Assembly: GCA_022566535.1 (NCBI GenBank)
Contig: JADFIR010000012.1
Span: 18,059 to 82,058 of the forward strand
Direction of reading: 5' to 3'
DNA: 64,000 nucleotides
Source of the DNA: Planctomycetota bacterium
GTDB taxonomy: Bacteria > Planctomycetota > Phycisphaerae > Phycisphaerales > SM1A02
Under the pieces are notes generated by a model. It was not told the DNA's origin, did not search any database, and worked only from the letters and a program-made list of their open reading frames with translations. Numbering within the stretch: position 1 is the first letter of the stretch; the number at the start of each line of letters is the position of its first letter. The position numbers were made by a program, and so were the translations under genes. Shown in pieces: positions 1 to 64,000 of the stretch.

Positions 1-1122
1 CTTTCCGGTGGACCGACGAGTAATGATGAGATCATCTTCACATTCGACGGCGCGAATCTCATCACTGCTGTCCGCGAAGGCGATACCGCTCCGGGCTTAG
101 TCGATCCGAGCGGCGTCGAAGACGAGCTGTTCGGCAACTCGCTCAACTCGGCGCACATCCTCAGTGACAATACGGTCGCCTTTCGTGCCGACTTGATCCA
201 GAACATTCATGATGACTATGAATCGGCACTGTACCAGGGTTCAATGGTCCTGGTCCAAGAAGGTACACCGGCCGGACCGAGTCCCCGAGAGGTCTTTGAT
301 AGCTTTGTCGCGCTGGCCGGCAATACCTTCAGCAGCAGCGCCGACGGTGGATCATGGATCGTCGAAGCGGACATCATGCCCGGCTTCGGAACGATTGAAG
401 CGGTGGTCGTCAACGGCAGGATCGAGCTGCGCGACGGCGACCTTCTGGACGGACTCGCCTCGCCGGTGGAGGCCGTCTCTGCCGTAGACATGGCCGGTAA
501 CGGCGATTGGTTTGCGATTGGTGGGCTCGCCAACGACGATCGTTGGGCCGTGCGCAATGGTGTGGTCATCGCCACCACCGGTCAGCCCATTACGCCCAGC
601 GAGCCGGATGAAGTCTTCGCCGGACCCATGCTCGCGGCCAACGCCAACTCCGCGGGCGACTTCTTTGTCATCGGCGCCACCTCGAATCCCGATCCGAGCG
701 CGAACCAGGTTGTCGTGCTCAACGCACAGATCGTGATTGCCCGCTCCGGTGACCCCGTGGACCTCGACGGCGACGGGCTCAACGACGACGACACGTTTAT
801 CGAGAGCTTCACAGCCAACGACGCTTTCCTGTCGGATGATCTGAACGATGATCTGGTCGATGACCGCGAGCTCTACGTGTTCGCGACGTTGCGCAACGGG
901 CGCGGCACGATGCTCGGCCATGCATTCTTGGTCGTGCCGTTGGCCCAGGCGACATGTCCAGCCGACCTCGACGAGGACGGAAGTGTGGGCATCCTCGACC
1001 TGCTCGCGCTGTTAGCGGCCTGGGGAACCAACCCCCTCGGGCCGCCGGACTTCGACGGCGACGGCACCGTCGGTATCCTCGACCTGCTTGCCCTGCTTGC
1101 CAACTGGGGTCCGTGTCCGTGA
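1..1122 (+). CDS. Secreted protein, 5'-truncated by window edge, with two C-terminal dockerin/EF-hand-like repeats
   Basis: Frame 1 is open from base 1; C-term CPADLDEDGSVGILDLLALLAAWG...PDFDGDGTVGILDLLALLANWGPCP. Confidence 0.85.
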   Translation, partial: LSGGPTSNDEIIFTFDGANLITAVREGDTAPGLVDPSGVEDELFGNSLNSAHILSDNTVAFRADLIQNIHDDYESALYQGSMVLVQEGTPAGPSPREVFDSFVALAGNTFSSSADGGSWIVEADIMPGFGTIEAVVVNGRIELRDGDLLDGLASPVEAVSAVDMAGNGDWFAIGGLANDDRWAVRNGVVIATTGQPITPSEPDEVFAGPMLAANANSAGDFFVIGATSNPDPSANQVVVLNAQIVIARSGDPVDLDGDGLNDDDTFIESFTANDAFLSDDLNDDLVDDRELYVFATLRNGRGTMLGHAFLVVPLAQATCPADLDEDGSVGILDLLALLAAWGTNPLGPPDFDGDGTVGILDLLALLANWGPCP

Positions 1123-1297
1123 GCACGGCAGTTGAGGCGCTCACCGCTTGATCGCTCTCGCCAGTCGTCATGGGCTTCGTGGTCGCTCTACCGCAGCGTG
1201 TGGCACTTCTCGCTGACCGTTCGTATGACGCGATCATCAATGCCGTCTGGTTGACTTAGTACGTGGCCCTGATCCCAAGAGGGCGATACCCCCGAAG

Positions 1298-1738
1298 TCA
1301 CAGAATCGCCTGAGCTCCTGTGGTCGCGACGGTGTGATCGTCTTCGACCGTTGAGCCGGAGACGCCGATCGCCCCGATGACGGTGCCTTCGGTGGTCTTC
1401 AGCGGCACGCCCCCCGGGAAGCTGATGAGGCCGCCATTGGAATGCTCGATGTTGTACAGCGGCCCGCCGGGCTGCGATAGCTTGCCGATCTCACCCGTGG
1501 GCATGTCGAACAGTCGCGCGGTCCGCGCCTTCTTGATGGCGATGTCAATACTGCCGAGCCACGCGCCATCCATGCGGAGAAACGCTTTGAGATTGCCACC
1601 AGCATCGACCACGGCGATATTCATCTTTGTGTTGATCTGTGCAGCCTTCGCCTTCGCTGCATCCACAATCGCCCGTGCCTGTACGGCACTGATGTCGTGC
1701 GTCGTGAGGGTGTCCGGGAGTGTGAGGGTCTCGGCCAT
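1298..1738 (-). CDS. GlcG/HbpS (DUF336) heme-binding-like protein
   Basis: 146 aa; motifs [36 protein letters not shown] and [17 protein letters not shown]. Confidence 0.85.
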
Positions 1739-1871
1739 CGATCAATTCTCCTTTGCTTGGCATAGCTTGGCGGAATCGACGCGCAGCAAGTTTCGCAGGT
1801 CTGGGCGAGGCCGTCAATGCCGAGCTACCCCTGGGCGACAGAAAGGGTGCCTTCCCAGACCAGAGCAAGTC

Positions 1872-1934
1872 GATGGCACCGTCGGTATCCTCGACCTGCT
1901 GGCGCTGCTGGCCAATTGGGGCCCGTGCCCGTAA
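1872..1934 (+). pseudogene. Orphan dockerin-repeat tail fragment
   Basis: DGTVGILDLLALLANWGPCP-stop, almost the same as the gene end at 1060-1122, with no recognisable host ORF upstream. Confidence 0.6.
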
Positions 1935-2084
1935 GCGGCGAGTTTGATGGTGATGGCGACAACGATTCGGCCGACCCTATGCTCGACACGGTCGGCGGGA
2001 AACAAGCGCACGCCTTTTCACCACAGGTTGCACCGCGTTCTCAGGATGGATACACCCTGTGGAGCAGGGACCGCATCTTGATGC

Positions 2085-2426
2085 TCATGCTTCACCGCCT
2101 TCGTCTCTAAGCTGATCGTCAGAGTCACCATCACCCCGAGCATCGATTGCCTGATCGATGGCGTCGATGATGCTTGTCTGTACAAATGATTGCGGCGGCA
2201 GATCCGGTTGCTTGCCGACTGCAATATCAAGCGTCTTTGTGGCGGCACTGACGGTGACAGCCGGCTCCTCCTCGTGTGCTTGCACTCCTGCAGAGTCGGG
2301 GAGAGTCAGCGCTCGCAACGTCACCACCCAATCCTCGAAACCGAATTCTTGGAGTCGCTCGTCGCCCGTCTGGCGGACTTCTCTCCAAAATTCATCGAGT
2401 TCGAGTCCGCCTTGGAGCCTGATCAT
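2085..2426 (-). CDS. Hypothetical protein
   Basis: 113 aa ORF between neighbouring minus-strand genes; no recognised domain. Confidence 0.4.
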   Translation of the reverse strand: MIRLQGGLELDEFWREVRQTGDERLQEFGFEDWVVTLRALTLPDSAGVQAHEEEPAVTVSAATKTLDIAVGKQPDLPPQSFVQTSIIDAIDQAIDARGDGDSDDQLRDEGGEA

Positions 2427-2579
2427 GCCTCACCGCCTCTCTCATCCAGCTCGTTGAGCGAATCGCATCCGCCGCCGGATTCGACGCAAGCAGGTCAACC
2501 GCAGCGGGTGCGCAGGCCGGGAGCCAATGGTGAGATCAACTTGCCTGCGCCGTGCTTCGGGACCTCCAACGTGCACTGC

Positions 2580-2918
2580 TCAGCTGCCTTGGGCGCTCTC
2601 GTCGAGCATATCGCGTTTGCTTTCGACATCCTTGAACTCGTCCGCCTCCGGCAGCCCATCCTTCTGCTCGGTGATCTCCGGCCAATCGACGGCAAGGCGG
2701 GCGTTGACTTCGACGTACTCGGCCCACTTCTGGGGTAGGTCGTCCTCGGAGAAGATCGCATCGACCGGACACTCGGGCACGCAGAGGTCGCAGTCAATGC
2801 AAACCTCCGGATCGATGACCAGACAGTTTGCACCTTCGCGAAAAGCGTCGACCGGACACACGGTTACGCAATCGGTGTACTTGCACTTGATGCATGGTTC
2901 CGCAACCACGTAGGTCAT
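2580..2918 (-). CDS. fdxA: Seven-iron ferredoxin (3Fe-4S/4Fe-4S), FdxA-like
   Basis: [29 protein letters not shown]...[17 protein letters not shown]. Confidence 0.92.
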
Positions 2919-2978
2919 AATCCGTCGCCTTCGGTAGAACCGTGAAGAGCACAGTCTCTCAGCCGCCAGCCATCCACC

Positions 2979-3356
2979 TCAGGAATCCCGCTGGGCAGCG
3001 CCGGCGCGGCGGGCCTTGATGAAGGACCGAATGCACAACACCACGAAGACCGCACAGAGCGCAGCCACCACAACCTGCATTGTGACTGCGGTCGAAATCT
3101 CAATCTCCTCTCCGACAATGAGTTTCTTCACGATCCGGAAGAGGGATCCGACCAGACCGAGCAAGGCGATGAGGGCTGCGGCGTGCATCGCGTGTTTTCG
3201 CATGCGCTCCTTCAGAGCGACCAGACCCAGAAGCAGCAGCGGCAGGCCGAAGAACGCCGGGATCAACGCCGTTATGTGCGCGCTACCGGTGCCGACGTAG
3301 CCGCCAAGGCCTAGAGCGATCAGCACGAGGCCGAGTCCGATTGTAATCTTTGCCAT
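2979..3356 (-). CDS. Small membrane protein
   Basis: Multiple hydrophobic segments starting MAKITIGLGLVLIALGLGGYVG. Confidence 0.6.
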   Translation of the reverse strand: MAKITIGLGLVLIALGLGGYVGTGSAHITALIPAFFGLPLLLLGLVALKERMRKHAMHAAALIALLGLVGSLFRIVKKLIVGEEIEISTAVTMQVVVAALCAVFVVLCIRSFIKARRAGAAQRDS

Positions 3357-3580
3357 TGACCTACGCTCCTCTGCTAGAGGTACTGAGGTTCGCATGGCTG
3401 CTTGCTAAGCAGCCCGGACACTCGTCAGCTATCTTACCCGGCCCAATGCCGGGGGCAGCGAGTGAAGCGGCTGTCCTGCTGGGCGAGATGCTCGCCGTGG
3501 ACTGGGAGGACGGGTAGGTCATCATCCGGCTATCGTTGGGTCGTGAAACGCCGCCATTCCGACCTCCTCGCCGATGTGGT

Positions 3581-3883
3581 TCAACCGACTGCGAAGCTGG
3601 GGATCAACCGTCTCAAGATCGCCGCCCATCGAGCCCGCCGCATCGCTCCAAGCAGCGGCATACCCACGCGGAGCAGATCGGATAGCTGGCGATAGGCCGT
3701 GGCCAGGTGCTGCGACGACACTCTTCGTTTTAGGCGCGGTCGTTCATGAACCCGGCGGACTCGTACCGGCGCCAGATCCCGCCCGGCCAGGTCCGCCAGC
3801 ACCGCCTGTTCGCTTGCCGCGGTCAGAGTCCCGATCACCCGCTGACCAGCCGGATCACGCGCGATGTACGAGAACGTCGTCAT
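3581..3883 (-). pseudogene. N-terminal fragment of type II secretion/pilus GspF/PilC-family protein
   Basis: MTTFSYIARDPAGQRVIGTLTAASEQAVLADLAGRDLAPVRV...RQLSDLLRVGMPLLGAM is GspF N-terminus; the rest of the ~400 aa family length is missing. Confidence 0.65.
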
Positions 3884-3982
3884 CGTCGGCCCGATTGTAG
3901 GTTACCGCCGCTTCCCGTTTGGGTTGCAAGGAGCGTACCCTGGCCGCAGCGGATGCATATCCGCCGAAACCCTTCCGCTGTC

Positions 3983-4060
3983 TCACAACGTCGTGTTCTG
4001 CTGCTTGGTGTCGGTGCCGGCCGGAATGTGGCAGAGAATCCGGCGCGTGATCTTGACGCT
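3983..4060 (-). pseudogene. Remnant of acetyl-CoA synthetase C-terminus
   Basis: Reverse strand reads SVKITRRILCHIPAGTDTKQQNTTL-stop; compare intact Acs end [25 protein letters not shown]. Confidence 0.7.
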
Positions 4061-4082
4061 ACACGTCCCAAGGGAGCACTGT

Positions 4083-4325
4083 TCAAGCTGCAACGACTGG
4101 AATCGTCCGAACCTGAGAAGCTTCTTGGGGATTCTTTGCGGCGCGCTCGGCACGCTTTACAACCTCGGCGGGGAAATAACGGTGGCCGCAGCGATCGCAC
4201 CTGCCAATGGTCGCGCCATCGATCAGCACCATCCTGCCACACACCTTGATCGGTTCATCTCTAGCCACAATGGGCTGGACCGTCCCGGAGCAGAAATCGC
4301 AACAATGTGGCTTGTACTTGCTCAT
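4083..4325 (-). CDS. YgiT-type zinc finger protein
   Basis: 80 aa; CDFCSGTVQP...CDRCGHRYFPAEVVKR two-CxxC layout. Confidence 0.75.
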   Translation of the reverse strand: MSKYKPHCCDFCSGTVQPIVARDEPIKVCGRMVLIDGATIGRCDRCGHRYFPAEVVKRAERAAKNPQEASQVRTIPVVAA

Positions 4326-4452
4326 TACTCAGATTCATCATAGCTATCCCCGGCGAGGAGCGTGGGTCGCGCTCGTCGATCACAGCCCATCCCACCACGG
4401 CGGTGGGCTGTCTCGATTTCCTTGATGCCTTGGCGCCTCGATGCCTTCCCCG

Positions 4453-6486
4453 TCACCCTTCTTCGCTCCCGCGCAGGCGGGCGAGGACGGAGAGATCTTC
4501 CAGCGTGGTGGTGTCCTGTTTCGTATCGGTGCCGGCGGCGATGTCGCGCAAAAGCCTGCGCATGATTTTGCCCGAGCGCGTCTTGGGTAGGGCATCGGTG
4601 AAGCGGATCAGGTCCGGCCGAGCAATCGCGCCGATTTCCTTGCCCACATGATGGAAAAGCTCATCGCGCAGCGCCGGGCTGGGACTGTGGCTCTGGTCAA
4701 GTGTAACAAACGCAGCGATGGCGGTGCCCTTGATCTCGTGGGGCATGCCGACCACCGCGGCCTCCACCACCGCCGGGTGGCTGACCAGAGCCGACTCAAT
4801 CTCCATCGTGCCGAGGCGATGGCCGGCCACGTTGATCACATCATCGACCCGGCCCATGATCCAGAAGTAGCCGCGCTCATCACGCCGAGCCCCGTCGCCG
4901 GTCAAGTAGGCGCCGGGAATCCGCGAAAAATACGTGTCGATGAACCGCTGGCGGTCGCCGTAGATTCCGCGGAGCATGGCCGGCCAGGGTTTGCGAATGA
5001 CCAGGAGCCCGCCGACGTTGGCCGGCTGCTCTTCGCCCTGTTCATTGACCACCGCAGCGTCGATACCAAAGAACGGAAGCGTGCAACTCCCGGGGACGGC
5101 CGGCGTCGCACCGGGCATCGGCATGATCAACTGCCCGCCGGTTTCCGTCTGCCACCACGTATCGACGATCGGGCAGTGTTCGGAGCCGATGACGCGGCGG
5201 TACCACATCCACGCTTCGGGGTTGATCGGCTCACCCACCGTGCCGAGCAGTTTCAGGCTGGATAGATCGTGCTTGCGAGGGTGCTCATCGCCCCATTTCA
5301 TAAAGGCGCGAATCGCCGTCGGAGCAGTGTAGAACTGCGTGACGTTGTGCCGCTCGACGATATCCCAGAAGCGGTCCTCGGCTGGAAAGTTCGGCGCACC
5401 TTCATACATGAAGCTCGGCACGCGGGTCGGCAGGATGCCATAGACGATGTAGCTGTGCCCGGTAACCCACCCGATGTCAGCGGTGCACCAGTAGACTTGC
5501 CCACGGTCTGGGACGAGGTTGAACACATATTTGCTCGTGAGGTAGGTGTAAACCATGTACCCGCCGGTGGTGTGCACGATGCCCTTGGGCTTGCCGGTCG
5601 AGCCGGAGGTGTAGAGCAAGAAGAGCATGTCCTCGCTGTCCATCGCTTCGCAGGGGCAGTCATCGGACGCCTCGGCCGTTAGCTCGTGCCACCAATGGTC
5701 GCGCCCCTCCGTCCAGGCGATGTCGTTTCCACACCGCTTCAACACGATGACGGTCTCGACAAGATTGGTCATGCCGGCCGCGGCATCGACGTTGGCTTTG
5801 AGCGGCACGATCTTGCCTCGCCGCCAGCCGCCATCGGCCGTGACGATGACCCGGCTCTTGGCGTCCTGAACCCGGTCAACAATTGCCTGGCTGGAGAACC
5901 CGCCGAAGATCACCGAATGAACGGCCCCGATGCGGGCACAGGCGAGCATGGCGATCGCTAACTGGGGCACCATGCCCATGTACAACGTCACCACATCGCC
6001 CTTCCGCACGCCGAGCTTCTTGAGCACGTTCGCAAACCTGCTCACCTCGCGCAGCAGGTCGTTGTAGGTGAGCCTGCGAATCTCAGGGAAGGCTTGAGGC
6101 TTGTCCGCTGGCGGCCCAGAGGCTTGGGGGGCAGAGGTGGGTTCACCCTCCCAGATGATCGCCACCTGGTCGCCGAAGCCGTTGTTGACCTGCCGATCAA
6201 CACAGTTGTGGCAGATATTCGTCTTCCCGCCGAGAAACCATTTCGCATCCGGCTCCTTCCATTGGAGCACCTTGGTCCACTTCTCGAACCAGTCAAGCTC
6301 CTGGGCAAACTCGGCCCAGAAGCCTTGCGGGTCCTTGATCGAGCGGGCGTACATCTCGCGATATTGCTGCATCGAGGAGATATACGCCCCGCCGATGGAT
6401 TCGCTGAACCCCGCCGGCGGCTCGAACACCCGCTCCTCGTGAAGGACAGACTCGATACTGCTCGTGTCTCCAATCCTCTCGGACAT
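4453..6486 (-). CDS. acs: Acetyl-CoA synthetase
   Basis: [92 protein letters not shown]; start placed at [10 protein letters not shown]. Confidence 0.96.
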
Positions 6487-6608
6487 GGCGAGACCTCTCC
6501 AAGCGTAAGGAAAACGATCACTGTAACGGATCCGCAACGCCGACCAAAAGCAAATCCGCCGATTCCGGAGCCCCATCTCAGACTCAGGACGAGCGAGAAC
6601 CGCACCGG

Positions 6609-7154
6609 TCACAGCGCGATGGTCGCAAGGTCCCCAGGTGGTATCATGCTCGACCAATCGGGTGACGCCCGGGCAACATCCCAGCGACCGACACGCATCA
6701 CGTCGTTGCCAAAATCTAACACATCAATCCGCCCGTAGGTCGTCAGAAGGCGATGAAGATTTGACGACAGGCCTTTCGATGACAACAAATACGCCCCTCT
6801 TGGCCGACAGACACGACAATACCCCAGGAGTTGACCAACATCGACGAGCGAGATGGGCTTTGCTTTCAGCTCAACGAAGACGAGTGTGGTCTGCCGCCTC
6901 TGCTGTACCGCAGCGACAACATCGACTCTTACTTCCCAGGCGCTCGATTCTAGAAAACTCGACGCGAGCCCGGCGTCGTTCATGGCGTACCGAAGTTGTC
7001 TCCGATCAGTCTTGCGAAGTATCGTTATTGTCGCACGAGGGTGCTTGTGGCGAAGAAAGTCAGCGAGCCATTCGCGGCAATCACGGACGAGACGAGTCGC
7101 CTTTGGCAGGAGAACCTCGGGGGCTTGGGCCTGTCGCGCGACCAAGAGTTGCAC
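6609..7154 (-). CDS. PD-(D/E)XK-like putative nuclease (paralog A of tandem pair)
   Basis: 181 aa; [27 protein letters not shown] fits a D-x(n)-ExK core; aligns along its length with the 7194-7685 product. Confidence 0.6.
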
Positions 7155-7193
7155 GGTACGGTCTCCTTTCGAGTAAGACGAACCGCCTCGGCT

Positions 7194-7685
7194 TTAGAGC
7201 AAGATGGGTTCCGCATTCGCCGAATCCCAGGTACCAACCCGAATATACTGCTCGCCATACCTCAGAATATCCCACCGACCAAAGCGCCGGAGCAGTGTTA
7301 CCAAACTCGCCGACAGTCCATCAGGTGCAAGAAGAAAAGCAAAAGTCGGCCGAATGACTTCACATGAAGCCACCATTTCGCCAACATGTGAAATCCGGAT
7401 CCGATCACTTTTCAACTTGGCGAGGGCGAGGGTTACAGAAGACGCGCACCTGATCAGCACAACGGCGTCCATAGTCACCGACCACGTGGACGATTCTGGC
7501 CAATTGGTCTCAAGCCCGTGACGCGCTACGAGATCACGGAGCATTGAGTTCCGCCCCTCCTCCAAGCATGTCACTTCGGCTTTGGGAAAGCGAGATCGGA
7601 GGTGTTCGGCAAGCCACTGGCGCAGCTGTCGAACATGTCTCTGCTTGCCAGCTCGATTGACATTAGTCTTCGTAGAGGTTGCCAT
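7194..7685 (-). CDS. Degenerate PD-(D/E)XK-like paralog (paralog B)
   Basis: 163 aa; WSVTMDAVVLIRCASSVTLALAKLKSDR aligns to paralog A; shared C-terminal GLS..L..LL...GR.D.L......RVG.WD.A. Confidence 0.6.
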   Translation of the reverse strand: MATSTKTNVNRAGKQRHVRQLRQWLAEHLRSRFPKAEVTCLEEGRNSMLRDLVARHGLETNWPESSTWSVTMDAVVLIRCASSVTLALAKLKSDRIRISHVGEMVASCEVIRPTFAFLLAPDGLSASLVTLLRRFGRWDILRYGEQYIRVGTWDSANAEPILL

Positions 7686-7689
7686 CTCG

Positions 7690-8712
7690 CTACTCCGAAA
7701 AGACAGTTTCGGTGAAAGACTTCATGACGGCAGCGGCCTCTACCACCTTGTCGACTTCGTCAGGCGTCAAAAACACCAGTTTGTCGAGCAATGGCGACCG
7801 CTTCACCCTCAGCCGGTCGAGCATCCTCTCCTGCTGCTCGGGATCGGTAACCACGACCGCCTTTTGCACCACGTTAGCAACCATCTCAAGGCGTTCGATC
7901 GCGTCAGCCATGCTGCCAGATATCTGAACTTCAAAGGGATACTGTAGCTTCCCACCGAAATGGACAAATCGCACCCAGAGACAATCAACTTGACGATTCT
8001 CCCTGAGGCGGCTCGAGGCGGGCAGAATATCATTGACGCTCGCGCGCGGCCGAACCTCGAACTGGAAGAACGCGCCAATGATGCCAAGTTTGTGCTCAAG
8101 ATCATTGTGCGACACCTTGCTCTTTTGGGCAGGAGTGCGCGCTCGGGCTTCTAACTCTGCCCTGCGCTCCCGCGATCCCGCCTGCGACAGGAAGAATCTC
8201 CCCGAAATGAAATCAACGAGCCCAAGTGACCGCAACCAGTCAATTCGGAAGCGCAATTGACTACTCAAATGCTGGGGCCTCCAAGAACGCGCCTCTTTGC
8301 GCCGCGAACGCATGTGCGCACCCCATCCCTCGCGCAACGCATCCCAGGTGGCTGGCTGAATCTGTGCGAGGATAGACAGGATTACATCTACGCCGAAAAA
8401 GGTCCGCGAGAAAACCCGGTAGCACTTCTGCGCGCTGTGGGAGCGGGCGACCTCAGTCCCCCGTTTCGTCAAACGAAAAGCCTTTCCATCGCGCTCTACG
8501 AAACCCGTACCGCGCAATAGAACTGAGTAGACCTTCTTGGAAAAGCTTTCGCTGAGGTCATAGGTGCGCTGCATCCACCCCACTAAATCTGCTGACGCTG
8601 ATTCGTCCGATGAGACGGCTTGCAAGATCGTGACAAGCGTGTCGAACTGGGCCTCGATGGGGCCGGCCATCGGATAGCACAGAAGCTTGCCCTCGGGAGC
8701 TTTCTCGCGCAT
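7690..8712 (-). CDS. Winged-helix protein with C-terminal PD-(D/E)XK-like domain
   Basis: 340 aa; N-terminal wHTH-like segments (LLRGTGFVERDGKAFRLTKRGTEVA), C-terminal RQVDCLWVRF..GGKLQYPFEVQISGSMADAIERL. Confidence 0.55.
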   Translation of the reverse strand: MREKAPEGKLLCYPMAGPIEAQFDTLVTILQAVSSDESASADLVGWMQRTYDLSESFSKKVYSVLLRGTGFVERDGKAFRLTKRGTEVARSHSAQKCYRVFSRTFFGVDVILSILAQIQPATWDALREGWGAHMRSRRKEARSWRPQHLSSQLRFRIDWLRSLGLVDFISGRFFLSQAGSRERRAELEARARTPAQKSKVSHNDLEHKLGIIGAFFQFEVRPRASVNDILPASSRLRENRQVDCLWVRFVHFGGKLQYPFEVQISGSMADAIERLEMVANVVQKAVVVTDPEQQERMLDRLRVKRSPLLDKLVFLTPDEVDKVVEAAAVMKSFTETVFSE

Positions 8713-8726
8713 GCTGTAACTCAGAG

Positions 8727-9032
8727 CTAGGCCGAGGCGGGCAATTCCTCAAATCCTTCAAGCACACCGTGCTGGCGGAAGAACTTTTTCCAGCCACGCC
8801 ACCGAAAGATACCCTTAGCGGCATCGATCTCCGTCTCGATTGCGCCAAAATTATCGAGTTCAAGGGTACAGGGTTGAGCATCGGTTTCATCAATGCGGTC
8901 ACCACGAATGGCCCACTTTGGGAAGAACCACAGATACTCCCTGATGTACACGTGGCCGTTTCGCAGATTCCCACCGGTGATGGGCACCTTGATCGTGGAG
9001 CTGCGCTGCGGTGTCTTTGTCGTTGAACTCAT
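8727..9032 (-). CDS. Small protein with possible B3-like DNA-binding fold
   Basis: GGNLRNGHVYIREYLWFFPKWAI...ETEIDAAKGIFRWRGWKKFFRQHGVLEGFEEL; start at MSSTTK (upstream start at 9089 also possible); 14 bp from next gene. Confidence 0.5.
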   Translation of the reverse strand: MSSTTKTPQRSSTIKVPITGGNLRNGHVYIREYLWFFPKWAIRGDRIDETDAQPCTLELDNFGAIETEIDAAKGIFRWRGWKKFFRQHGVLEGFEELPASA

Positions 9033-9190
9033 GATGCTGTACGTTTGCGCATCGACCGTAACCGTATCGTGATGTGGTAAGACTATCAAACCGACTGCCG
9101 CACATCAACCTGCCAGCTGTTCGACGTCAACTCCATAGTAAACGTGATACCGCCCGGCACCAGGTCGCAACATGCAAATTGGCCACAGCA

Positions 9191-11536
9191 TCAGCGGCGG
9201 CGCTTGCCGCGGCGGGGGTGTTTGGAGGTTTTGCGCTTACCTTTGGCGCGGTCGGGGCGCTGCTTCGACGCAGCTCGCTCAACTTGCTGGGGCAGTTTGG
9301 TGAGTTGCAGGTCGAGGTGCCGGGAGGCCAGATCGACGCGCAGGATCTGGACGGTGACGATGTCGCCGATGCCCAGTGAGGCGCCGCTGCGCTGGGCGAC
9401 GATTCGGCCGGTCCTCTCGTCGGCGGTCCACCGATCGGCACGTCCGGCGGACTGGGGCATGTCCTGCATCCGGACCATCCCCTCGACGAGGAACCGCTCG
9501 ATCGAAACGAACAGCCCATTGCTGGTAATGCCCGTCACGACGCCGGGGAACTCATCGCCGAGGTGATGCTCGGCGAGGAACTGCATCACCAGGAAGTCGC
9601 GCAGCTCGCGTTCCGCCGCGTTGGCTTCGATCTCGGTCTCACTACAGTGCCGGCCAAGCTGGATCAACTGGGCCTCGTCAGCCACGCGATCGTCATCGGC
9701 GAGTCGCTTGCCAAGCTCACCGCGCCTTCGCCCGCCGGGGATGGTTCTCCCGTTGTCGGTCGCGTCCAGATACGCCTCGATGGCGCGATGCAGCGAGAGA
9801 TCGGGATACCGGCGGATGGGGCTGGTGAAGTGGGCGTAGTGGTCTGAGGCCAGCGCAAAGTGGCCGATCATCGCCGGGCTGTACGAAGCCTTGGCGAGTG
9901 TTCGCAGGACGGCGAGATGGATAGCCCGGGCTGCGGGGGTGTCGCGGGTTGCGTCGAGCAGGTGCTGAAGATCGCGTCTCGTCGGCTCATCGGGAAGACC
10001 CAGGCCCGCGCCCCGCGCGTACATGCGCAGCTCCTGGATGTCGCCGGGAACGGGATCAGGGTGGATGCGCCGCAGGATCGGCACATCCAGGGCATCGAAC
10101 GTGCGTGCGACCGCTTCATTCGCCTCCACCATGAACATCTCGATGATTGTGTGGGTGAACGCGCCATCCTCGGGCACCGCGTCGATCACATGCCCGGCCT
10201 CGCCAAAGACCAGCTCCACCTCCGGAAGATCGAGCACGATCATGCCGTCGCTCAACCGACGTTTTCGAAGAATGCGGGCCAGCGTATCACATCGCCGAAG
10301 GCTGTCGATCAACTCATTGCTATAGCGAGGCTCGCCGCGGGTGTGCTTGCGGGCCTGGTCACGCTCACCGTCGATCAAGGCCTGCGCCTCGAGGTAGGTC
10401 AGCCGCTTCCTGGACGTGATGATCGTCCAGGCCAGACGTTGATGCATGACCTTGCCCCGGCCGTCGAAGGTGATGAACACCGACTTGGTGAATCGCCCAA
10501 CACCTTCCTGGAGCGAACACACTCCGTTGGAGAGGGCCTCGGGCAGCATGGGGATGACCAGTCGGGGCAGATAGATGCTGTTGCCGCGCTCCTTCGCTTC
10601 CTCGTCGATGGCAGTACCGGGGCGGACGAAATGCGCCACGTCGGCAATGTGCACGCCGAGCGTCCATTCGTCTTGCTGGGCGTCGTAGGTAATGGAGATC
10701 GCGTCGTCAAAATCATTCGCATCCGGCGGATCAATGGTGAACGTGAACGTGTTAGTGAGGTCTTCGCGTTCGGGCCGCCGGCCGTTCGTCCGGGCGTCGA
10801 AGGCTTGGGCTGCCGATGCGGCCTGATCGATGGCCGATGCGGGAAACTCGGTCCGGAGACCGTGGGCCACGATGACCGCCTCGGTCTCGACGTCAGGCCG
10901 CCCGGCCTCGCCAAGCACCCGGACAATGACGCCTTCAGAGACGTAATGCTCCTGCGGGTAGTGCAGCAGCTCGATCACCACCTTGTCGCCGGCGGTGGCG
11001 TTCTTCGCGTGCGGGTCGCGGATCAACACCGGCTCGTGGAGTGATCGGCCGTCGGGCTCGACGAACCATTGCCCGCCACGGTGAAACAACGCCCCGACGA
11101 AGTGATCTCGTCCTCGCTGGACCACCTCGATGATCTGCCCGATGTAGGGGCTGCGGCCGGAGCGGCTCTTGCCGCGCCAAGCCTGTCGGATCACCTTGGC
11201 CCGCACCCGATCACCAGAGATAGCGTCGCGTGCCCTGCCCGCAGGGATAAAAAGATCGCCATCGCGGTACGAATCGTCGGGAACCACAAATCCGAACCCT
11301 CTGGCGTTGAGGCGGAAGCTACCGATCACTTCGTCCGGATAACTCGGCAGCTGAATGAGCCCATCACGATTGATCTCGATGCGGCGTAGCTCGACGAGCT
11401 GCTCGATCGCCGCCTGGAACGCGGTCTGATCCTGCGGCTGCGTTTGCAAGTCGCGCGCCGTCTGCTTGACCGTGGATGGCCGATAGTTTGAGTGGGCCAG
11501 GTGTTTGAGAATTCGACTAGTGAAGCGCAGTGGCAT
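9191..11536 (-). CDS. rnr: Ribonuclease R
   Basis: 781 aa; TFTIDPPDANDFDDAISI, VHIADVAHFVRPGTAID.EA..RGNSIYLPRLVIPMLPEALSNGVCSL, S1 domain, basic C-term. Confidence 0.96.
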   Translation of the reverse strand: MPLRFTSRILKHLAHSNYRPSTVKQTARDLQTQPQDQTAFQAAIEQLVELRRIEINRDGLIQLPSYPDEVIGSFRLNARGFGFVVPDDSYRDGDLFIPAGRARDAISGDRVRAKVIRQAWRGKSRSGRSPYIGQIIEVVQRGRDHFVGALFHRGGQWFVEPDGRSLHEPVLIRDPHAKNATAGDKVVIELLHYPQEHYVSEGVIVRVLGEAGRPDVETEAVIVAHGLRTEFPASAIDQAASAAQAFDARTNGRRPEREDLTNTFTFTIDPPDANDFDDAISITYDAQQDEWTLGVHIADVAHFVRPGTAIDEEAKERGNSIYLPRLVIPMLPEALSNGVCSLQEGVGRFTKSVFITFDGRGKVMHQRLAWTIITSRKRLTYLEAQALIDGERDQARKHTRGEPRYSNELIDSLRRCDTLARILRKRRLSDGMIVLDLPEVELVFGEAGHVIDAVPEDGAFTHTIIEMFMVEANEAVARTFDALDVPILRRIHPDPVPGDIQELRMYARGAGLGLPDEPTRRDLQHLLDATRDTPAARAIHLAVLRTLAKASYSPAMIGHFALASDHYAHFTSPIRRYPDLSLHRAIEAYLDATDNGRTIPGGRRRGELGKRLADDDRVADEAQLIQLGRHCSETEIEANAAERELRDFLVMQFLAEHHLGDEFPGVVTGITSNGLFVSIERFLVEGMVRMQDMPQSAGRADRWTADERTGRIVAQRSGASLGIGDIVTVQILRVDLASRHLDLQLTKLPQQVERAASKQRPDRAKGKRKTSKHPRRGKRRR

Positions 11537-11683
11537 GTGGCAATAGGCTCTTAGGTTGGCCGGTCAGGCACGACGGTAGGTTGGGGCGTTAAACGAGGCA
11601 AACCTGGACGGTCGTGCCGGGTGAAATGTGCTTCGATTTGCAGACTCAGCCGTGCATCCGGCCGGAAATGTGGCAAGGTTCAA

Positions 11684-11726
11684 GAGGGTTTTCCAGGGCC
11701 ATGGCACAGCGCCATGGGGAAACCTC
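11684..11726 (+). promoter_or_regulatory. Strong hairpin just upstream of a small secreted-protein gene
   Basis: gggttttcc-agg-gccatggc-acagc-gccatgg-ggaaacc inverted repeat ending ~12 nt before ATG. Confidence 0.35.
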
Positions 11727-11738
11727 GATCCTTGCAAC

Positions 11739-12185
11739 ATGGAGAGCACGAAGAAAATGAAGAAGATGAAATCACACCTGCGGGTGTTGGTGATCGTGGC
11801 GGTGGGGGCAACGGCCATCGTCATCACGACGGGCGCCGCCGGCCGCGGCCAGCAGATGACGACCTCGGGGGCCGATGTCCGCGGGTTTGTTGTACCGGCC
11901 GTACAGATCATCAGTTTCGACGACACGGTGGGAATGCTCGACACAGCAACCGGCGCCATCTACCGCCTCCGCGGTAATTTGGATAACCCCAGCGTTCGGA
12001 ACACCTGGGAGCTGCGCGTCGGGCCGGTCAAAGCGGCAACCTCCGGCCTGCTGGAGATTCAACGACCCACGTTCAACAATCCCGATGCGATCTTCCTGGT
12101 GGACATTGTCGCTGGCAAGACATGGATCCTCCAGCGTCGCGCGAGCTCCAATGGGACGTGGGATCCCGTCGAGATCTATCGATAG
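11739..12185 (+). CDS. Hypothetical exported protein
   Basis: Signal-peptide-like N-term MESTKKMKKMKSHLRVLVIVAVGATAIVITTGAAG. Confidence 0.65.
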   Translation: MESTKKMKKMKSHLRVLVIVAVGATAIVITTGAAGRGQQMTTSGADVRGFVVPAVQIISFDDTVGMLDTATGAIYRLRGNLDNPSVRNTWELRVGPVKAATSGLLEIQRPTFNNPDAIFLVDIVAGKTWILQRRASSNGTWDPVEIYR

Positions 12186-12221
12186 GAAACTGCCGGCTGT
12201 TGGCAGACCGGCGGCTCTCCT

Positions 12222-12560
12222 TCAATCAGTGTCTTTGCTCTGCGAACCGCCGGAGGATTGCGACGAGCTCGACGAGTCGCTTGACTTCGCCTTGGACTTG
12301 GCCGCCTTGTCATCCTTCTTGGGCGTCTTGCCCTGGGCCGCCTTCTTCTCGGCCTCGGCCGCCTTCTTGTAGGACTCGCTTCGATAGTCGGTTTCGTGGA
12401 AGCCGCTGCCTTTGAAGATGACGCCGGCCCCGGTGCCGATGAGGCGTTTGAGCCTGGGCTTCCCGCACTTAGGGCACTTGCGCTTGACCCGGTCGGTCAT
12501 GGATTGGAATAGTTCGAACTCATGATTACAGGCATCACAAACATAATCATACGTGGGCAT
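12222..12560 (-). CDS. FmdB-family zinc ribbon protein
   Basis: MPTYDYVCDACNHEFELFQSMTD...CPKCGKPRLKRLIGTGAGVIFKGSGFHETDY. Confidence 0.92.
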   Translation of the reverse strand: MPTYDYVCDACNHEFELFQSMTDRVKRKCPKCGKPRLKRLIGTGAGVIFKGSGFHETDYRSESYKKAAEAEKKAAQGKTPKKDDKAAKSKAKSSDSSSSSQSSGGSQSKDTD

Positions 12561-12562
12561 TG

Positions 12563-13174
12563 TCACTCCCCCTCATCGTGGGCCGCGGCGACCGCAACCT
12601 TGGCCGGGCGGAGGACCTGATCGCCCATTGCGTAGCCCGGCTGAAGGACGGAGACAATATGGTTGGGCGCAATGCCCTCGGCCGGCTGCCGCATCACCGC
12701 CTCGTGTCGGTTCGGGTCGAACTCGTCGCCAACCACCGGCTCGATCCGCTGCACTCCCTGACTCTCCAATGCCTTGACCAGCTCGCACTGTGTGATCCGT
12801 ACGCCGCCGAGAAGCTGCTCGACGGTGGTTTGCTCGGCGTCTTGATCTAGCGCCAAGTCGAGATGATCGAGCACACCGAGCATCGACCTGACCACCCGGG
12901 CGGCACCGGTTTCGGCGGCGCGGTGTTCATTCTCGACCGCCCGGCGTTGGAAATTGGCAAAATCCGCCAACGCACGCTGCCGAGCAGCGATCGCGTCCTC
13001 GAGCTCGACTTGGAGTTGCTCCGCCAAAGCCGAGGGGTCTTGGGGAGCATCGACCTCATCGGCGGATGCCTCCTGGGCCACCTCCGGTGTACCCTCCGCC
13101 GGCGCCTGCTTTGTTGTGCTGGCATTGGTAACCCGTCCGGGCGTCTTCGGTTGATGAGCATTTCGCTTCGGCAT
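12563..13174 (-). CDS. grpE: Nucleotide exchange factor GrpE
   Basis: ALADFANFQRRAVENEHRAAETGAARVVRSMLGVLDHLDLAL...GDEFDPNRHEAVM. Confidence 0.93.
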   Translation of the reverse strand: MPKRNAHQPKTPGRVTNASTTKQAPAEGTPEVAQEASADEVDAPQDPSALAEQLQVELEDAIAARQRALADFANFQRRAVENEHRAAETGAARVVRSMLGVLDHLDLALDQDAEQTTVEQLLGGVRITQCELVKALESQGVQRIEPVVGDEFDPNRHEAVMRQPAEGIAPNHIVSVLQPGYAMGDQVLRPAKVAVAAAHDEGE

Positions 13175-13198
13175 CTGTAGTGCATCGCCTCCGCAGGA

Positions 13199-14344
13199 TT
13201 AGGTTCCGGACACCGCGTCCTTGATTTTGGTCCACATCGATGGGCTCCCCGCGCCGACGTCTAGTTTCTCCGTCTTGGCGTACTCCCGCAGCAGGTTCTT
13301 CTGACCGTCGCTGAGCTTGCTGGGAACAACCAGTTGCACCACCACCACTAGGTCGCCCCGCTTGGGGGAGCGCAAGTTCGGAAGCCCGCGCTGGGGTAGA
13401 CGAAACAATGCGCCGTGCTGGGTGCCCGGCGGAATGCTCAGCGACGCCGGCCCATCGAGCGATGGAATATCCACCTGGGCCCCCAAGGCGGCTTGTGTGA
13501 ACGCAATGGGCACCGCCACCAGCAGATGGTCGCCGTCGCGCTCAAACTGCGAATGTTGGCGTACTCGCACAACCACCTGAAGATCACCACGAATGCCTCG
13601 GCCGCTGGGGCTGATCTCCGCCAAGGGCGGCTCACCTTCGCCAGCCACGCGCACAGCCTGTTGGGCGTGGATGCCCGGCGGAATCTTCACCCTCAGCTTC
13701 CGCTTGATCGATACCCGCCCGGAGCCGTGGCAGTCGGGACACTTCTCGGCGATGATGGTGCCTCGGCCTTGACATTGCCGGCAAGTGGTCACCATGCGGA
13801 ACATGCCGCCAAAGCCGGCCTGGACCACCTGGCCGCTTCCGGCGCAGGTGGGACACGCTTGTGGCTTGGTTCCGGGTTTGGCCCCCTCGCCGCCGCAGGT
13901 CTTACATATGTCCAGCCGCTTGAACTCCACATCGCGACTGGTGCCGGCGAGCACTTCGTCCAAGGTCACTTCAACCTCAGTCTCCAGGTCGTAGCCGCGA
14001 GGAACGCCGCCACGCCTCCGGCCGCGACCGCCGGTCCCGATGCCCCCGAAGATCTCCTCGAACATCGAGAAGATGTCTTGGGCGTTCATCGAGCTGAAAT
14101 CGTGGCCTGGGGTGGACCGCAACCCGCTGTGGCCATAGCGATCGTAAATCGTGCGGCGCTCAGGGTCGCAGAGCACCTCGTAGGATTCCGCGCACTCCTT
14201 GAACTTCGCCTCCGCCTCGGGATCGCCCGGGTTGCGATCGGGATGATACTTCATCGCCAGCCGCCGATAGGCGCGCTTGATCTCATTATCCGAGGCATTG
14301 CTCGGCACGCCAAGGATCTCGTAGTAGTCGCGCGTCGTGGGCAT
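13199..14344 (-). CDS. dnaJ: Chaperone DnaJ
   Basis: [36 protein letters not shown]; four CxxCxGxG-type zinc motifs. Confidence 0.96.
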
Positions 14345-14543
14345 GACCAGGGTTCAGGAGTCAGGAGTTAGGAGTCGGAATGTCCGCAGGATTCTTGACC
14401 CGCGGACGACCGATCTCTACCTGCACCCTTAGCGGGCTGTACGAGGCGCCTCCCCAAAGCATCAAGGACCGAGTGTTAAGGATTGACACGGTCGCCACCA
14501 CCCTCAACGCCTCGGTCCTCGGCCCTCCGGCACAGACACCGGA

Positions 14544-16157
14544 TCAGCATACAGCCTCTTCGACCGGATCCTCATCGTCCTTGAGTTCGGTGACGATCAC
14601 ATCAGTGGTCAACATCAGCCCGGCAACCGACGCGGCACTCTGAAGCGCGGTGCGAGCGACCAGGGCCGGGTCGATGATGCCGGAAGTGACCAGGTTCTCA
14701 TACTCGCCGGTCTCGGCGTTGAAGCCGAAGCCGCCGGTACCCTCTTTGATCTTTTCGACGACAATATCACCGTCGAAGCCGGCGTTGGTTGCGATCTGCC
14801 AGGTCGGGGCCTCCAGGACCCCCGCGACGATGTCGAAGCCGAGTTTCTCATCGCCACGAGCCTTTCGGCGGGCGTCCTGCACGGCGCTGATTGTGCGCAG
14901 GAAGACCACCCCTCCACCGGGAACGTAACCTTCCTTCGCGGCCGATCTCGTGGCGTTGAGCGCATCCTCGACGCGATCCTTGCGCTCCTTCATCTCGATC
15001 TCGGTGGCGGCGCCCACGTTGATCACCGCCACTCCGCTGATCAGCTTCGCCAGCCGTTCCTGGAGCTTCTCACGGTCGTAGTCGCTGGTGGACTTATCGT
15101 ACTGCGCGCGAATTTGATTCGCCCGGGCTTCGATGTCCTTCTTCTTTCCGGCACCTCGGATGATCGTCGTGTCGTCTTTGGTCACGGTGACCTTCTGTGC
15201 CCGTCCCAGTTCGGACAGCTCGATGTCCTCCAGGTTACGGCCGATGTCTTCGGAGAAGAAGGCGCCGCCGGTCAGCGTCGCGATGTCGCCGAGCAGCGCC
15301 TTGCGCCGATCGCCGAACCCAGGCGCTTTGACGGCACAGACCTGGATCACGCCGCGGAGGCGATTGACCACCAGCGCCGCCAGGGCCTCGCTCTCGACGT
15401 CCTCGGAAATGATCAGGATGGGTTTGCCGGAGGTCGCCACCTTGTTGAGCAGCGGCAGGAAGTCCGCCAGGTTGGCGATCTTCTTCTCGTGAATGAGGAT
15501 GTTGACATCCTCCAGGACACACTCGGCCTTCTTGGGGTCTGTCATGAAGTAGGGGCTGAGGTATCCCTTATCGAAGGCCATGCCTTCGACGTAGTCGAGC
15601 GTGATTTCGGCAGTCTTGCCTTCCTCGACCTCGACGACGCCTTCGGAGCCTACCTTGTGGATGGCCTCGGCAATCAACTGGCCAATCTCTGCGTCGTTGT
15701 TTGCGGACACCGTGGCGACCTTGCGCAGATCGTCGCGGCCTGCACACTTGGTGGCCAGGTCGTTGATGGTATCACTGACGACCCGAACCGCGTCGTTGAT
15801 GCCGCGCTGCACGGCCACCGCGTTGGCGCCGGAGATGACATGTCGCAAGCCCTGTCGGTAAATCGCCCTGGCCAGGACAACCGCCGTCGTCGTGCCGTCG
15901 CCCGCCTCGTCTGCGACCTTCTTGGCGACCTCATTCACCATTTTGGCCCCGACATTCTCAAAGGGCTGAGGCAGCTCGATCTCCTTGGCAACGTTGACGC
16001 CGTCTTTGGTGACAGCGGGGCCACCGAACGACTTCTGCACGAGCACATGCCGGCCGGTCGGACCCATCGTCAGGCCGACGGCTCGCGCGATCTGTTGCAC
16101 CCCCTGCTCGAAGTCCTGGCGGGCCGACGTGTCGAATTTTAGTTGTTTGGTAGACAT
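14544..16157 (-). CDS. groL: Chaperonin GroEL, second copy without GGM tail
   Basis: [60 protein letters not shown]...; ends [11 protein letters not shown]. Confidence 0.95.
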
Positions 16158-16176
16158 GGTTGTTGACCCTCAGCAC

Positions 16177-16229
16177 GTTTAGCCGTCGCTCGAAGAACGA
16201 CGCGGGGGTCTGCGAGTGAGCGGCTAAAC
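16177..16229. promoter_or_regulatory. CIRCE-like inverted repeat between groES and second groEL
   Basis: gtttagccgtcgctcg - 20 nt - cgagtgagcggctaaac; outer TTAGC/GCTAA and inner CTC/GAG. Confidence 0.4.
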
Positions 16230-16237
16230 AGGACCAT

Positions 16238-16528
16238 TTACTTTTCGATCACGCCCAGCAATTCGCTTTCCCGCATGATCATGTGGGTGACGTTCTTGAT
16301 CTCGATCTCGGTCCCGGCGTACTTGCCGAAAACGACGGTGTCGCCCTTCCGCACGGAAGGCTTGACCCGTTCGCCGTTGTCCAGCAACTTGCCCGGCCCG
16401 ACTGCGATCACCTTGCCTTGGATGGGCTTCTCTTTGGCTGACTCCGGCAAGTAGATCCCGGATTCGGTCTTCTTGTCCGGGTCAGAAGGCTTGATCAGAA
16501 CACGATCTTCAAGAGGTTTGACGGACAT
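16238..16528 (-). CDS. groS: Co-chaperonin GroES
   Basis: MSVKPLEDRVLIKPSDPDKKTESGIYLPESAKEKPIQGKVIAVGPGK. Confidence 0.97.
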   Translation of the reverse strand: MSVKPLEDRVLIKPSDPDKKTESGIYLPESAKEKPIQGKVIAVGPGKLLDNGERVKPSVRKGDTVVFGKYAGTEIEIKNVTHMIMRESELLGVIEK

Positions 16529-16564
16529 TGGTCGAAATCTCCATCCAGTTGATCTTCCAAATCT

Positions 16565-16632
16565 GTAGGGTCCGCGGTGCGGACCATCTCAACTTCGTTG
16601 CCTATCTTCGAGGTCCACTCAGCGGACCCTAC
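16565..16632. repeat. Intergenic palindromic element
   Basis: 11-bp perfect outer arms gtagggtccgc / gcggaccctac with inner ggtgcggacc / ggtccac. Confidence 0.6.
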
Positions 16633-16641
16633 GAACTTTGC

Positions 16642-18315
16642 TTAGAAGTCCATGCCGCCCATGCCACCCATGCCGCCCATACCGCCCATGCCAGGAGGGC
16701 CGCCGGGCGGCATTGAGGCTTCGTCTTCATCTTTGGGCGCTTCGGTGACAACGCAATCGGTGGTCAGCAAGAGCCCGGCCACGGAGGCGGCGTTCTGCAA
16801 CGCCGTACGATCGACCTTGGCGGGTGTCACCACACCGTCAGCGATCATGTCGCTGTACTTCAAAGTGAGTGCGTTGAAGCCCATGTTTCCATTGAGCTGG
16901 GTCACCTTAGCGACGACGACGCTTCCCTTTTCACCGGCGTTGTCGGCGATGGCTTTGGTCGGGATAGAAAGGGCCGACTCGACGATATCCACGCCGAACT
17001 TCTCATCACCCTTGAGCTGCTTTCGGATCCTCGTCAGACACGCACTGGCCCGAATAAAGCTGACCCCGCCGCCGGGAACAATGCCTTCCTCGACTGCGGC
17101 TCGTGTGGCGTGAAGGGCATCCTCGACGCGGGCCTTCCTTTCCTTGAGTTCCAATTCGCTGGCGGCGCCGACGTTGATTTGAGCCACGCCCCCGGCCAGC
17201 TTCGCCAGACGTTCCTGCAACTTCTCGCGATCGTAGTCCGAATCGGTCGTCTCGATCTCCTTGCGGATCTGGGCGATGCGAGCCTGAATATCTTTCGTCG
17301 CTCCGGCACCTTCGATCATGGTGCAGGTATCGGAGGTGAGATCGACCTTCTTGGCCTGGCCGAGCTGTTTGAGCGTGACCTTGTCCAGCTCGATGCCCAG
17401 GTCTTTCATAATCGGTTCGGCCCCGGTGAGCACGGCGATGTCCTGGAGCATGGCGCTGCGGCGATCACCGTAGCCGGGGGCTTTGACCGCCGCCACCTGG
17501 AGCACGCCGCGAAGCTTGTTGATCACCAGCGTACTGAGCGCCTCGCCGCTTACGTCTTCGGCGATTATCAGAAGCGCCTTCTTGGCGCCCATCACTTTCT
17601 CCAGGAACGGCACGAGCTTGGTCACCGAATCGATCTTGTCCTCGTAAATAAGGATCAGCGGCTTGTTCAGCTCGACGGCCATCTCGTCGGGGTTGGTGAC
17701 GAAGTTGGGGCTGAGATACCCGCGGTCGAACTGCATGCCTTCGACGACATCCACGTAGGTCTCCAGGCCCTTGCCCTCTTCGACGGTAATGACGCCGTCC
17801 TGGCCGACCTTGTCGAATGCATCGGCCATGATCTTCCCGATAGCTGGGTCGTTGTTGGCGGATATCGTGGCCACGGCGGCAATCTTGTCCATGTTGTTGG
17901 CCACGGGTCTGGCCATGGACTTGATCTCGGCGATGACTGCGTCGATGGCTTTGTGCATCCCGCGGACGAGCGCGTTGGCTTCCACGCCGGAGGCAACCTG
18001 CTTCAGCCCGGCATTGAACAGCGCCTCGGCGATCACGGTGGCAGTGGTGGTTCCATCGCCGGCGTCCTGGGAAGTCTTGGAAGCCGCCTCCTTAACCAAC
18101 TGAGCCCCCATGTTCTCGACCTTGTTGCGGAACTCGAGTTCTTCGGCCACGGTCACGCCGTCCTTGGTGACGGTCGGCCCGCCCCACGACTTGTCGAGCA
18201 CCGCATTCCGACCGCGGGGGCCGAGGGTGGACCTCACGGCAGTAGAAAGCTTCTGAACACCGCTGAGCAACGCCTTGCGAGCATCAGTATCGAAGGCCAG
18301 TTCCTTCACAGCCAT
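16642..18315 (-). CDS. groL: Chaperonin GroEL with GGM tail
   Basis: [59 protein letters not shown]...; ends [14 protein letters not shown]. Confidence 0.97.
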
Positions 18316-18610
18316 GGGGCTTGTCTCCTGGAAGTGATGATCAAGTCTTTCGATCGATCGCGGGACGATATCTGCTCGACGCAGACCCCGGGGCGCATAG
18401 CACCGCCCGGCACCCGCACCCAGAGCATTCCCTTTCAAAGAGTGCGCCAGTGCATGCGGTAAGCCATACCCCGCCTAACCGAAGCGATATCAACGATTTC
18501 AGGCCAAGACAGGCCGCTGGAGACCCCACGGGTAGCTGACACGGTCAACCGGCCTTGGCACTGCGCCTGCCAAGCTGGCAGACTACCGGCCAGCGAGGGG
18601 GAAAGCCATA

Positions 18611-19516
18611 TCACAGGCCGTTGGGCTCAACGGGGCCCAGAATCTGATCCAGCGACGGCGGCGGACGGCGCAGCGAATGGCGAATCCACCACGCGTTGAC
18701 CAGCAGGTAGAACAGACCGATCAGCAGCATGAAGGCGCTGATCGCGGTAATCACCGTGCCAACGGTGAGCAAGCCCCCGCCACGGCCGGCCAACTCCGAC
18801 GTGAGCCGAATCACCTGCCCCAGGGCGATGCCCACGATTGCGGCGACCATCGCGTGGATACTTTGGCGTCCTCCGCGGGCGGTGCGATACGCTCGACTGC
18901 GAAGGCCAATGACGCCTAGTACGCCGTGCAGGCCGAGCAACCCCACGATCGCTGCCGCGGCCATGGCCAGCCGCAGCGCATCAGCCACCCAGCGTAGGCC
19001 GGCGGAGCGCTCCCAGGCGATCGCGGCGATCACCAAGATCGCCCAGCTCGCCAGACCACAACCCAGCAGCATGACATCTCGCCCTGGCGCGCCGCTGCGG
19101 ACCCGGCCCTTCGGTGGCGCCATCTGCCGTACTGACCACAGCCCGCCCAATGCGGCAAGCCCCGCAACGAAACCCAGCTCCATCGGCGTCCAGGTGGAAA
19201 GATTCCGGAGACCGCTTTGGTCTAACGCGTCGATCCACAGCGCTACCGGCCGGGCCGCCAAGACCAACGCCCCAACCATAAGACAGATCATCAACCACAC
19301 CATCGCGTTGCCGACCGCAACCGCGTTGTGAAGCTTGGGCAGCCGGCTGGCGGCCGGATCCACCGTATGGAGGATCGCTTCCCAGATCGCCTGTCCACAT
19401 TCAGGGCACAACCCATCGGCGCGAAGTCCGTAGAGGTTGTAGCCGCACCGGCGACAGTGCACCGGCGAGACTACGACGGCGTTGGAAAGGCTGTCCGGCG
19501 CCGGGAAGTCGTTCAT
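18611..19516 (-). CDS. Membrane protein with N-terminal zinc ribbon
   Basis: CRRCGYNLYGLRADGLCPECGQAIWEA followed by hydrophobic segments. Confidence 0.7.
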   Translation of the reverse strand: MNDFPAPDSLSNAVVVSPVHCRRCGYNLYGLRADGLCPECGQAIWEAILHTVDPAASRLPKLHNAVAVGNAMVWLMICLMVGALVLAARPVALWIDALDQSGLRNLSTWTPMELGFVAGLAALGGLWSVRQMAPPKGRVRSGAPGRDVMLLGCGLASWAILVIAAIAWERSAGLRWVADALRLAMAAAAIVGLLGLHGVLGVIGLRSRAYRTARGGRQSIHAMVAAIVGIALGQVIRLTSELAGRGGGLLTVGTVITAISAFMLLIGLFYLLVNAWWIRHSLRRPPPSLDQILGPVEPNGL

Positions 19517-19629
19517 CGCTAGAAACTCTACACCAGTCGCCTCAATCGGGCCGTCCAGCGTCGCGCCGAGCGCCGTACCGCACTGGTATACTCCCTCGCG
19601 CCTCTGCACGACCAATGGAGTTGCCCGTC

Positions 19630-20562
19630 ATGGCAAGTGAGCCCATTGAACGCCTCCGCCGCAACATCACATCGGTCTATATGGGCAATACCGCGGCCGT
19701 TGATCGGGTCATTCTTTGCCTGCTCGCGCGGGGACACATCCTCATCGAGGACGTCCCCGGGGTCGGCAAGACGGTGCTGGCCAATGCCCTGGCCAGATCA
19801 GTCCGCTGTTCATTCACCCGCATCCAGTGCACGCCGGACCTGTTGCCTTCTGACATCATCGGCGTCAGCGTATACGACCGCGAGCAAGGCGTCTTCGAGT
19901 TCAAGCGCGGGCCCATCTTTCACAGCATCATCCTTGCCGACGAGATCAACCGCACCACGCCGCGCACGCAATCGGCGCTGCTGGAGGCGATGAACGAGGC
20001 CACGGTTTCGGTGGAAAGTCAGGTGTTTCGGTTGCCCCAGCCGTTCATGGTGGTGGCCACCCAGAATCCGTACGAGTTCGAGGGAACCTATTTCCTGCCG
20101 GAAAACCAGCTTGATCGATTCCTGATGCGGATCAACCTGGGGTACCCCGCCCCGGACGACGAATCGCGGATCATCGAGAAGCAGCCGGCCCGAACCACGC
20201 TGGCCATGCTCGAGCCGGTCATGTCGAGTGAAGAAGTGCTTCGGCTCCAAGAGCAAGTGGACGAAGTATCCATTGACCAGACGCTGGTGGACTATGTCAT
20301 TGCCCTGGCTGCGGCGACGCGAGAAAACGATGACTTGCAGATCGGGATCAGCCCCCGCGGGTCGCTGGCGCTCGCCCAGGCTGCCCGGGCATGCGCCATG
20401 ATGCAGGGCCGCGACTATTGCGTGCCCGAGGATATTGTCTCCAACGTCCTTCCGGTCTGCGCCCACCGGGTGATCAGCAAGACGTACATGCACGCCGGTG
20501 ATACCGCCACCACCAAGCGCATTATCCAGCAGGTACTGGAAACGGTGCCCAGCCCGGCGTAG
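19630..20562 (+). CDS. MoxR-family AAA+ ATPase
   Basis: GHILIEDVPGVGKTVLANALARS...GPIFHSIILADEINRTTPRTQSALLEAMNEATVSV...VVATQNPYEFEGTYFLPENQLDRFLMRI. Confidence 0.95.
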   Translation: MASEPIERLRRNITSVYMGNTAAVDRVILCLLARGHILIEDVPGVGKTVLANALARSVRCSFTRIQCTPDLLPSDIIGVSVYDREQGVFEFKRGPIFHSIILADEINRTTPRTQSALLEAMNEATVSVESQVFRLPQPFMVVATQNPYEFEGTYFLPENQLDRFLMRINLGYPAPDDESRIIEKQPARTTLAMLEPVMSSEEVLRLQEQVDEVSIDQTLVDYVIALAAATRENDDLQIGISPRGSLALAQAARACAMMQGRDYCVPEDIVSNVLPVCAHRVISKTYMHAGDTATTKRIIQQVLETVPSPA

Positions 20563-20682
20563 AACAGCCGGCAGCGATCACCGATTCCATCGAGGCCAGC
20601 GATCGGCCGTTATCACATCCAGCACCGCCTGATGTCGGCCGATACCTGATAGCTGAGACCTCCCGGCAAAGTTCTTGCGGTT

Positions 20683-21654
20683 ATGAGCCCGATCGTCCGA
20701 CCAACACCCAGACCCGGTACGCCGAGGACCCCAGTTGTGCCCAGGCGGCACGCCACCGGCGCGATCAAGTCGCTGCGCAGCACGGACGAGCCGATGGGCA
20801 CGCCGATTCGGCTGGCGATCGGGGTGATTGTGGCGGTCGGCTTTGTGGCGGTGGTGTGGCTGATGGGCGTTGTGGGATTCCGGCTGGGTTTCGCCCCGGT
20901 GATTCGCGTGCCTGGACTTCTCAGTGAGCCCGGCGGAGGCCTGGTCACGGGAACCATCATGCTCATCTGGATTCCGCGGGTGATTCTCCTGGCCGGCGGG
21001 GCCCAGCCAACCTGGCTGATGCTGGGGTTTGGGGCGATCGCGATCCCTGCCGCAGGTCTCAGTGCGGTGTGGCGTCGCCCAGGCGGCAGTCGAGGGCCAT
21101 CATTGGCGGCGGTGGTGTTCACGCACGCCGGCGCGATCTGCGCCGCCCTGAACGCCTTGGCCGTGATCTGGTGGACCTCCTGCAACGCGCGCAATTCCAG
21201 AATCGCCGAGCTGCCAGATGATCCCGCCGGCGCAGACATTTGGCTGGAGAATCTGCAGACCGTAGCCGGTCTCGATGTGCTCGCGGTTATCGCCGCCGCG
21301 GTGTGGGTCGTACTGGTGATGCGACTTTCGATTCCATTGTGGTTGCGAGCGCTGGCCGCCTCGGCCAGCTACGTTGCCCTGGTGGTGGCGATCGTGGCCA
21401 TGTCAATGAGCAACGCTGCATTCGCTCAGATTCAAGCCGAGCGGTCGGTGGTACACCTTGACGACGGCTCCATTGATACCCGGCTGGTGCTCGGGTTCAC
21501 CCCCCGGCACGTCGCGACGCTCCGGATCGAGAACGAGATGGCGATCGTGGAACTTCGTGACCGCTCGGCCACGATGACCGTCGTGGGACGTCAATCAATC
21601 GTCGGCATGCTCCAGGAGGCGGCCCAGCGCAGCCGGGGGAACACCGAACGCTGA
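20683..21654 (+). CDS. Hypothetical multi-pass membrane protein
   Basis: Long ORF with several hydrophobic segments downstream of moxR. Confidence 0.6.
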   Translation: MSPIVRPTPRPGTPRTPVVPRRHATGAIKSLRSTDEPMGTPIRLAIGVIVAVGFVAVVWLMGVVGFRLGFAPVIRVPGLLSEPGGGLVTGTIMLIWIPRVILLAGGAQPTWLMLGFGAIAIPAAGLSAVWRRPGGSRGPSLAAVVFTHAGAICAALNALAVIWWTSCNARNSRIAELPDDPAGADIWLENLQTVAGLDVLAVIAAAVWVVLVMRLSIPLWLRALAASASYVALVVAIVAMSMSNAAFAQIQAERSVVHLDDGSIDTRLVLGFTPRHVATLRIENEMAIVELRDRSATMTVVGRQSIVGMLQEAAQRSRGNTER

Positions 21655-21675
21655 CATCAATCGCAGTCGAACGCT

Positions 21676-21697
21676 GCCCCGCATATGAATGCGGGGC
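21676..21697. terminator. Hairpin between convergent genes
   Basis: gccccgcat-atga-atgcggggc, 9-bp perfect stem. Confidence 0.4.
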
Positions 21698-21768
21698 TAC
21701 AACTCAAGATGTCCGTGGGCAGTATGCATTGGAGCCGCGGGCGGATATCCGCAGGAGACCAGCCCGGC

Positions 21769-22371
21769 TCATAGGCGGCCGTAGCGCTGGATCGCCTCCA
21801 CGACCGCGCGGCTTACCGCAAACGGCTGGCGAATCATCACCCAGAATGCTTCGAACACGTCGCTGCCCGCGGTGGCAAAACCGATGCTGCCCAATCCAAA
21901 CAGGCGCTCTCGCAGGCGAAGAAACACGCTCGTGTGCTGGATGTTCTTCAACTGCGTTTCGAACACGTTGACTCGGAGCACGCCCATCCGCCTAATGACC
22001 CGCCGATCGGTCAGCACATACACCCGGCACCACCACTCCAAACTCTGCCAGAGCAATCGCCCGGCTGCGGCGGCAACCCCCAGACTGTACGCCTGAGCCT
22101 CCGACCACGGGATCCAATCAACGCGAATCGCCACGATCGCCAGAGCCAACGTGAGGATGGAAATGAACATAAGGCTGCCCAATGACGCCAGCGGGACAAA
22201 CAGCAGACTCGGCCGTAGCAGCAGAATCACGATCTCATCATCGTGGATCAGTCCCGCCGGCAACAATGCCTCCACCTGGTCCACCGTCAGCGACGAGGCT
22301 TCCGCGGCACTGAGCATTCCGTGGGCGCACCCGGTGGCTGGTCTTGCGGCCTCGACGCGGCGGAGTCTCAC
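21769..22371 (-). CDS. PH-domain (bPH2-like) membrane protein
   Basis: Two hydrophobic segments then RVYVLTDRRVIRRMGVLRVNVFETQLKNIQHTSVFLRLRERLFGLGSIGFATAG. Confidence 0.75.
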   Translation of the reverse strand: MRLRRVEAARPATGCAHGMLSAAEASSLTVDQVEALLPAGLIHDDEIVILLLRPSLLFVPLASLGSLMFISILTLALAIVAIRVDWIPWSEAQAYSLGVAAAAGRLLWQSLEWWCRVYVLTDRRVIRRMGVLRVNVFETQLKNIQHTSVFLRLRERLFGLGSIGFATAGSDVFEAFWVMIRQPFAVSRAVVEAIQRYGRL

Positions 22372-22913
22372 AACGCTTCCTTCCGGAGCGTGCCGATATC
22401 CGGCAGATTGCGGTAGTAGTTGTTGTAGTCCAGCCCGTAGCCCACGACAAACACATCAGGGATGTCAAACCCCACATACTCACATGGCGTATCCAGCGCG
22501 GACCGACGCTGCTTGCGCAGCAGCACGCATGCTCGAAGCGACTTCGGCTGACGGCTGGCCAACTTCTCGCGTATGAGCCGCAGTGTGCCGCCGGAATCCA
22601 GGATGTCATCCACGATCAGCACATGCTTGTCTTTCAAGTCGTCCGGCAGGGCGCCGATGATCTGAGGGCCCCGGCTCGTCATCGATTTGCCCGGATAGCC
22701 GGCGACGGTCACCACCTCGATTCGGATCTTCTGCGGCAGTTGTCGAATCAGGTCGGCCAAGAAGATGATGCTGCCGGTGAGGATCGGCACCAATACGATC
22801 TCTGCTTCATCCGGCAGATCGTCCAGATCGCGGGCGATCTGTGCAGAGAGCTCCTTGAGGCGATGGGCAATGCGCTGGCGCGGAATCAGCACCGTTTCGA
22901 TATCCGTGAGCAC
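22368..22913 (-). CDS. hpt: Hypoxanthine phosphoribosyltransferase
   Basis: PILTGSIIFLADLIRQLP...KHVLIVDDILDSGGTLRLIRE...DYVGFDIPDVFVVGYGLDYNNYYRNLPDIG-type C-term. Confidence 0.95.
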   Translation of the reverse strand: MLTDIETVLIPRQRIAHRLKELSAQIARDLDDLPDEAEIVLVPILTGSIIFLADLIRQLPQKIRIEVVTVAGYPGKSMTSRGPQIIGALPDDLKDKHVLIVDDILDSGGTLRLIREKLASRQPKSLRACVLLRKQRRSALDTPCEYVGFDIPDVFVVGYGLDYNNYYRNLPDIGTLRKEAL

Positions 22914-22989
22914 GATGCGCAGTGTATAGCCGGCCGGGGCTGCATGTCATCATTCGCAGACATTCGAATTCGCGGCCCACCGCGCTGGG

Positions 22990-24513
22990 TCATCCAACAG
23001 CGCAGGGCCCGATCAGCCAGCCCGACAGCAGTTGGGCACATCCGAGGAAGGTGGCGAACGCGACCGCGTCGGTGATCATGATGAGGAAGATGGCCGAGGC
23101 GGTTGCCGGGTCCGCGCCCAGGCGGCGCATCAGAAGCGGCACGGATGAGCCGGCCAGCGTGCCGATCCCGGTTGACAGGGCCATCGACACCGCGGCCACC
23201 ACCCCCAGCCGCCAACTGACGCTGTCCATGACCGTTGACAGAAGCGTCAGGGCGATCCCCACCACAACACCCAGGAGCAGGCCGGTCAACAATCCCACCG
23301 CCCCTTCGCGTAACACCAGCGGAACCACCCGGCCGGGCCGGACCTCCTCCAACACGATGCCCCGCAGAGTGACCGCCAGGGCCTGATGACCGGCGTTGCC
23401 CGCCTGGGCCGCGATCATCGGCATCAACACCGCGAGGATGGCTAACTCCCGAATCAGATTCTCAAACTGCAAGACCACAATCACGGCCACGCAGGTCGTG
23501 AACAGGTTGACCACCAACCACGGGAATCGCCCGCGAAACTTCTCGCCCATCCCCGAATACACCGCTTCGACCGCCCCCGCCCCGACGCTCTTCTGAACGT
23601 CCTCGGTGTCCTCGGCCCGAATGATGTCGATCACGTCATCCACGGTGACGACGCCGATCAGCCGATCGTCAAGATCAACGACGGGAAGCATGGAATAGTC
23701 ATAGCGGTCGAACTCCCTGGCCACCTGCTCACGATCGAGGTCGGTACGGACCGCCTTGACGGTCTGATTCATCAGCTCGGCGATGGGATGATCGGGGCCA
23801 GCCAACAGCAGGTCGCGCAGCCCGATGATGCCGACGAGCCGGCCGTCGTCGCGGACGACCAGGAGATGCTGTACCTCCGGCCCGATGGTTGACGCACGGA
23901 TGACATCGATGGCTTGAGCAACTGTCAATCGCTCCTTCAGGGCAAGGAAGTCGGTGGTCATTAGACCCCCGGCCGATTCGCGGTCATAGTCGATGAGGTC
24001 TCGAAGCTGAGCCGCCGTGGCCAGCGTCAGGGCGGCGAGGGCTTCCTGGCGGTAGGACTCGTCCATCGCCTGAAGGAGATCCGCGGCGTCGTCCGGCGCC
24101 ATCAGATCCAGGAGCCGGGTGGCATAGGCCAGGTCTTCCTCGACCAGATCCTCCATCACGCCGACCGCCAGCGGCATCTGCATTTCGGCCAGAGCGTCCG
24201 CCGCGGACTGATCGTCCATCTGCTCCAGGACTTCGGCCGCTTCCTCCTGCTGAAGTGTCTCCAAGGTGTCAGCTGCGTCCGCTGCTTCTTGTTGCTGTAC
24301 GGCGTCGGCCAGCACCGGCACGTCGATGGAGTGCTCGAGCAGCTTGGCCACCCGCTCGTCCTGTGGCGAGGTCTCGGCCACATCCTCGATGTGGGACGCC
24401 GCCTCGGCCTGAGCCGGCCGGTGTATGGAAGGTGAGTTCAGGGCGGATTTGTCCGGCGGCTGCGGCATCACCGCGAGTGTAGCGAAGAGGCCCATCCCCG
24501 TTTGACCGCTCAC
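22990..24513 (-). CDS. mgtE: Magnesium transporter MgtE
   Basis: N-domain, CBS pair (VVRDDGRLVGIIGLRDLLLAGPDHPIAELM), TM region MPMIAAQAGNAGHQALAVTLRGI; start uncertain. Confidence 0.93.
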   Translation of the reverse strand: MSGQTGMGLFATLAVMPQPPDKSALNSPSIHRPAQAEAASHIEDVAETSPQDERVAKLLEHSIDVPVLADAVQQQEAADAADTLETLQQEEAAEVLEQMDDQSAADALAEMQMPLAVGVMEDLVEEDLAYATRLLDLMAPDDAADLLQAMDESYRQEALAALTLATAAQLRDLIDYDRESAGGLMTTDFLALKERLTVAQAIDVIRASTIGPEVQHLLVVRDDGRLVGIIGLRDLLLAGPDHPIAELMNQTVKAVRTDLDREQVAREFDRYDYSMLPVVDLDDRLIGVVTVDDVIDIIRAEDTEDVQKSVGAGAVEAVYSGMGEKFRGRFPWLVVNLFTTCVAVIVVLQFENLIRELAILAVLMPMIAAQAGNAGHQALAVTLRGIVLEEVRPGRVVPLVLREGAVGLLTGLLLGVVVGIALTLLSTVMDSVSWRLGVVAAVSMALSTGIGTLAGSSVPLLMRRLGADPATASAIFLIMITDAVAFATFLGCAQLLSGWLIGPCAVG

Positions 24514-24563
24514 TCGAAGACCCGCGCGCCGCCTCCTACACGGCCAGAGACCGGCATCACCAC

Positions 24564-25226
24564 CTACGGCCGAAAATCTAGGTGTTCAACTTTCCCCAGG
24601 ACCGCGGTGGAGATGTTGGCCAGGTGCGAGGAGACGCGTTTGTAATGCCTCGCCAGAAGAGAATAGGCGACGGCTTCATGCGTCTGGATGCTCGCCTGGT
24701 CGCCGAGCAACTGCTCGATGACCTTGTCACAATCATCTCCGATGGCATCGGCCTTCGCGATTGCCTCCTTGGCCGCTTGCGCGTCGGACTCCCGGAAGGC
24801 CTTGCTCACCATGGTGAACAATTGCTCAACCCGACTGCACACGCCCTCCAACGGTTCGTGGTAGCGCGCAACGTGGAAGCCTTCCTTGTAGAACCGCCCC
24901 ACCTCAAAGACGTTCTTGCAGTAGTCGCCGATGCGCTCGGCATCCTTGGCCACGCTCATCAGGGCCAGACCCGCCGCAACATCCGAACCTGGATTGATGG
25001 TCAGATGGCGAACGATCTTGCGGCGGATCGACCGCAGCAGTTCGTTGATTGATTTGTCCCGCTGGTAGATCGCGTCCCTCTGCTGCGACGCGTCCACCTT
25101 GCGGTGTAAGACTTCGCTGGCTCTGACGAACATCCACTGCGAATGATCGAGCATCTCCGCCAATTCGGAGAACGCTTGATCGAGCACATCGCCAGATTTG
25201 AGAGCAGAAAAGAGCTGTTTGAACAT
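24564..25226 (-). CDS. PhoU-like phosphate regulator
   Basis: 220 aa helical protein adjacent to nptA; RDKSINELLRSIRRKIVRHLTINPGSDVAAGLALMSVAKDAERIGDYCKNVFEV. Confidence 0.8.
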   Translation of the reverse strand: MFKQLFSALKSGDVLDQAFSELAEMLDHSQWMFVRASEVLHRKVDASQQRDAIYQRDKSINELLRSIRRKIVRHLTINPGSDVAAGLALMSVAKDAERIGDYCKNVFEVGRFYKEGFHVARYHEPLEGVCSRVEQLFTMVSKAFRESDAQAAKEAIAKADAIGDDCDKVIEQLLGDQASIQTHEAVAYSLLARHYKRVSSHLANISTAVLGKVEHLDFRP

Positions 25227-25236
25227 CGTCTTGACC

Positions 25237-26469
25237 TCAGGGACCAGGCGTGGGACCGCTCCACCACCTGGTGATGAGTATTCCCATTATTGGCACCACA
25301 AAGAAGAGAATGACCAGAAAGAGTATTGCATATCCCCTCGACCTCGTCGCCAATCCACCGTACCACTGGGCGAGTGTCATCGGCACCACCTTCAAGGGGT
25401 ACCAGATCGCAATGCCAGAGATGTTGAACAGGACGTGCGAGATGGCCACGGTGGCGGCGACGGCCTTCTCATTGACGGCCGTCGCCGGATCGTCAACTAT
25501 GGCCAGAGCTGCGATGATCCCGGTCACGGTTGTGCCGAGGTTCGCACCAAGCACAAAAGGGAAGACCTGACGCAGCTTCAACGCGCCCGCCGCGGCCAGA
25601 GGAACGATCAGACTCGTCGTTACAGAGCTGGATTGAACAAGCACCGTCGTCACCGCCCCCACGCTGCCCGCCACCAGATCGTTGCGAAAGAACACCGTAC
25701 GGAACAACCCCTCGATGCGGCGGAGGAGGGCGCCCTTGAGGTTCTTCACCAGGAACACCAGCGACACGAGCAGGAGAACGAGGCCAAGGATCGCCACCGC
25801 TGACGCCACCCATGTGGGGCTCGAAAACACTTGTTGTGCGGTCGACTCGACCGTGGAGACGACCGGTTTGGTGATCACGATGATTGGACTCGTTTGCTTG
25901 CCCTGAGTTTGAAAGCCGACGATGCCGGCCACGAATCCGGCGGACTTGATCAGCGGGCCGAACATCCACTCAATTGGGAACAACACGGCGACCGCCAGCA
26001 GATTGAAGATATCGTGAACAAGCGCGGCGGTGAAGCCTCGCTGGAATTGGTGCCGAATCCGCCAGCTCCCTAACGATACCAGGATGCCCGTGACCGAAGT
26101 CCCGATGTTGGCCCCCATCACTGCGAAAACGGCCGCGTCAACCTGCAATACGCCTGCCGCTGTTAGCGTGATGATGAGGCTCGTGGTAAACGACGAACTC
26201 TGAAAGATCGCCGTGACCAAAAGCGATACCAGCAGCGGCACGAACGGATTCTCGGCTGCATTGAAGAGTTCCTCGATCCTCTGACCCGTTCCCGGCATCT
26301 TTGCCAACGTCTTGAGGCCGCTGCCCATGACGTTGATGGCGGCGAGGAAAAAGTACAAACAGATCCCGGCATAAATGCCGCTGAGCCAAGCCGGTGTTTC
26401 GCGCGTAGATGAGGGCTGACTTAATGGGGTCGGAGATGATGGGGGCTGCGAAGCGGCGCCCTCGGGCAT
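25237..26469 (-). CDS. Na/Pi cotransporter family protein
   Basis: Duplicated QSSS motifs: TAIFQSSSFTTSLIITLTAAGVL and TVLVQSSSVTTSLIVPLAAAG. Confidence 0.93.
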   Translation of the reverse strand: MPEGAASQPPSSPTPLSQPSSTRETPAWLSGIYAGICLYFFLAAINVMGSGLKTLAKMPGTGQRIEELFNAAENPFVPLLVSLLVTAIFQSSSFTTSLIITLTAAGVLQVDAAVFAVMGANIGTSVTGILVSLGSWRIRHQFQRGFTAALVHDIFNLLAVAVLFPIEWMFGPLIKSAGFVAGIVGFQTQGKQTSPIIVITKPVVSTVESTAQQVFSSPTWVASAVAILGLVLLLVSLVFLVKNLKGALLRRIEGLFRTVFFRNDLVAGSVGAVTTVLVQSSSVTTSLIVPLAAAGALKLRQVFPFVLGANLGTTVTGIIAALAIVDDPATAVNEKAVAATVAISHVLFNISGIAIWYPLKVVPMTLAQWYGGLATRSRGYAILFLVILFFVVPIMGILITRWWSGPTPGP

Positions 26470-26604
26470 CTCGGTCGGCCCTCAGTGAGATGGCGATTCG
26501 GCAACGCGAACCGCACAGGGTCGGCATAATACGGTCGGCCCGTCTTCTGTCTACACCGCTTCAGAGATCCACGAAGAAAATAGTTCATCGCTATCCTCGT
26601 CCAG

Positions 26605-27375
26605 ATGGAGCCGCCCCGGGCACAGGCCGGCAACGTCTTTGAAGTGATCGATTTGGCTGATCCACGCCTCGCCGACTACCGCGATATCCGTGACCGGGGG
26701 CTGCGTGGCCGGGACGGCATTCCCGGGCTGTTTGTTGGCGAACAGCCGCTGATCGTCCAGCGCATGCTCTCCATGCCGGGCGTGACCAAGTCCGTGCTGG
26801 TGGTGACGAGGTGGGCGGATCGCATCGCCCCCCTTGCCCCGCCCGATGTGCCGGTCTATATCACCCCGCTGGACCTGATGCGGCACGTGGCTGGGTTTAC
26901 CGTCCATCGAGGCGTGCTGGCCATCGGGTGTCGCTCGGCGATCGAGCGGTCGGACCTCGCCTCGGCCCTGTGCCCCGACGGCCCGCTCACCGTTCTGCTG
27001 TGCGAAAACATCACCAATATCGACAACATCGGGTTTCTCTTTCGCAACGCCGCAGCGTTCGGGGTCGATGCCGTCGTACTAAGCCCCCGCTGCCATGATC
27101 CACTGTATCGCAAATCCTTGCGCGTTTCGATCGGTCACGCGCTCACCGTGCCGTTCGTGCGGTGTCTCGACTGGCCGGGCGATCTCGGCCGGCTGAAGGC
27201 CCGGCATCCGACGAGTCGAGCGTGCGCGAATAATCAGCGAGCCGCCGCGTCCTCGCGAGCGGCTATTGCCGGGTTGGAGCGTTCATCCATTTCACGACTG
27301 ATCGTTGCTGCCGATCGAGCGAGACCGCTGGCGGGGACGCCGCGGCTCGCTAAGATTCCCCCTGGATCACTGTGA
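26605..27375 (+). CDS. SpoU/TrmH-family RNA methyltransferase, C-terminus frameshifted
   Basis: LLCENITNIDNIGFLFRNAAAFGVDAVVLSPRCHDPLYRKSLRVSIGHALTVPF; KVPMAPGVDSLNVAVAAAVCLHRF lies in the +1 frame to 27478. Confidence 0.85.
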   Translation: MEPPRAQAGNVFEVIDLADPRLADYRDIRDRGLRGRDGIPGLFVGEQPLIVQRMLSMPGVTKSVLVVTRWADRIAPLAPPDVPVYITPLDLMRHVAGFTVHRGVLAIGCRSAIERSDLASALCPDGPLTVLLCENITNIDNIGFLFRNAAAFGVDAVVLSPRCHDPLYRKSLRVSIGHALTVPFVRCLDWPGDLGRLKARHPTSRACANNQRAAASSRAAIAGLERSSISRLIVAADRARPLAGTPRLAKIPPGSL

Positions 27376-27532
27376 TCACATCGTCAAGGTTCCGATGGCT
27401 CCGGGAGTCGATTCGCTCAATGTCGCCGTCGCCGCCGCCGTGTGCCTGCACCGCTTTAGCACCGCCGTGCGTGTGTAAACAGTGAAGGATCGCCTCGGTG
27501 CTTGGGCCGCCAGGTCGGCAATACCAAAATGT

Positions 27533-30500
27533 TTAGGGTTTCAGGTGCTCTTGGGATTCGCGGCGAACGGTCTCCCGCTCGATCCAGTGAAGAAGTGCGT
27601 CCCGGTTCACGATCACTCCACCTTTTATCACCATCCATATCTTTTTTGTATTTTGAATGTCTTGCAGCGGATCGGCGTCGAGGATCACGAGGTCCGCCCA
27701 CTTGCCGTCCTCAATGGTCCCGATCTCCGCGTCGGCTCCGAGCACGCGGGCCGCGATGCCGGTCGCCGCATGAATGGCTTCCGACGGCGACATGCCCGAC
27801 CGAACGAGTTCTTCCAGCTCCCAGTGCAGGGCCCACGCCAGATGGGGCGTGTCTGTGCCTGCGGCAATCGTTACGCCGCCTTCATGCAGCTTCTTGGTAG
27901 CTAGGCGCGCCCAATTGAGCCGTGGTTCCCAGAACCGGCGTCGTGCCGGGGGATTACGTAGTGCAAACTGGCGCAAGGACGGGCTGAGAAAGGGAGCGGT
28001 GACCGGTTGGTCGACGATGGACGGCTCATCGATCAGACGCACGATGGAGGAGAAGACCGCAATTGTGGGCACGACCCAGAGATCGGCAGCCTTGAAGAGC
28101 TGCACGACATCATTGTAGATGATGCCATCCGTACGGTCGCCTGACTGCCCTAAATGTTCTTTGCCATCGAGTCCAGCGGCGATCAGCGGAAGCGGAAGCG
28201 CCAAGTGTCCACTCACCGGCAGGCCAAACGTGTGGGCCGCTTCGATGAACTCGGCGCCAGAATGGACGATAGGGAAATACAATTTGGCATATTCTGCACC
28301 GAAAGCATGGGCCAGCCTCAGCGCTCGTAGACGGCCCGCGCCGTCTGCCGGTGTTTGAATCGTATCGCCCGACAAACCGGGGCCCGACTTGTCAGTTGCG
28401 AGGAACTGAAAACCTCCAAACACAATTCTGGGCCCCGCACGCAAACCGGCTTCAACCTCGTCGCGCAGCGCAGCCGTCCGGGCGATCGGCGAGCTGGCGT
28501 CGCGGACCGTCGTCACACCGTAGTAGATCAGGCCGGGAAGCTCGACGTCATCCCACATATGCGTATGCAAATCAATGAGTCCGGGCATCACCACCCGGCC
28601 TTCTGCCTCAATGACGCGGGTCCCCTCTTTTGCTTTGATCTCACCATCGGGCGCAACGCGAGCAATGCGTCCCCCCTCCACAAGGATGTCGCGCAGTTCT
28701 GTTGGAGCATCTTCCTTGCCGGTAATGAGCCGAACGTTGCGAATAAGCATCGGCTCCGGTGGCGCGGGCAGGCGATAACTGAGAGGCCAGCCGAGGTGTT
28801 GGAGTTGGCCATCGGATCGGCGGAGCCGGAGCCCGTCATCTGAAACGTAGAGGATGCTACCATCCCGGGCGACACTGGGATAGAGTGCCGCGTCGTCGAA
28901 GAGGGGGGCCGGCTCTTCCAACATTCCAGCTTCAGCGCTGAAGCGCACTCGCCAGAGCTTGTTGTTCTCGATGTACACGATTGCCCCGCTCGCACCCCAG
29001 TGCAAAAAGGTCGGCATCGCCGGGAACCGCTCAAGTTGTCGCTCCTTGCCTTCGAGCGTGATGAGAGTGGCCGTAATTCGCGAACCCTCCCCCGGCGGCC
29101 AATCTGGCCAACTGAAAAGAAGGATGCTTTTGGAGTCTGGACTCCACGGTGGCACCTCCTGACTGTGCGACATCCCCCACGATATGGGAGCTTGAGCGAC
29201 GTCAAGGGTCGCCTCCCTGTGTTTGATTGGCCCGCCGTGGGCAGGAATGACACGCACACGAAGAGACTCCTCCTCGTGCAAAAAAGCGATGTGCTGACCA
29301 TCGGGTGACCAGGAGGGCCTTGTCTCCGAACCGGGAAGCGAAGTGAGTCGCCGAGTCTTGCCGTTCTCCACATTCGTGGCGAAGAGGTCCTCGGTTCCCC
29401 CCAGCCCTGCGCTGAAGACGACCTCCTGGCCATCGGGTGACCACACCAGGCCATCCGCGGTGCTCGGCAGCGCGGCTAGGGCGCGGGGCTTATCATCCGC
29501 TCGCCAGACCCAGAGCTTTCCCAATGCAATCATGGCGATACGCTTTCCGTCGGGCGATAACGCCAGTCCCCTATGACCCCGGGCAGGACGCTCGACGCCC
29601 GGAGGCGCAAAGCGGACCGGCTTCAACTGCGGCCGCTTCCGTTGAAAACTCAACTTGGCCGTGAAGGGGATCGCCTGTGGGCTCCCGCCGGTTGCCGCCA
29701 TGCGCCACAACCGGCCATCGGCGGAATAGTAAAGCGCGGACCCGTCGGGTGACCAGCGCACACGAAGCGGCGTCGTATCAGAGTGCTCGGTAAGCTTCTG
29801 CGCGGTCCCGCCCAGATCCTGTACCCACAGTTGCATTCGTCCTTGTGCATCCTTGGAGAAAAAGGCAATCCGCTTCGCGTCCGGCGAGTAGACCGGCGCC
29901 CGTCCCTCTACGGTTTCCGCTGTCAGAGGAGTCGCGGTCTCACGGTTGATCCCAACTTCCCAGATGCGCCCTCCACTGGCCCTAAACCGGCCGGCATTGA
30001 CGAAGCAAAGACGTGTGCCGTCGGGCGACCAAGCCGGGTCGCGCACGGACGGAGAGGGAAGACCTTCGATGTGGAGCGGCCGAAGTGCGCCGGTATCCAC
30101 GTCGAGTATGTAAATCTCATTTTGAGGAAACCCTCGAAAGAAGGCAATCTGCCGACCCGTCGGAGACCATGCTGGAAATGTGTCACCCTCACGCCAGCCC
30201 CCCTGCTCCGTGAGCTGCCGTATCTCCTCACCTCCAATCGAAATGAGCCATAGGCCCCCGCCTTCCGGACGGGACGAGCGGAAAGCAATCCATTTCCCAT
30301 CGGTGGAAAAGGAGGGATCCCGATCCACGGCTTGGTCACGCACGGCATGGGTTAACGGAGTCGCCTCGCCTCCGGTGGCTGGCAGGAGCCACAGTTGGCC
30401 GAGTAGATCAAAGACAATCATGCGTCCGTCAGGGGAAAGATCAAAGGCAAGCTTCGTTCCCTCGCGCACTTCAATCGAGATCGCCTGGGTCCAACCATCG

Positions 30501-30601
30501 CCAGACTGGGAACTGGCAGAACCGGTGCCTGCGCTTGTTCCGCCGCCGTCGTTCAGCGGTCCAGTAACCGCCAGGCTGACGACTACCATGACAAGCGTCA
30601 T
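27533..30601 (-). CDS. TolB-like beta-propeller + amidohydrolase fusion protein
   Basis: Repeated PD40 motifs (WSPDGQ.IAF), then VEGGRIARVAPDG...VMPGLIDLHTHMWDD...EDGKWADLVILDADPLQDI; start at MTLVMVVVSLAVTG. Confidence 0.9.
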   Translation of the reverse strand: MTLVMVVVSLAVTGPLNDGGGTSAGTGSASSQSGDGWTQAISIEVREGTKLAFDLSPDGRMIVFDLLGQLWLLPATGGEATPLTHAVRDQAVDRDPSFSTDGKWIAFRSSRPEGGGLWLISIGGEEIRQLTEQGGWREGDTFPAWSPTGRQIAFFRGFPQNEIYILDVDTGALRPLHIEGLPSPSVRDPAWSPDGTRLCFVNAGRFRASGGRIWEVGINRETATPLTAETVEGRAPVYSPDAKRIAFFSKDAQGRMQLWVQDLGGTAQKLTEHSDTTPLRVRWSPDGSALYYSADGRLWRMAATGGSPQAIPFTAKLSFQRKRPQLKPVRFAPPGVERPARGHRGLALSPDGKRIAMIALGKLWVWRADDKPRALAALPSTADGLVWSPDGQEVVFSAGLGGTEDLFATNVENGKTRRLTSLPGSETRPSWSPDGQHIAFLHEEESLRVRVIPAHGGPIKHREATLDVAQAPISWGMSHSQEVPPWSPDSKSILLFSWPDWPPGEGSRITATLITLEGKERQLERFPAMPTFLHWGASGAIVYIENNKLWRVRFSAEAGMLEEPAPLFDDAALYPSVARDGSILYVSDDGLRLRRSDGQLQHLGWPLSYRLPAPPEPMLIRNVRLITGKEDAPTELRDILVEGGRIARVAPDGEIKAKEGTRVIEAEGRVVMPGLIDLHTHMWDDVELPGLIYYGVTTVRDASSPIARTAALRDEVEAGLRAGPRIVFGGFQFLATDKSGPGLSGDTIQTPADGAGRLRALRLAHAFGAEYAKLYFPIVHSGAEFIEAAHTFGLPVSGHLALPLPLIAAGLDGKEHLGQSGDRTDGIIYNDVVQLFKAADLWVVPTIAVFSSIVRLIDEPSIVDQPVTAPFLSPSLRQFALRNPPARRRFWEPRLNWARLATKKLHEGGVTIAAGTDTPHLAWALHWELEELVRSGMSPSEAIHAATGIAARVLGADAEIGTIEDGKWADLVILDADPLQDIQNTKKIWMVIKGGVIVNRDALLHWIERETVRRESQEHLKP

Positions 30602-30861
30602 CCGATGTGCGGTACGGATTGTTAGTTCTCCCTGTGCTGCACTGCCTCCCTTGGCGCCCCTCACTTGGCGGCGTTGAGCTGAGGCAGGAATTTCTTCATC
30701 ACCCAGACTTCGTTTTGGACGCTGGACCCGGTACTCAAGGCGACGCACCAGGCTGGGGCCCCTCCACCGCCCGCGAGACATCCCCATCGTACCGTCAGTC
30801 GGGCCAAGGACGACCGCATCGTGCCCGCGGCATTGACAGCGGGCCAATAGACCGGTTCCCT

Positions 30862-32061
<1,200 letters not shown>

Positions 32062-32316
32062 CCCGAATCGTGCGGATCTGCAACCCTTCTCGTCAAACGT
32101 TGCGCTGCGGCGCCGATGGTGTGCCGCGGTGGAGTTTCGGCACATTCCCCGAACGCCATCCAACGGGCGAGGCGCCGCAATACCCAACCTGCATCCCGCG
32201 TTCGCGCCGGGAACCGTTATGACAGGGCTGCGAATCGTCTGAGGCGTTCCCGTTCGCGGGAGCGCGCAGCTTTTCGGCCTGAGTTATCGGATCGTCCTGC
32301 GCGGAAGGAGAAGGAA

Positions 32317-33864
32317 GTGCAAAGAAAGAAGATTGTTGCGATCACCTCGGCATTGCTCGGGCTCACGCTGACGGCGCAGGGCGGGGTCCAGGTCACCGGC
32401 AATGCGTGCAACCCGGACATCCCATCGTCCGCCTATCAGATCGTTGAGCTTCCGAGCGGTCATTTCAACGTATCTCTGACCCAGCTGTACGCGCCATTTG
32501 GGAAGACGTTCTTTGAGATTCATCCGACAAGCCCGGGCGTCATCATTGACAACGTGGTCATCGATGTAGACGGCCCACCGGCGGGCTCGCCTGTGATTGT
32601 TCGCGTGTTACCGGATTGCAATAATCCATTGGTGAGGATCAAGAGTGTCGGCAGCATCCTTCAAACCGGCACGGGCGAGACGCTGCTCAACAAGGTTGAG
32701 GTCGAGGAGGACATCGGATTTGTCCAGGTGGAAGCGATCGGCGATCTCTTGGCTCATCGCGACATTGTCGGCCCGATCATCGCCACCACCGCGGACAACT
32801 CGGCCCGCGGTATCAACATCGCCTGGGCCCAACGTCATATTCTCGGTGACCTCGTCGCGGCCAACGGCATTATCCGCTGGGTCACGGCGCACACCGGTGA
32901 CATCGGCACGATGAGAAATCCGGTATCCATCATGGCCAAGCACGGCGTCATCCAGGCGGATTCGGTCGTGGGCAACATCTTTGCGTACATCAACACACGC
33001 ATCAACGGCGGCGCTGGCCCCTTCAAATTCCTCCGGGCACGAACCTTCAGGGGAGCCCTCGACACCGCGGAAATTGTGCCGGGCAATACGTTCAACGGCC
33101 AGCTTCTCGTTGGCGTGGAGCTCGCCGCGGATATCACGATTGGCCGGGCCTTTGTACCGCCGAACTTCATTGGCCTTGTGCCGGCCGGCCTCACCGGGCA
33201 GATCATCATCAATGCCGACAACCTCCCGAACCCGGTGTGGACCGCTTCGGTCTACTTCGGCGATCCGGCAGATCCGGATATTGAATTGACGGGCCCCGGC
33301 TACACCGAGTCTCCCGAATTGCTCGGCGGTGGATCGATCGGCCTGGCGCCGTTCGCGCTTCACGATGAGTCCTGCGTTCCGCCCAACGGCGAGACGGTAT
33401 CTGTCGGCACGAACGACCCGCCGCTCCAGGTGAAGCTGCGCCACTATGGGCCGGTTACCTGGAAAGGCACCGCGCCCCTAACCGTTGAGCGACAGACTAA
33501 GGGCGGTATCTGTGAATGGCAGCTTGTGACCAACAACTTTGTATTCATACCTGCCAAAGGCGATGACAATTCGATCATTGCGATCGCTGCAAGAGGCGCG
33601 CCGGGATTCGAGGTCGGCTACGAGTACCGCATTCAGGCCACTGGCCAACTTGTCTGCGACAACGTGCTCGGCGCACCGCCGGTCAACTGGGCCGGCCCGT
33701 ATGTCCTCTCGGTCGAATCGGCGGGCCCTGCTGTCAGCGACGCCGACATCTCCGGCCCGGGCGGCATACCCGACGGTTGTGTTGACGCGTTCGACCTCGC
33801 GGCGGTGCTGGCTGCGTGGTGCTCGGTCGCGGGCGGCAACCCCTGCGGCACATGCGGCCCGTAG
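32317..33864 (+). CDS. Secreted protein with C-terminal dockerin/EF-hand-like repeat
   Basis: GTG start after ggaaggag; VQRKKIVAITSALLGLTLTAQG signal; C-term ADISGPGGIPDGCVDAFDLAAVLAAWCSVAGGNPCGTCGP. Confidence 0.8.
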   Translation: MQRKKIVAITSALLGLTLTAQGGVQVTGNACNPDIPSSAYQIVELPSGHFNVSLTQLYAPFGKTFFEIHPTSPGVIIDNVVIDVDGPPAGSPVIVRVLPDCNNPLVRIKSVGSILQTGTGETLLNKVEVEEDIGFVQVEAIGDLLAHRDIVGPIIATTADNSARGINIAWAQRHILGDLVAANGIIRWVTAHTGDIGTMRNPVSIMAKHGVIQADSVVGNIFAYINTRINGGAGPFKFLRARTFRGALDTAEIVPGNTFNGQLLVGVELAADITIGRAFVPPNFIGLVPAGLTGQIIINADNLPNPVWTASVYFGDPADPDIELTGPGYTESPELLGGGSIGLAPFALHDESCVPPNGETVSVGTNDPPLQVKLRHYGPVTWKGTAPLTVERQTKGGICEWQLVTNNFVFIPAKGDDNSIIAIAARGAPGFEVGYEYRIQATGQLVCDNVLGAPPVNWAGPYVLSVESAGPAVSDADISGPGGIPDGCVDAFDLAAVLAAWCSVAGGNPCGTCGP

Positions 33865-34035
33865 GTGCGCGAAGCAGCCACATCTCTGCGCGCCCGGGGT
33901 GTACCAACTTCAACTGTAGGTCAACAATGAGCCCCCCGTACGCATGTAGGGTACCCAGCCGAACGCTGCGCGCCCAACAAGGGCGCTGAATCAGTTGCCC
34001 GGCTTGTGCGCGCCGGGGACTGTCGCCTGGGGCAG

Positions 34036-34113
34036 TCACGCGGTGAGGTAGTCCGGCTTCCACTTGATGCTGCAGCCGATGCTGGGTTGTTGCTCCGGCG
34101 GCACCGGGCAGCC
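34036..34113 (-). pseudogene. Remnant of thioredoxin/AhpC-TSA-like protein C-terminus
   Basis: Reverse strand reads GCPVPPEQQPSIGCSIKWKPDYLTA-stop; PSIGCSIKWKP resembles the C-terminal signature of a thioredoxin-family clade. Confidence 0.6.
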
Positions 34114-34214
34114 TCAGCTGGGCACGGGCGCTTCCTTGCGTAACATGCTGCACATAAGTCGTTTACATCGATACATTTGAATCCTGATCTTGACCCTGGT
34201 ACACTACAGTTTCC

Positions 34215-35624
34215 ATGAGCAAATCGATCTCCTCCCCACGACGCCGCGGCTCGGGCGGGCGAGGCGCTACGGAAATCGCCACCTTCGCCAACGCTGTGCG
34301 ATACCTGTATGACCGCGTGGACATCGAGCGGATGCGCGTCGTGCGCTATGACGACAAGATGTTCAAGCTGGACCGCATGCGCAGGCTGCTCAAGGCCCTG
34401 GGTAGTCCGCACGAGCAGATCCGCACCGTGCACGTAGCCGGCACGTTGGGCAAAGGCTCCACCGTGGCCATGATCGCATCAATACTGCAAGGCTGCGGCT
34501 ACGGTGTCGGGCAATACACCAGTCCGCACCTCGTTGACATCCGCGAACGGATCACCATCAACAATCAGCGCATCAGCAAGAGCGACTTCATCCAGCTGAC
34601 ACGTCAGGTCTCAGCCGCTGCAGCCAAACAGCCCGGCGAACCGACGTTCTTCGAGCTCTTTACTGCGGTAGCCTTCAAGCATTTCGCGGACCAGGCCGTG
34701 GACATCGCAGTGATCGAAACCGGGCTTGGAGGCCGGCTCGACTCGACCAATGTGATCACGCCGGAGGTCACCGCCATCACGCGGATTGACTACGACCACA
34801 CACACATCCTCGGCCGAACATTGACCGACATCGCCCGGGAAAAGGCCGGCATCTTCAAACGGGGCGTCCCCGCGCTGACCGTCGAGCAGACCGCCGAGGT
34901 CGAAAAGGTCCTGCGTGACACGGCCGAGAAGCTCGCCGTGACGCTTCGCATCGTGAACAAGGACATCGAGTTCAGTTGCCGCTTCGCCACCTCAGACGCG
35001 CTGGGGCCGCACACTCGGGTGTGCGTTCTCACCGAGACCAGCCAATTCATGCACCTGCCGGTGCCGCTGGCGGGCGATCACCAAGCCATCAACTGCGGGC
35101 TGGCCCTGGCGGTCATCGATTCGCTGAAGGGCTCGGGATTCGAGTTTCCCGAAATCCCGTTGCACGACGGGCTGGCCCGGAGCGCCTCGCCGGGCCGGAT
35201 GGAGCTCCTGTGGAATCAGCCGCGGATCTTAGCCGACGGCGCTCACAATCCTGCCGCCCTCGGCGCGCTGATGCGATGCGTCGGGACCTTTGTCCCTTAC
35301 GACTCCCTGATCTGCATCTTCGGCTGCTGCCAAGACAAAGACATTCCCGCCATGCTCGACCGGCTCGCCCTCGGCGCGGACAAGATCATCTTCACCCGTG
35401 CCAAAGGCACGCCACGCGCAGCCGAGCCTCGCGATCTGCACCGGCAGTTCTCGGAGCGCAGCGGCAAGATGAGCCAGGCCGCGGCCAGCTTGCCCAAAGC
35501 TCTCGATCTGGCCACCCAGGCCGTCGGGCGGGACGACCTCATCTGCGTGACCGGCAGCTTCTATCTGGTTGGAGAGGCCAAGAAGCACCTCACCAATCTC
35601 GCCCGGAAACACCAGCAGCCCTGA
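34215..35624 (+). CDS. folC: Folylpolyglutamate synthase/dihydrofolate synthase
   Basis: HVAGTLGKGSTVAMIASILQGCGYGVGQYTSPHLVDIRERITINNQ...AVIETGLGGRLDSTNV. Confidence 0.94.
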   Translation: MSKSISSPRRRGSGGRGATEIATFANAVRYLYDRVDIERMRVVRYDDKMFKLDRMRRLLKALGSPHEQIRTVHVAGTLGKGSTVAMIASILQGCGYGVGQYTSPHLVDIRERITINNQRISKSDFIQLTRQVSAAAAKQPGEPTFFELFTAVAFKHFADQAVDIAVIETGLGGRLDSTNVITPEVTAITRIDYDHTHILGRTLTDIAREKAGIFKRGVPALTVEQTAEVEKVLRDTAEKLAVTLRIVNKDIEFSCRFATSDALGPHTRVCVLTETSQFMHLPVPLAGDHQAINCGLALAVIDSLKGSGFEFPEIPLHDGLARSASPGRMELLWNQPRILADGAHNPAALGALMRCVGTFVPYDSLICIFGCCQDKDIPAMLDRLALGADKIIFTRAKGTPRAAEPRDLHRQFSERSGKMSQAAASLPKALDLATQAVGRDDLICVTGSFYLVGEAKKHLTNLARKHQQP

Positions 35625-35694
35625 CCGAGGTTCGCAGGCCAACCTCCGCAGAGATTATTTGATCGCACCCAATCCGCCGATACACTTTGCGGTG

Positions 35695-35812
35695 ATGGAT
35701 GCCCATGTCTCCCGAGGCCGGCTTATTGCTGTGGTGCTTGCCTAGACCGCGCGCGATCCTTTGCGAGCAGGCGTCGCCAAGGCCTCGCGATCGCGGGGCT
35801 TTATTGTTTCTT
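35695..35812 (+). promoter_or_regulatory. Possible leader-peptide/attenuator upstream of leuS
   Basis: Mini-ORF 35695-35745 (MDAHVSRGRLIAVVLA, Leu codons CTT) then hairpin aaggcctcgc-gatc-gcggggcttt with T-rich tail; 7-nt alternative pairing cgcgatc 35752-35758 with gatcgcg 35789-35795. Confidence 0.3.
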
Positions 35813-35841
35813 GGTCTCCCGAATCATTTGATGAATGACGA

Positions 35842-38673
35842 ATGACCAAGCCGCCGACCACCAACGCCCGCGAGCCCTCCACCACCCCCCCAGCCGACGG
35901 CGAAACCCCCTTCCGGTACACGGCACGGTTGGCGAACGTCATCGAGAGACGCTGGCAGACCTACTGGGACCAGCACGACACCTTTGTGACGCCCAACCCC
36001 GGCGATCCCGGCTTCGATTCGGACAAGCCCAAGTTCTATTGCCTGGACATGTTTCCCTATCCATCGGGCGTCGGCCTGCACGTCGGGCACCCACTGGGCT
36101 ACATCGCCACGGACATCCTCTGCCGGTACAAGCGAATGCGCGGGTTCAACGTGCTGCACCCCATGGGCTTCGACGCGTTCGGCCTGCCCGCTGAGCAGTT
36201 CGCTGTCGAGCACGGCATCCATCCCCGTGTCACCACCGAGCGCAACATCGCCAACATGGTCCGCCAGCTCAAGGCGATCGGGCTCAGCTACGACTGGGGG
36301 CGCTGCCTCGCCACCACGGACACGAGCTATTACAAATGGACGCAATGGGTCTTCCTCCAGCTGTACAACAGCTATTTCGATTCCGCCGTCAACAAGGCCC
36401 GGCCGATCAGCGAGCTTCGCCAGCGGGCGCCGGACGCTGTGCTCGCCGAGCATCGCCTTGCCTACATGGCTGAGGTGCCGGTCAACTGGTGCCCCGCCCT
36501 GGGGACCGTGCTGGCCAACGAGGAGGTAACTAGCGATGGGCGATCTGAGCGCGGCAACCACCCGGTGTACAAGCGACCCTTGAACCAGTGGATGCTCCGC
36601 ATCACCGCCTATGCCGAACGCCTGGCCGAGGACTTGGAGTTGGTGGACTGGCCGGAACCGATCAAGCTCATGCAACGCAACTGGATCGGGCGCAGCGAAG
36701 GCGCGATGATCGAATTTCAGATCGCCCCAGCCATGCCCGGGCCCCCGGCCCAAGGGCCGGGCTATATGAAGACCATCCGCGTCTTCACAACCCGCCCCGA
36801 TACTGTGTTTGGCGCAACCTACATGGTGCTGGCACCCGAGCACCCCTTGGTCGATCAGGTCACCACGGATCAACAGCGCGACGCCGTGAGCGAATATGTG
36901 CGGCTGGCCGCGTCGCGGTCCGACACAGAACGACAGATTGACTCGCGCCGCAAGACCGGCGTCCCCACGGGCGGCGACGCGATCAATCCCGCCACCGGCG
37001 AGCACATCCCCATCTGGATCGCCGACTACGTGATGATGGGCTACGGGTCCGGGGCGATCATGGCCGTGCCCGGCCACGATCGCCGCGACTTCGAGTTCGC
37101 CAAACAGTTTGGCCTGCCGATCATCGACGTCGTCAAACCCCACGGCGCGCCAACGCCCGGTGACTCAAGTGACCAAGCGTTTACCGGCGAAGGCGTCGGT
37201 ATCAACTCCGCCAACAATGAAGTCTCGCTCAACGGCCTGCCCACCCGCGAGGCGAAGAAGACCATCACACAGTGGCTTGAATCCAAGGGGCGGGGCCAGC
37301 CCAAGGTGCAATACAAGCTGCGCGATTGGCTGTTCAGCCGGCAGCGCTATTGGGGCGAGCCGTTCCCGATCCTGCACGCCGCGGATGGGCGCATCGTCGC
37401 CCTCGATGAATCCGAACTGCCCGTCGAACTTCCGGAAATGAACGATTTTACGCCGCACACATCGGATGATCCGGACGCTTCCCCGCGCCCGCCACTGTCT
37501 CGCGCCCCAGACACATGGAAATACGTCGAGCGCGATGGCGAGCGTTTCGAGCGCGAGCTGAACACGATGCCGCAGTGGGCCGGCTCTTGCTGGTATTACC
37601 TGCGGTTCTGCGATCCGCACAACGACGAGCGGTTCGTTGATCCCCAAGTTGAGCGCTATTGGATGGGTGCATCGACTGGTCACTTCGGTGACCAGTCCTC
37701 AATCAGAGCTCAAGATCAGGCGTGCGCGCCTGGCGGCATCGACCTGTACGTCGGCGGGGCCGAGCATGCCGTGCTCCACCTGCTTTACGCCCGCTTCTGG
37801 CACAAAGTCCTCTACGACCTCGGCCACGTCTCGACACCCGAGCCGTTTGGCCACTTGTTCAACCAGGGCTATATCCAAGCGTACGCCTACACCGACGAAC
37901 GCGGGATACATGTGGACTCTGAGAAGGTCATCGAACAGGACGGCGGATACTTCTTCGAAGGTCGGGCTGTTACGCGCAACCTCGGCAAGATGGGCAAATC
38001 CCTGAAGAACGCGGTCAGCCCCGACGATATCTGCGAGCAGTACGGCTGCGACACGCTGCGGCTGTACGAGATGTACATGGGTCCGTTGCAGGCGAGCAAA
38101 CCGTGGAACCCACGCGACATCATCGGCCTGCATCGCTTCCTGCAGCGCGTCTGGCGTCTGGCTGTGGACGAGCAGAACGGCAATCCGGCGGTTCGCGACG
38201 AAGCTGATCCAGCCGTCGAATCGCAGCTGCACCGAACGATCGCCAGGATCGAACAAGACATCGAGCGACAGGCGTTCAACACCGCGATCGCCGCCCTGAT
38301 CGAGTTCATCAACGTCGCCACCACCGCCGGGGGCCTGACTCTCGATCAATTTCAGCGATTTGCGCTCGTCCTCGCTCCGTTTGCGCCACACATCGCCGAA
38401 GAGCTGTGGTGCAAGCTCGGCCACAAGAATTCGCTGGCGTACGAACCCTGGCCGGCCTTCGACCAGGCGATGCTCACCGAGAACTTCATCGAGCTGCCCG
38501 TGCAGCTTGGAGGCAAGGTACGGGCCAAGCTCACCATCCCCGCCGACGCCAGCGTGAAGCAGATCGAAGCCGCAGCACTGGCCGATGCCAAGGTGACCTC
38601 ATTGCTTGAAGGCAAGACCGTCCGCAGGGTCGTGGTGGTGCCCGGAAAAATCGTCAACATCGTCGCCGACTGA
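35842..38673 (+). CDS. leuS: Leucyl-tRNA synthetase
   Basis: DMFPYPSGVGLHVGHPLGYIATDI (HIGH), NLGKMGKSLKNAVSPDDI (KMSKS). Confidence 0.97.
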   Translation: MTKPPTTNAREPSTTPPADGETPFRYTARLANVIERRWQTYWDQHDTFVTPNPGDPGFDSDKPKFYCLDMFPYPSGVGLHVGHPLGYIATDILCRYKRMRGFNVLHPMGFDAFGLPAEQFAVEHGIHPRVTTERNIANMVRQLKAIGLSYDWGRCLATTDTSYYKWTQWVFLQLYNSYFDSAVNKARPISELRQRAPDAVLAEHRLAYMAEVPVNWCPALGTVLANEEVTSDGRSERGNHPVYKRPLNQWMLRITAYAERLAEDLELVDWPEPIKLMQRNWIGRSEGAMIEFQIAPAMPGPPAQGPGYMKTIRVFTTRPDTVFGATYMVLAPEHPLVDQVTTDQQRDAVSEYVRLAASRSDTERQIDSRRKTGVPTGGDAINPATGEHIPIWIADYVMMGYGSGAIMAVPGHDRRDFEFAKQFGLPIIDVVKPHGAPTPGDSSDQAFTGEGVGINSANNEVSLNGLPTREAKKTITQWLESKGRGQPKVQYKLRDWLFSRQRYWGEPFPILHAADGRIVALDESELPVELPEMNDFTPHTSDDPDASPRPPLSRAPDTWKYVERDGERFERELNTMPQWAGSCWYYLRFCDPHNDERFVDPQVERYWMGASTGHFGDQSSIRAQDQACAPGGIDLYVGGAEHAVLHLLYARFWHKVLYDLGHVSTPEPFGHLFNQGYIQAYAYTDERGIHVDSEKVIEQDGGYFFEGRAVTRNLGKMGKSLKNAVSPDDICEQYGCDTLRLYEMYMGPLQASKPWNPRDIIGLHRFLQRVWRLAVDEQNGNPAVRDEADPAVESQLHRTIARIEQDIERQAFNTAIAALIEFINVATTAGGLTLDQFQRFALVLAPFAPHIAEELWCKLGHKNSLAYEPWPAFDQAMLTENFIELPVQLGGKVRAKLTIPADASVKQIEAAALADAKVTSLLEGKTVRRVVVVPGKIVNIVAD
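37674..37697. repeat. Perfect hairpin with TTCG loop inside leuS
   Basis: gactggtcac-ttcg-gtgaccagtc, 10-bp perfect stem. Confidence 0.7.
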
Positions 38674-38705
38674 CCCAAGACAGCCACATTGAGGCTTTAC
38701 GACAT

Positions 38706-38739
38706 AAGAAGCCCATGGACTGGAGTTCATGGGCTTCTT
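38706..38739 (+). terminator. Terminator-like hairpin after leuS
   Basis: aagaagcccatg - 10 nt - catgggcttctt, 12-bp perfect stem. Confidence 0.65.
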
Positions 38740-38797
38740 CTATGGAGAGACGCGAATCTCCTTTGGTTTGGCGAGTTCCAGCGGTACACTTGCCATT

Positions 38798-39148
38798 ATG
38801 CGAACCGCCACTGATTGGCGTGAGTTGTGCCGCTTTGATGATCTGTTGCAGGCCCGCGCGGTGGCCACCTCGGTCGCGGCGATGGAGTTCGACGTCCGCC
38901 TCTGCGCAGCGGCTGACCCGGCCAGTAAGGATGACGATGCCGGCCGCCCGCCATATATCGTGGAGGTCGTTCACGCCGACTGGCCGGACTTGACCGAGGT
39001 ACTCGACCAGATCATCGACGAGCAACAGGAGTTCGATCTTCGGCTGGCGACGCGCGCATCCCAGCGCGACGGACGACGAGTCATGGTCGTCATCATCCTT
39101 ACCAGCGCCGCTGACATCTTGCTTCTACTCGGCCTGTTGGAGCTGTAG
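38798..39148 (+). CDS. DUF2007-like small protein with C-terminal hydrophobic tail
   Basis: LLQARAVATSVAAMEFDVRL...YIVEVVHADWPDLTEVLDQIIDEQQEFD. Confidence 0.55.
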   Translation: MRTATDWRELCRFDDLLQARAVATSVAAMEFDVRLCAAADPASKDDDAGRPPYIVEVVHADWPDLTEVLDQIIDEQQEFDLRLATRASQRDGRRVMVVIILTSAADILLLLGLLEL

Positions 39149-39159
39149 GAGATCGGCAC

Positions 39160-39855
39160 GTGATTGAGAAGCCCGCTGCACCGTCGCATTCAGCGGCACC
39201 GCAGCGCTGCCCAACCTGCGGCTACGATCTGCGCGGCTCCGCGTCGCCCGTGTGCCCGGAGTGCGGGACACCAAAGACGTGGCGGCGGCTGCGTTTCTTC
39301 GATCGAGCGCAGCTCCTCGAAGTGCTCAAGATCCTCACCGACGCGGGCGTCGCGCACCGAGGCTCTGATGGAGAGGCCGGCCAGGCCGTCCTGGGCCAGA
39401 TCTTCATGGGCGCCAGTGCTGCCATGGAAATCTGGATCGGGGAGCCGGACGCCGAACGAGCGATCGAAGCGCTTGATTCTGAGGGAATTGCTTTCCCGCT
39501 GCCCATCGTCGACCGCGCTGAGCCGGCGTGTCCGAGTTGCAGCACTCCCCTGCACCCCAGCGCCCCGGCGTCCTGCCCGGCCTGCGGCACAATCTTTCAA
39601 TGGGTGCAGATTGAGAACGAAGAGCCCGACGCCCCGGCACCTCCGACGCATCCTGATAGAGCACCAAGGGTCCGGCGTCATGTCGGCGCACTGTTCGTCG
39701 GCTTCGGTATCCTTTGTCTGCTTTCAGCACCGCTCCTGCTCGGTTCCGGCGTTGGTGGAACATGGTCCACACTGAGCAGCGCCGCCTTCTTCATTCTGAT
39801 CGGCGCCGCCCTGCTCCGTGCACCGAGCCCAAGGAATACCCGCCAGCACGGCTGA
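39160..39855 (+). CDS. Zinc-ribbon membrane protein with DUF2007-like segment
   Basis: CPTCGYDLRGSASPVCPECGTPKTW; LEVLKILTDAGVAHR...IWIGEPDAERAIEAL; CPSCSTPLHPSAPASCPACGTIF. Confidence 0.65.
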   Translation: MIEKPAAPSHSAAPQRCPTCGYDLRGSASPVCPECGTPKTWRRLRFFDRAQLLEVLKILTDAGVAHRGSDGEAGQAVLGQIFMGASAAMEIWIGEPDAERAIEALDSEGIAFPLPIVDRAEPACPSCSTPLHPSAPASCPACGTIFQWVQIENEEPDAPAPPTHPDRAPRVRRHVGALFVGFGILCLLSAPLLLGSGVGGTWSTLSSAAFFILIGAALLRAPSPRNTRQHG

Positions 39856-39887
39856 CTTTGAGCCTGCCCAGCTCTATAGGTACGACG

Positions 39888-41237
39888 ATGGAAGACGAAG
39901 GTCAACTCAACCCGCCACTAGCGGGGTTCGCGGATCTGCAATCTGAGCCCTGGGTGCTCCCGGAGCCGGAACCGACAACGCTGATTGGGCTGTGGCCGCA
40001 CGAGCGACCGCCGACCATGACCGAAATCCGGGGAGCGCTTCGCCGATTCATCGGCGTCGATGTCACGGTCGGCGACGAACCGCCCGCTGCGGATGACTCT
40101 GTCTTATGGACGGCGGTGTTTGAGCTGCCGGGGCTTCCCCACCCGGTCATCATCTGGTCCGAGCCGGCCAAGCCGCTTCCACCGGGAGAGCTGGACGATC
40201 CCCAAGCCGAGGCGTGCAAATGGGTGTTGGGGGCGGAAACGGTGCTGGATGGCGAAGATCCGCTGAGCAGCTACACCCGTCTCGTGCGCGCGGTGGCCGG
40301 GTCATTCCAAGACATTCCGGCGATCCTGGATGTGAATTGCACGCGCTGGCACCTGCGCCACGACATCAATCGCCTGTTCCTCGCCGATGGCATCGAACCC
40401 TCGGCGGAGGTCCTGTGGATTATCCACGTGGTGCAGAAGCCGGCCGAAACCGGCACCGCCTGGCTGCATACCCACGGGCTGTGGCGATGCGGCCGGCCGG
40501 AACTCGAACTGTTGCAGATCCCCGGGGAATACATCGGCCCCGCCTGCGAGCTGCTCAATACCATCGCGGAGCTTTCGCTGGACGAGCCGCTGCCGGAGCC
40601 GGGTGAGCCGCTGGAAGTGGGCCGCGAGCTTGCGGTGACCCTTGAGCCGTGGCGCGAGGCGGCGAAGTTCCTCGACCATGACACGCCCGGCTCGATCGCC
40701 GCCCGCCAGCCCGACGCCGACGACCCTCACCAGGGCATCCGGGCCGTGATCTGCGAATCGAAACCTCGGGGAACACGCCGGGCAACCTGGTTGTGGCCGA
40801 AAGACATCGTGCTGAAGGTGCAACGCCAAGACGCGGCCTTGTACCGCAGCCAACGCGCCACAGCCCGTCAGGCCGCCCTCGCCCAGGCCACGTGGTCGCA
40901 GTTGATCGCAGCGTTCTCATCGGTCCCAGGCAGGACTCCTCCGGGCTGGTCGTTCTTGATCAAGGCCGGCTTTGCCGACGAGGATCTCGAACCCACGAAC
41001 CGCGAGCATCTGTGGTTCGAACTGCTGCGGCTCGACGGCAACCGCGCCGAAGGCCGGCTCATCAACCAGCCAGCTACGGTTCCCCGGCTCAACGAGGGGG
41101 ATGTGATCTGGATCGACGCTGCAATCGTCACCGACTGGCGAGTCTGCACCCCGATCGGCGACTTCGGCCCCGATGAAGCGGCCGCAATTTCGCAGACCAT
41201 CGAGGAACTCAAGAGCAAGGCGGCGGTGAGCCCATGA
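39888..41237 (+). CDS. Hypothetical protein, possible DUF2314-like C-terminus
   Basis: Start MEDEGQLNPP; C-term AEGRLINQPATVPRLNEGDVIWIDAAIVTDW; overlaps next start by 4 nt. Confidence 0.6.
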   Translation: MEDEGQLNPPLAGFADLQSEPWVLPEPEPTTLIGLWPHERPPTMTEIRGALRRFIGVDVTVGDEPPAADDSVLWTAVFELPGLPHPVIIWSEPAKPLPPGELDDPQAEACKWVLGAETVLDGEDPLSSYTRLVRAVAGSFQDIPAILDVNCTRWHLRHDINRLFLADGIEPSAEVLWIIHVVQKPAETGTAWLHTHGLWRCGRPELELLQIPGEYIGPACELLNTIAELSLDEPLPEPGEPLEVGRELAVTLEPWREAAKFLDHDTPGSIAARQPDADDPHQGIRAVICESKPRGTRRATWLWPKDIVLKVQRQDAALYRSQRATARQAALAQATWSQLIAAFSSVPGRTPPGWSFLIKAGFADEDLEPTNREHLWFELLRLDGNRAEGRLINQPATVPRLNEGDVIWIDAAIVTDWRVCTPIGDFGPDEAAAISQTIEELKSKAAVSP

Positions 41238-41638
41238 ACAATGAGCCGGGCCTCGACGACATGGCCGTTGTCGCGACCACCGCAACAGAATTCGAAGCAC
41301 AGACCAAGGCGGCGGTCCTGCGATCGGAAGGAATCGACTGCACGGTGACGCGCGACGCGCCTTCGGGGACCGGCCACGTCTCAATCAGTCCTACGGCGTG
41401 GGGGGCGACGGTATGGGTTCGCCGCCGCGATCTCAAGAGCGCTCAAGACGTCTTGCAGCAGGCCGTCGCCGACTCGGTGGACCTGGATTGGGACCAGGTG
41501 GACGTTGGAGAGCGTGAAGATCAGCTGCCGCTACGGCCGGTCGGCCAAATGCCGCTGTTGGCCAAGGTGGCATTCGCGGTCGCCGCGGCGCTGATACTTC
41601 TCACCGTCCTGCTGGCGCTGTTCGCCATGACCTTGTAG
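41234..41638 (+). CDS. DUF2007-like protein with C-terminal TM helix
   Basis: ATTATEFEAQTKAAVLRSEGIDCTVTRDA...VWVRRRDLKSAQDVLQQA. Confidence 0.7.
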   Translation: MNNEPGLDDMAVVATTATEFEAQTKAAVLRSEGIDCTVTRDAPSGTGHVSISPTAWGATVWVRRRDLKSAQDVLQQAVADSVDLDWDQVDVGEREDQLPLRPVGQMPLLAKVAFAVAAALILLTVLLALFAMTL

Positions 41639-41677
41639 TGCGCGGCGGATAGCGCGCTGGCTCACGCTTGCGACTCG

Positions 41678-42520
41678 TTACCGATCTCGAAACTTGATCA
41701 GGGCCGGCCGTGGGGCGAAGAGCGTCATCGCCCAGTCGGCCTCCGCCTCCCGGATCGACTCAACCTCGCTCCTGCCGGAGCCGAACTGCTTGAGCAACTC
41801 AGCCGAGGCGAGCACGATGTCGATCTCCAGCGTCTCATACTGCGGCTGCCGCGCTTCATTCCACAGCGGCCGGCCGGCCCCATCCCGTCTGACACGATTG
41901 ACGACGAGCTGCACCTCATCGCCCGGACGCCTCGCCTGTATGCGGCGGATGAGATCGTTTCGCCCGTTCAGCGGATTCCCGTCCACATGGGTGATGCGGT
42001 CGCCGCGCTGTAAGACGCGCTCGGCCGGGAGGTCGGGCAGCAGATCCATGATCACGACTTCACCTGGCTGATTCGCATCAGGCCGCTCGATCTGCATACT
42101 GATACCCAGCGCGCCTCGCGGCGTGTTCAACAGGCGCTGCCGCACTACTGCTAGAAGCCGATGGCGCTGCTCAGTAGTCAACGTCTCGCGTGCCAGGACG
42201 GCATACAACTGGCGCTGATCGTCCGGGGCATCTTGCAGGGCCTTGGTGGCTGCTTCCCGCTCCCGGTAGCACGGATGATCCAAACGCGCCACCAACGCCA
42301 TGACCTGGGCGGTGACGTCGACCGACGCCAACTCCTGCCGGGTGGGAAACGCCAACGGCCCGACCACCCTCGGCGCCCCCATCTGCGGCTCACCATGGGT
42401 CCCCCGACCCTCGGGCTCTTCCTGCCCGGCCAAGCAGTGATTCGCCATACCCGCCGCCAGCGCCGCGGTGACTATCAATACGACAGAGGCATTGTGGGTG
42501 GGCGGAAGTGACGGTGGCAT
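41678..42520 (-). CDS. PDZ-domain exported protein
   Basis: ALGISMQ...VVIMDLLPDLPAERVLQRGDRITHVDGNPLNGRNDLIRRIQARRPGDEVQLVVNR. Confidence 0.75.
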   Translation of the reverse strand: MPPSLPPTHNASVVLIVTAALAAGMANHCLAGQEEPEGRGTHGEPQMGAPRVVGPLAFPTRQELASVDVTAQVMALVARLDHPCYREREAATKALQDAPDDQRQLYAVLARETLTTEQRHRLLAVVRQRLLNTPRGALGISMQIERPDANQPGEVVIMDLLPDLPAERVLQRGDRITHVDGNPLNGRNDLIRRIQARRPGDEVQLVVNRVRRDGAGRPLWNEARQPQYETLEIDIVLASAELLKQFGSGRSEVESIREAEADWAMTLFAPRPALIKFRDR

Positions 42521-42523
42521 CGT

Positions 42524-43639
42524 TTACCGCTGCTCCTGGAGGAACCGGATGATCTTACCGGCCCGCGGCGCAATCCAATGTATCTTCCGCTCGATCATCG
42601 GGAGAAACTTGGATCCGGCAATACGACCAAAGCTCCCGGTGGCGGCGATCGGGACCACGCTTTCAAGGATCAGCGCCTCAATCATCAGCCAGGGCAATGC
42701 CGCCAGCTCATCGGAGCGCACAGGATGTTCGGCGTCGTGATCATAGCCGCGGACCAACCGCCGAATCCGTTCGACGTCCAGACCTTCGGGCCAATCTGCC
42801 GGATCATCGTGAGCCGGCATCTTCATCGAGAACTGCAGGGCTGCGTTGGCGATGTCTGCGATGCGCGGCTCGAGACGGGCTGAGTCAAAGTCCAGGACCG
42901 CCACGACCGCCCCCCGACGGAACAGCAGGTTCCCCGGATGCCAATCGCCGTGGATGATGACTTTACGCTGAGACCGGAATCCGGTTTGATCGACGCGCTT
43001 CCCCGCCTCGCGGTAAGCCTTACGCAGAGACACGCAGGTGTCGCGAAAGGCGCTGCGATCCGCCTGCGGCTCAATCGCGGCCGTCGCATCCGGAATCTGT
43101 GCCAACTGCGCGTCGATTGCCGGCGCGGCGTGAAAGGTGGCGACCGGGGCTTCATACGGCGGCTGATACCTTCCCAGGAGCCGATGCAGCGCACCCAACG
43201 CCCGGCCGGCCTGCTCCGTGGCTCCGGCCGAGCCGTCGTACCGCGTGCCGATTGTGTACTGGAACATCTCGTAAATCCGTCCGTTGAGCTGCAACATCGA
43301 GTTGTTGCCTTGACGGGTGCCGATCAACGCGGGAACCGGATAGCCGTGCTCGACCAGGAACAGCTGGAGGCTGTGGGCAAACGCGACGCGATACGGATCG
43401 TCGCGTCCGAGTGCCCGGCGTTTGAGCAGGAACTCGCCCCGTCCGGCCTTGATTCGAAGCTTCGGAGCCCGGCGAGACCCGCGGGGACACACACGGATCT
43501 GCTCGATGACGCCCAGGCCGTAGTGGCTGATGACCATGGCCAACTCATGTGCGCCAAACCGCTCACGCTGGACCCGATCATCCACCATCGGGCCGATGTG
43601 AGGCAGCGGTTGCGGCGGGGGCTCACTCGGCGACATCAC
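42524..43639 (-). CDS. APH-family phosphotransferase
   Basis: VIIHGDWHPGNLLFRRGAVVAVLDFDSARLEPRIADIANA. Confidence 0.9.
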   Translation of the reverse strand: MMSPSEPPPQPLPHIGPMVDDRVQRERFGAHELAMVISHYGLGVIEQIRVCPRGSRRAPKLRIKAGRGEFLLKRRALGRDDPYRVAFAHSLQLFLVEHGYPVPALIGTRQGNNSMLQLNGRIYEMFQYTIGTRYDGSAGATEQAGRALGALHRLLGRYQPPYEAPVATFHAAPAIDAQLAQIPDATAAIEPQADRSAFRDTCVSLRKAYREAGKRVDQTGFRSQRKVIIHGDWHPGNLLFRRGAVVAVLDFDSARLEPRIADIANAALQFSMKMPAHDDPADWPEGLDVERIRRLVRGYDHDAEHPVRSDELAALPWLMIEALILESVVPIAATGSFGRIAGSKFLPMIERKIHWIAPRAGKIIRFLQEQR

Positions 43640-43775
43640 CCTGTATTAGGTCCCCCAATCAAGGCAAGGCAAGTGCTGAGTCGAAACGCTCAGCGCGAAA
43701 CGAACCGCGGTTTGCAAGCGGCCGAAGCGCGGGGGCAAGCCCGGCGGCGAAACAGCCGCGCCACCCGGGCGACTG

Positions 43776-44663
43776 TCACTCCACGTTCTGCACCTGCTCC
43801 TTGATCCGATCGATGGCGCCCTTGATCTGGACGATCTCGCGGCTGATTTCAATGTCCAGGCATTTGCTGGCGATGGTGTTCGCCTCGCGGAGCATCTCCT
43901 GACTCAGGAAGTCGAGCGTCCGGCCGGCCGGCTCGCCCTGGTCGGCGTCGAGGATCTCGGCAAACTGTTGAAGGTGCCCCTGGAGCCGTGAGACCTCCTC
44001 GGAGATGTCGCTGCGCTCCGCGTACACCGCCACCTCGCGGATCAGGTCCTCCTGGCCAATGGCCGAACCCGACTCCGCCAACAGCGCGTTGATCCGTTCC
44101 TGCAGCCGCTGCTGATAATGCTCCACCACCACCGGTGCCCGCTGGGCCACCTTAGTCAGACGGTCGGCAATCTGGCGGCAGTGCTCGTGAAGCTGGTCAA
44201 GGGTGGTTCGGCCTTCGCGGCTGCGCATAGCCAGAACCTTGTCGCAGACCTCATCCACCAACCGAAGGAGCACTGGCGCGGCGCGCTGAAGCAGCTCCTC
44301 ACCAGTGCCGGCGATCACCACCCCAGGCAGTGACAACATGGCCCCCAGATCGATTCGCGCTGGGTCCAGCTCGTCGGGCGCAACTGCGCGCAGCTGGGCC
44401 AGGTACCCTTGCAACGCCTCGGCGCTGATCCTAGCCGAGGCGCCCACCGACGATTCCGAAAAGCGAACGGTTATGACCACGCTGCCGCGCCCCAGCCGCC
44501 GCGCCAATGCCGGCTCGAGTTGAGCCTCAAGCCCCTGCAACTCTTCAGGCAGTCGGATCATCGCCTTGAAGTACTTGCTGTTGAGCGACCGCAGCTCGAC
44601 CACGTAGCGGGCGCCATCGACTTCCGTCGCCGCCGCTCCGAAACCCGTCATCGACCGAATCAT
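43776..44663 (-). CDS. yicC: YicC/YloC-family endoribonuclease
   Basis: MIRSMTGFGAAATEVDGARYVVELRSLNSKYFKAMIRLPEEL...LDFLSQEMLREANTIASKCLDIEISREIVQIKGAIDRIKEQVQNVE. Confidence 0.95.
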   Translation of the reverse strand: MIRSMTGFGAAATEVDGARYVVELRSLNSKYFKAMIRLPEELQGLEAQLEPALARRLGRGSVVITVRFSESSVGASARISAEALQGYLAQLRAVAPDELDPARIDLGAMLSLPGVVIAGTGEELLQRAAPVLLRLVDEVCDKVLAMRSREGRTTLDQLHEHCRQIADRLTKVAQRAPVVVEHYQQRLQERINALLAESGSAIGQEDLIREVAVYAERSDISEEVSRLQGHLQQFAEILDADQGEPAGRTLDFLSQEMLREANTIASKCLDIEISREIVQIKGAIDRIKEQVQNVE

Positions 44664-44667
44664 CGTG

Positions 44668-45105
44668 TCACCGTTGCGGCTGGTTGCCGGGTCGAGTTGT
44701 CGGGGCCGTGGAGGGGCTCAACAGGTCCGAAGGCGGCGTGCTGAGAAACTCCACGTCCCCGAATTGGATCGCCGGCTGCGTCGAGACCGGCTGGATTGCC
44801 GGCGCGGCGGTCGGGGGCTGGGTCGTTTGAGCAACGGCCGGTTGCGTCGTCGCCGCAGGCGCAACGTCGTCCAAGAGGTTCAGCGCGATCGCCAGCCCCA
44901 GGTACACCACGAACGCCAGCACCGTCGCCACGGTCAGTGCATCGCCGACCCGGCCGCCGAAGACCGTCTCGGTCCCCGCTCCGCCCGCTCCGCCGAACGC
45001 CCCGGCCAGTCCGCCGCCTTGGGGACGTTGCACAAGGATAATCAAGACCATCACGACCGCCACGATGACAAACACCAGGGTCGCGATCCAAAACCATATC
45101 GTCAT
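44668..45105 (-). CDS. secG: Preprotein translocase subunit SecG
   Basis: VIVAVVMVLIILVQRPQGGGLAGAFGGAGGAGTETVFGGRVGDALTVAT. Confidence 0.92.
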   Translation of the reverse strand: MTIWFWIATLVFVIVAVVMVLIILVQRPQGGGLAGAFGGAGGAGTETVFGGRVGDALTVATVLAFVVYLGLAIALNLLDDVAPAATTQPAVAQTTQPPTAAPAIQPVSTQPAIQFGDVEFLSTPPSDLLSPSTAPTTRPGNQPQR

Positions 45106-45902
45106 CGGCTTCGCGCCTCGCGATTCACTTCCTTCGCCTCGACCGCAGCCCGAACAATCGCCATGAATTGCTCAGCATCGAGCGACGCTCCTCCAACCAA
45201 TCCTCCGTCAATCTCACCTCGGGCGAAGAGGTCGGCGGCGTTGCCCGCATTGACCGAGCCGCCGTACTGTATGCGAATTGATCGAGCGGCGTCTTCATCA
45301 TACAAATCGGCGATGTTCCTGCGGATCAGGCGATGGACGGCCTCGGCGTCGCCCGGACCGGCCACCTTGCCCGTTCCGATGGCCCATACCGGCTCGTAGG
45401 CGATCGTCACCTGACGCAACTGGTCGATTCCGACCTCCCGCAGAGCGGACATGAGCTGGTTGATGTTGACCTGATTCGTCTGGCCGGCCTGGCGCTGCTC
45501 GTGCGTCTCGCCAATGCACACCACGACGTTCAGCCCAGCTTCGAGCGCCCGACGGACCTTCGCATTGACCAACTCATCATCCTCGCCGATCACGTGCCGG
45601 CGCTCCGAATGGCCGGCCAGCACCACCTGCACGTTGAGATCAAGCAGCATGTCGGTGCTGACCTCGCCGGTGTAGGGGCCGTCCGGCTGCGGGTAGAGAT
45701 CCTGAGCGCCCAGCTGAACGCCGTGGTGCCCTAGGGTTCTGCCGACCGCTTGGAGGTATGGAAACGGCGGATACACGGCGATGTCGCAATGCTCGACGAG
45801 TTGGCCGCAAGAGGCGGCGATCTCGTCGGCCAGCTCGACCGCTGAGGCCAAGTCGGTATTCATCTTCCAGTTGCCGCCCACAAAGGGCCTGCGGCTCGCC
45901 AT
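45102..45902 (-). CDS. tpiA: Triosephosphate isomerase
   Basis: FVGGNWKMNTD, VVLAGHSERRHVIGEDDELVNAKV, IAYEPVWAIGTGKVA, IQYGGSVNAGNAADLF. Confidence 0.97.
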   Translation of the reverse strand: MASRRPFVGGNWKMNTDLASAVELADEIAASCGQLVEHCDIAVYPPFPYLQAVGRTLGHHGVQLGAQDLYPQPDGPYTGEVSTDMLLDLNVQVVLAGHSERRHVIGEDDELVNAKVRRALEAGLNVVVCIGETHEQRQAGQTNQVNINQLMSALREVGIDQLRQVTIAYEPVWAIGTGKVAGPGDAEAVHRLIRRNIADLYDEDAARSIRIQYGGSVNAGNAADLFARGEIDGGLVGGASLDAEQFMAIVRAAVEAKEVNREARSR

Positions 45903-45967
45903 GAATCACAGCATACCCGCTCGCGAGTGGGTTTGAATCGTAGCCCCCGTTTGGCAAGGCGGGCCAT

Positions 45968-45995
45968 GTTTCGCGAGCGGGCTTGCCCCGCTGCG
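45968..45995. repeat. REP-like half-element
   Basis: gtttcgcgagcgggcttgccccgctgcg, same as arms at 46680-46758. Confidence 0.75.
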
Positions 45996-46070
45996 GTCAC
46001 GGTGGCCGCGCGGAGGCGATCCGCGCCGGCGGCACGGGGGCAACCCACGTCGCCAAACAGGTTTCTTAGA

Positions 46071-46676
46071 ATGCCGTGTATGGTGCGCGCGTACCACGTC
46101 GTATTCAGTACATACGGGTTCTGGCTCCCAAACGATCCGCGCGGATCGTGGTCGGACTTCGTGCGCTCGTGGGAGATTGCGCGGTTCGGCAAGGCAAGCA
46201 AAGTCAATACGCGGCGGTCACTCGCCCACACGCCACATGATGTAAGGCTTCGACAGCGGGCGAAGCGAGCACTGAAGTACCCGGCAGTCGTTCTCGCTGG
46301 CGTGCAGGCGCGGGCCGTTGGGCACGGATTCGCGATAGCGGTCGCGAAGTCCGGCTACTGCATTCACGCCTGTTCGATTCTGCCACAGCACGTACATCTG
46401 GTGGTCGCGCGACATCGGCTATCGGTTGAGCAGATCATCGCTCACCTCAAGGGGGCCGCGACGCTACGGCTGATTGAGGACGGTGTACATCCCCTGAAAC
46501 ACTGTCGCACGTCCCGAGGGACGACACCTACGCCTTGGAGTCAGCGTAAGGGATGGGTTGTCTATCTCAGTGATGATGGCGACATTCGCCGCGCGATCCG
46601 ATACGTGGAAGAAAACCCAATCAAAGAGGGCAAGCGGTGGCAAAGGTGGTCCTTCGTTGTTCCCTTCGAGGCGTAG
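46071..46676 (+). mobile_element. REP-associated tyrosine transposase (Y1/RAYT family)
   Basis: MPCMVRAYHVVFSTYGFWLPNDPRGSW...ACSILPQHVHLVVARHRLSVEQIIAHLKGAAT...DIRRAIRYVEENPIKEGKRWQRWSFV. Confidence 0.85.
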
Positions 46677-46679
46677 GCT

Positions 46680-46758
46680 GTTTCGCGAGCGGGCTTGCCT
46701 CGCTGCGCTGCCTTCGATTTGATTCCGATACGCAGCGGGGCAAGCCCGCTCGCGAAAC
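46680..46758. repeat. REP-like palindrome, 28-bp arms
   Basis: gtttcgcgagcgggcttgcctcgctgcg - 23 nt - cgcagcggggcaagcccgctcgcgaaac, one mismatch between arms. Confidence 0.85.
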
Positions 46759-46805
46759 GCAGACCGGCTACACTTTCACTTTGCATCCAGACACTCACCT
46801 GAGCC

Positions 46806-49800
46806 ATGAAGACGCCCAGCACTGCCACCCGCACCGCCGCGCAGATCCGCCGGGAGTTCATCGACTTCTTCGTCGAGAAGCACGGCCACACCTTCGTGCC
46901 TTCCAGCCCCGTCGTGCCGCATGACGATCCGACGCTGCTGTTCGCAAATGCCGGGATGAACCAGTTCAAGGATGTGTTTCTCGGTCACGGCCGGCGCGAC
47001 TGGACGCGCGCGGCCAATACGCAAAAGTGCATTCGGGCCGGCGGCAAGCACAACGACCTCGAAGATGTCGGCAAAGACAACTACCACCACACGTTCTTCG
47101 AGATGCTCGGCAACTGGTCCTTCGGCGACTACTTCAAGGCCGAGGCCATCGAGTGGGCCTGGGACCTTCTCACAACCGTGTGGGGATTAGACAAGGACCG
47201 ACTGCACGTCACCGTCTTTGGGGGCGACCAGCGCGAAGGCCTGGAGCCGGACGAAGAAGCAGCGGAGGTCTGGAAACGCTTTGTCGATCCGTCGCACATC
47301 AGCCGTTGGGGCAAAAAAGACAACTTCTGGGAGATGGGCGATACCGGCCCCTGCGGCCCGTGCAGCGAAATCCATTATGACTTCACCCCCGGAAAAACCG
47401 GCGGAGACCTGGTCAATGCCGGTGATCCCCGGGTCATCGAGCTGTGGAACCTCGTCTTTATCGAATTCAACTCCACAATCCCTCAGGACGGCCTGGATAA
47501 ACTTCACGAATGGGATGTAACGCCGCAGAGCGAGCGCTCGAAGAAATTTGCGAATTCCTACAAATCGCGCAATGAGATTCTCTCGCAATTTCGACAACTC
47601 ACGCCGCTGCCGGCCAAGCACGTGGACACCGGCATGGGTCTGGAGCGCCTCGTCCGAGTGCTCCAGCATGTCCAGAGCAACTACGACATCGATCTGTTCA
47701 CGCCGATCTTCAAGGCGATCGAAAAACACACCGGCGCCCATCCATACCGCGGAACGCTCGACGATCCGGTTGACATTGCCTATCGGGTGATTGCCGATCA
47801 CATTCGTTGTCTGACGGTGGCCGTCACGGATGGGTGCCGGCCGAGCAATGAAGGGCGGGGCTACGTCCTGCGCCGGATTCTTCGCCGTGCCGTGCGCCAT
47901 GCGCACCAAACCTTGCAGACCAAAGGTGCCTGGCTCCATGAACTGGTGCCGACCGTCGTGCAAACTCTTGGCGACGCCTTCCCTGAACTCAACGACAAGC
48001 CGGACAAGGTCGCGGAAGTTATTCGGGATGAAGAAAAGGGGTTCCTGACCACTCTCGATCGAGGCATGGAGCTGTTTGACAATTCGGCGACCGATGCGGG
48101 TCGGTGTTTCTTAGATGAGCAGCGGGCATTACGTGCGCACGATGAGAGCGCAAAACAACAATTGCTCACCTGGCAAAATGAGCAAAGACAAACTTTGGGA
48201 ATGTCCGGTCCTTCGTATTGGGAACCACGTGGTTTCTACTGGCATGACTTTCCGGGCGAGAATCGACCGTCAATCGCTGCCGACGACGCCTTCAAGCTCC
48301 ACGACACGTATGGCTTCCCGCTTGATCTGACGCGGGTGATGGCCCAGGAGCGGGGGATGACGGTCGATGAAGCCGGCTTCAATCTGCTCATGGCCGAGGC
48401 TCGCGAGCGATCCCGTACAGCTGGCGAAAGGGGCGATCGGCAACGAGACATTCTCGGTGTGTTCGTCCAACAGAATGAGTTTCCAGCGACCAAGTTCGTC
48501 GGTTACGACTGTCTGGCGGTTGAACATGCGAAAGTGCTGAAGGCCTATTTTGTGGAGAAAACCGGAGCACTGACGAACGCCCCTGACACCTTGGGTCAAC
48601 AGGCGTATTTGCTCGTGGACGATACGCCCTTCTACGCCGAAGCCGGCGGCCAGGTTGGAGATGCCGGCGTCATTGAATCAGCCGGTGGAGCAGTATTTCG
48701 CATCGATGACACGATCAAGATCGGAGATGTCTATTTCCATCACGGGATTTGGGAGTCGGGCAAGATTCGCAGCGGCGATCCCGCTCGGTTGACTGTCGAT
48801 GCGGCCCGCCGGGCAAGGATCATGGCCAACCACACGGCGACGCATCTGTTGAACTTCGCGTTGCGTGCGGTGATCGGCCCTGAAGAAGATCAGAAAGGCT
48901 CGCTAGTCGCGCCTGACCGGCTGCGGTTCGACTTCTCCTGCTCGCACGGGATGACCGACGAGCAGATCGAGCAGACCGAGCGCCTCGTCAACGCCGACAT
49001 CGAACAGGACCTCGAGGTGTTTGCCGATGTCGTGCCGCTGGCCCAGGCCAGGAGCATCGCCGGCGTCCGCGCTGTGTTCGGCGAAAAGTATCCCAACCCC
49101 GTGCGGGTGGTGGCGATCGGCGCTCCGCTTGCGGAAGTGCTCAAGGATCCGGGCAACGAGCAGTGGAGCGAATTCTCGATCGAGCTGTGCGGCGGAACAC
49201 ATCTGCCCCAGACCGGCGAGGCGAAACAGCTCGTCATCATCCAGGAGCAGGCGCTGGCGGCGGGGGTGCGCCGAATCACGGCGGTGACCGGCCGGGCTGC
49301 GCACGATGCCGAAGCCGCGGGCCGGGAACTAGAAGCCCGCACCCGCCGCGCCGCTGAATTGGGCGACGATGAATTGCTCGACGAATTCAACGAGATCACC
49401 ACCCAGCTCCAAGGGCTGACCATCGGCGCCGTGGCGAGAGGCCGGATCGACGCGCTGCTGGGGCCGGCGCGCGATCGAGTCAAGCGAATCCACAAGCACG
49501 CACAGGCGGAGACTCGGGCCGGGGCCGTGGATCAAGCCCGCCGAATCGCCTCCGCCGCGACCGGCCCAATCATCGTCGAGCAACTGTCCGATGCCGATCA
49601 CGACGGGCTGCTCAGCGCGATGGACGTGATCCGAGCCAAGCACATGGACACGGCCGTCATGCTGTTTGGGACCGATGAGGCTGAGTCGAAGGTGTCGATC
49701 GTGGCCCGGGTGCCGCAGGCGCTGATCGAACGCGGGCTCAAGGCGGGGGATTGGGTCCGCGAAGCGGCGAAGGCGTGCGGGGGGCGAGGCGGCGGACGGG

Positions 49801-49892
49801 CGGACATGGCCCAGGCCGGTGCCAAGAATCCCGCGATGGTTCCCCAAGCGATCACTGCCGCCAAGGCCTTTGCGGAGCAGAAACTCAAATGA
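46806..49892 (+). CDS. alaS: Alanyl-tRNA synthetase
   Basis: RREFIDFFVEKHGHTFVPSSPVVP.DDPTLLFANAGMNQFKDVFLG, DDAFKLHDTYGFPLDLT, NHTATHLLNFALR, SIELCGGTH. Confidence 0.97.
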   Translation: MKTPSTATRTAAQIRREFIDFFVEKHGHTFVPSSPVVPHDDPTLLFANAGMNQFKDVFLGHGRRDWTRAANTQKCIRAGGKHNDLEDVGKDNYHHTFFEMLGNWSFGDYFKAEAIEWAWDLLTTVWGLDKDRLHVTVFGGDQREGLEPDEEAAEVWKRFVDPSHISRWGKKDNFWEMGDTGPCGPCSEIHYDFTPGKTGGDLVNAGDPRVIELWNLVFIEFNSTIPQDGLDKLHEWDVTPQSERSKKFANSYKSRNEILSQFRQLTPLPAKHVDTGMGLERLVRVLQHVQSNYDIDLFTPIFKAIEKHTGAHPYRGTLDDPVDIAYRVIADHIRCLTVAVTDGCRPSNEGRGYVLRRILRRAVRHAHQTLQTKGAWLHELVPTVVQTLGDAFPELNDKPDKVAEVIRDEEKGFLTTLDRGMELFDNSATDAGRCFLDEQRALRAHDESAKQQLLTWQNEQRQTLGMSGPSYWEPRGFYWHDFPGENRPSIAADDAFKLHDTYGFPLDLTRVMAQERGMTVDEAGFNLLMAEARERSRTAGERGDRQRDILGVFVQQNEFPATKFVGYDCLAVEHAKVLKAYFVEKTGALTNAPDTLGQQAYLLVDDTPFYAEAGGQVGDAGVIESAGGAVFRIDDTIKIGDVYFHHGIWESGKIRSGDPARLTVDAARRARIMANHTATHLLNFALRAVIGPEEDQKGSLVAPDRLRFDFSCSHGMTDEQIEQTERLVNADIEQDLEVFADVVPLAQARSIAGVRAVFGEKYPNPVRVVAIGAPLAEVLKDPGNEQWSEFSIELCGGTHLPQTGEAKQLVIIQEQALAAGVRRITAVTGRAAHDAEAAGRELEARTRRAAELGDDELLDEFNEITTQLQGLTIGAVARGRIDALLGPARDRVKRIHKHAQAETRAGAVDQARRIASAATGPIIVEQLSDADHDGLLSAMDVIRAKHMDTAVMLFGTDEAESKVSIVARVPQALIERGLKAGDWVREAAKACGGRGGGRADMAQAGAKNPAMVPQAITAAKAFAEQKLK

Positions 49893-50272
49893 CCAGCCAG
49901 AATCCCGACAAGCAACCACCAGACTCCAACGATGCCCAGGCCAACCTGCCGAACATCGTCCAACACGTCGATCGCAAGCAGATCAAGCAGTTCGTCACCC
50001 GGATCAAATCGGCCGAGCAACAGGTCGGTGAGCACATCGTCAGGGCCCTGCAGGACGATGAGACCGTGGCCGTGCTCACCACAGTCGTGGTCGGCGGTGA
50101 CGGCGGACAACACATCGTCTCCGCGGCGCTTGATCCCGGCATCCTGCAACAGGTTCAGCATCTGCTGCGTGACGCCCAATCGCAGCGAGACGAAGAGATC
50201 CCGTGCATCGGCTTCCATTGCCTGCTCAAGCGGAAAGACCAGGACAAGAAGGAAACCGACAAGTCGTCATAG
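49889..50272 (+). CDS. Hypothetical protein coupled to alaS
   Basis: ATGA overlap with alaS stop; MTSQNPDKQPPDSN... Confidence 0.65.
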   Translation: MTSQNPDKQPPDSNDAQANLPNIVQHVDRKQIKQFVTRIKSAEQQVGEHIVRALQDDETVAVLTTVVVGGDGGQHIVSAALDPGILQQVQHLLRDAQSQRDEEIPCIGFHCLLKRKDQDKKETDKSS

Positions 50273-50350
50273 TCATCGTCGGGGCAAGTCAACCAAGAAC
50301 ACTGCCCCCCGGCCCAGCCGAGGGCTCATGGCCGTCACCGCGAACCCCTG

Positions 50351-51169
50351 ATGCCTCTCTTTCATCTCTCGCTCGCCCAATGGTCGCTGCATCGGATGCT
50401 GTTGGCACGCCAACTTGAGACGCTCGATTTCCCCGAGTTTGCAAGAACGCGGTTCCAGATCGACGCGGTCGAGTACGTCAACACGTTCTTCAAAGACAAA
50501 GCGCAGGACCGCGCCTATTTGGGCGATCTGAAGAAGCGCGCAGGGGACGCCGGCGTCAGAACCTTGCTCATCATGGTCGATCGCGAAGGCGCTCTGGGCG
50601 ATCCAGATGATGCCAACCGCACCGCCGCGATCGAGAATCACCACAAGTGGATCGAGGCGGCGAAGTTCCTCGGCTGCCACAGCATTCGTGTAAACGCTCA
50701 TTCCGACGGCACGCCTGATCAGCAGCGCGATCTTGTCGCCGATGGCCTGCACCGCCTTACCGAGTTCGCCGCGCAGCACGAGATCAATGTCTTGATTGAA
50801 AATCACGGGGGGCTGTCATCAAACGGCCAATGGCTGGCGAGCGTCATCAGGCAAGTTGATCATCCGCGCTGCGGCACATTGCCGGACTTCGGCAACTTCC
50901 ACATCCAAGGCGATGAGTGGTACGACCGCTACCAGGGTGTGGCCGAATTGATGCCCTTCGCCAAGGCCGTCAGCGCAAAGAGCCACGACTTCGACGAAGC
51001 CGGAACCGAGACCCACACCGACTATCGCCGGATGATGAAGATCGTCCTGGACGCCGGCTACCACGGCTATATCGGTATCGAGTACGAAGGCGAGAATCTC
51101 AGCGAGATCGACGGCATCGCGGCGACAAAGCGCCTGTTGGAGCGCGTGGACAACGAATTGGCGGCGTAG
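50351..51169 (+). CDS. Sugar phosphate isomerase/epimerase-like TIM barrel
   Basis: [18 protein letters not shown]...[12 protein letters not shown]...[20 protein letters not shown]. Confidence 0.88.
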
Positions 51170-51195
51170 AGCATCGCCAAGCAATGGAGAAATAG

Positions 51196-51215
51196 CTGCG
51201 GGCGGCAGCCCGCAG
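51196..51215. terminator. Hairpin downstream of isomerase gene
   Basis: ctgcgggc-ggca-gcccgcag perfect 8-bp stem. Confidence 0.35.
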
Positions 51216-51237
51216 TTCGCTTATCAATCTCGGTACA

Positions 51238-52278
51238 ATGCCCGCCATGAAAGCAGCCGTCATCACCAGACAAGGCGCACCAGTCGCGCCGAACGTGCAG
51301 GTCGTTGACGATTGGCCCCAGCCGACCGCGGGTCCTGGGCAGGTGCTCATCAAGACCGAGGCCGCGGCGCTGAACCATCTCGATCTGTGGATCGGCCGGG
51401 GGCTGCCCGGCGTCGATCTGAAGTATCCGTGCATCAGCGGCTCAGATGGCTGCGGAATCGTCGAGTCGGTTGGTCAAGGCGTCGATCAGTCGTGGATCGG
51501 CAAACGGGTGGTGCTCAATGCCGCAATGCCCGTGGCCGATCCGACCCGGCCGCAGAGCAATCCAACCCTGCCCGACCTTCGAATGATCGGCGAGCACGAG
51601 CCGGGAACGATGGCGCAGAACTTTGTCGCCCCGGCCCAGAACGTGTTGGACATCGGCGACGCGAATGCGGTCGATGCAGCTGCGTTCGGCCTGACCCATC
51701 TGACCGCGTGGCGAATGCTGTGGACCAAAGCCTGCCTTGAACCCGGTCAGTCCGTGCTCATCACCGGCATCGGCGGCGGCGTCGCATTGGCGGCGCTGAA
51801 TCTCGCCCGGCATTTCGGCTGCACGACGATTGTCACCAGCCGGCATCAATGGAAGCTCGACGAGGCGTTGAAACTCGGGGCGGATCACGCCGTCCTTGAC
51901 GCCGGCGAAGATTTCTCCGGGGAGGTCCGCAAACTCACAGGTAGGCGAGGGGTCGACGTGTGTGTGGATTCGATCGGCAGGGCGGTCCATCAATCATGTA
52001 TCAAGTCGCTGGCCCGAGGCGGAGTACTCGTTACCTGCGGCTGCACCACCGGCCCGGATGCCGTGACCGACCTTGCTCGCCTCTTTTGGAATCAGTGCAG
52101 CATCATCGGCTCGACCATGGGCGACATGAATGAGTTCGGCCGGGTGGTTGCGCTTTTGGTTTGCGGCGCGATCAAGCCGGTCATCGACACCGTGTACGAC
52201 GCGGCGGAAGCCGCCAAGGCCTACGAGCGGCTGGAGTCCGGCGAACAGTTCGGCAAGGTCGTCGTCCGCTGGCCGTGA
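51238..52278 (+). CDS. Zinc-binding alcohol dehydrogenase/quinone oxidoreductase family protein
   Basis: MKAAVITRQGAPVAPNVQVVDDWPQPTAGPGQVLIKTEAAALNHLDLWIGRG...SVLITGIGGGVALAALNLAR. Confidence 0.93.
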   Translation: MPAMKAAVITRQGAPVAPNVQVVDDWPQPTAGPGQVLIKTEAAALNHLDLWIGRGLPGVDLKYPCISGSDGCGIVESVGQGVDQSWIGKRVVLNAAMPVADPTRPQSNPTLPDLRMIGEHEPGTMAQNFVAPAQNVLDIGDANAVDAAAFGLTHLTAWRMLWTKACLEPGQSVLITGIGGGVALAALNLARHFGCTTIVTSRHQWKLDEALKLGADHAVLDAGEDFSGEVRKLTGRRGVDVCVDSIGRAVHQSCIKSLARGGVLVTCGCTTGPDAVTDLARLFWNQCSIIGSTMGDMNEFGRVVALLVCGAIKPVIDTVYDAAEAAKAYERLESGEQFGKVVVRWP

Positions 52279-52304
52279 GCAATCCCCAAGACGCGCATCG
52301 AAAC

Positions 52305-52330
52305 ACCCGCCTGCCGGGCGGCAAGCGGGT
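52305..52330. terminator. Hairpin between convergent genes
   Basis: acccgcctgcc-gggc-ggcaagcgggt-type stem. Confidence 0.4.
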
Positions 52331-52356
52331 GCGAAAGGTCGAAGACTAAACAGCGC

Positions 52357-52869
52357 TCAGGCCGCGGCCTGGAACTGATCCTGGTCGCCGGTGGTCGTGT
52401 CGCTGGTGGCGGCGGTGCCGGCTGAGAACGCGGCCTTCCAGGCGGGCCTCGTGAACAGGACACCCAAGACGACGGGGTAGACGAATCCCATGATCGTGAC
52501 GAACCCGAAGCCGCCGATGATCGCCGCCCCGACGCCCATGATGATCTTTGATCCTGCGTAGGCAAGGCTGCACGTCCGACCCCAGGGACGGACCTTCATT
52601 ACGCCGACGCCTGCGACGATCAGCAAGATGCCCAGGACCATTCCCACTAGCCCCAGGAGCACGAACATCCCGCCGCCGGTCGCAGCCGCCTCCGCGAATC
52701 CCTCGGTGCTCACGCCTTCCGCGGCCGCAGCCTCCTCAACGGCACTGCCAAGGAAGGCAACCGCTCCGCCGCCGAGAATCAAGAGCAGGGAGCCGATGCA
52801 CCCAAGCCCGCCAAATACGAAGTTGAGGATGCCGATTACCGTCATCCCACCAGTCCGTTGCGTTCCCAT
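52357..52869 (-). CDS. Hypothetical membrane protein
   Basis: Hydrophobic segments FVLLGLVGMVLGILLIVAGVGVMKVRPWGRTCSLAYAG. Confidence 0.6.
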   Translation of the reverse strand: MGTQRTGGMTVIGILNFVFGGLGCIGSLLLILGGGAVAFLGSAVEEAAAAEGVSTEGFAEAAATGGGMFVLLGLVGMVLGILLIVAGVGVMKVRPWGRTCSLAYAGSKIIMGVGAAIIGGFGFVTIMGFVYPVVLGVLFTRPAWKAAFSAGTAATSDTTTGDQDQFQAAA

Positions 52870-53082
52870 GACATTCCCTTTCTCTGATCAAGACGAATGC
52901 GAGATTCACATCGGACCGATCCAAGGCCAACATTGGTGCCAGAGGCGACAAACGGCCCAATTTCCTACAAATCGGCCGGGGACCTGGGCGGGTGAGCGCT
53001 CGACAAGAACTGTGACAAGTCTATTGATCACAACCATTTATACGTCAATCCCGGCCGGGCGTGGACCAGCTGGACCCAAGGT

Positions 53083-53145
53083 GGCCGCCCGGGCGATCCG
53101 CCATGCCGGGATGTACGGTCACCGGCAATCGCGGCCCGGGCGGCC
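53083..53145. repeat. Large intergenic hairpin upstream of ybdK-like gene
   Basis: 12-bp perfect arms ggccgcccgggc / gcccgggcggcc with inner ccgccatgccgg / ccggcaatcgcgg pairing. Confidence 0.5.
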
Positions 53146-53278
53146 CTAGAATCACCCTCAGATGGCGGGTGGCCCCGGTCTGCTCCACCCCGGCCGGAGC
53201 AGTTGGGCGCTCAACCCCGTCCGCGGTTCGCTCTAGAGAGTTCGCGGCCAGTAGACCTCATTCCCCCCAGGCCCACAG

Positions 53279-54415
53279 ATGCCCTACTCCTTCAACGGCA
53301 ACCCAACCCACACCCTGGGCGTGGAAGTGGAGCTTCAGTTGGTCGATGCCGAGACCCTGGCCCTGTCCAGTTCGGTTCAGCAGATTCTCGATTGTGTTCC
53401 CGAAGAATGGTCCGACAAGGTCAAGCCCGAACTGATGCAGAGCTACTGCGAGTTCAACACCGACATCTGCGCCACGGTCAAGGATGTCCAGCGGGATCTC
53501 ACGGAAAAGCTCCAATGGGGTCAGGCGACGGCGCGACGGCTGGGGTTGAAACTCGCCTGGGGCGGCACCCACCCGTTCAGTCCCTGGCATGAACAGATCT
53601 ACAGCCCCGGCAAGCGCTACGCGTGGATCACCCGGGTGATGCAGGACATCAGCCGGCAACTTGTAGTGTTCGGCCTGCACGTGCACGTGGGGGTTGATTC
53701 GGGCGATAAGGCCATTCAGCTCTGTGATCGGCTGCTGCGCCACCTGCCGACGCTGCTGGCTCTGAGCGCGAACTCGCCAATGTGGAACGGGCGGGTCACA
53801 GGCATGGAGTCGTATCGCTCCAAGATCATGGACGCGCTGCCGACCGCCGGCTTGCCGCAGCACATGCGCAACTGGTCGGAGTACGTCTGGCTCGTCGATC
53901 ACCTCTGCTCCACCGGATTCATTCGATCTATTCGCGAAATCTGGTGGGATGTCCGCCCGCATCATGAGTTCGGCACGGTTGAGGTGCGGATAATGGATAT
54001 GCCCTTGAACATGGACCATCTGCTTGCGCTGGTGGCGCTGACACAATGTCTCGTCGCGGGAACATCGGATCACATCGACAAAGGGGCCTACCTGGTCGAC
54101 TGTCATCCCATGATCGCCAAACAGAACAAGTGGCACGCTGCCCGCTACGGCTTGGATGCGATGTTCGTCGACCCCGACACGATGAAAGCAGTGTCGGCCG
54201 TCCAAACCGTGCGCAGCCTGGTTGACCGCTGCACGCCATATGCCCAACGACTCGGCTGCACCCAGGAGTTGCAGGCCGTCAACGAGATCCTCGAGCACGG
54301 CAACGGCGCCACCCGGCAGCGCGAGGTCTATCAACAAACCGGCGAGATGGCTGAGGTCGTCAGGTTGCTCACGGACCAGGTTCGTGAACCGATCGCCCCA
54401 GCGCCCCGATCCTGA
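53279..54415 (+). CDS. Carboxylate-amine ligase, glutamate-cysteine ligase type 2 (YbdK-like)
   Basis: LGVEVELQLVDAETLALS...GGTHPFSPW...HVHVGVDSGDKAI...TVEVRIMDMPLNMDHLLALVALTQCLV. Confidence 0.93.
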   Translation: MPYSFNGNPTHTLGVEVELQLVDAETLALSSSVQQILDCVPEEWSDKVKPELMQSYCEFNTDICATVKDVQRDLTEKLQWGQATARRLGLKLAWGGTHPFSPWHEQIYSPGKRYAWITRVMQDISRQLVVFGLHVHVGVDSGDKAIQLCDRLLRHLPTLLALSANSPMWNGRVTGMESYRSKIMDALPTAGLPQHMRNWSEYVWLVDHLCSTGFIRSIREIWWDVRPHHEFGTVEVRIMDMPLNMDHLLALVALTQCLVAGTSDHIDKGAYLVDCHPMIAKQNKWHAARYGLDAMFVDPDTMKAVSAVQTVRSLVDRCTPYAQRLGCTQELQAVNEILEHGNGATRQREVYQQTGEMAEVVRLLTDQVREPIAPAPRS

Positions 54416-54439
54416 TGCATCCTGATCAAAACGACCGCG

Positions 54440-54790
54440 ATGGAGGCCGCGATGGCACAACCGGACAGCACGACCAACGAAAACGAACCGCAACCGAGCT
54501 CAGGCGGGACCGCAATCGCTGTAGCGACCAAACCGGCTCGACCCAAGCCCAAGCGCCTTCCGCCCTGGAAGGTGCTGCTGCACAACGACGATGTCAATGA
54601 CATGCTCTACGTCGCCGACACGATCGTCGGGCTGACGACGCTGAGTCGTCAGGACGCGGTGCAGCGCATGCTCGAAGCACATGAGAACGGCGTAGCGATG
54701 CTGCTGGTCACCAATCGCGAACATGCGGAACTGCTGGCCGAACAGTTCGCTTCCAAGAGCCTCACCGTCACCATCGAGCCGGACGCCTGA
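54440..54790 (+). CDS. clpS: ATP-dependent Clp protease adaptor ClpS
   Basis: LPPWKVLLHNDDVNDMLYVADTIVGLTTLSRQDAVQRMLEAHENGVAMLLVTNREHAELLAEQF. Confidence 0.95.
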   Translation: MEAAMAQPDSTTNENEPQPSSGGTAIAVATKPARPKPKRLPPWKVLLHNDDVNDMLYVADTIVGLTTLSRQDAVQRMLEAHENGVAMLLVTNREHAELLAEQFASKSLTVTIEPDA

Positions 54791-54820
54791 GCGAAGAAGC
54801 TGTCAGCTTTCAGCTTTCAG

Positions 54821-54920
54821 CGAGCCGGGGCGTGTCACCCCGGTGGACGAACGCATGTATCTTGCGTGCGATCCCAGAACGACAACGGGCGTCCACCGGG
54901 CTCACAGAGCCCGGCTCACG
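54821..54920. repeat. Doublet of inverted intergenic palindromes
   Basis: cgagccggggcgtgtcaccccggtggac (54821-54848) and inverted diverged copy gtccaccgggctcacagagcccggctcacg (54891-54920). Confidence 0.6.
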
Positions 54921-55022
54921 GTTCGTCGCGGCGCTACGATCGCGGTCGTCAGCGTGGTAGCGCGACGAGAAGCAACACTCGACTGCACCCCCAATGAGCA
55001 GTACAATGAGCAGCGAAGGAGA

Positions 55023-57542
55023 ATGTCCATGGCGGCGTCGATCGCGTTGCGCTCGTTCTGCGTTCTCGGCGTCGTATGCGCCGCCCAGCCTGTTCTGGCC
55101 GGAGGCGACACCTGGCCTACCTTTGCTGACGAAACCGCGACGCGATTGGTCGCAATCCCCAGCGTCGGCACTGCTGACACGCAGGAGAAGGATTACGCCT
55201 GGGGCGATGTCGATAAGGATGGCGACATCGACCTGATCTGTGTCCGCAAGCAACCGTGGAACACGCTCGGCCGATTCCGCAACGTGCTGTTCATGAACGA
55301 GGGAATCGCCCAAGGCCACGCGATCAACGGCGTGCTGGTGGACCGAACCGCCGAGTTTGCCACCGAAGCCACGGACGGTGGCCAGGGCATGCTCGATCTG
55401 ACCAACGACCGCGACGTGGCGCTGATTGATGTCAACGGCGACACTTGGCTGGATATTGTCACCGCCACCACCTATGGCCAGGGCTTGGCCAAGACGATCT
55501 CCCACCCACGTGTCTATATCAACAGAGGCACGGACGCCGGCGTTTGGCAGGGTTTTCGATACGAGGAACCACGGACCCCGACCATGCCCATCGCTCCGAA
55601 TTTCTGCGGCATCGGTTTCGGCGACGTCACCGGCGACGGCTCACCCGATCTCTACTTCGTCGATTACAACAACGACCTCGAGGATCGTCTGTGGATCAAT
55701 GACGGCACAGGCAATTTCATTGACGAGAGTGAAGCCCGCATGACCTACGCCATGCGCGAGTCAGACTTCGGTGTCCATGCTGTCATTGCGGACATCAACG
55801 GCGACGGCGTAAACGACGTCGTCAAGGACCGGGGCAGCTCAAACAGCTCCCCACCACTCCGCATTACCACAAGCTACAACAACGCGGCCAACGAAGGATT
55901 CTTCAACGCCTTCCAGCTCGTCTATACCGGCAAACCCTATCACGTTGAAGTCGGTGATCTGAACGGGGACGGGTTGCTGGATATCGTCATCGAAGACGAC
56001 CAGACTGACCGCTACTTCTTGAATCAGGGCAACGGCCCCGACGGACAGGCCAACTTCCTCGGTTTCGCCTTCTCCAACGAAGGCGACAGCTTCGGCGGCA
56101 ATATCGTCATCACGGACTTGGATCAGGACGGCCATAACGACGTGCTCATCGCTGATGTCGATGTCGATTGCTGCGGCTGCAATCGCCACCTGCGCATCTG
56201 GCGGAATCTCGGCAACGTGCCAAACATTACCTTCCAGCCCGAGCCTAGCGGCATCCCGATCAGTGCCCGCACCGGCACGCACGATGTTGCGGTGTTCGAC
56301 ATCAACGGCGATCAGTGGCTTGACCTGGTGATCGGAACCTGCACGGGCACGTCGGTGTGGATCGCCCAGCCGAAGCTCGCCTTCGCCTATCCACAGGGCC
56401 TGCCGCCCACACTCATCCCACCTGGCGAGGACTTCAACCTCCAAGTCGAGATCCAAGAGATCGCTGGCGCGCAGATCGAGCGGGGTAGCGCGATCATCCA
56501 CACCTCGGTCAACGGCGGCCGGTTCATCGCGACGGCCATGGACCCCATCGCAGAGAACCTCTTCCTCGCCACGCTTGGGGCCGAGGAGTGTCCCGACAGC
56601 ATCGCCTTCTATGTCAGCGCTGCGATTGCCGGCGGCGGGATCTTCACCGATCCGCCCACGGCTCCCGCCTCAACCTTCGGCGCCATTGCCAGCATCGGCA
56701 CCAAGGTCGTGTTCAGCGACAACATCGAGGGCGACGTATCCGGCTGGACGATCATGAGTGATCCCTCTCTGACAGCCGGAGAATGGGGACAGGCCGATCC
56801 CAACGGCACGATCTCGGCCGGCCAGCTCGCAGCGCCCGAAGACGACGCGACGCCAGGGGCCGCAAACGTCATGGCTTTCGTGACCGACAACGGTCCGCCC
56901 GGCGGAAATGCAAATGCGAACGACGTGGATTGGGGGCCGACCTACCTGATCTCGCCGACCATTGACCTCCAAGGCACCAACGCAATCATCTCCTATGAGC
57001 GCTGGGTCTTTAGCGACTTTGGCCAGCCCGACGTGCTTACTGTGGACGTGTCAAACGACAATGGCCAGACCTGGAAGCTGGTCGAAACCGTCAGCAGTAC
57101 AGACAGCGCCTGGCAGCACGCCTCATTCGTGGTGAGCGACTTCGTTACCCCCACTGCGGCGGTCCGCGTCCGCTTCGGCGCCTGCGACTGCCCCAACGAC
57201 TCAGTCACGGAAGCGGGCATTGACGATTTCCAAGTCGAGAAGCTCATCTGCCCGCAACCCGCCTCCCCGGCCGACATCACCGGGCCACTCGGTGTACCCG
57301 ATGGATGTGTTGACGCCTTTGACCTCGGCGCCATGCTCGGCGCGTGGTGCTCCGCTGTCAACGACCCGAACCCGCCTAGCCCGCCGTGCGAAAACTGCAC
57401 GCCCGCGAATCTCGCCGTTGCTGACATCTCCGGTGCGGCCAATCTGCCGGATGGTTGCGTGGATGCGTTCGATCTGGCGGCGGTGCTGGCCGCGTGGTGC
57501 TCAGTCGCCGGCGGCAACCCCTGCGGCACCTGCTTCCCGTAA
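55023..57542 (+). CDS. FG-GAP/VCBS-repeat secreted protein with two C-terminal dockerin-like repeats
   Basis: Repeated D-x-D-x-D-G..D (DVDKDGDIDLI, DLNGDGLLDIVI); tails ADITGPLGVPDGCVDAFDLGAMLGAWC and ADISGAANLPDGCVDAFDLAAVLAAWC. Confidence 0.88.
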   Translation: MSMAASIALRSFCVLGVVCAAQPVLAGGDTWPTFADETATRLVAIPSVGTADTQEKDYAWGDVDKDGDIDLICVRKQPWNTLGRFRNVLFMNEGIAQGHAINGVLVDRTAEFATEATDGGQGMLDLTNDRDVALIDVNGDTWLDIVTATTYGQGLAKTISHPRVYINRGTDAGVWQGFRYEEPRTPTMPIAPNFCGIGFGDVTGDGSPDLYFVDYNNDLEDRLWINDGTGNFIDESEARMTYAMRESDFGVHAVIADINGDGVNDVVKDRGSSNSSPPLRITTSYNNAANEGFFNAFQLVYTGKPYHVEVGDLNGDGLLDIVIEDDQTDRYFLNQGNGPDGQANFLGFAFSNEGDSFGGNIVITDLDQDGHNDVLIADVDVDCCGCNRHLRIWRNLGNVPNITFQPEPSGIPISARTGTHDVAVFDINGDQWLDLVIGTCTGTSVWIAQPKLAFAYPQGLPPTLIPPGEDFNLQVEIQEIAGAQIERGSAIIHTSVNGGRFIATAMDPIAENLFLATLGAEECPDSIAFYVSAAIAGGGIFTDPPTAPASTFGAIASIGTKVVFSDNIEGDVSGWTIMSDPSLTAGEWGQADPNGTISAGQLAAPEDDATPGAANVMAFVTDNGPPGGNANANDVDWGPTYLISPTIDLQGTNAIISYERWVFSDFGQPDVLTVDVSNDNGQTWKLVETVSSTDSAWQHASFVVSDFVTPTAAVRVRFGACDCPNDSVTEAGIDDFQVEKLICPQPASPADITGPLGVPDGCVDAFDLGAMLGAWCSAVNDPNPPSPPCENCTPANLAVADISGAANLPDGCVDAFDLAAVLAAWCSVAGGNPCGTCFP

Positions 57543-57557
57543 GAGCCAATGGAGGTG

Positions 57558-57581
57558 CCCACGGCCGGGATGCCGTGGGCT
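57558..57581 (+). terminator. Terminator-like hairpin
   Basis: gcccacggc-cgggat-gccgtgggc. Confidence 0.5.
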
Positions 57582-57722
57582 TCGGGTCTGTGTTGCGGGG
57601 GTATCGGGAGTGCAGGAAGACCGCGACCAATCCCGATGGAATCGGGACGGCTTTATAACGGGCCATCGACGGCGCGGGCGGCCACGGCCGGTCATCGGCC
57701 CTAAACCGATTACCATTATTGA

Positions 57723-59504
57723 GTGCAGCGTTTGGCGAAATGGATGAGGCGGTTCTCTGGGAAATCCCGGATGAACACTGGGCGCTCCGTGTTCAAGTTG
57801 CGAGCACTGCCATCGGTGTGGCTGGTGGCGGTGGCGGCACTGGCGGGCGGCTGTCATGACCCCTCTGAAGCTGCTCCGGCCAAGAACCCAACCTCCTCGC
57901 AATGGTTCACCGAAATCACACACGAGGTGGGTCTGCGTTTCATCTATGACACCGGTGCGACCGGTGAACTGCTCTTTCCGGAGATCATGGGCTCCGGCGC
58001 CGCCTTGTTCGATTACGACGGCGACGGCGACCTCGACATCTACTTGACCAACGGCGCTCGCTGCTTCGATCGGTCCGACACAAGCGGCGATCTTGTCAAC
58101 CGGCTCTACCGGCAGGATCCCGACGGTCGATTCGTCGATGTGACCGAGGCCTCCGGGCTCGGCGACATCGGTTACGGCATGGGCGTCGCGATCGGCGACA
58201 TCGACAATGACGGCGACGCGGATGTGTACGTCACCAACTACGGCCTGGACCGCCTGTATGAAAACCGCGGAGACGGCACGTTCGACGACGTGACGGCGGC
58301 CGCCGGCATCCACGTCGATGGCTGGTCGTGCTCGGCCGCCTTCTTCGACTACGACCTCGACGGCTTCCTGGACCTGTACGTCACCCGGTACGTCACCGGC
58401 AACCCGGCCAAGTATTGTTTCGATTCGGCGGGTCGGCGCGCCTACTGCGGCCCGAAATCGTTTATCCCCGTGCATGACATCCTGCTTCACAACAACGGCG
58501 ACGGAACCTTTACCGACGCCACTGAGAAGGCGGGAATCGCGGCGATCGCGGGCAACGGGTTGGGTGTCATCTGCGAGGACCTCAATGGAGACGGCTGGCC
58601 GGATGTGTATGTCGCCAACGACGCCTCGCCCAACCAACTCTGGATCAATCAGCATGACGGCACCTTCCGCGACGATGCGATCATGATGGGAGCGGCATAT
58701 AACATGGAGGGGCAAGCGGAGGCGGGAATGGGCGTGCTCGCAGCCGACGTCGATGGTGATCTGGACTTCGATCTGTTCATGACGCACCTCCGCAACGAGA
58801 GCAACACGCTGTACCTCAATCTGGGCGGTGACGCCGGCTTCGACGACACGAGCGCCTCCGCCGGGCTGGCCACCTCCAGCATGCGGTACACCGGCTTTGG
58901 CACGGCAGCGTTTGACGTGGAACTTGATGGTGATCTGGATATCGTTGTCGTCAACGGTCGGGTCGCACGTGGCGACGCACTGCCAGGCGCGCGCGTTGAG
59001 CCTCCCTGGGACATCTTTGCAGAGCCGAACCTCTTCTATCTCAACAACGGCTCAGGCCGTTTCGACCTGATCGAACAAGAGGTGGCAACGCTGTGCGCGC
59101 CCATCGAGATCAGCCGAGGCCTGGCGGCCGGCGATATCGATGAGGACGGTGACCTGGACCTGCTCATCAGCAACCTGCATGGTCCGGCACGCCTCTACCG
59201 CAATGAAGCGCCTCGCAAAGGGCACTGGCTCATCATTCGGGCAATCGACCCTCGCTTGCGGCGAGACGCCATCGGGGCGCGCATCACCATCTCCTGTGGC
59301 GGTCGGCAGCAGGTTCGCTCGATCAGCAGAGGCCACAGCTACTTGTCCAGCAGCGATCCGCGAGCCCATTTCGGGGTCGGCCCCGCGACCCGGATAGACC
59401 AAATCGACGTTCGCTGGCCGGACGGGCTACGAGAACGCTTCCCCGCCACACCGGCCGATCGGGTGGTGGAGCTTATACGAGGTGCAGGGGAGAGACCGTC
59501 ATGA
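57723..59504 (+). CDS. FG-GAP repeat + ASPIC/UnbV (CRTAC1-like) lipoprotein
   Basis: LAGGCHD lipobox; YDGDGDLDIYLTNGAR, VDGDLDFDLFMTHL; C-term ISRGHSYLSSSDPRAHFGVGPATRIDQIDVRWPDG. Confidence 0.92.
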   Translation: MQRLAKWMRRFSGKSRMNTGRSVFKLRALPSVWLVAVAALAGGCHDPSEAAPAKNPTSSQWFTEITHEVGLRFIYDTGATGELLFPEIMGSGAALFDYDGDGDLDIYLTNGARCFDRSDTSGDLVNRLYRQDPDGRFVDVTEASGLGDIGYGMGVAIGDIDNDGDADVYVTNYGLDRLYENRGDGTFDDVTAAAGIHVDGWSCSAAFFDYDLDGFLDLYVTRYVTGNPAKYCFDSAGRRAYCGPKSFIPVHDILLHNNGDGTFTDATEKAGIAAIAGNGLGVICEDLNGDGWPDVYVANDASPNQLWINQHDGTFRDDAIMMGAAYNMEGQAEAGMGVLAADVDGDLDFDLFMTHLRNESNTLYLNLGGDAGFDDTSASAGLATSSMRYTGFGTAAFDVELDGDLDIVVVNGRVARGDALPGARVEPPWDIFAEPNLFYLNNGSGRFDLIEQEVATLCAPIEISRGLAAGDIDEDGDLDLLISNLHGPARLYRNEAPRKGHWLIIRAIDPRLRRDAIGARITISCGGRQQVRSISRGHSYLSSSDPRAHFGVGPATRIDQIDVRWPDGLRERFPATPADRVVELIRGAGERPS

Positions 59505-61009
59505 ACCAGGACGCGCAAGCGGGCTCTTGCTCGGACCCGGCGCAGCAGCGCGGCGTCCCATCGCCGCGGCGAAGTCGCGGCCCGGCCCGGATTATAAGAG
59601 TCGTTGTTACCGCTGGGGCCTCGTTCGCCGTTGCCGCAACGGGATGCTGGTCGGAGCCTTCGGACGATGAGGTTCCCAGTCCAGACACCGCGGGCATGGA
59701 GCGACGTGTCGCTGCGCTGATCCACGAAACGCGCCAGGCCGTGCTAAAGCAGCCCAACTCAGCCGAGGCATGGGGCAGGTTTGCGATGGCCAGTGAAGTA
59801 CACCGCTTGTTGGACGTCGCCGAGACCTGTTATCGGCGCGCGTGGAAACTGGCCCCCAACGACTTTCGATATCCGTACAATCTCGCGGTCGTCCTGGAAT
59901 CTCAGGGGATCAGGCCGGACGAGACGGTGAGGTTGCTTCGGACGGCGGCGGAGCTTGAGCCCAACTTTGCCCCGATTTACCACCACATCGGCGCGGTGCT
60001 CACCAGGCATGGCAAGCTGGCCGAAGCACGCGACGCCTTCACGAAGTCGATCGAACTCGATCCGAACCTGGCAATCACGCAGCGCAGCCTTGGGCTGCTC
60101 CTACTACGGTTAGGCGAGCCGCAGAGCGCACGAGCCAACCTGGAACGAGCGGCCCAGCTCGCACCGAACCACGGCTCAGTCTACGCAGCCCTGGCGCAAG
60201 CCTACAGGCGTCTGGGACAGCAGCAGCGCGCAGCAGTGGCCGCGGAAAAATCCCGCCGCCTGACGAGTGGGCTTACGCTTCCAGACCGGGTCCGGGCACA
60301 AGTTCGGGCCATGGGAGTCAGCTCCAATCACTTTTTCGACCGAGCGCAGCCTCTCGTGGCGGCCGGGCAGTACGCCAAGGCCCTACCCCACCTGAGAATC
60401 GTCGAAAAGGCGCGTCCCAACGACCCGCATATCCAACTCTGGCTGGGATTGGCGTATGTAAGCACCAACCAGCCCAACGTGGCCTTCGAGCATCTGTCGA
60501 AGGCGGTGCAACAATTCGAGCGTCTGCCGACGGCCGCGCAACAACGCGATGATCTTCCCCTTGCACACATGCACCTCGGTGTGATTCAACTCACACGACG
60601 CCGGTCTCAAGAGGCGATTCAACATTTTCGGCGCGCGCTGGCCTATGCGCCCCAGAACGCGCAGGTGCATTCTCATCTTGCCACAGCATTGAGCTCAAGC
60701 GGACAGTTCCAAGAGGCCGTCCAGGAGTTTGAGCAGGCCGCCGTCCTCGGACCGCTCGCCGCGCGAGACCACGTGAACTGGGCATTCGCCCTGGTTCGGC
60801 TCGGAATGCCTGAGCAAGGCATTGACCACTATCGCGAGGCAATCCGCCTCAATCCTCGTCTTGCGCCTGCCCATTACCAGCTTGGCCAGACATTTGAAAT
60901 GCTGGGCCGCAAGAATGAGGCGATTCAGCAGTACAAACAGACGACGCAGATCGACCCTACGCACCGAGCCGCGCAGCGCTTGGCTCAACTCGTTGCCGAG
61001 AAGAAGTGA
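59501..61009 (+). CDS. TPR-repeat protein
   Basis: Several TPR units ([42 protein letters not shown]); 4-nt overlap with upstream gene. Confidence 0.9.
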
Positions 61010-61226
61010 CTGCTTCGCCGGCCCTGGATCACACCGCCCGTTGCACACGGAGCCTCGCTGGCGCCCGGTCCTGCACGCGGGCTCGCGTGAGCATGATCTG
61101 TGCCGGTTCCATACGGCGGATTCTGACCGCAGGTACGCCTGCAATCCGCACTTGCGGGCGGCGGCCGCCAGACGTATCGTACGCAGCGCGTCCAAGGCCG
61201 AGGCAAGCCAACCCAAGGAGCCGGCC

Positions 61227-61691
61227 ATGCCCGCCAAGAAGCTCAAGCAGTTCCTGGACGGCCACAAGGTCAAGTACCTGGCGATCAGTCATTCGCCGGT
61301 CTACACGGCCCAGGAGATCGCGGCGTCGGCCCACGTGCCAGGCAAGGAGCTGGCGAAGACGGTCATCGTGAAGGTGGACGGCCGGATGGCCATGGCCGTG
61401 CTGCCCGCGACGCGTCAGGTCGATTTCAAGCTGCTCAAGAAAGCGCTTGGGGCCAAGAAAGTCGAGCTTGCGTCTGAGGAGGAGTTTGCCGATCGCTTTC
61501 CCGAGTGCGAGCCGGGGGCGATGCCGCCGTTCGGCAATCTCTACGACATGGAGGTCTACGTCGCCGAGCCCCTCGCCCAGGACGAGGAGATCGCCTTCAA
61601 CGCCGGCAGCCACACGGAGCTGATTCGGCTCGCCTACGAGGACTTCGAACGGCTGGCCAAGCCCAAGGTGCTGCGGTTCACCGAGAGCTAA
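61227..61691 (+). CDS. YbaK/aminoacyl-tRNA deacylase-domain protein
   Basis: [53 protein letters not shown]. Confidence 0.88.
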
Positions 61692-61738
61692 GAAGACTCA
61701 CCGCAGTGGCGCAGAGGATGCTCGGTTGTTCATTGAAT

Positions 61739-61768
61739 GTCCACCGGGGCGACACGCCCCGGCTCGCG
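61739..61768. repeat. Third copy of the 54.8 kb palindrome family
   Basis: gtccaccggggcgacacgccccggctcgcg, reverse complement of 54821-54848 with few changes. Confidence 0.65.
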
Positions 61769-61778
61769 CGCCGTGCGC

Positions 61779-62420
61779 TCAGGTCAACCGCTGTTGCAGG
61801 CGATTCAGCAACGTCTCGAACACCGAGTCGGGGTCAGCGGCGGCGGCGATGAGAAGGTACTTGTCCGGTTGCGCTTCGGCCTGGTCCAGAAACCCTTGCC
61901 GCACTCTCGCATGGAATGCAGGGCTTCTGCGCTCCATTCGATCGCGGGCCGGCGAATCGGGGAGGCGAGCACCGGCAACCCGCTGATCGACATCGAAGAT
62001 GACGGTAAGGTCCGGCCAGCTCGATTGCACGGCAACGCGGCCTACGGCCAGGATCTCTTCGGGGCTCAGCCCGCCGGCGGCGCCCTGGTAGGCCAGGGTG
62101 GAGCTGATGAACCGATCGGCCAGCACCAGCTCGCCGCGCTGTAGCGCCGGGGCGATGGCCTGCTCGACCAACTGGGCCCGGCTGGCCATGTACAGCATCA
62201 TCTCGCAGCGAACGCTCATCTCGGGACTTGCGGGGTCGAGCAGGATGCGGCGAATCTGCTCGCCGAACGCGGTCCCGCCCGGCTCGCGGACCTCGCACAC
62301 CCCAAGACCGGCTTCCCGGCAATGCTCGGCAAACCGATCCAACTGCGTGGTCTTGCCCGACCCATCCGGCCCGTCAAAGACAAGGAACTTGCCGCCAAGA
62401 TGGGTGATCCACCGGCTCAT
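61779..62420 (-). CDS. tmk: Thymidylate kinase
   Basis: GKFLVFDGPDGSGKTTQLDRFAEHC...REPGGTAFGEQIRRILLD...VLADRFISSTLAYQGAAGG. Confidence 0.95.
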   Translation of the reverse strand: MSRWITHLGGKFLVFDGPDGSGKTTQLDRFAEHCREAGLGVCEVREPGGTAFGEQIRRILLDPASPEMSVRCEMMLYMASRAQLVEQAIAPALQRGELVLADRFISSTLAYQGAAGGLSPEEILAVGRVAVQSSWPDLTVIFDVDQRVAGARLPDSPARDRMERRSPAFHARVRQGFLDQAEAQPDKYLLIAAAADPDSVFETLLNRLQQRLT

Positions 62421-62504
62421 CGCAGCGACTATGCACACTGCGTGACCGCTTGGCAAGGTCGCGTAGCCTCAGGCGTCAAGCGTTGGGCATATGATTGTGA
62501 CGGC

Positions 62505-63032
62505 ATGCGAATCGAGGTTCGAGACGCGTCGCGGCGGAGGATCGGCAGGATCGAGGTTGACCCGGCCCGGCGTCCCACCCGAGTGAACATTGAGGGCACG
62601 GACCGGGAGGTATTCCTCGATTGGGACAGGGCCTTGGATGATGCGAGGCATCTGCGCCGCTGTGTGGTCTGCGGATGCAGCGAGCTGTTTCGAGCCAAGG
62701 CGTTCCCGCAGGTCACCAGCTTCGTGGTGGTGCTGGCCTTCGCCGGTGCGGTCGTTGGTGCGTTGGGATACGCGACCACACCCCCGATCCTGGTGGCAAT
62801 GGTTGTCGTGCTGGCAGCGGACGTGGTGATCCTGTTGCTGGCCAGGCAGCGGCTGGTCTGTCACCGCTGCCGATCGAGCTATCACGGGCTGCCGGTTGCA
62901 CGATACCATCGGGCATGGGACCGGGCCGTGGCGGAGCGCCATTCGCCGGCGCCGCAGCCCGCGCCGCTTCGGAGCGGCCCACGCATAAGAACCTGGCTGA
63001 AGCGCGTCACGCAGGAACGTAGAACCGCATGA
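62505..63032 (+). CDS. Hypothetical membrane protein with zinc-ribbon-like cysteines
   Basis: CVVCGCSELFRAKAFPQ, two TM segments, LVCHRCRSSYHGLPVARYH. Confidence 0.7.
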   Translation: MRIEVRDASRRRIGRIEVDPARRPTRVNIEGTDREVFLDWDRALDDARHLRRCVVCGCSELFRAKAFPQVTSFVVVLAFAGAVVGALGYATTPPILVAMVVVLAADVVILLLARQRLVCHRCRSSYHGLPVARYHRAWDRAVAERHSPAPQPAPLRSGPRIRTWLKRVTQERRTA

Positions 63033-63724
63033 GCCGCCAACGGACGCTGGTGCTGCTGGGCGGTGGCGGGCATGGGGCAGTCGTTGCCGAGGCCGCGCGT
63101 GCGAGCGGATGGTCGGTCGTCGGCTTCCTCGATGATGACGAGCACCATCCCCGCACCGAGCAGGTCAACCTCAAGCATCTGGGCGCGATTGAAGATCTCG
63201 CCACCGTGTTGGCGTCGTTGCCAAAGGGGACGGCCGCTTACGCCGCGGTGGGCGATCCGGCGGTTCGACGCCGGTGGCTGGATGCTGCGGATGAGACTGA
63301 AGCGCCGGCGATCATCCACCCAAGCGCGGTAGTCTCACCATCAGCCGCCCTCACCGAGGGAGCCTTCATAGGCCCAGGCGCGATCGTCAACGCCCGAGCC
63401 GTCATCGAGCGCGGCGTGATCGTCAATAGCGGAGCGCTCATCGAACATGACTGCGTGCTGGAAGCGTTCTGCCACGTGGCCCCCGGGGCTGTATTGGGAG
63501 GCCGGGTGACGGTCGGGCGAGACGCGCTGGTGGGTCTGAACGCGACGGTCCTGCCGGGCGTGCGGATCGGCGCGGCCGCCACGCTTGGGGCGGGGGCCGT
63601 GGCGGTCTCGGATATTCCCGAGGCTGCCACCGCTGTCGGCGTCCGCCCACCGCTCCCAGGATTGCCACAGTTTCTCGACGCGCTGGCTTTGGGTCCGCGC
63701 CTCGGCGTTCTCGGACGCCGATAA
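63029..63724 (+). CDS. NeuD/PglD-family sugar O-acyltransferase
   Basis: LVLLGGGGHGAVVAEAARASGWSVVGFLDDD; left-handed beta-helix hexapeptides; ATGA overlap with upstream gene. Confidence 0.9.
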   Translation: MSRQRTLVLLGGGGHGAVVAEAARASGWSVVGFLDDDEHHPRTEQVNLKHLGAIEDLATVLASLPKGTAAYAAVGDPAVRRRWLDAADETEAPAIIHPSAVVSPSAALTEGAFIGPGAIVNARAVIERGVIVNSGALIEHDCVLEAFCHVAPGAVLGGRVTVGRDALVGLNATVLPGVRIGAAATLGAGAVAVSDIPEAATAVGVRPPLPGLPQFLDALALGPRLGVLGRR

Positions 63725-64000
63725 TTCATTGCTCAACAGGGCCGCGCCGGCGGTGGCCAGAGGCTCGCCGGTCCGCGCCGCAAGGTTCCACCAGACCTGG
63801 GCCTCGACCGGGGCCGACGCCGTTCCCTGGCCCATGGCAAGCATATGGCCGAGGCGGACCTGGGCGTCGACGAAGTGCTTCTCCGCCGCGCGGCGATACA
63901 GGGCTATGGCCTGGGTCTGATCCTCGGGCACGCCGAGGCCCAGTTGATCGAGCGCCGCCAGGATATATTGGGATTCCAGATCGCCCTGCTCGGCCCCGGC
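63341..64000 (-). CDS. Sel1-like repeat protein, 5' end beyond window
   Basis: AIALYRRAAEKHFVDAQVRLGHMLAMGQGTASAPVEAQVWWNLAARTG; frame open to 64000; C-terminal part overlaps neuD antisense. Confidence 0.7.
   Translation of the reverse strand, partial: AGAEQGDLESQYILAALDQLGLGVPEDQTQAIALYRRAAEKHFVDAQVRLGHMLAMGQGTASAPVEAQVWWNLAARTGEPLATAGAALLSNELSASENAEARTQSQRVEKLWQSWERWADADSGGSLGNIRDRHGPRPKRGGRADPHARQDRRVQTHQRVSPDRHPASQYSPGGHVAERFQHAVMFDERSAIDDHAALDDGSGVDDRAWAYEGSLGEGG

Follow-up and report, generated by a model that had tools for sequence, protein, structure and literature searches.

The four genes that lie between rnr and acs in the window (the whole 64,000-nucleotide stretch analyzed here) are probably a recombinant, methyltransferase-less mosaic derivative of a restriction-modification (R-M) locus. 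Their function is most likely either that of a methyltransferase-less restriction-type nuclease set or that of a decaying remnant.

The rnr-acs site in the window and in two congeners

The open reading frames of the four genes, A to D, are all intact and all on the minus strand, with intergenic gaps of exactly 14, 4, and 39 nt, which confirms at exact coordinates the arrangement described in an earlier, sequence-only reading. They occupy a variable block (6532..9195, no strand assigned) that is also filled in the congener locus L021 and is flanked upstream by rnr, encoding ribonuclease R (9191..11536, minus strand), and downstream by acs, encoding acetyl-CoA synthetase (4453..6486, minus strand). 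That reading had also described the DNA as AT-richer than its neighbors, and the per-gene GC of A to D is indeed 0.54-0.57 versus 0.62-0.64 in acs and rnr, GC3 being lower too (0.56-0.67 versus 0.78-0.81). Searches of Pfam, NCBIfam, PADLOC, and PHROGs with A to D gave no significant family for any of the four. When PADLOC was run on the cassette and its relatives, only weak PDC-S02/REase_II matches appeared, each in single members, and no defense model was matched. Part of the acs 3' end occurs twice, as a 75-nt direct repeat (3981-4055 and 4496-4570, 72% identity) flanking an 80-aa ORF (4083-4325) whose product resembles YgiT-type zinc-finger, antitoxin-like proteins.

Comparison of the acs-rnr spacing in relatives, as the sequence-only reading had proposed, gave a full cassette in one congener and none in another. 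At this site, the sister genome G600 (locus L021), whose rnr and acs share 93-94% DNA identity with those of the window, has a single ORF (3980-5254) joining a B3 domain to an N6/N4 methyltransferase, followed by a LAGLIDADG-like gene (LAG) and then D. The same order of B3-methyltransferase, LAG, and D was found in a Myxococcales locus (L022). The third congener, G601 (L109), lacks a cassette, and ~246-250 bp of unrelated sequence separates its rnr from its acs. The window rnr is 93-97% identical to that of L021/G600 and 95% identical to that of L109/G601, and its acs is 92.8-94% identical to those of L109 and L021. These arrangements thus represent three alleles of the rnr-acs site in one genus: no cassette, a complete cassette, and a methyltransferase-less mosaic.

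Compared to L021, the window has B and C in place of the segment between two joints that holds the methyltransferase and LAG. The left joint lies within A (8745..8766, minus strand): similarity to L021 ends with ...CAGCACGGT (8766), a stretch of 72 nt present in L021 is missing at 8766/8765, the next 14 of 19 nt are similar, and unrelated, putative donor sequence follows. The right joint lies within D (6933..6960, minus strand), where the identity of D to L021 steps from 71% (codons 29 to 70) to ~96% at about position 6945. The location of the joints inside A and D indicates that A is in all probability the N-terminal piece of a lost B3-methyltransferase fusion and that D is apparently a chimera with a donor-derived N terminus. 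The sequence-only reading had seen no methyltransferase; this is correct for the window itself, from which recombination has probably removed the enzyme, and the enzyme is present at the same site in L021. A transposon insertion was rejected, since on inspection the G601 junctions displayed no obvious target-site duplication or end repeats.

No cognate methyltransferase was seen elsewhere in the window's own genome, which has no homolog of the L021 enzyme above 42% local identity and carries other N6/N4 methyltransferases, none of them close to that of L021. This genome is a draft of 86 contigs that is ~93% complete, and a distant methyltransferase could therefore be missing from the assembly; it and the L021 genome are both apparently metagenome assemblies. 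Two further loci of the window's genome (L142 and L143) encode ParB-like N-terminal domains fused to N6/N4 methyltransferases of phage type.

Gene D and the methyltransferase-LAG-D cassette

Judged by its modeled fold and its active site, D (6609..7154, minus strand; 181 aa) is a PD-(D/E)XK nuclease subunit and presumably active. The AF2 model, built on a 55-sequence alignment (pLDDT 93.3, pTM 0.86), has the PD-(D/E)XK topology, with an alpha-beta core and the D...E-x-K signature on adjacent strands, D78 lying just ahead of strand 79-85 and E95 and K97 at the end of strand 88-97. The active-site residues D78, E95, K97, Q108, and Y112 are all kept in the window, and D66, E83, K85, Q96, and Y100 (L021 numbering) are invariant in 88/88 members of the family. 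The PDB folds nearest to D belong to restriction enzymes, namely, PaqCI, MspJI, EcoT38I, and BamHI, with modest E values of 0.006-0.06 (best probability, 0.99 at E 6e-3). PDB sequence and profile searches detected no sequence relation of the D family to solved enzymes, and such searches with A, B, and D and with the D and LAG profiles returned nothing useful. D is 81-85% identical to its L021 counterpart. A near-invariant N-terminal glutamate (alignment column E19), present in at least 90% of relatives, is replaced by alanine in the window, a loss that could reduce activity.

Homologs of D were found with E values from 1e-10 to 1e-91. Using tblastn, we detected them in two Lactiplantibacillus plasmids (L. 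plantarum) and two gut phages, while a profile scan of 84,980 genomes with one pattern gave 109 relatives, of which 80 were kept. The D profile recovered four further relatives from viral contigs, where scans with the single D sequence, with A, with B, and with the winged-helix alignment of B found none. Going by record titles, the family spans Bacillota, Bacteroidota, Spirochaetota, Desulfobacterota, Planctomycetota, Myxococcota, Zixibacteria, Saccharibacteria, Chloroflexota, Synergistota, and others. Among the fetched relatives with at least 1 kb of sequence upstream of D (n = 80), a LAG gene of ~290 aa lies directly upstream of D in 80/80 and a methyltransferase is also present in 79/80; the LAG and D genes overlap in 77/85. 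The methyltransferases are either N6_N4 or EcoRI type plus C5, often accompanied by a second N6 methylase. In the plasmid and phage loci, D is the third gene of a cassette, after a methyltransferase and a ~290-aa hypothetical protein, the methyltransferase being an EcoRI-type adenine methylase fused to a C5 methylase. This near-absolute adjacency to LAG and a methyltransferase indicates that D-family proteins supply the nuclease of an R-M architecture. Of that architecture the window holds D and lacks the methyltransferase and the upstream LAG. The sequence-only reading had held that homologs scattered without conserved adjacency would speak against a system; D does not show such scattering, while for B and C, with no full-length relatives found, the objection stands.

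The methyltransferase-LAG-D cassette is common yet unnamed in Pfam, NCBIfam, and PADLOC, none of which has a curated model of the architecture, and no description was found in the open-access literature searched. It represents a variant within R-M rather than a categorically new system. Cassettes of this kind (L021-L104, L006, L014, L019, and L020) were seen in at least 10 phyla, where they lie on chromosomes and plasmids and in prophages. A Vsr-like repair role for D was rejected, as the methyltransferases found with D include adenine or N4 enzymes in addition to C5 ones. MhoVII of Mycoplasma, with its fused methyltransferases, was set aside as a relative, since it has two YhdJ/D12-type methyltransferases and a single AlwI-related nuclease. 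Some cassettes contain additional genes. An extra gene of ~358 aa lies between the C5 methyltransferase and LAG in L067, L074, L077, L091, L100, and L101, and the only one scanned (L067:3988-5064) has a NOV_C domain. ORFs of 111 to 116 aa (L023, L041, L045, L050, L065, L068, L082, and L090) or 151 aa (L059, L081, L084, L087, L088, and L095) lie between the methyltransferase and LAG. That of L023 is a fragment of a LAG reading frame that has been interrupted, and the recurring ~112- and 151-aa ORFs are possibly control or DNA-binding proteins.

LAG displays the LAGLIDADG pattern as two motifs, (A/S)YLLGMIxGNGEI and (F/L)LRG(F/I)ADVTGYI, located ~115 residues apart, and shares this two-motif pattern with LAGLIDADG homing endonucleases and their WhiA-like inactive relatives. 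Unlike in homing endonucleases, both catalytic acids are replaced, by asparagine in 79/85 and by threonine in 78/85 members, and LAG is coupled to methyltransferase and nuclease genes, whereas homing endonucleases are coupled to an intron or intein. The most frequent Pfam match was Hom_end, weak and found in 7/48 (best E, 0.004), and the LAG profile matched nothing in the PDB at E values up to 10. We infer that LAG is a catalytically inert LAGLIDADG-like reader, its LAGLIDADG fold being putative.

Genes A, B, and C

Gene A (8727..9032, minus strand; 101 aa) aligns with the L021 fusion as a truncated N-terminal B3 part. It is 96% identical in amino acids to the B3 part of the fusion, and a new C terminus, LEGFEELPASA, replaces the lost B3 end. 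The B3 counterparts match PF02362 at 7e-5 (L021) and 4e-4 (L022), below the curated cutoff, while A itself does not match Pfam B3: the C-terminal ~25 residues that hold the match in L021 are absent, and the barrel is incomplete. The ~101-aa B3-like protein of the sequence-only reading is therefore correct as to the domain of origin. Compared to L021, both A (dN/dS of 0.076 over codons 1 to 89; 7 synonymous versus 2 nonsynonymous changes) and D (dN/dS of 0.095; 19 versus 6 over D 71 to 181) show purifying selection, the two ratios covering the whole divergence and not necessarily the time since the swap. EcoRII, BfiI, NgoAVII, and CglI are B3-domain restriction proteins, and A likewise links a DNA-binding domain of the B3 type to restriction; however, the B3 domain of L021 and L022 is fused to a methyltransferase and not to a nuclease, and that of the window is a fragment. 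A stand-alone B3-like relative of A occurs on a Bradyrhizobium plasmid (L008:5899-6327), within a WYL, helicase, ATPase, and DUF1156 cluster that looks like a large defense system.

Gene B (7690..8712, minus strand; 340 aa) combines a predicted tandem winged helix (residues ~14 to 190) with a PD-(D/E)XK-like pattern (~200 to 340). Two proteins match its N-terminal half: a haloarchaeal one with an HNH domain at its end (L003:4899-5801; Pfam HNH_2, 1e-9) and a planctomycete one with a C terminus that is Mrr-like by motif (L002:1438-2856). The motif R(V/I)xWLRSLGLV and other positions are common to residues 14 to 190 of B and these relatives, and residues 14 to 190 thus appear to be a DNA-binding module that is paired with different nuclease domains. 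In the C-terminal half, E205, D242, and E262-x-Q264 occur in a plausible order, a likeness at the motif level; this half gave no Pfam match (Mrr included), no PDB match, and no detectable homolog, and the planctomycete class and phylum samples contained matches to the N-terminal half of B only. Two further matches to B, with E values of about 0.003-0.006, were disregarded, as they run through stop codons. The AF2 model of B, predicted from the single sequence, was poor (pLDDT 41) and offers no basis for fold claims. The sequence-only reading had assigned B a winged helix and a PD-(D/E)XK-like domain; the former holds as a tandem pair, the latter at the motif level, and the best-supported nuclease fold of the block is that of D. 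Mrr and other type IV enzymes combine a winged helix with PD-(D/E)XK and require no methyltransferase. B resembles them in that B-type tandem winged helices also precede the Mrr-like and the HNH domains of its relatives; it differs in that its C terminus matches no Pfam model, Mrr included, and in that Mrr is a single protein with no partners such as C and D.

Gene C (7194..7685, minus strand; 163 aa) is a D paralog with a degenerate active site, as seen from its alignment to the D family. The description of two tandem paralogs is borne out by the alignment of C with D (E 3e-35, 39% identity across 145 aa), and C probably shares the PD-(D/E)XK fold. Its active site keeps the aspartate and has lost the tyrosine, so the D/E/K set is broken; we predict C to be catalytically inert, because the glutamate of E-x-K is lysine and the family glutamine is glutamate. 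Both C and the donor-derived N terminus of D lack the glutamate found in at least 90% of the D family. No full-length relative of B or C was found in any other genome sampled, and therefore the donor cassette is hypothetical and the nuclease half of B unproven.

Origin and possible function of the mosaic

Most likely, LAG recognizes the DNA site in the parent system and brings D to it for cleavage. A related donor cassette with B, C, and a D-like gene may then have recombined into the locus, removing the methyltransferase and LAG. In the window, B would take over the targeting role of LAG through its winged helices, D would be the cutter, and C, being presumably dead, could serve as a structural or regulatory partner. 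Without a methyltransferase, B, C, and D might act on modified or foreign DNA in a type IV-like manner, as Mrr does, be held inactive, or be decaying. Since a type II nuclease is toxic without its methyltransferase (PMC3488263), the window set should therefore be modification dependent, silent, or decaying. Whether B, C, and D form an active nuclease set is close to an even call, leaning slightly to the negative.

The closest likeness to a small catalytic subunit with a separate recognition partner is found in BtsI, BsrDI, BspD6I, and BbvCI, heterodimeric type IIT/IIS enzymes with asymmetric sites. Such systems often comprise two methyltransferases and a small catalytic subunit that depends on a larger subunit for recognition (PMC2909958; PMC4081073); BtsIA has no activity by itself and requires BtsIB, where the recognition domain resides (PMC2909958). 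However, their large subunit is PD-(D/E)XK, whereas the partner of the parent D family is LAGLIDADG-like, and their loci include methyltransferases, whereas the window has none.

Decay is the strongest rival to the mosaic nuclease set, although we regard it as unlikely. The R-M locus would have been destroyed by recombination, leaving A, C, and a chimeric D as leftovers of no working system, in line with an A that lacks both its B3 end and its methyltransferase, the lost catalytic residues of C, the lost near-invariant glutamate of D, and a survey that classed 99 of 272 solitary restriction genes as fragments (PMC3488263). B would then have hitchhiked or be a solitary restriction-like gene itself. 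Against decay, the ORFs of B, C, and D are unbroken, close together, and free of frameshifts, D retains its D/E/K/Q/Y residues, and both D and A are under purifying selection.

It is very improbable that the contig is an assembly chimera joining two loci or strains, with a complete R-M cassette in the real genome. The draft is fragmented into 86 contigs, and the joint in D falls within a stretch that shares exact 21- to 27-nt words with L021. Yet the reading frames are open across both joints, the base composition of the swapped segment matches that of A and D, and the flanks show several percent divergence from L021 along their length, so that the contig is not simply an L021-like strain spliced in.

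Least probable of all is that A-B-C-D is an independent, complete defense module, a new nuclease system of four genes with no relation to R-M. The tight packing of four foreign genes and their DNA-binding and nuclease features would suit it, but L021 has at the same site a methyltransferase-LAG-D cassette of which both D and A are parts, A is apparently a methyltransferase-fusion fragment, and no second A-B-C-D locus was found in the genus, class, and phylum samples, plasmids, phages, or viral contigs. The sequence-only proposal of a new four-gene module is thus unlikely to hold, the block probably deriving from a methyltransferase-containing R-M cassette that is intact in L021. What survives of its restriction or anti-element system is a restriction-type function, DNA-recognition modules with a nuclease fold, and foreign DNA, not a self-standing new module.

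Returning to the mosaic derivative, we tentatively suggest, as a possibility that we hold to be on the unlikely side, that the dead LAGLIDADG protein is a dedicated, recombination-exchangeable recognition subunit for a separate PD-(D/E)XK nuclease. The window would then be a natural swap to a winged-helix protein and a pseudo-nuclease in place of both LAG and the methyltransferase, giving a system that is either methylation independent or modification dependent. If LAG is such a subunit, a homing-endonuclease fold would have been joined to restriction enzymes as a pure reader, in a new two-subunit design in which targeting and cutting are separable. The three alleles in one genus represent a natural test of a restriction nuclease surviving the loss of its methyltransferase.
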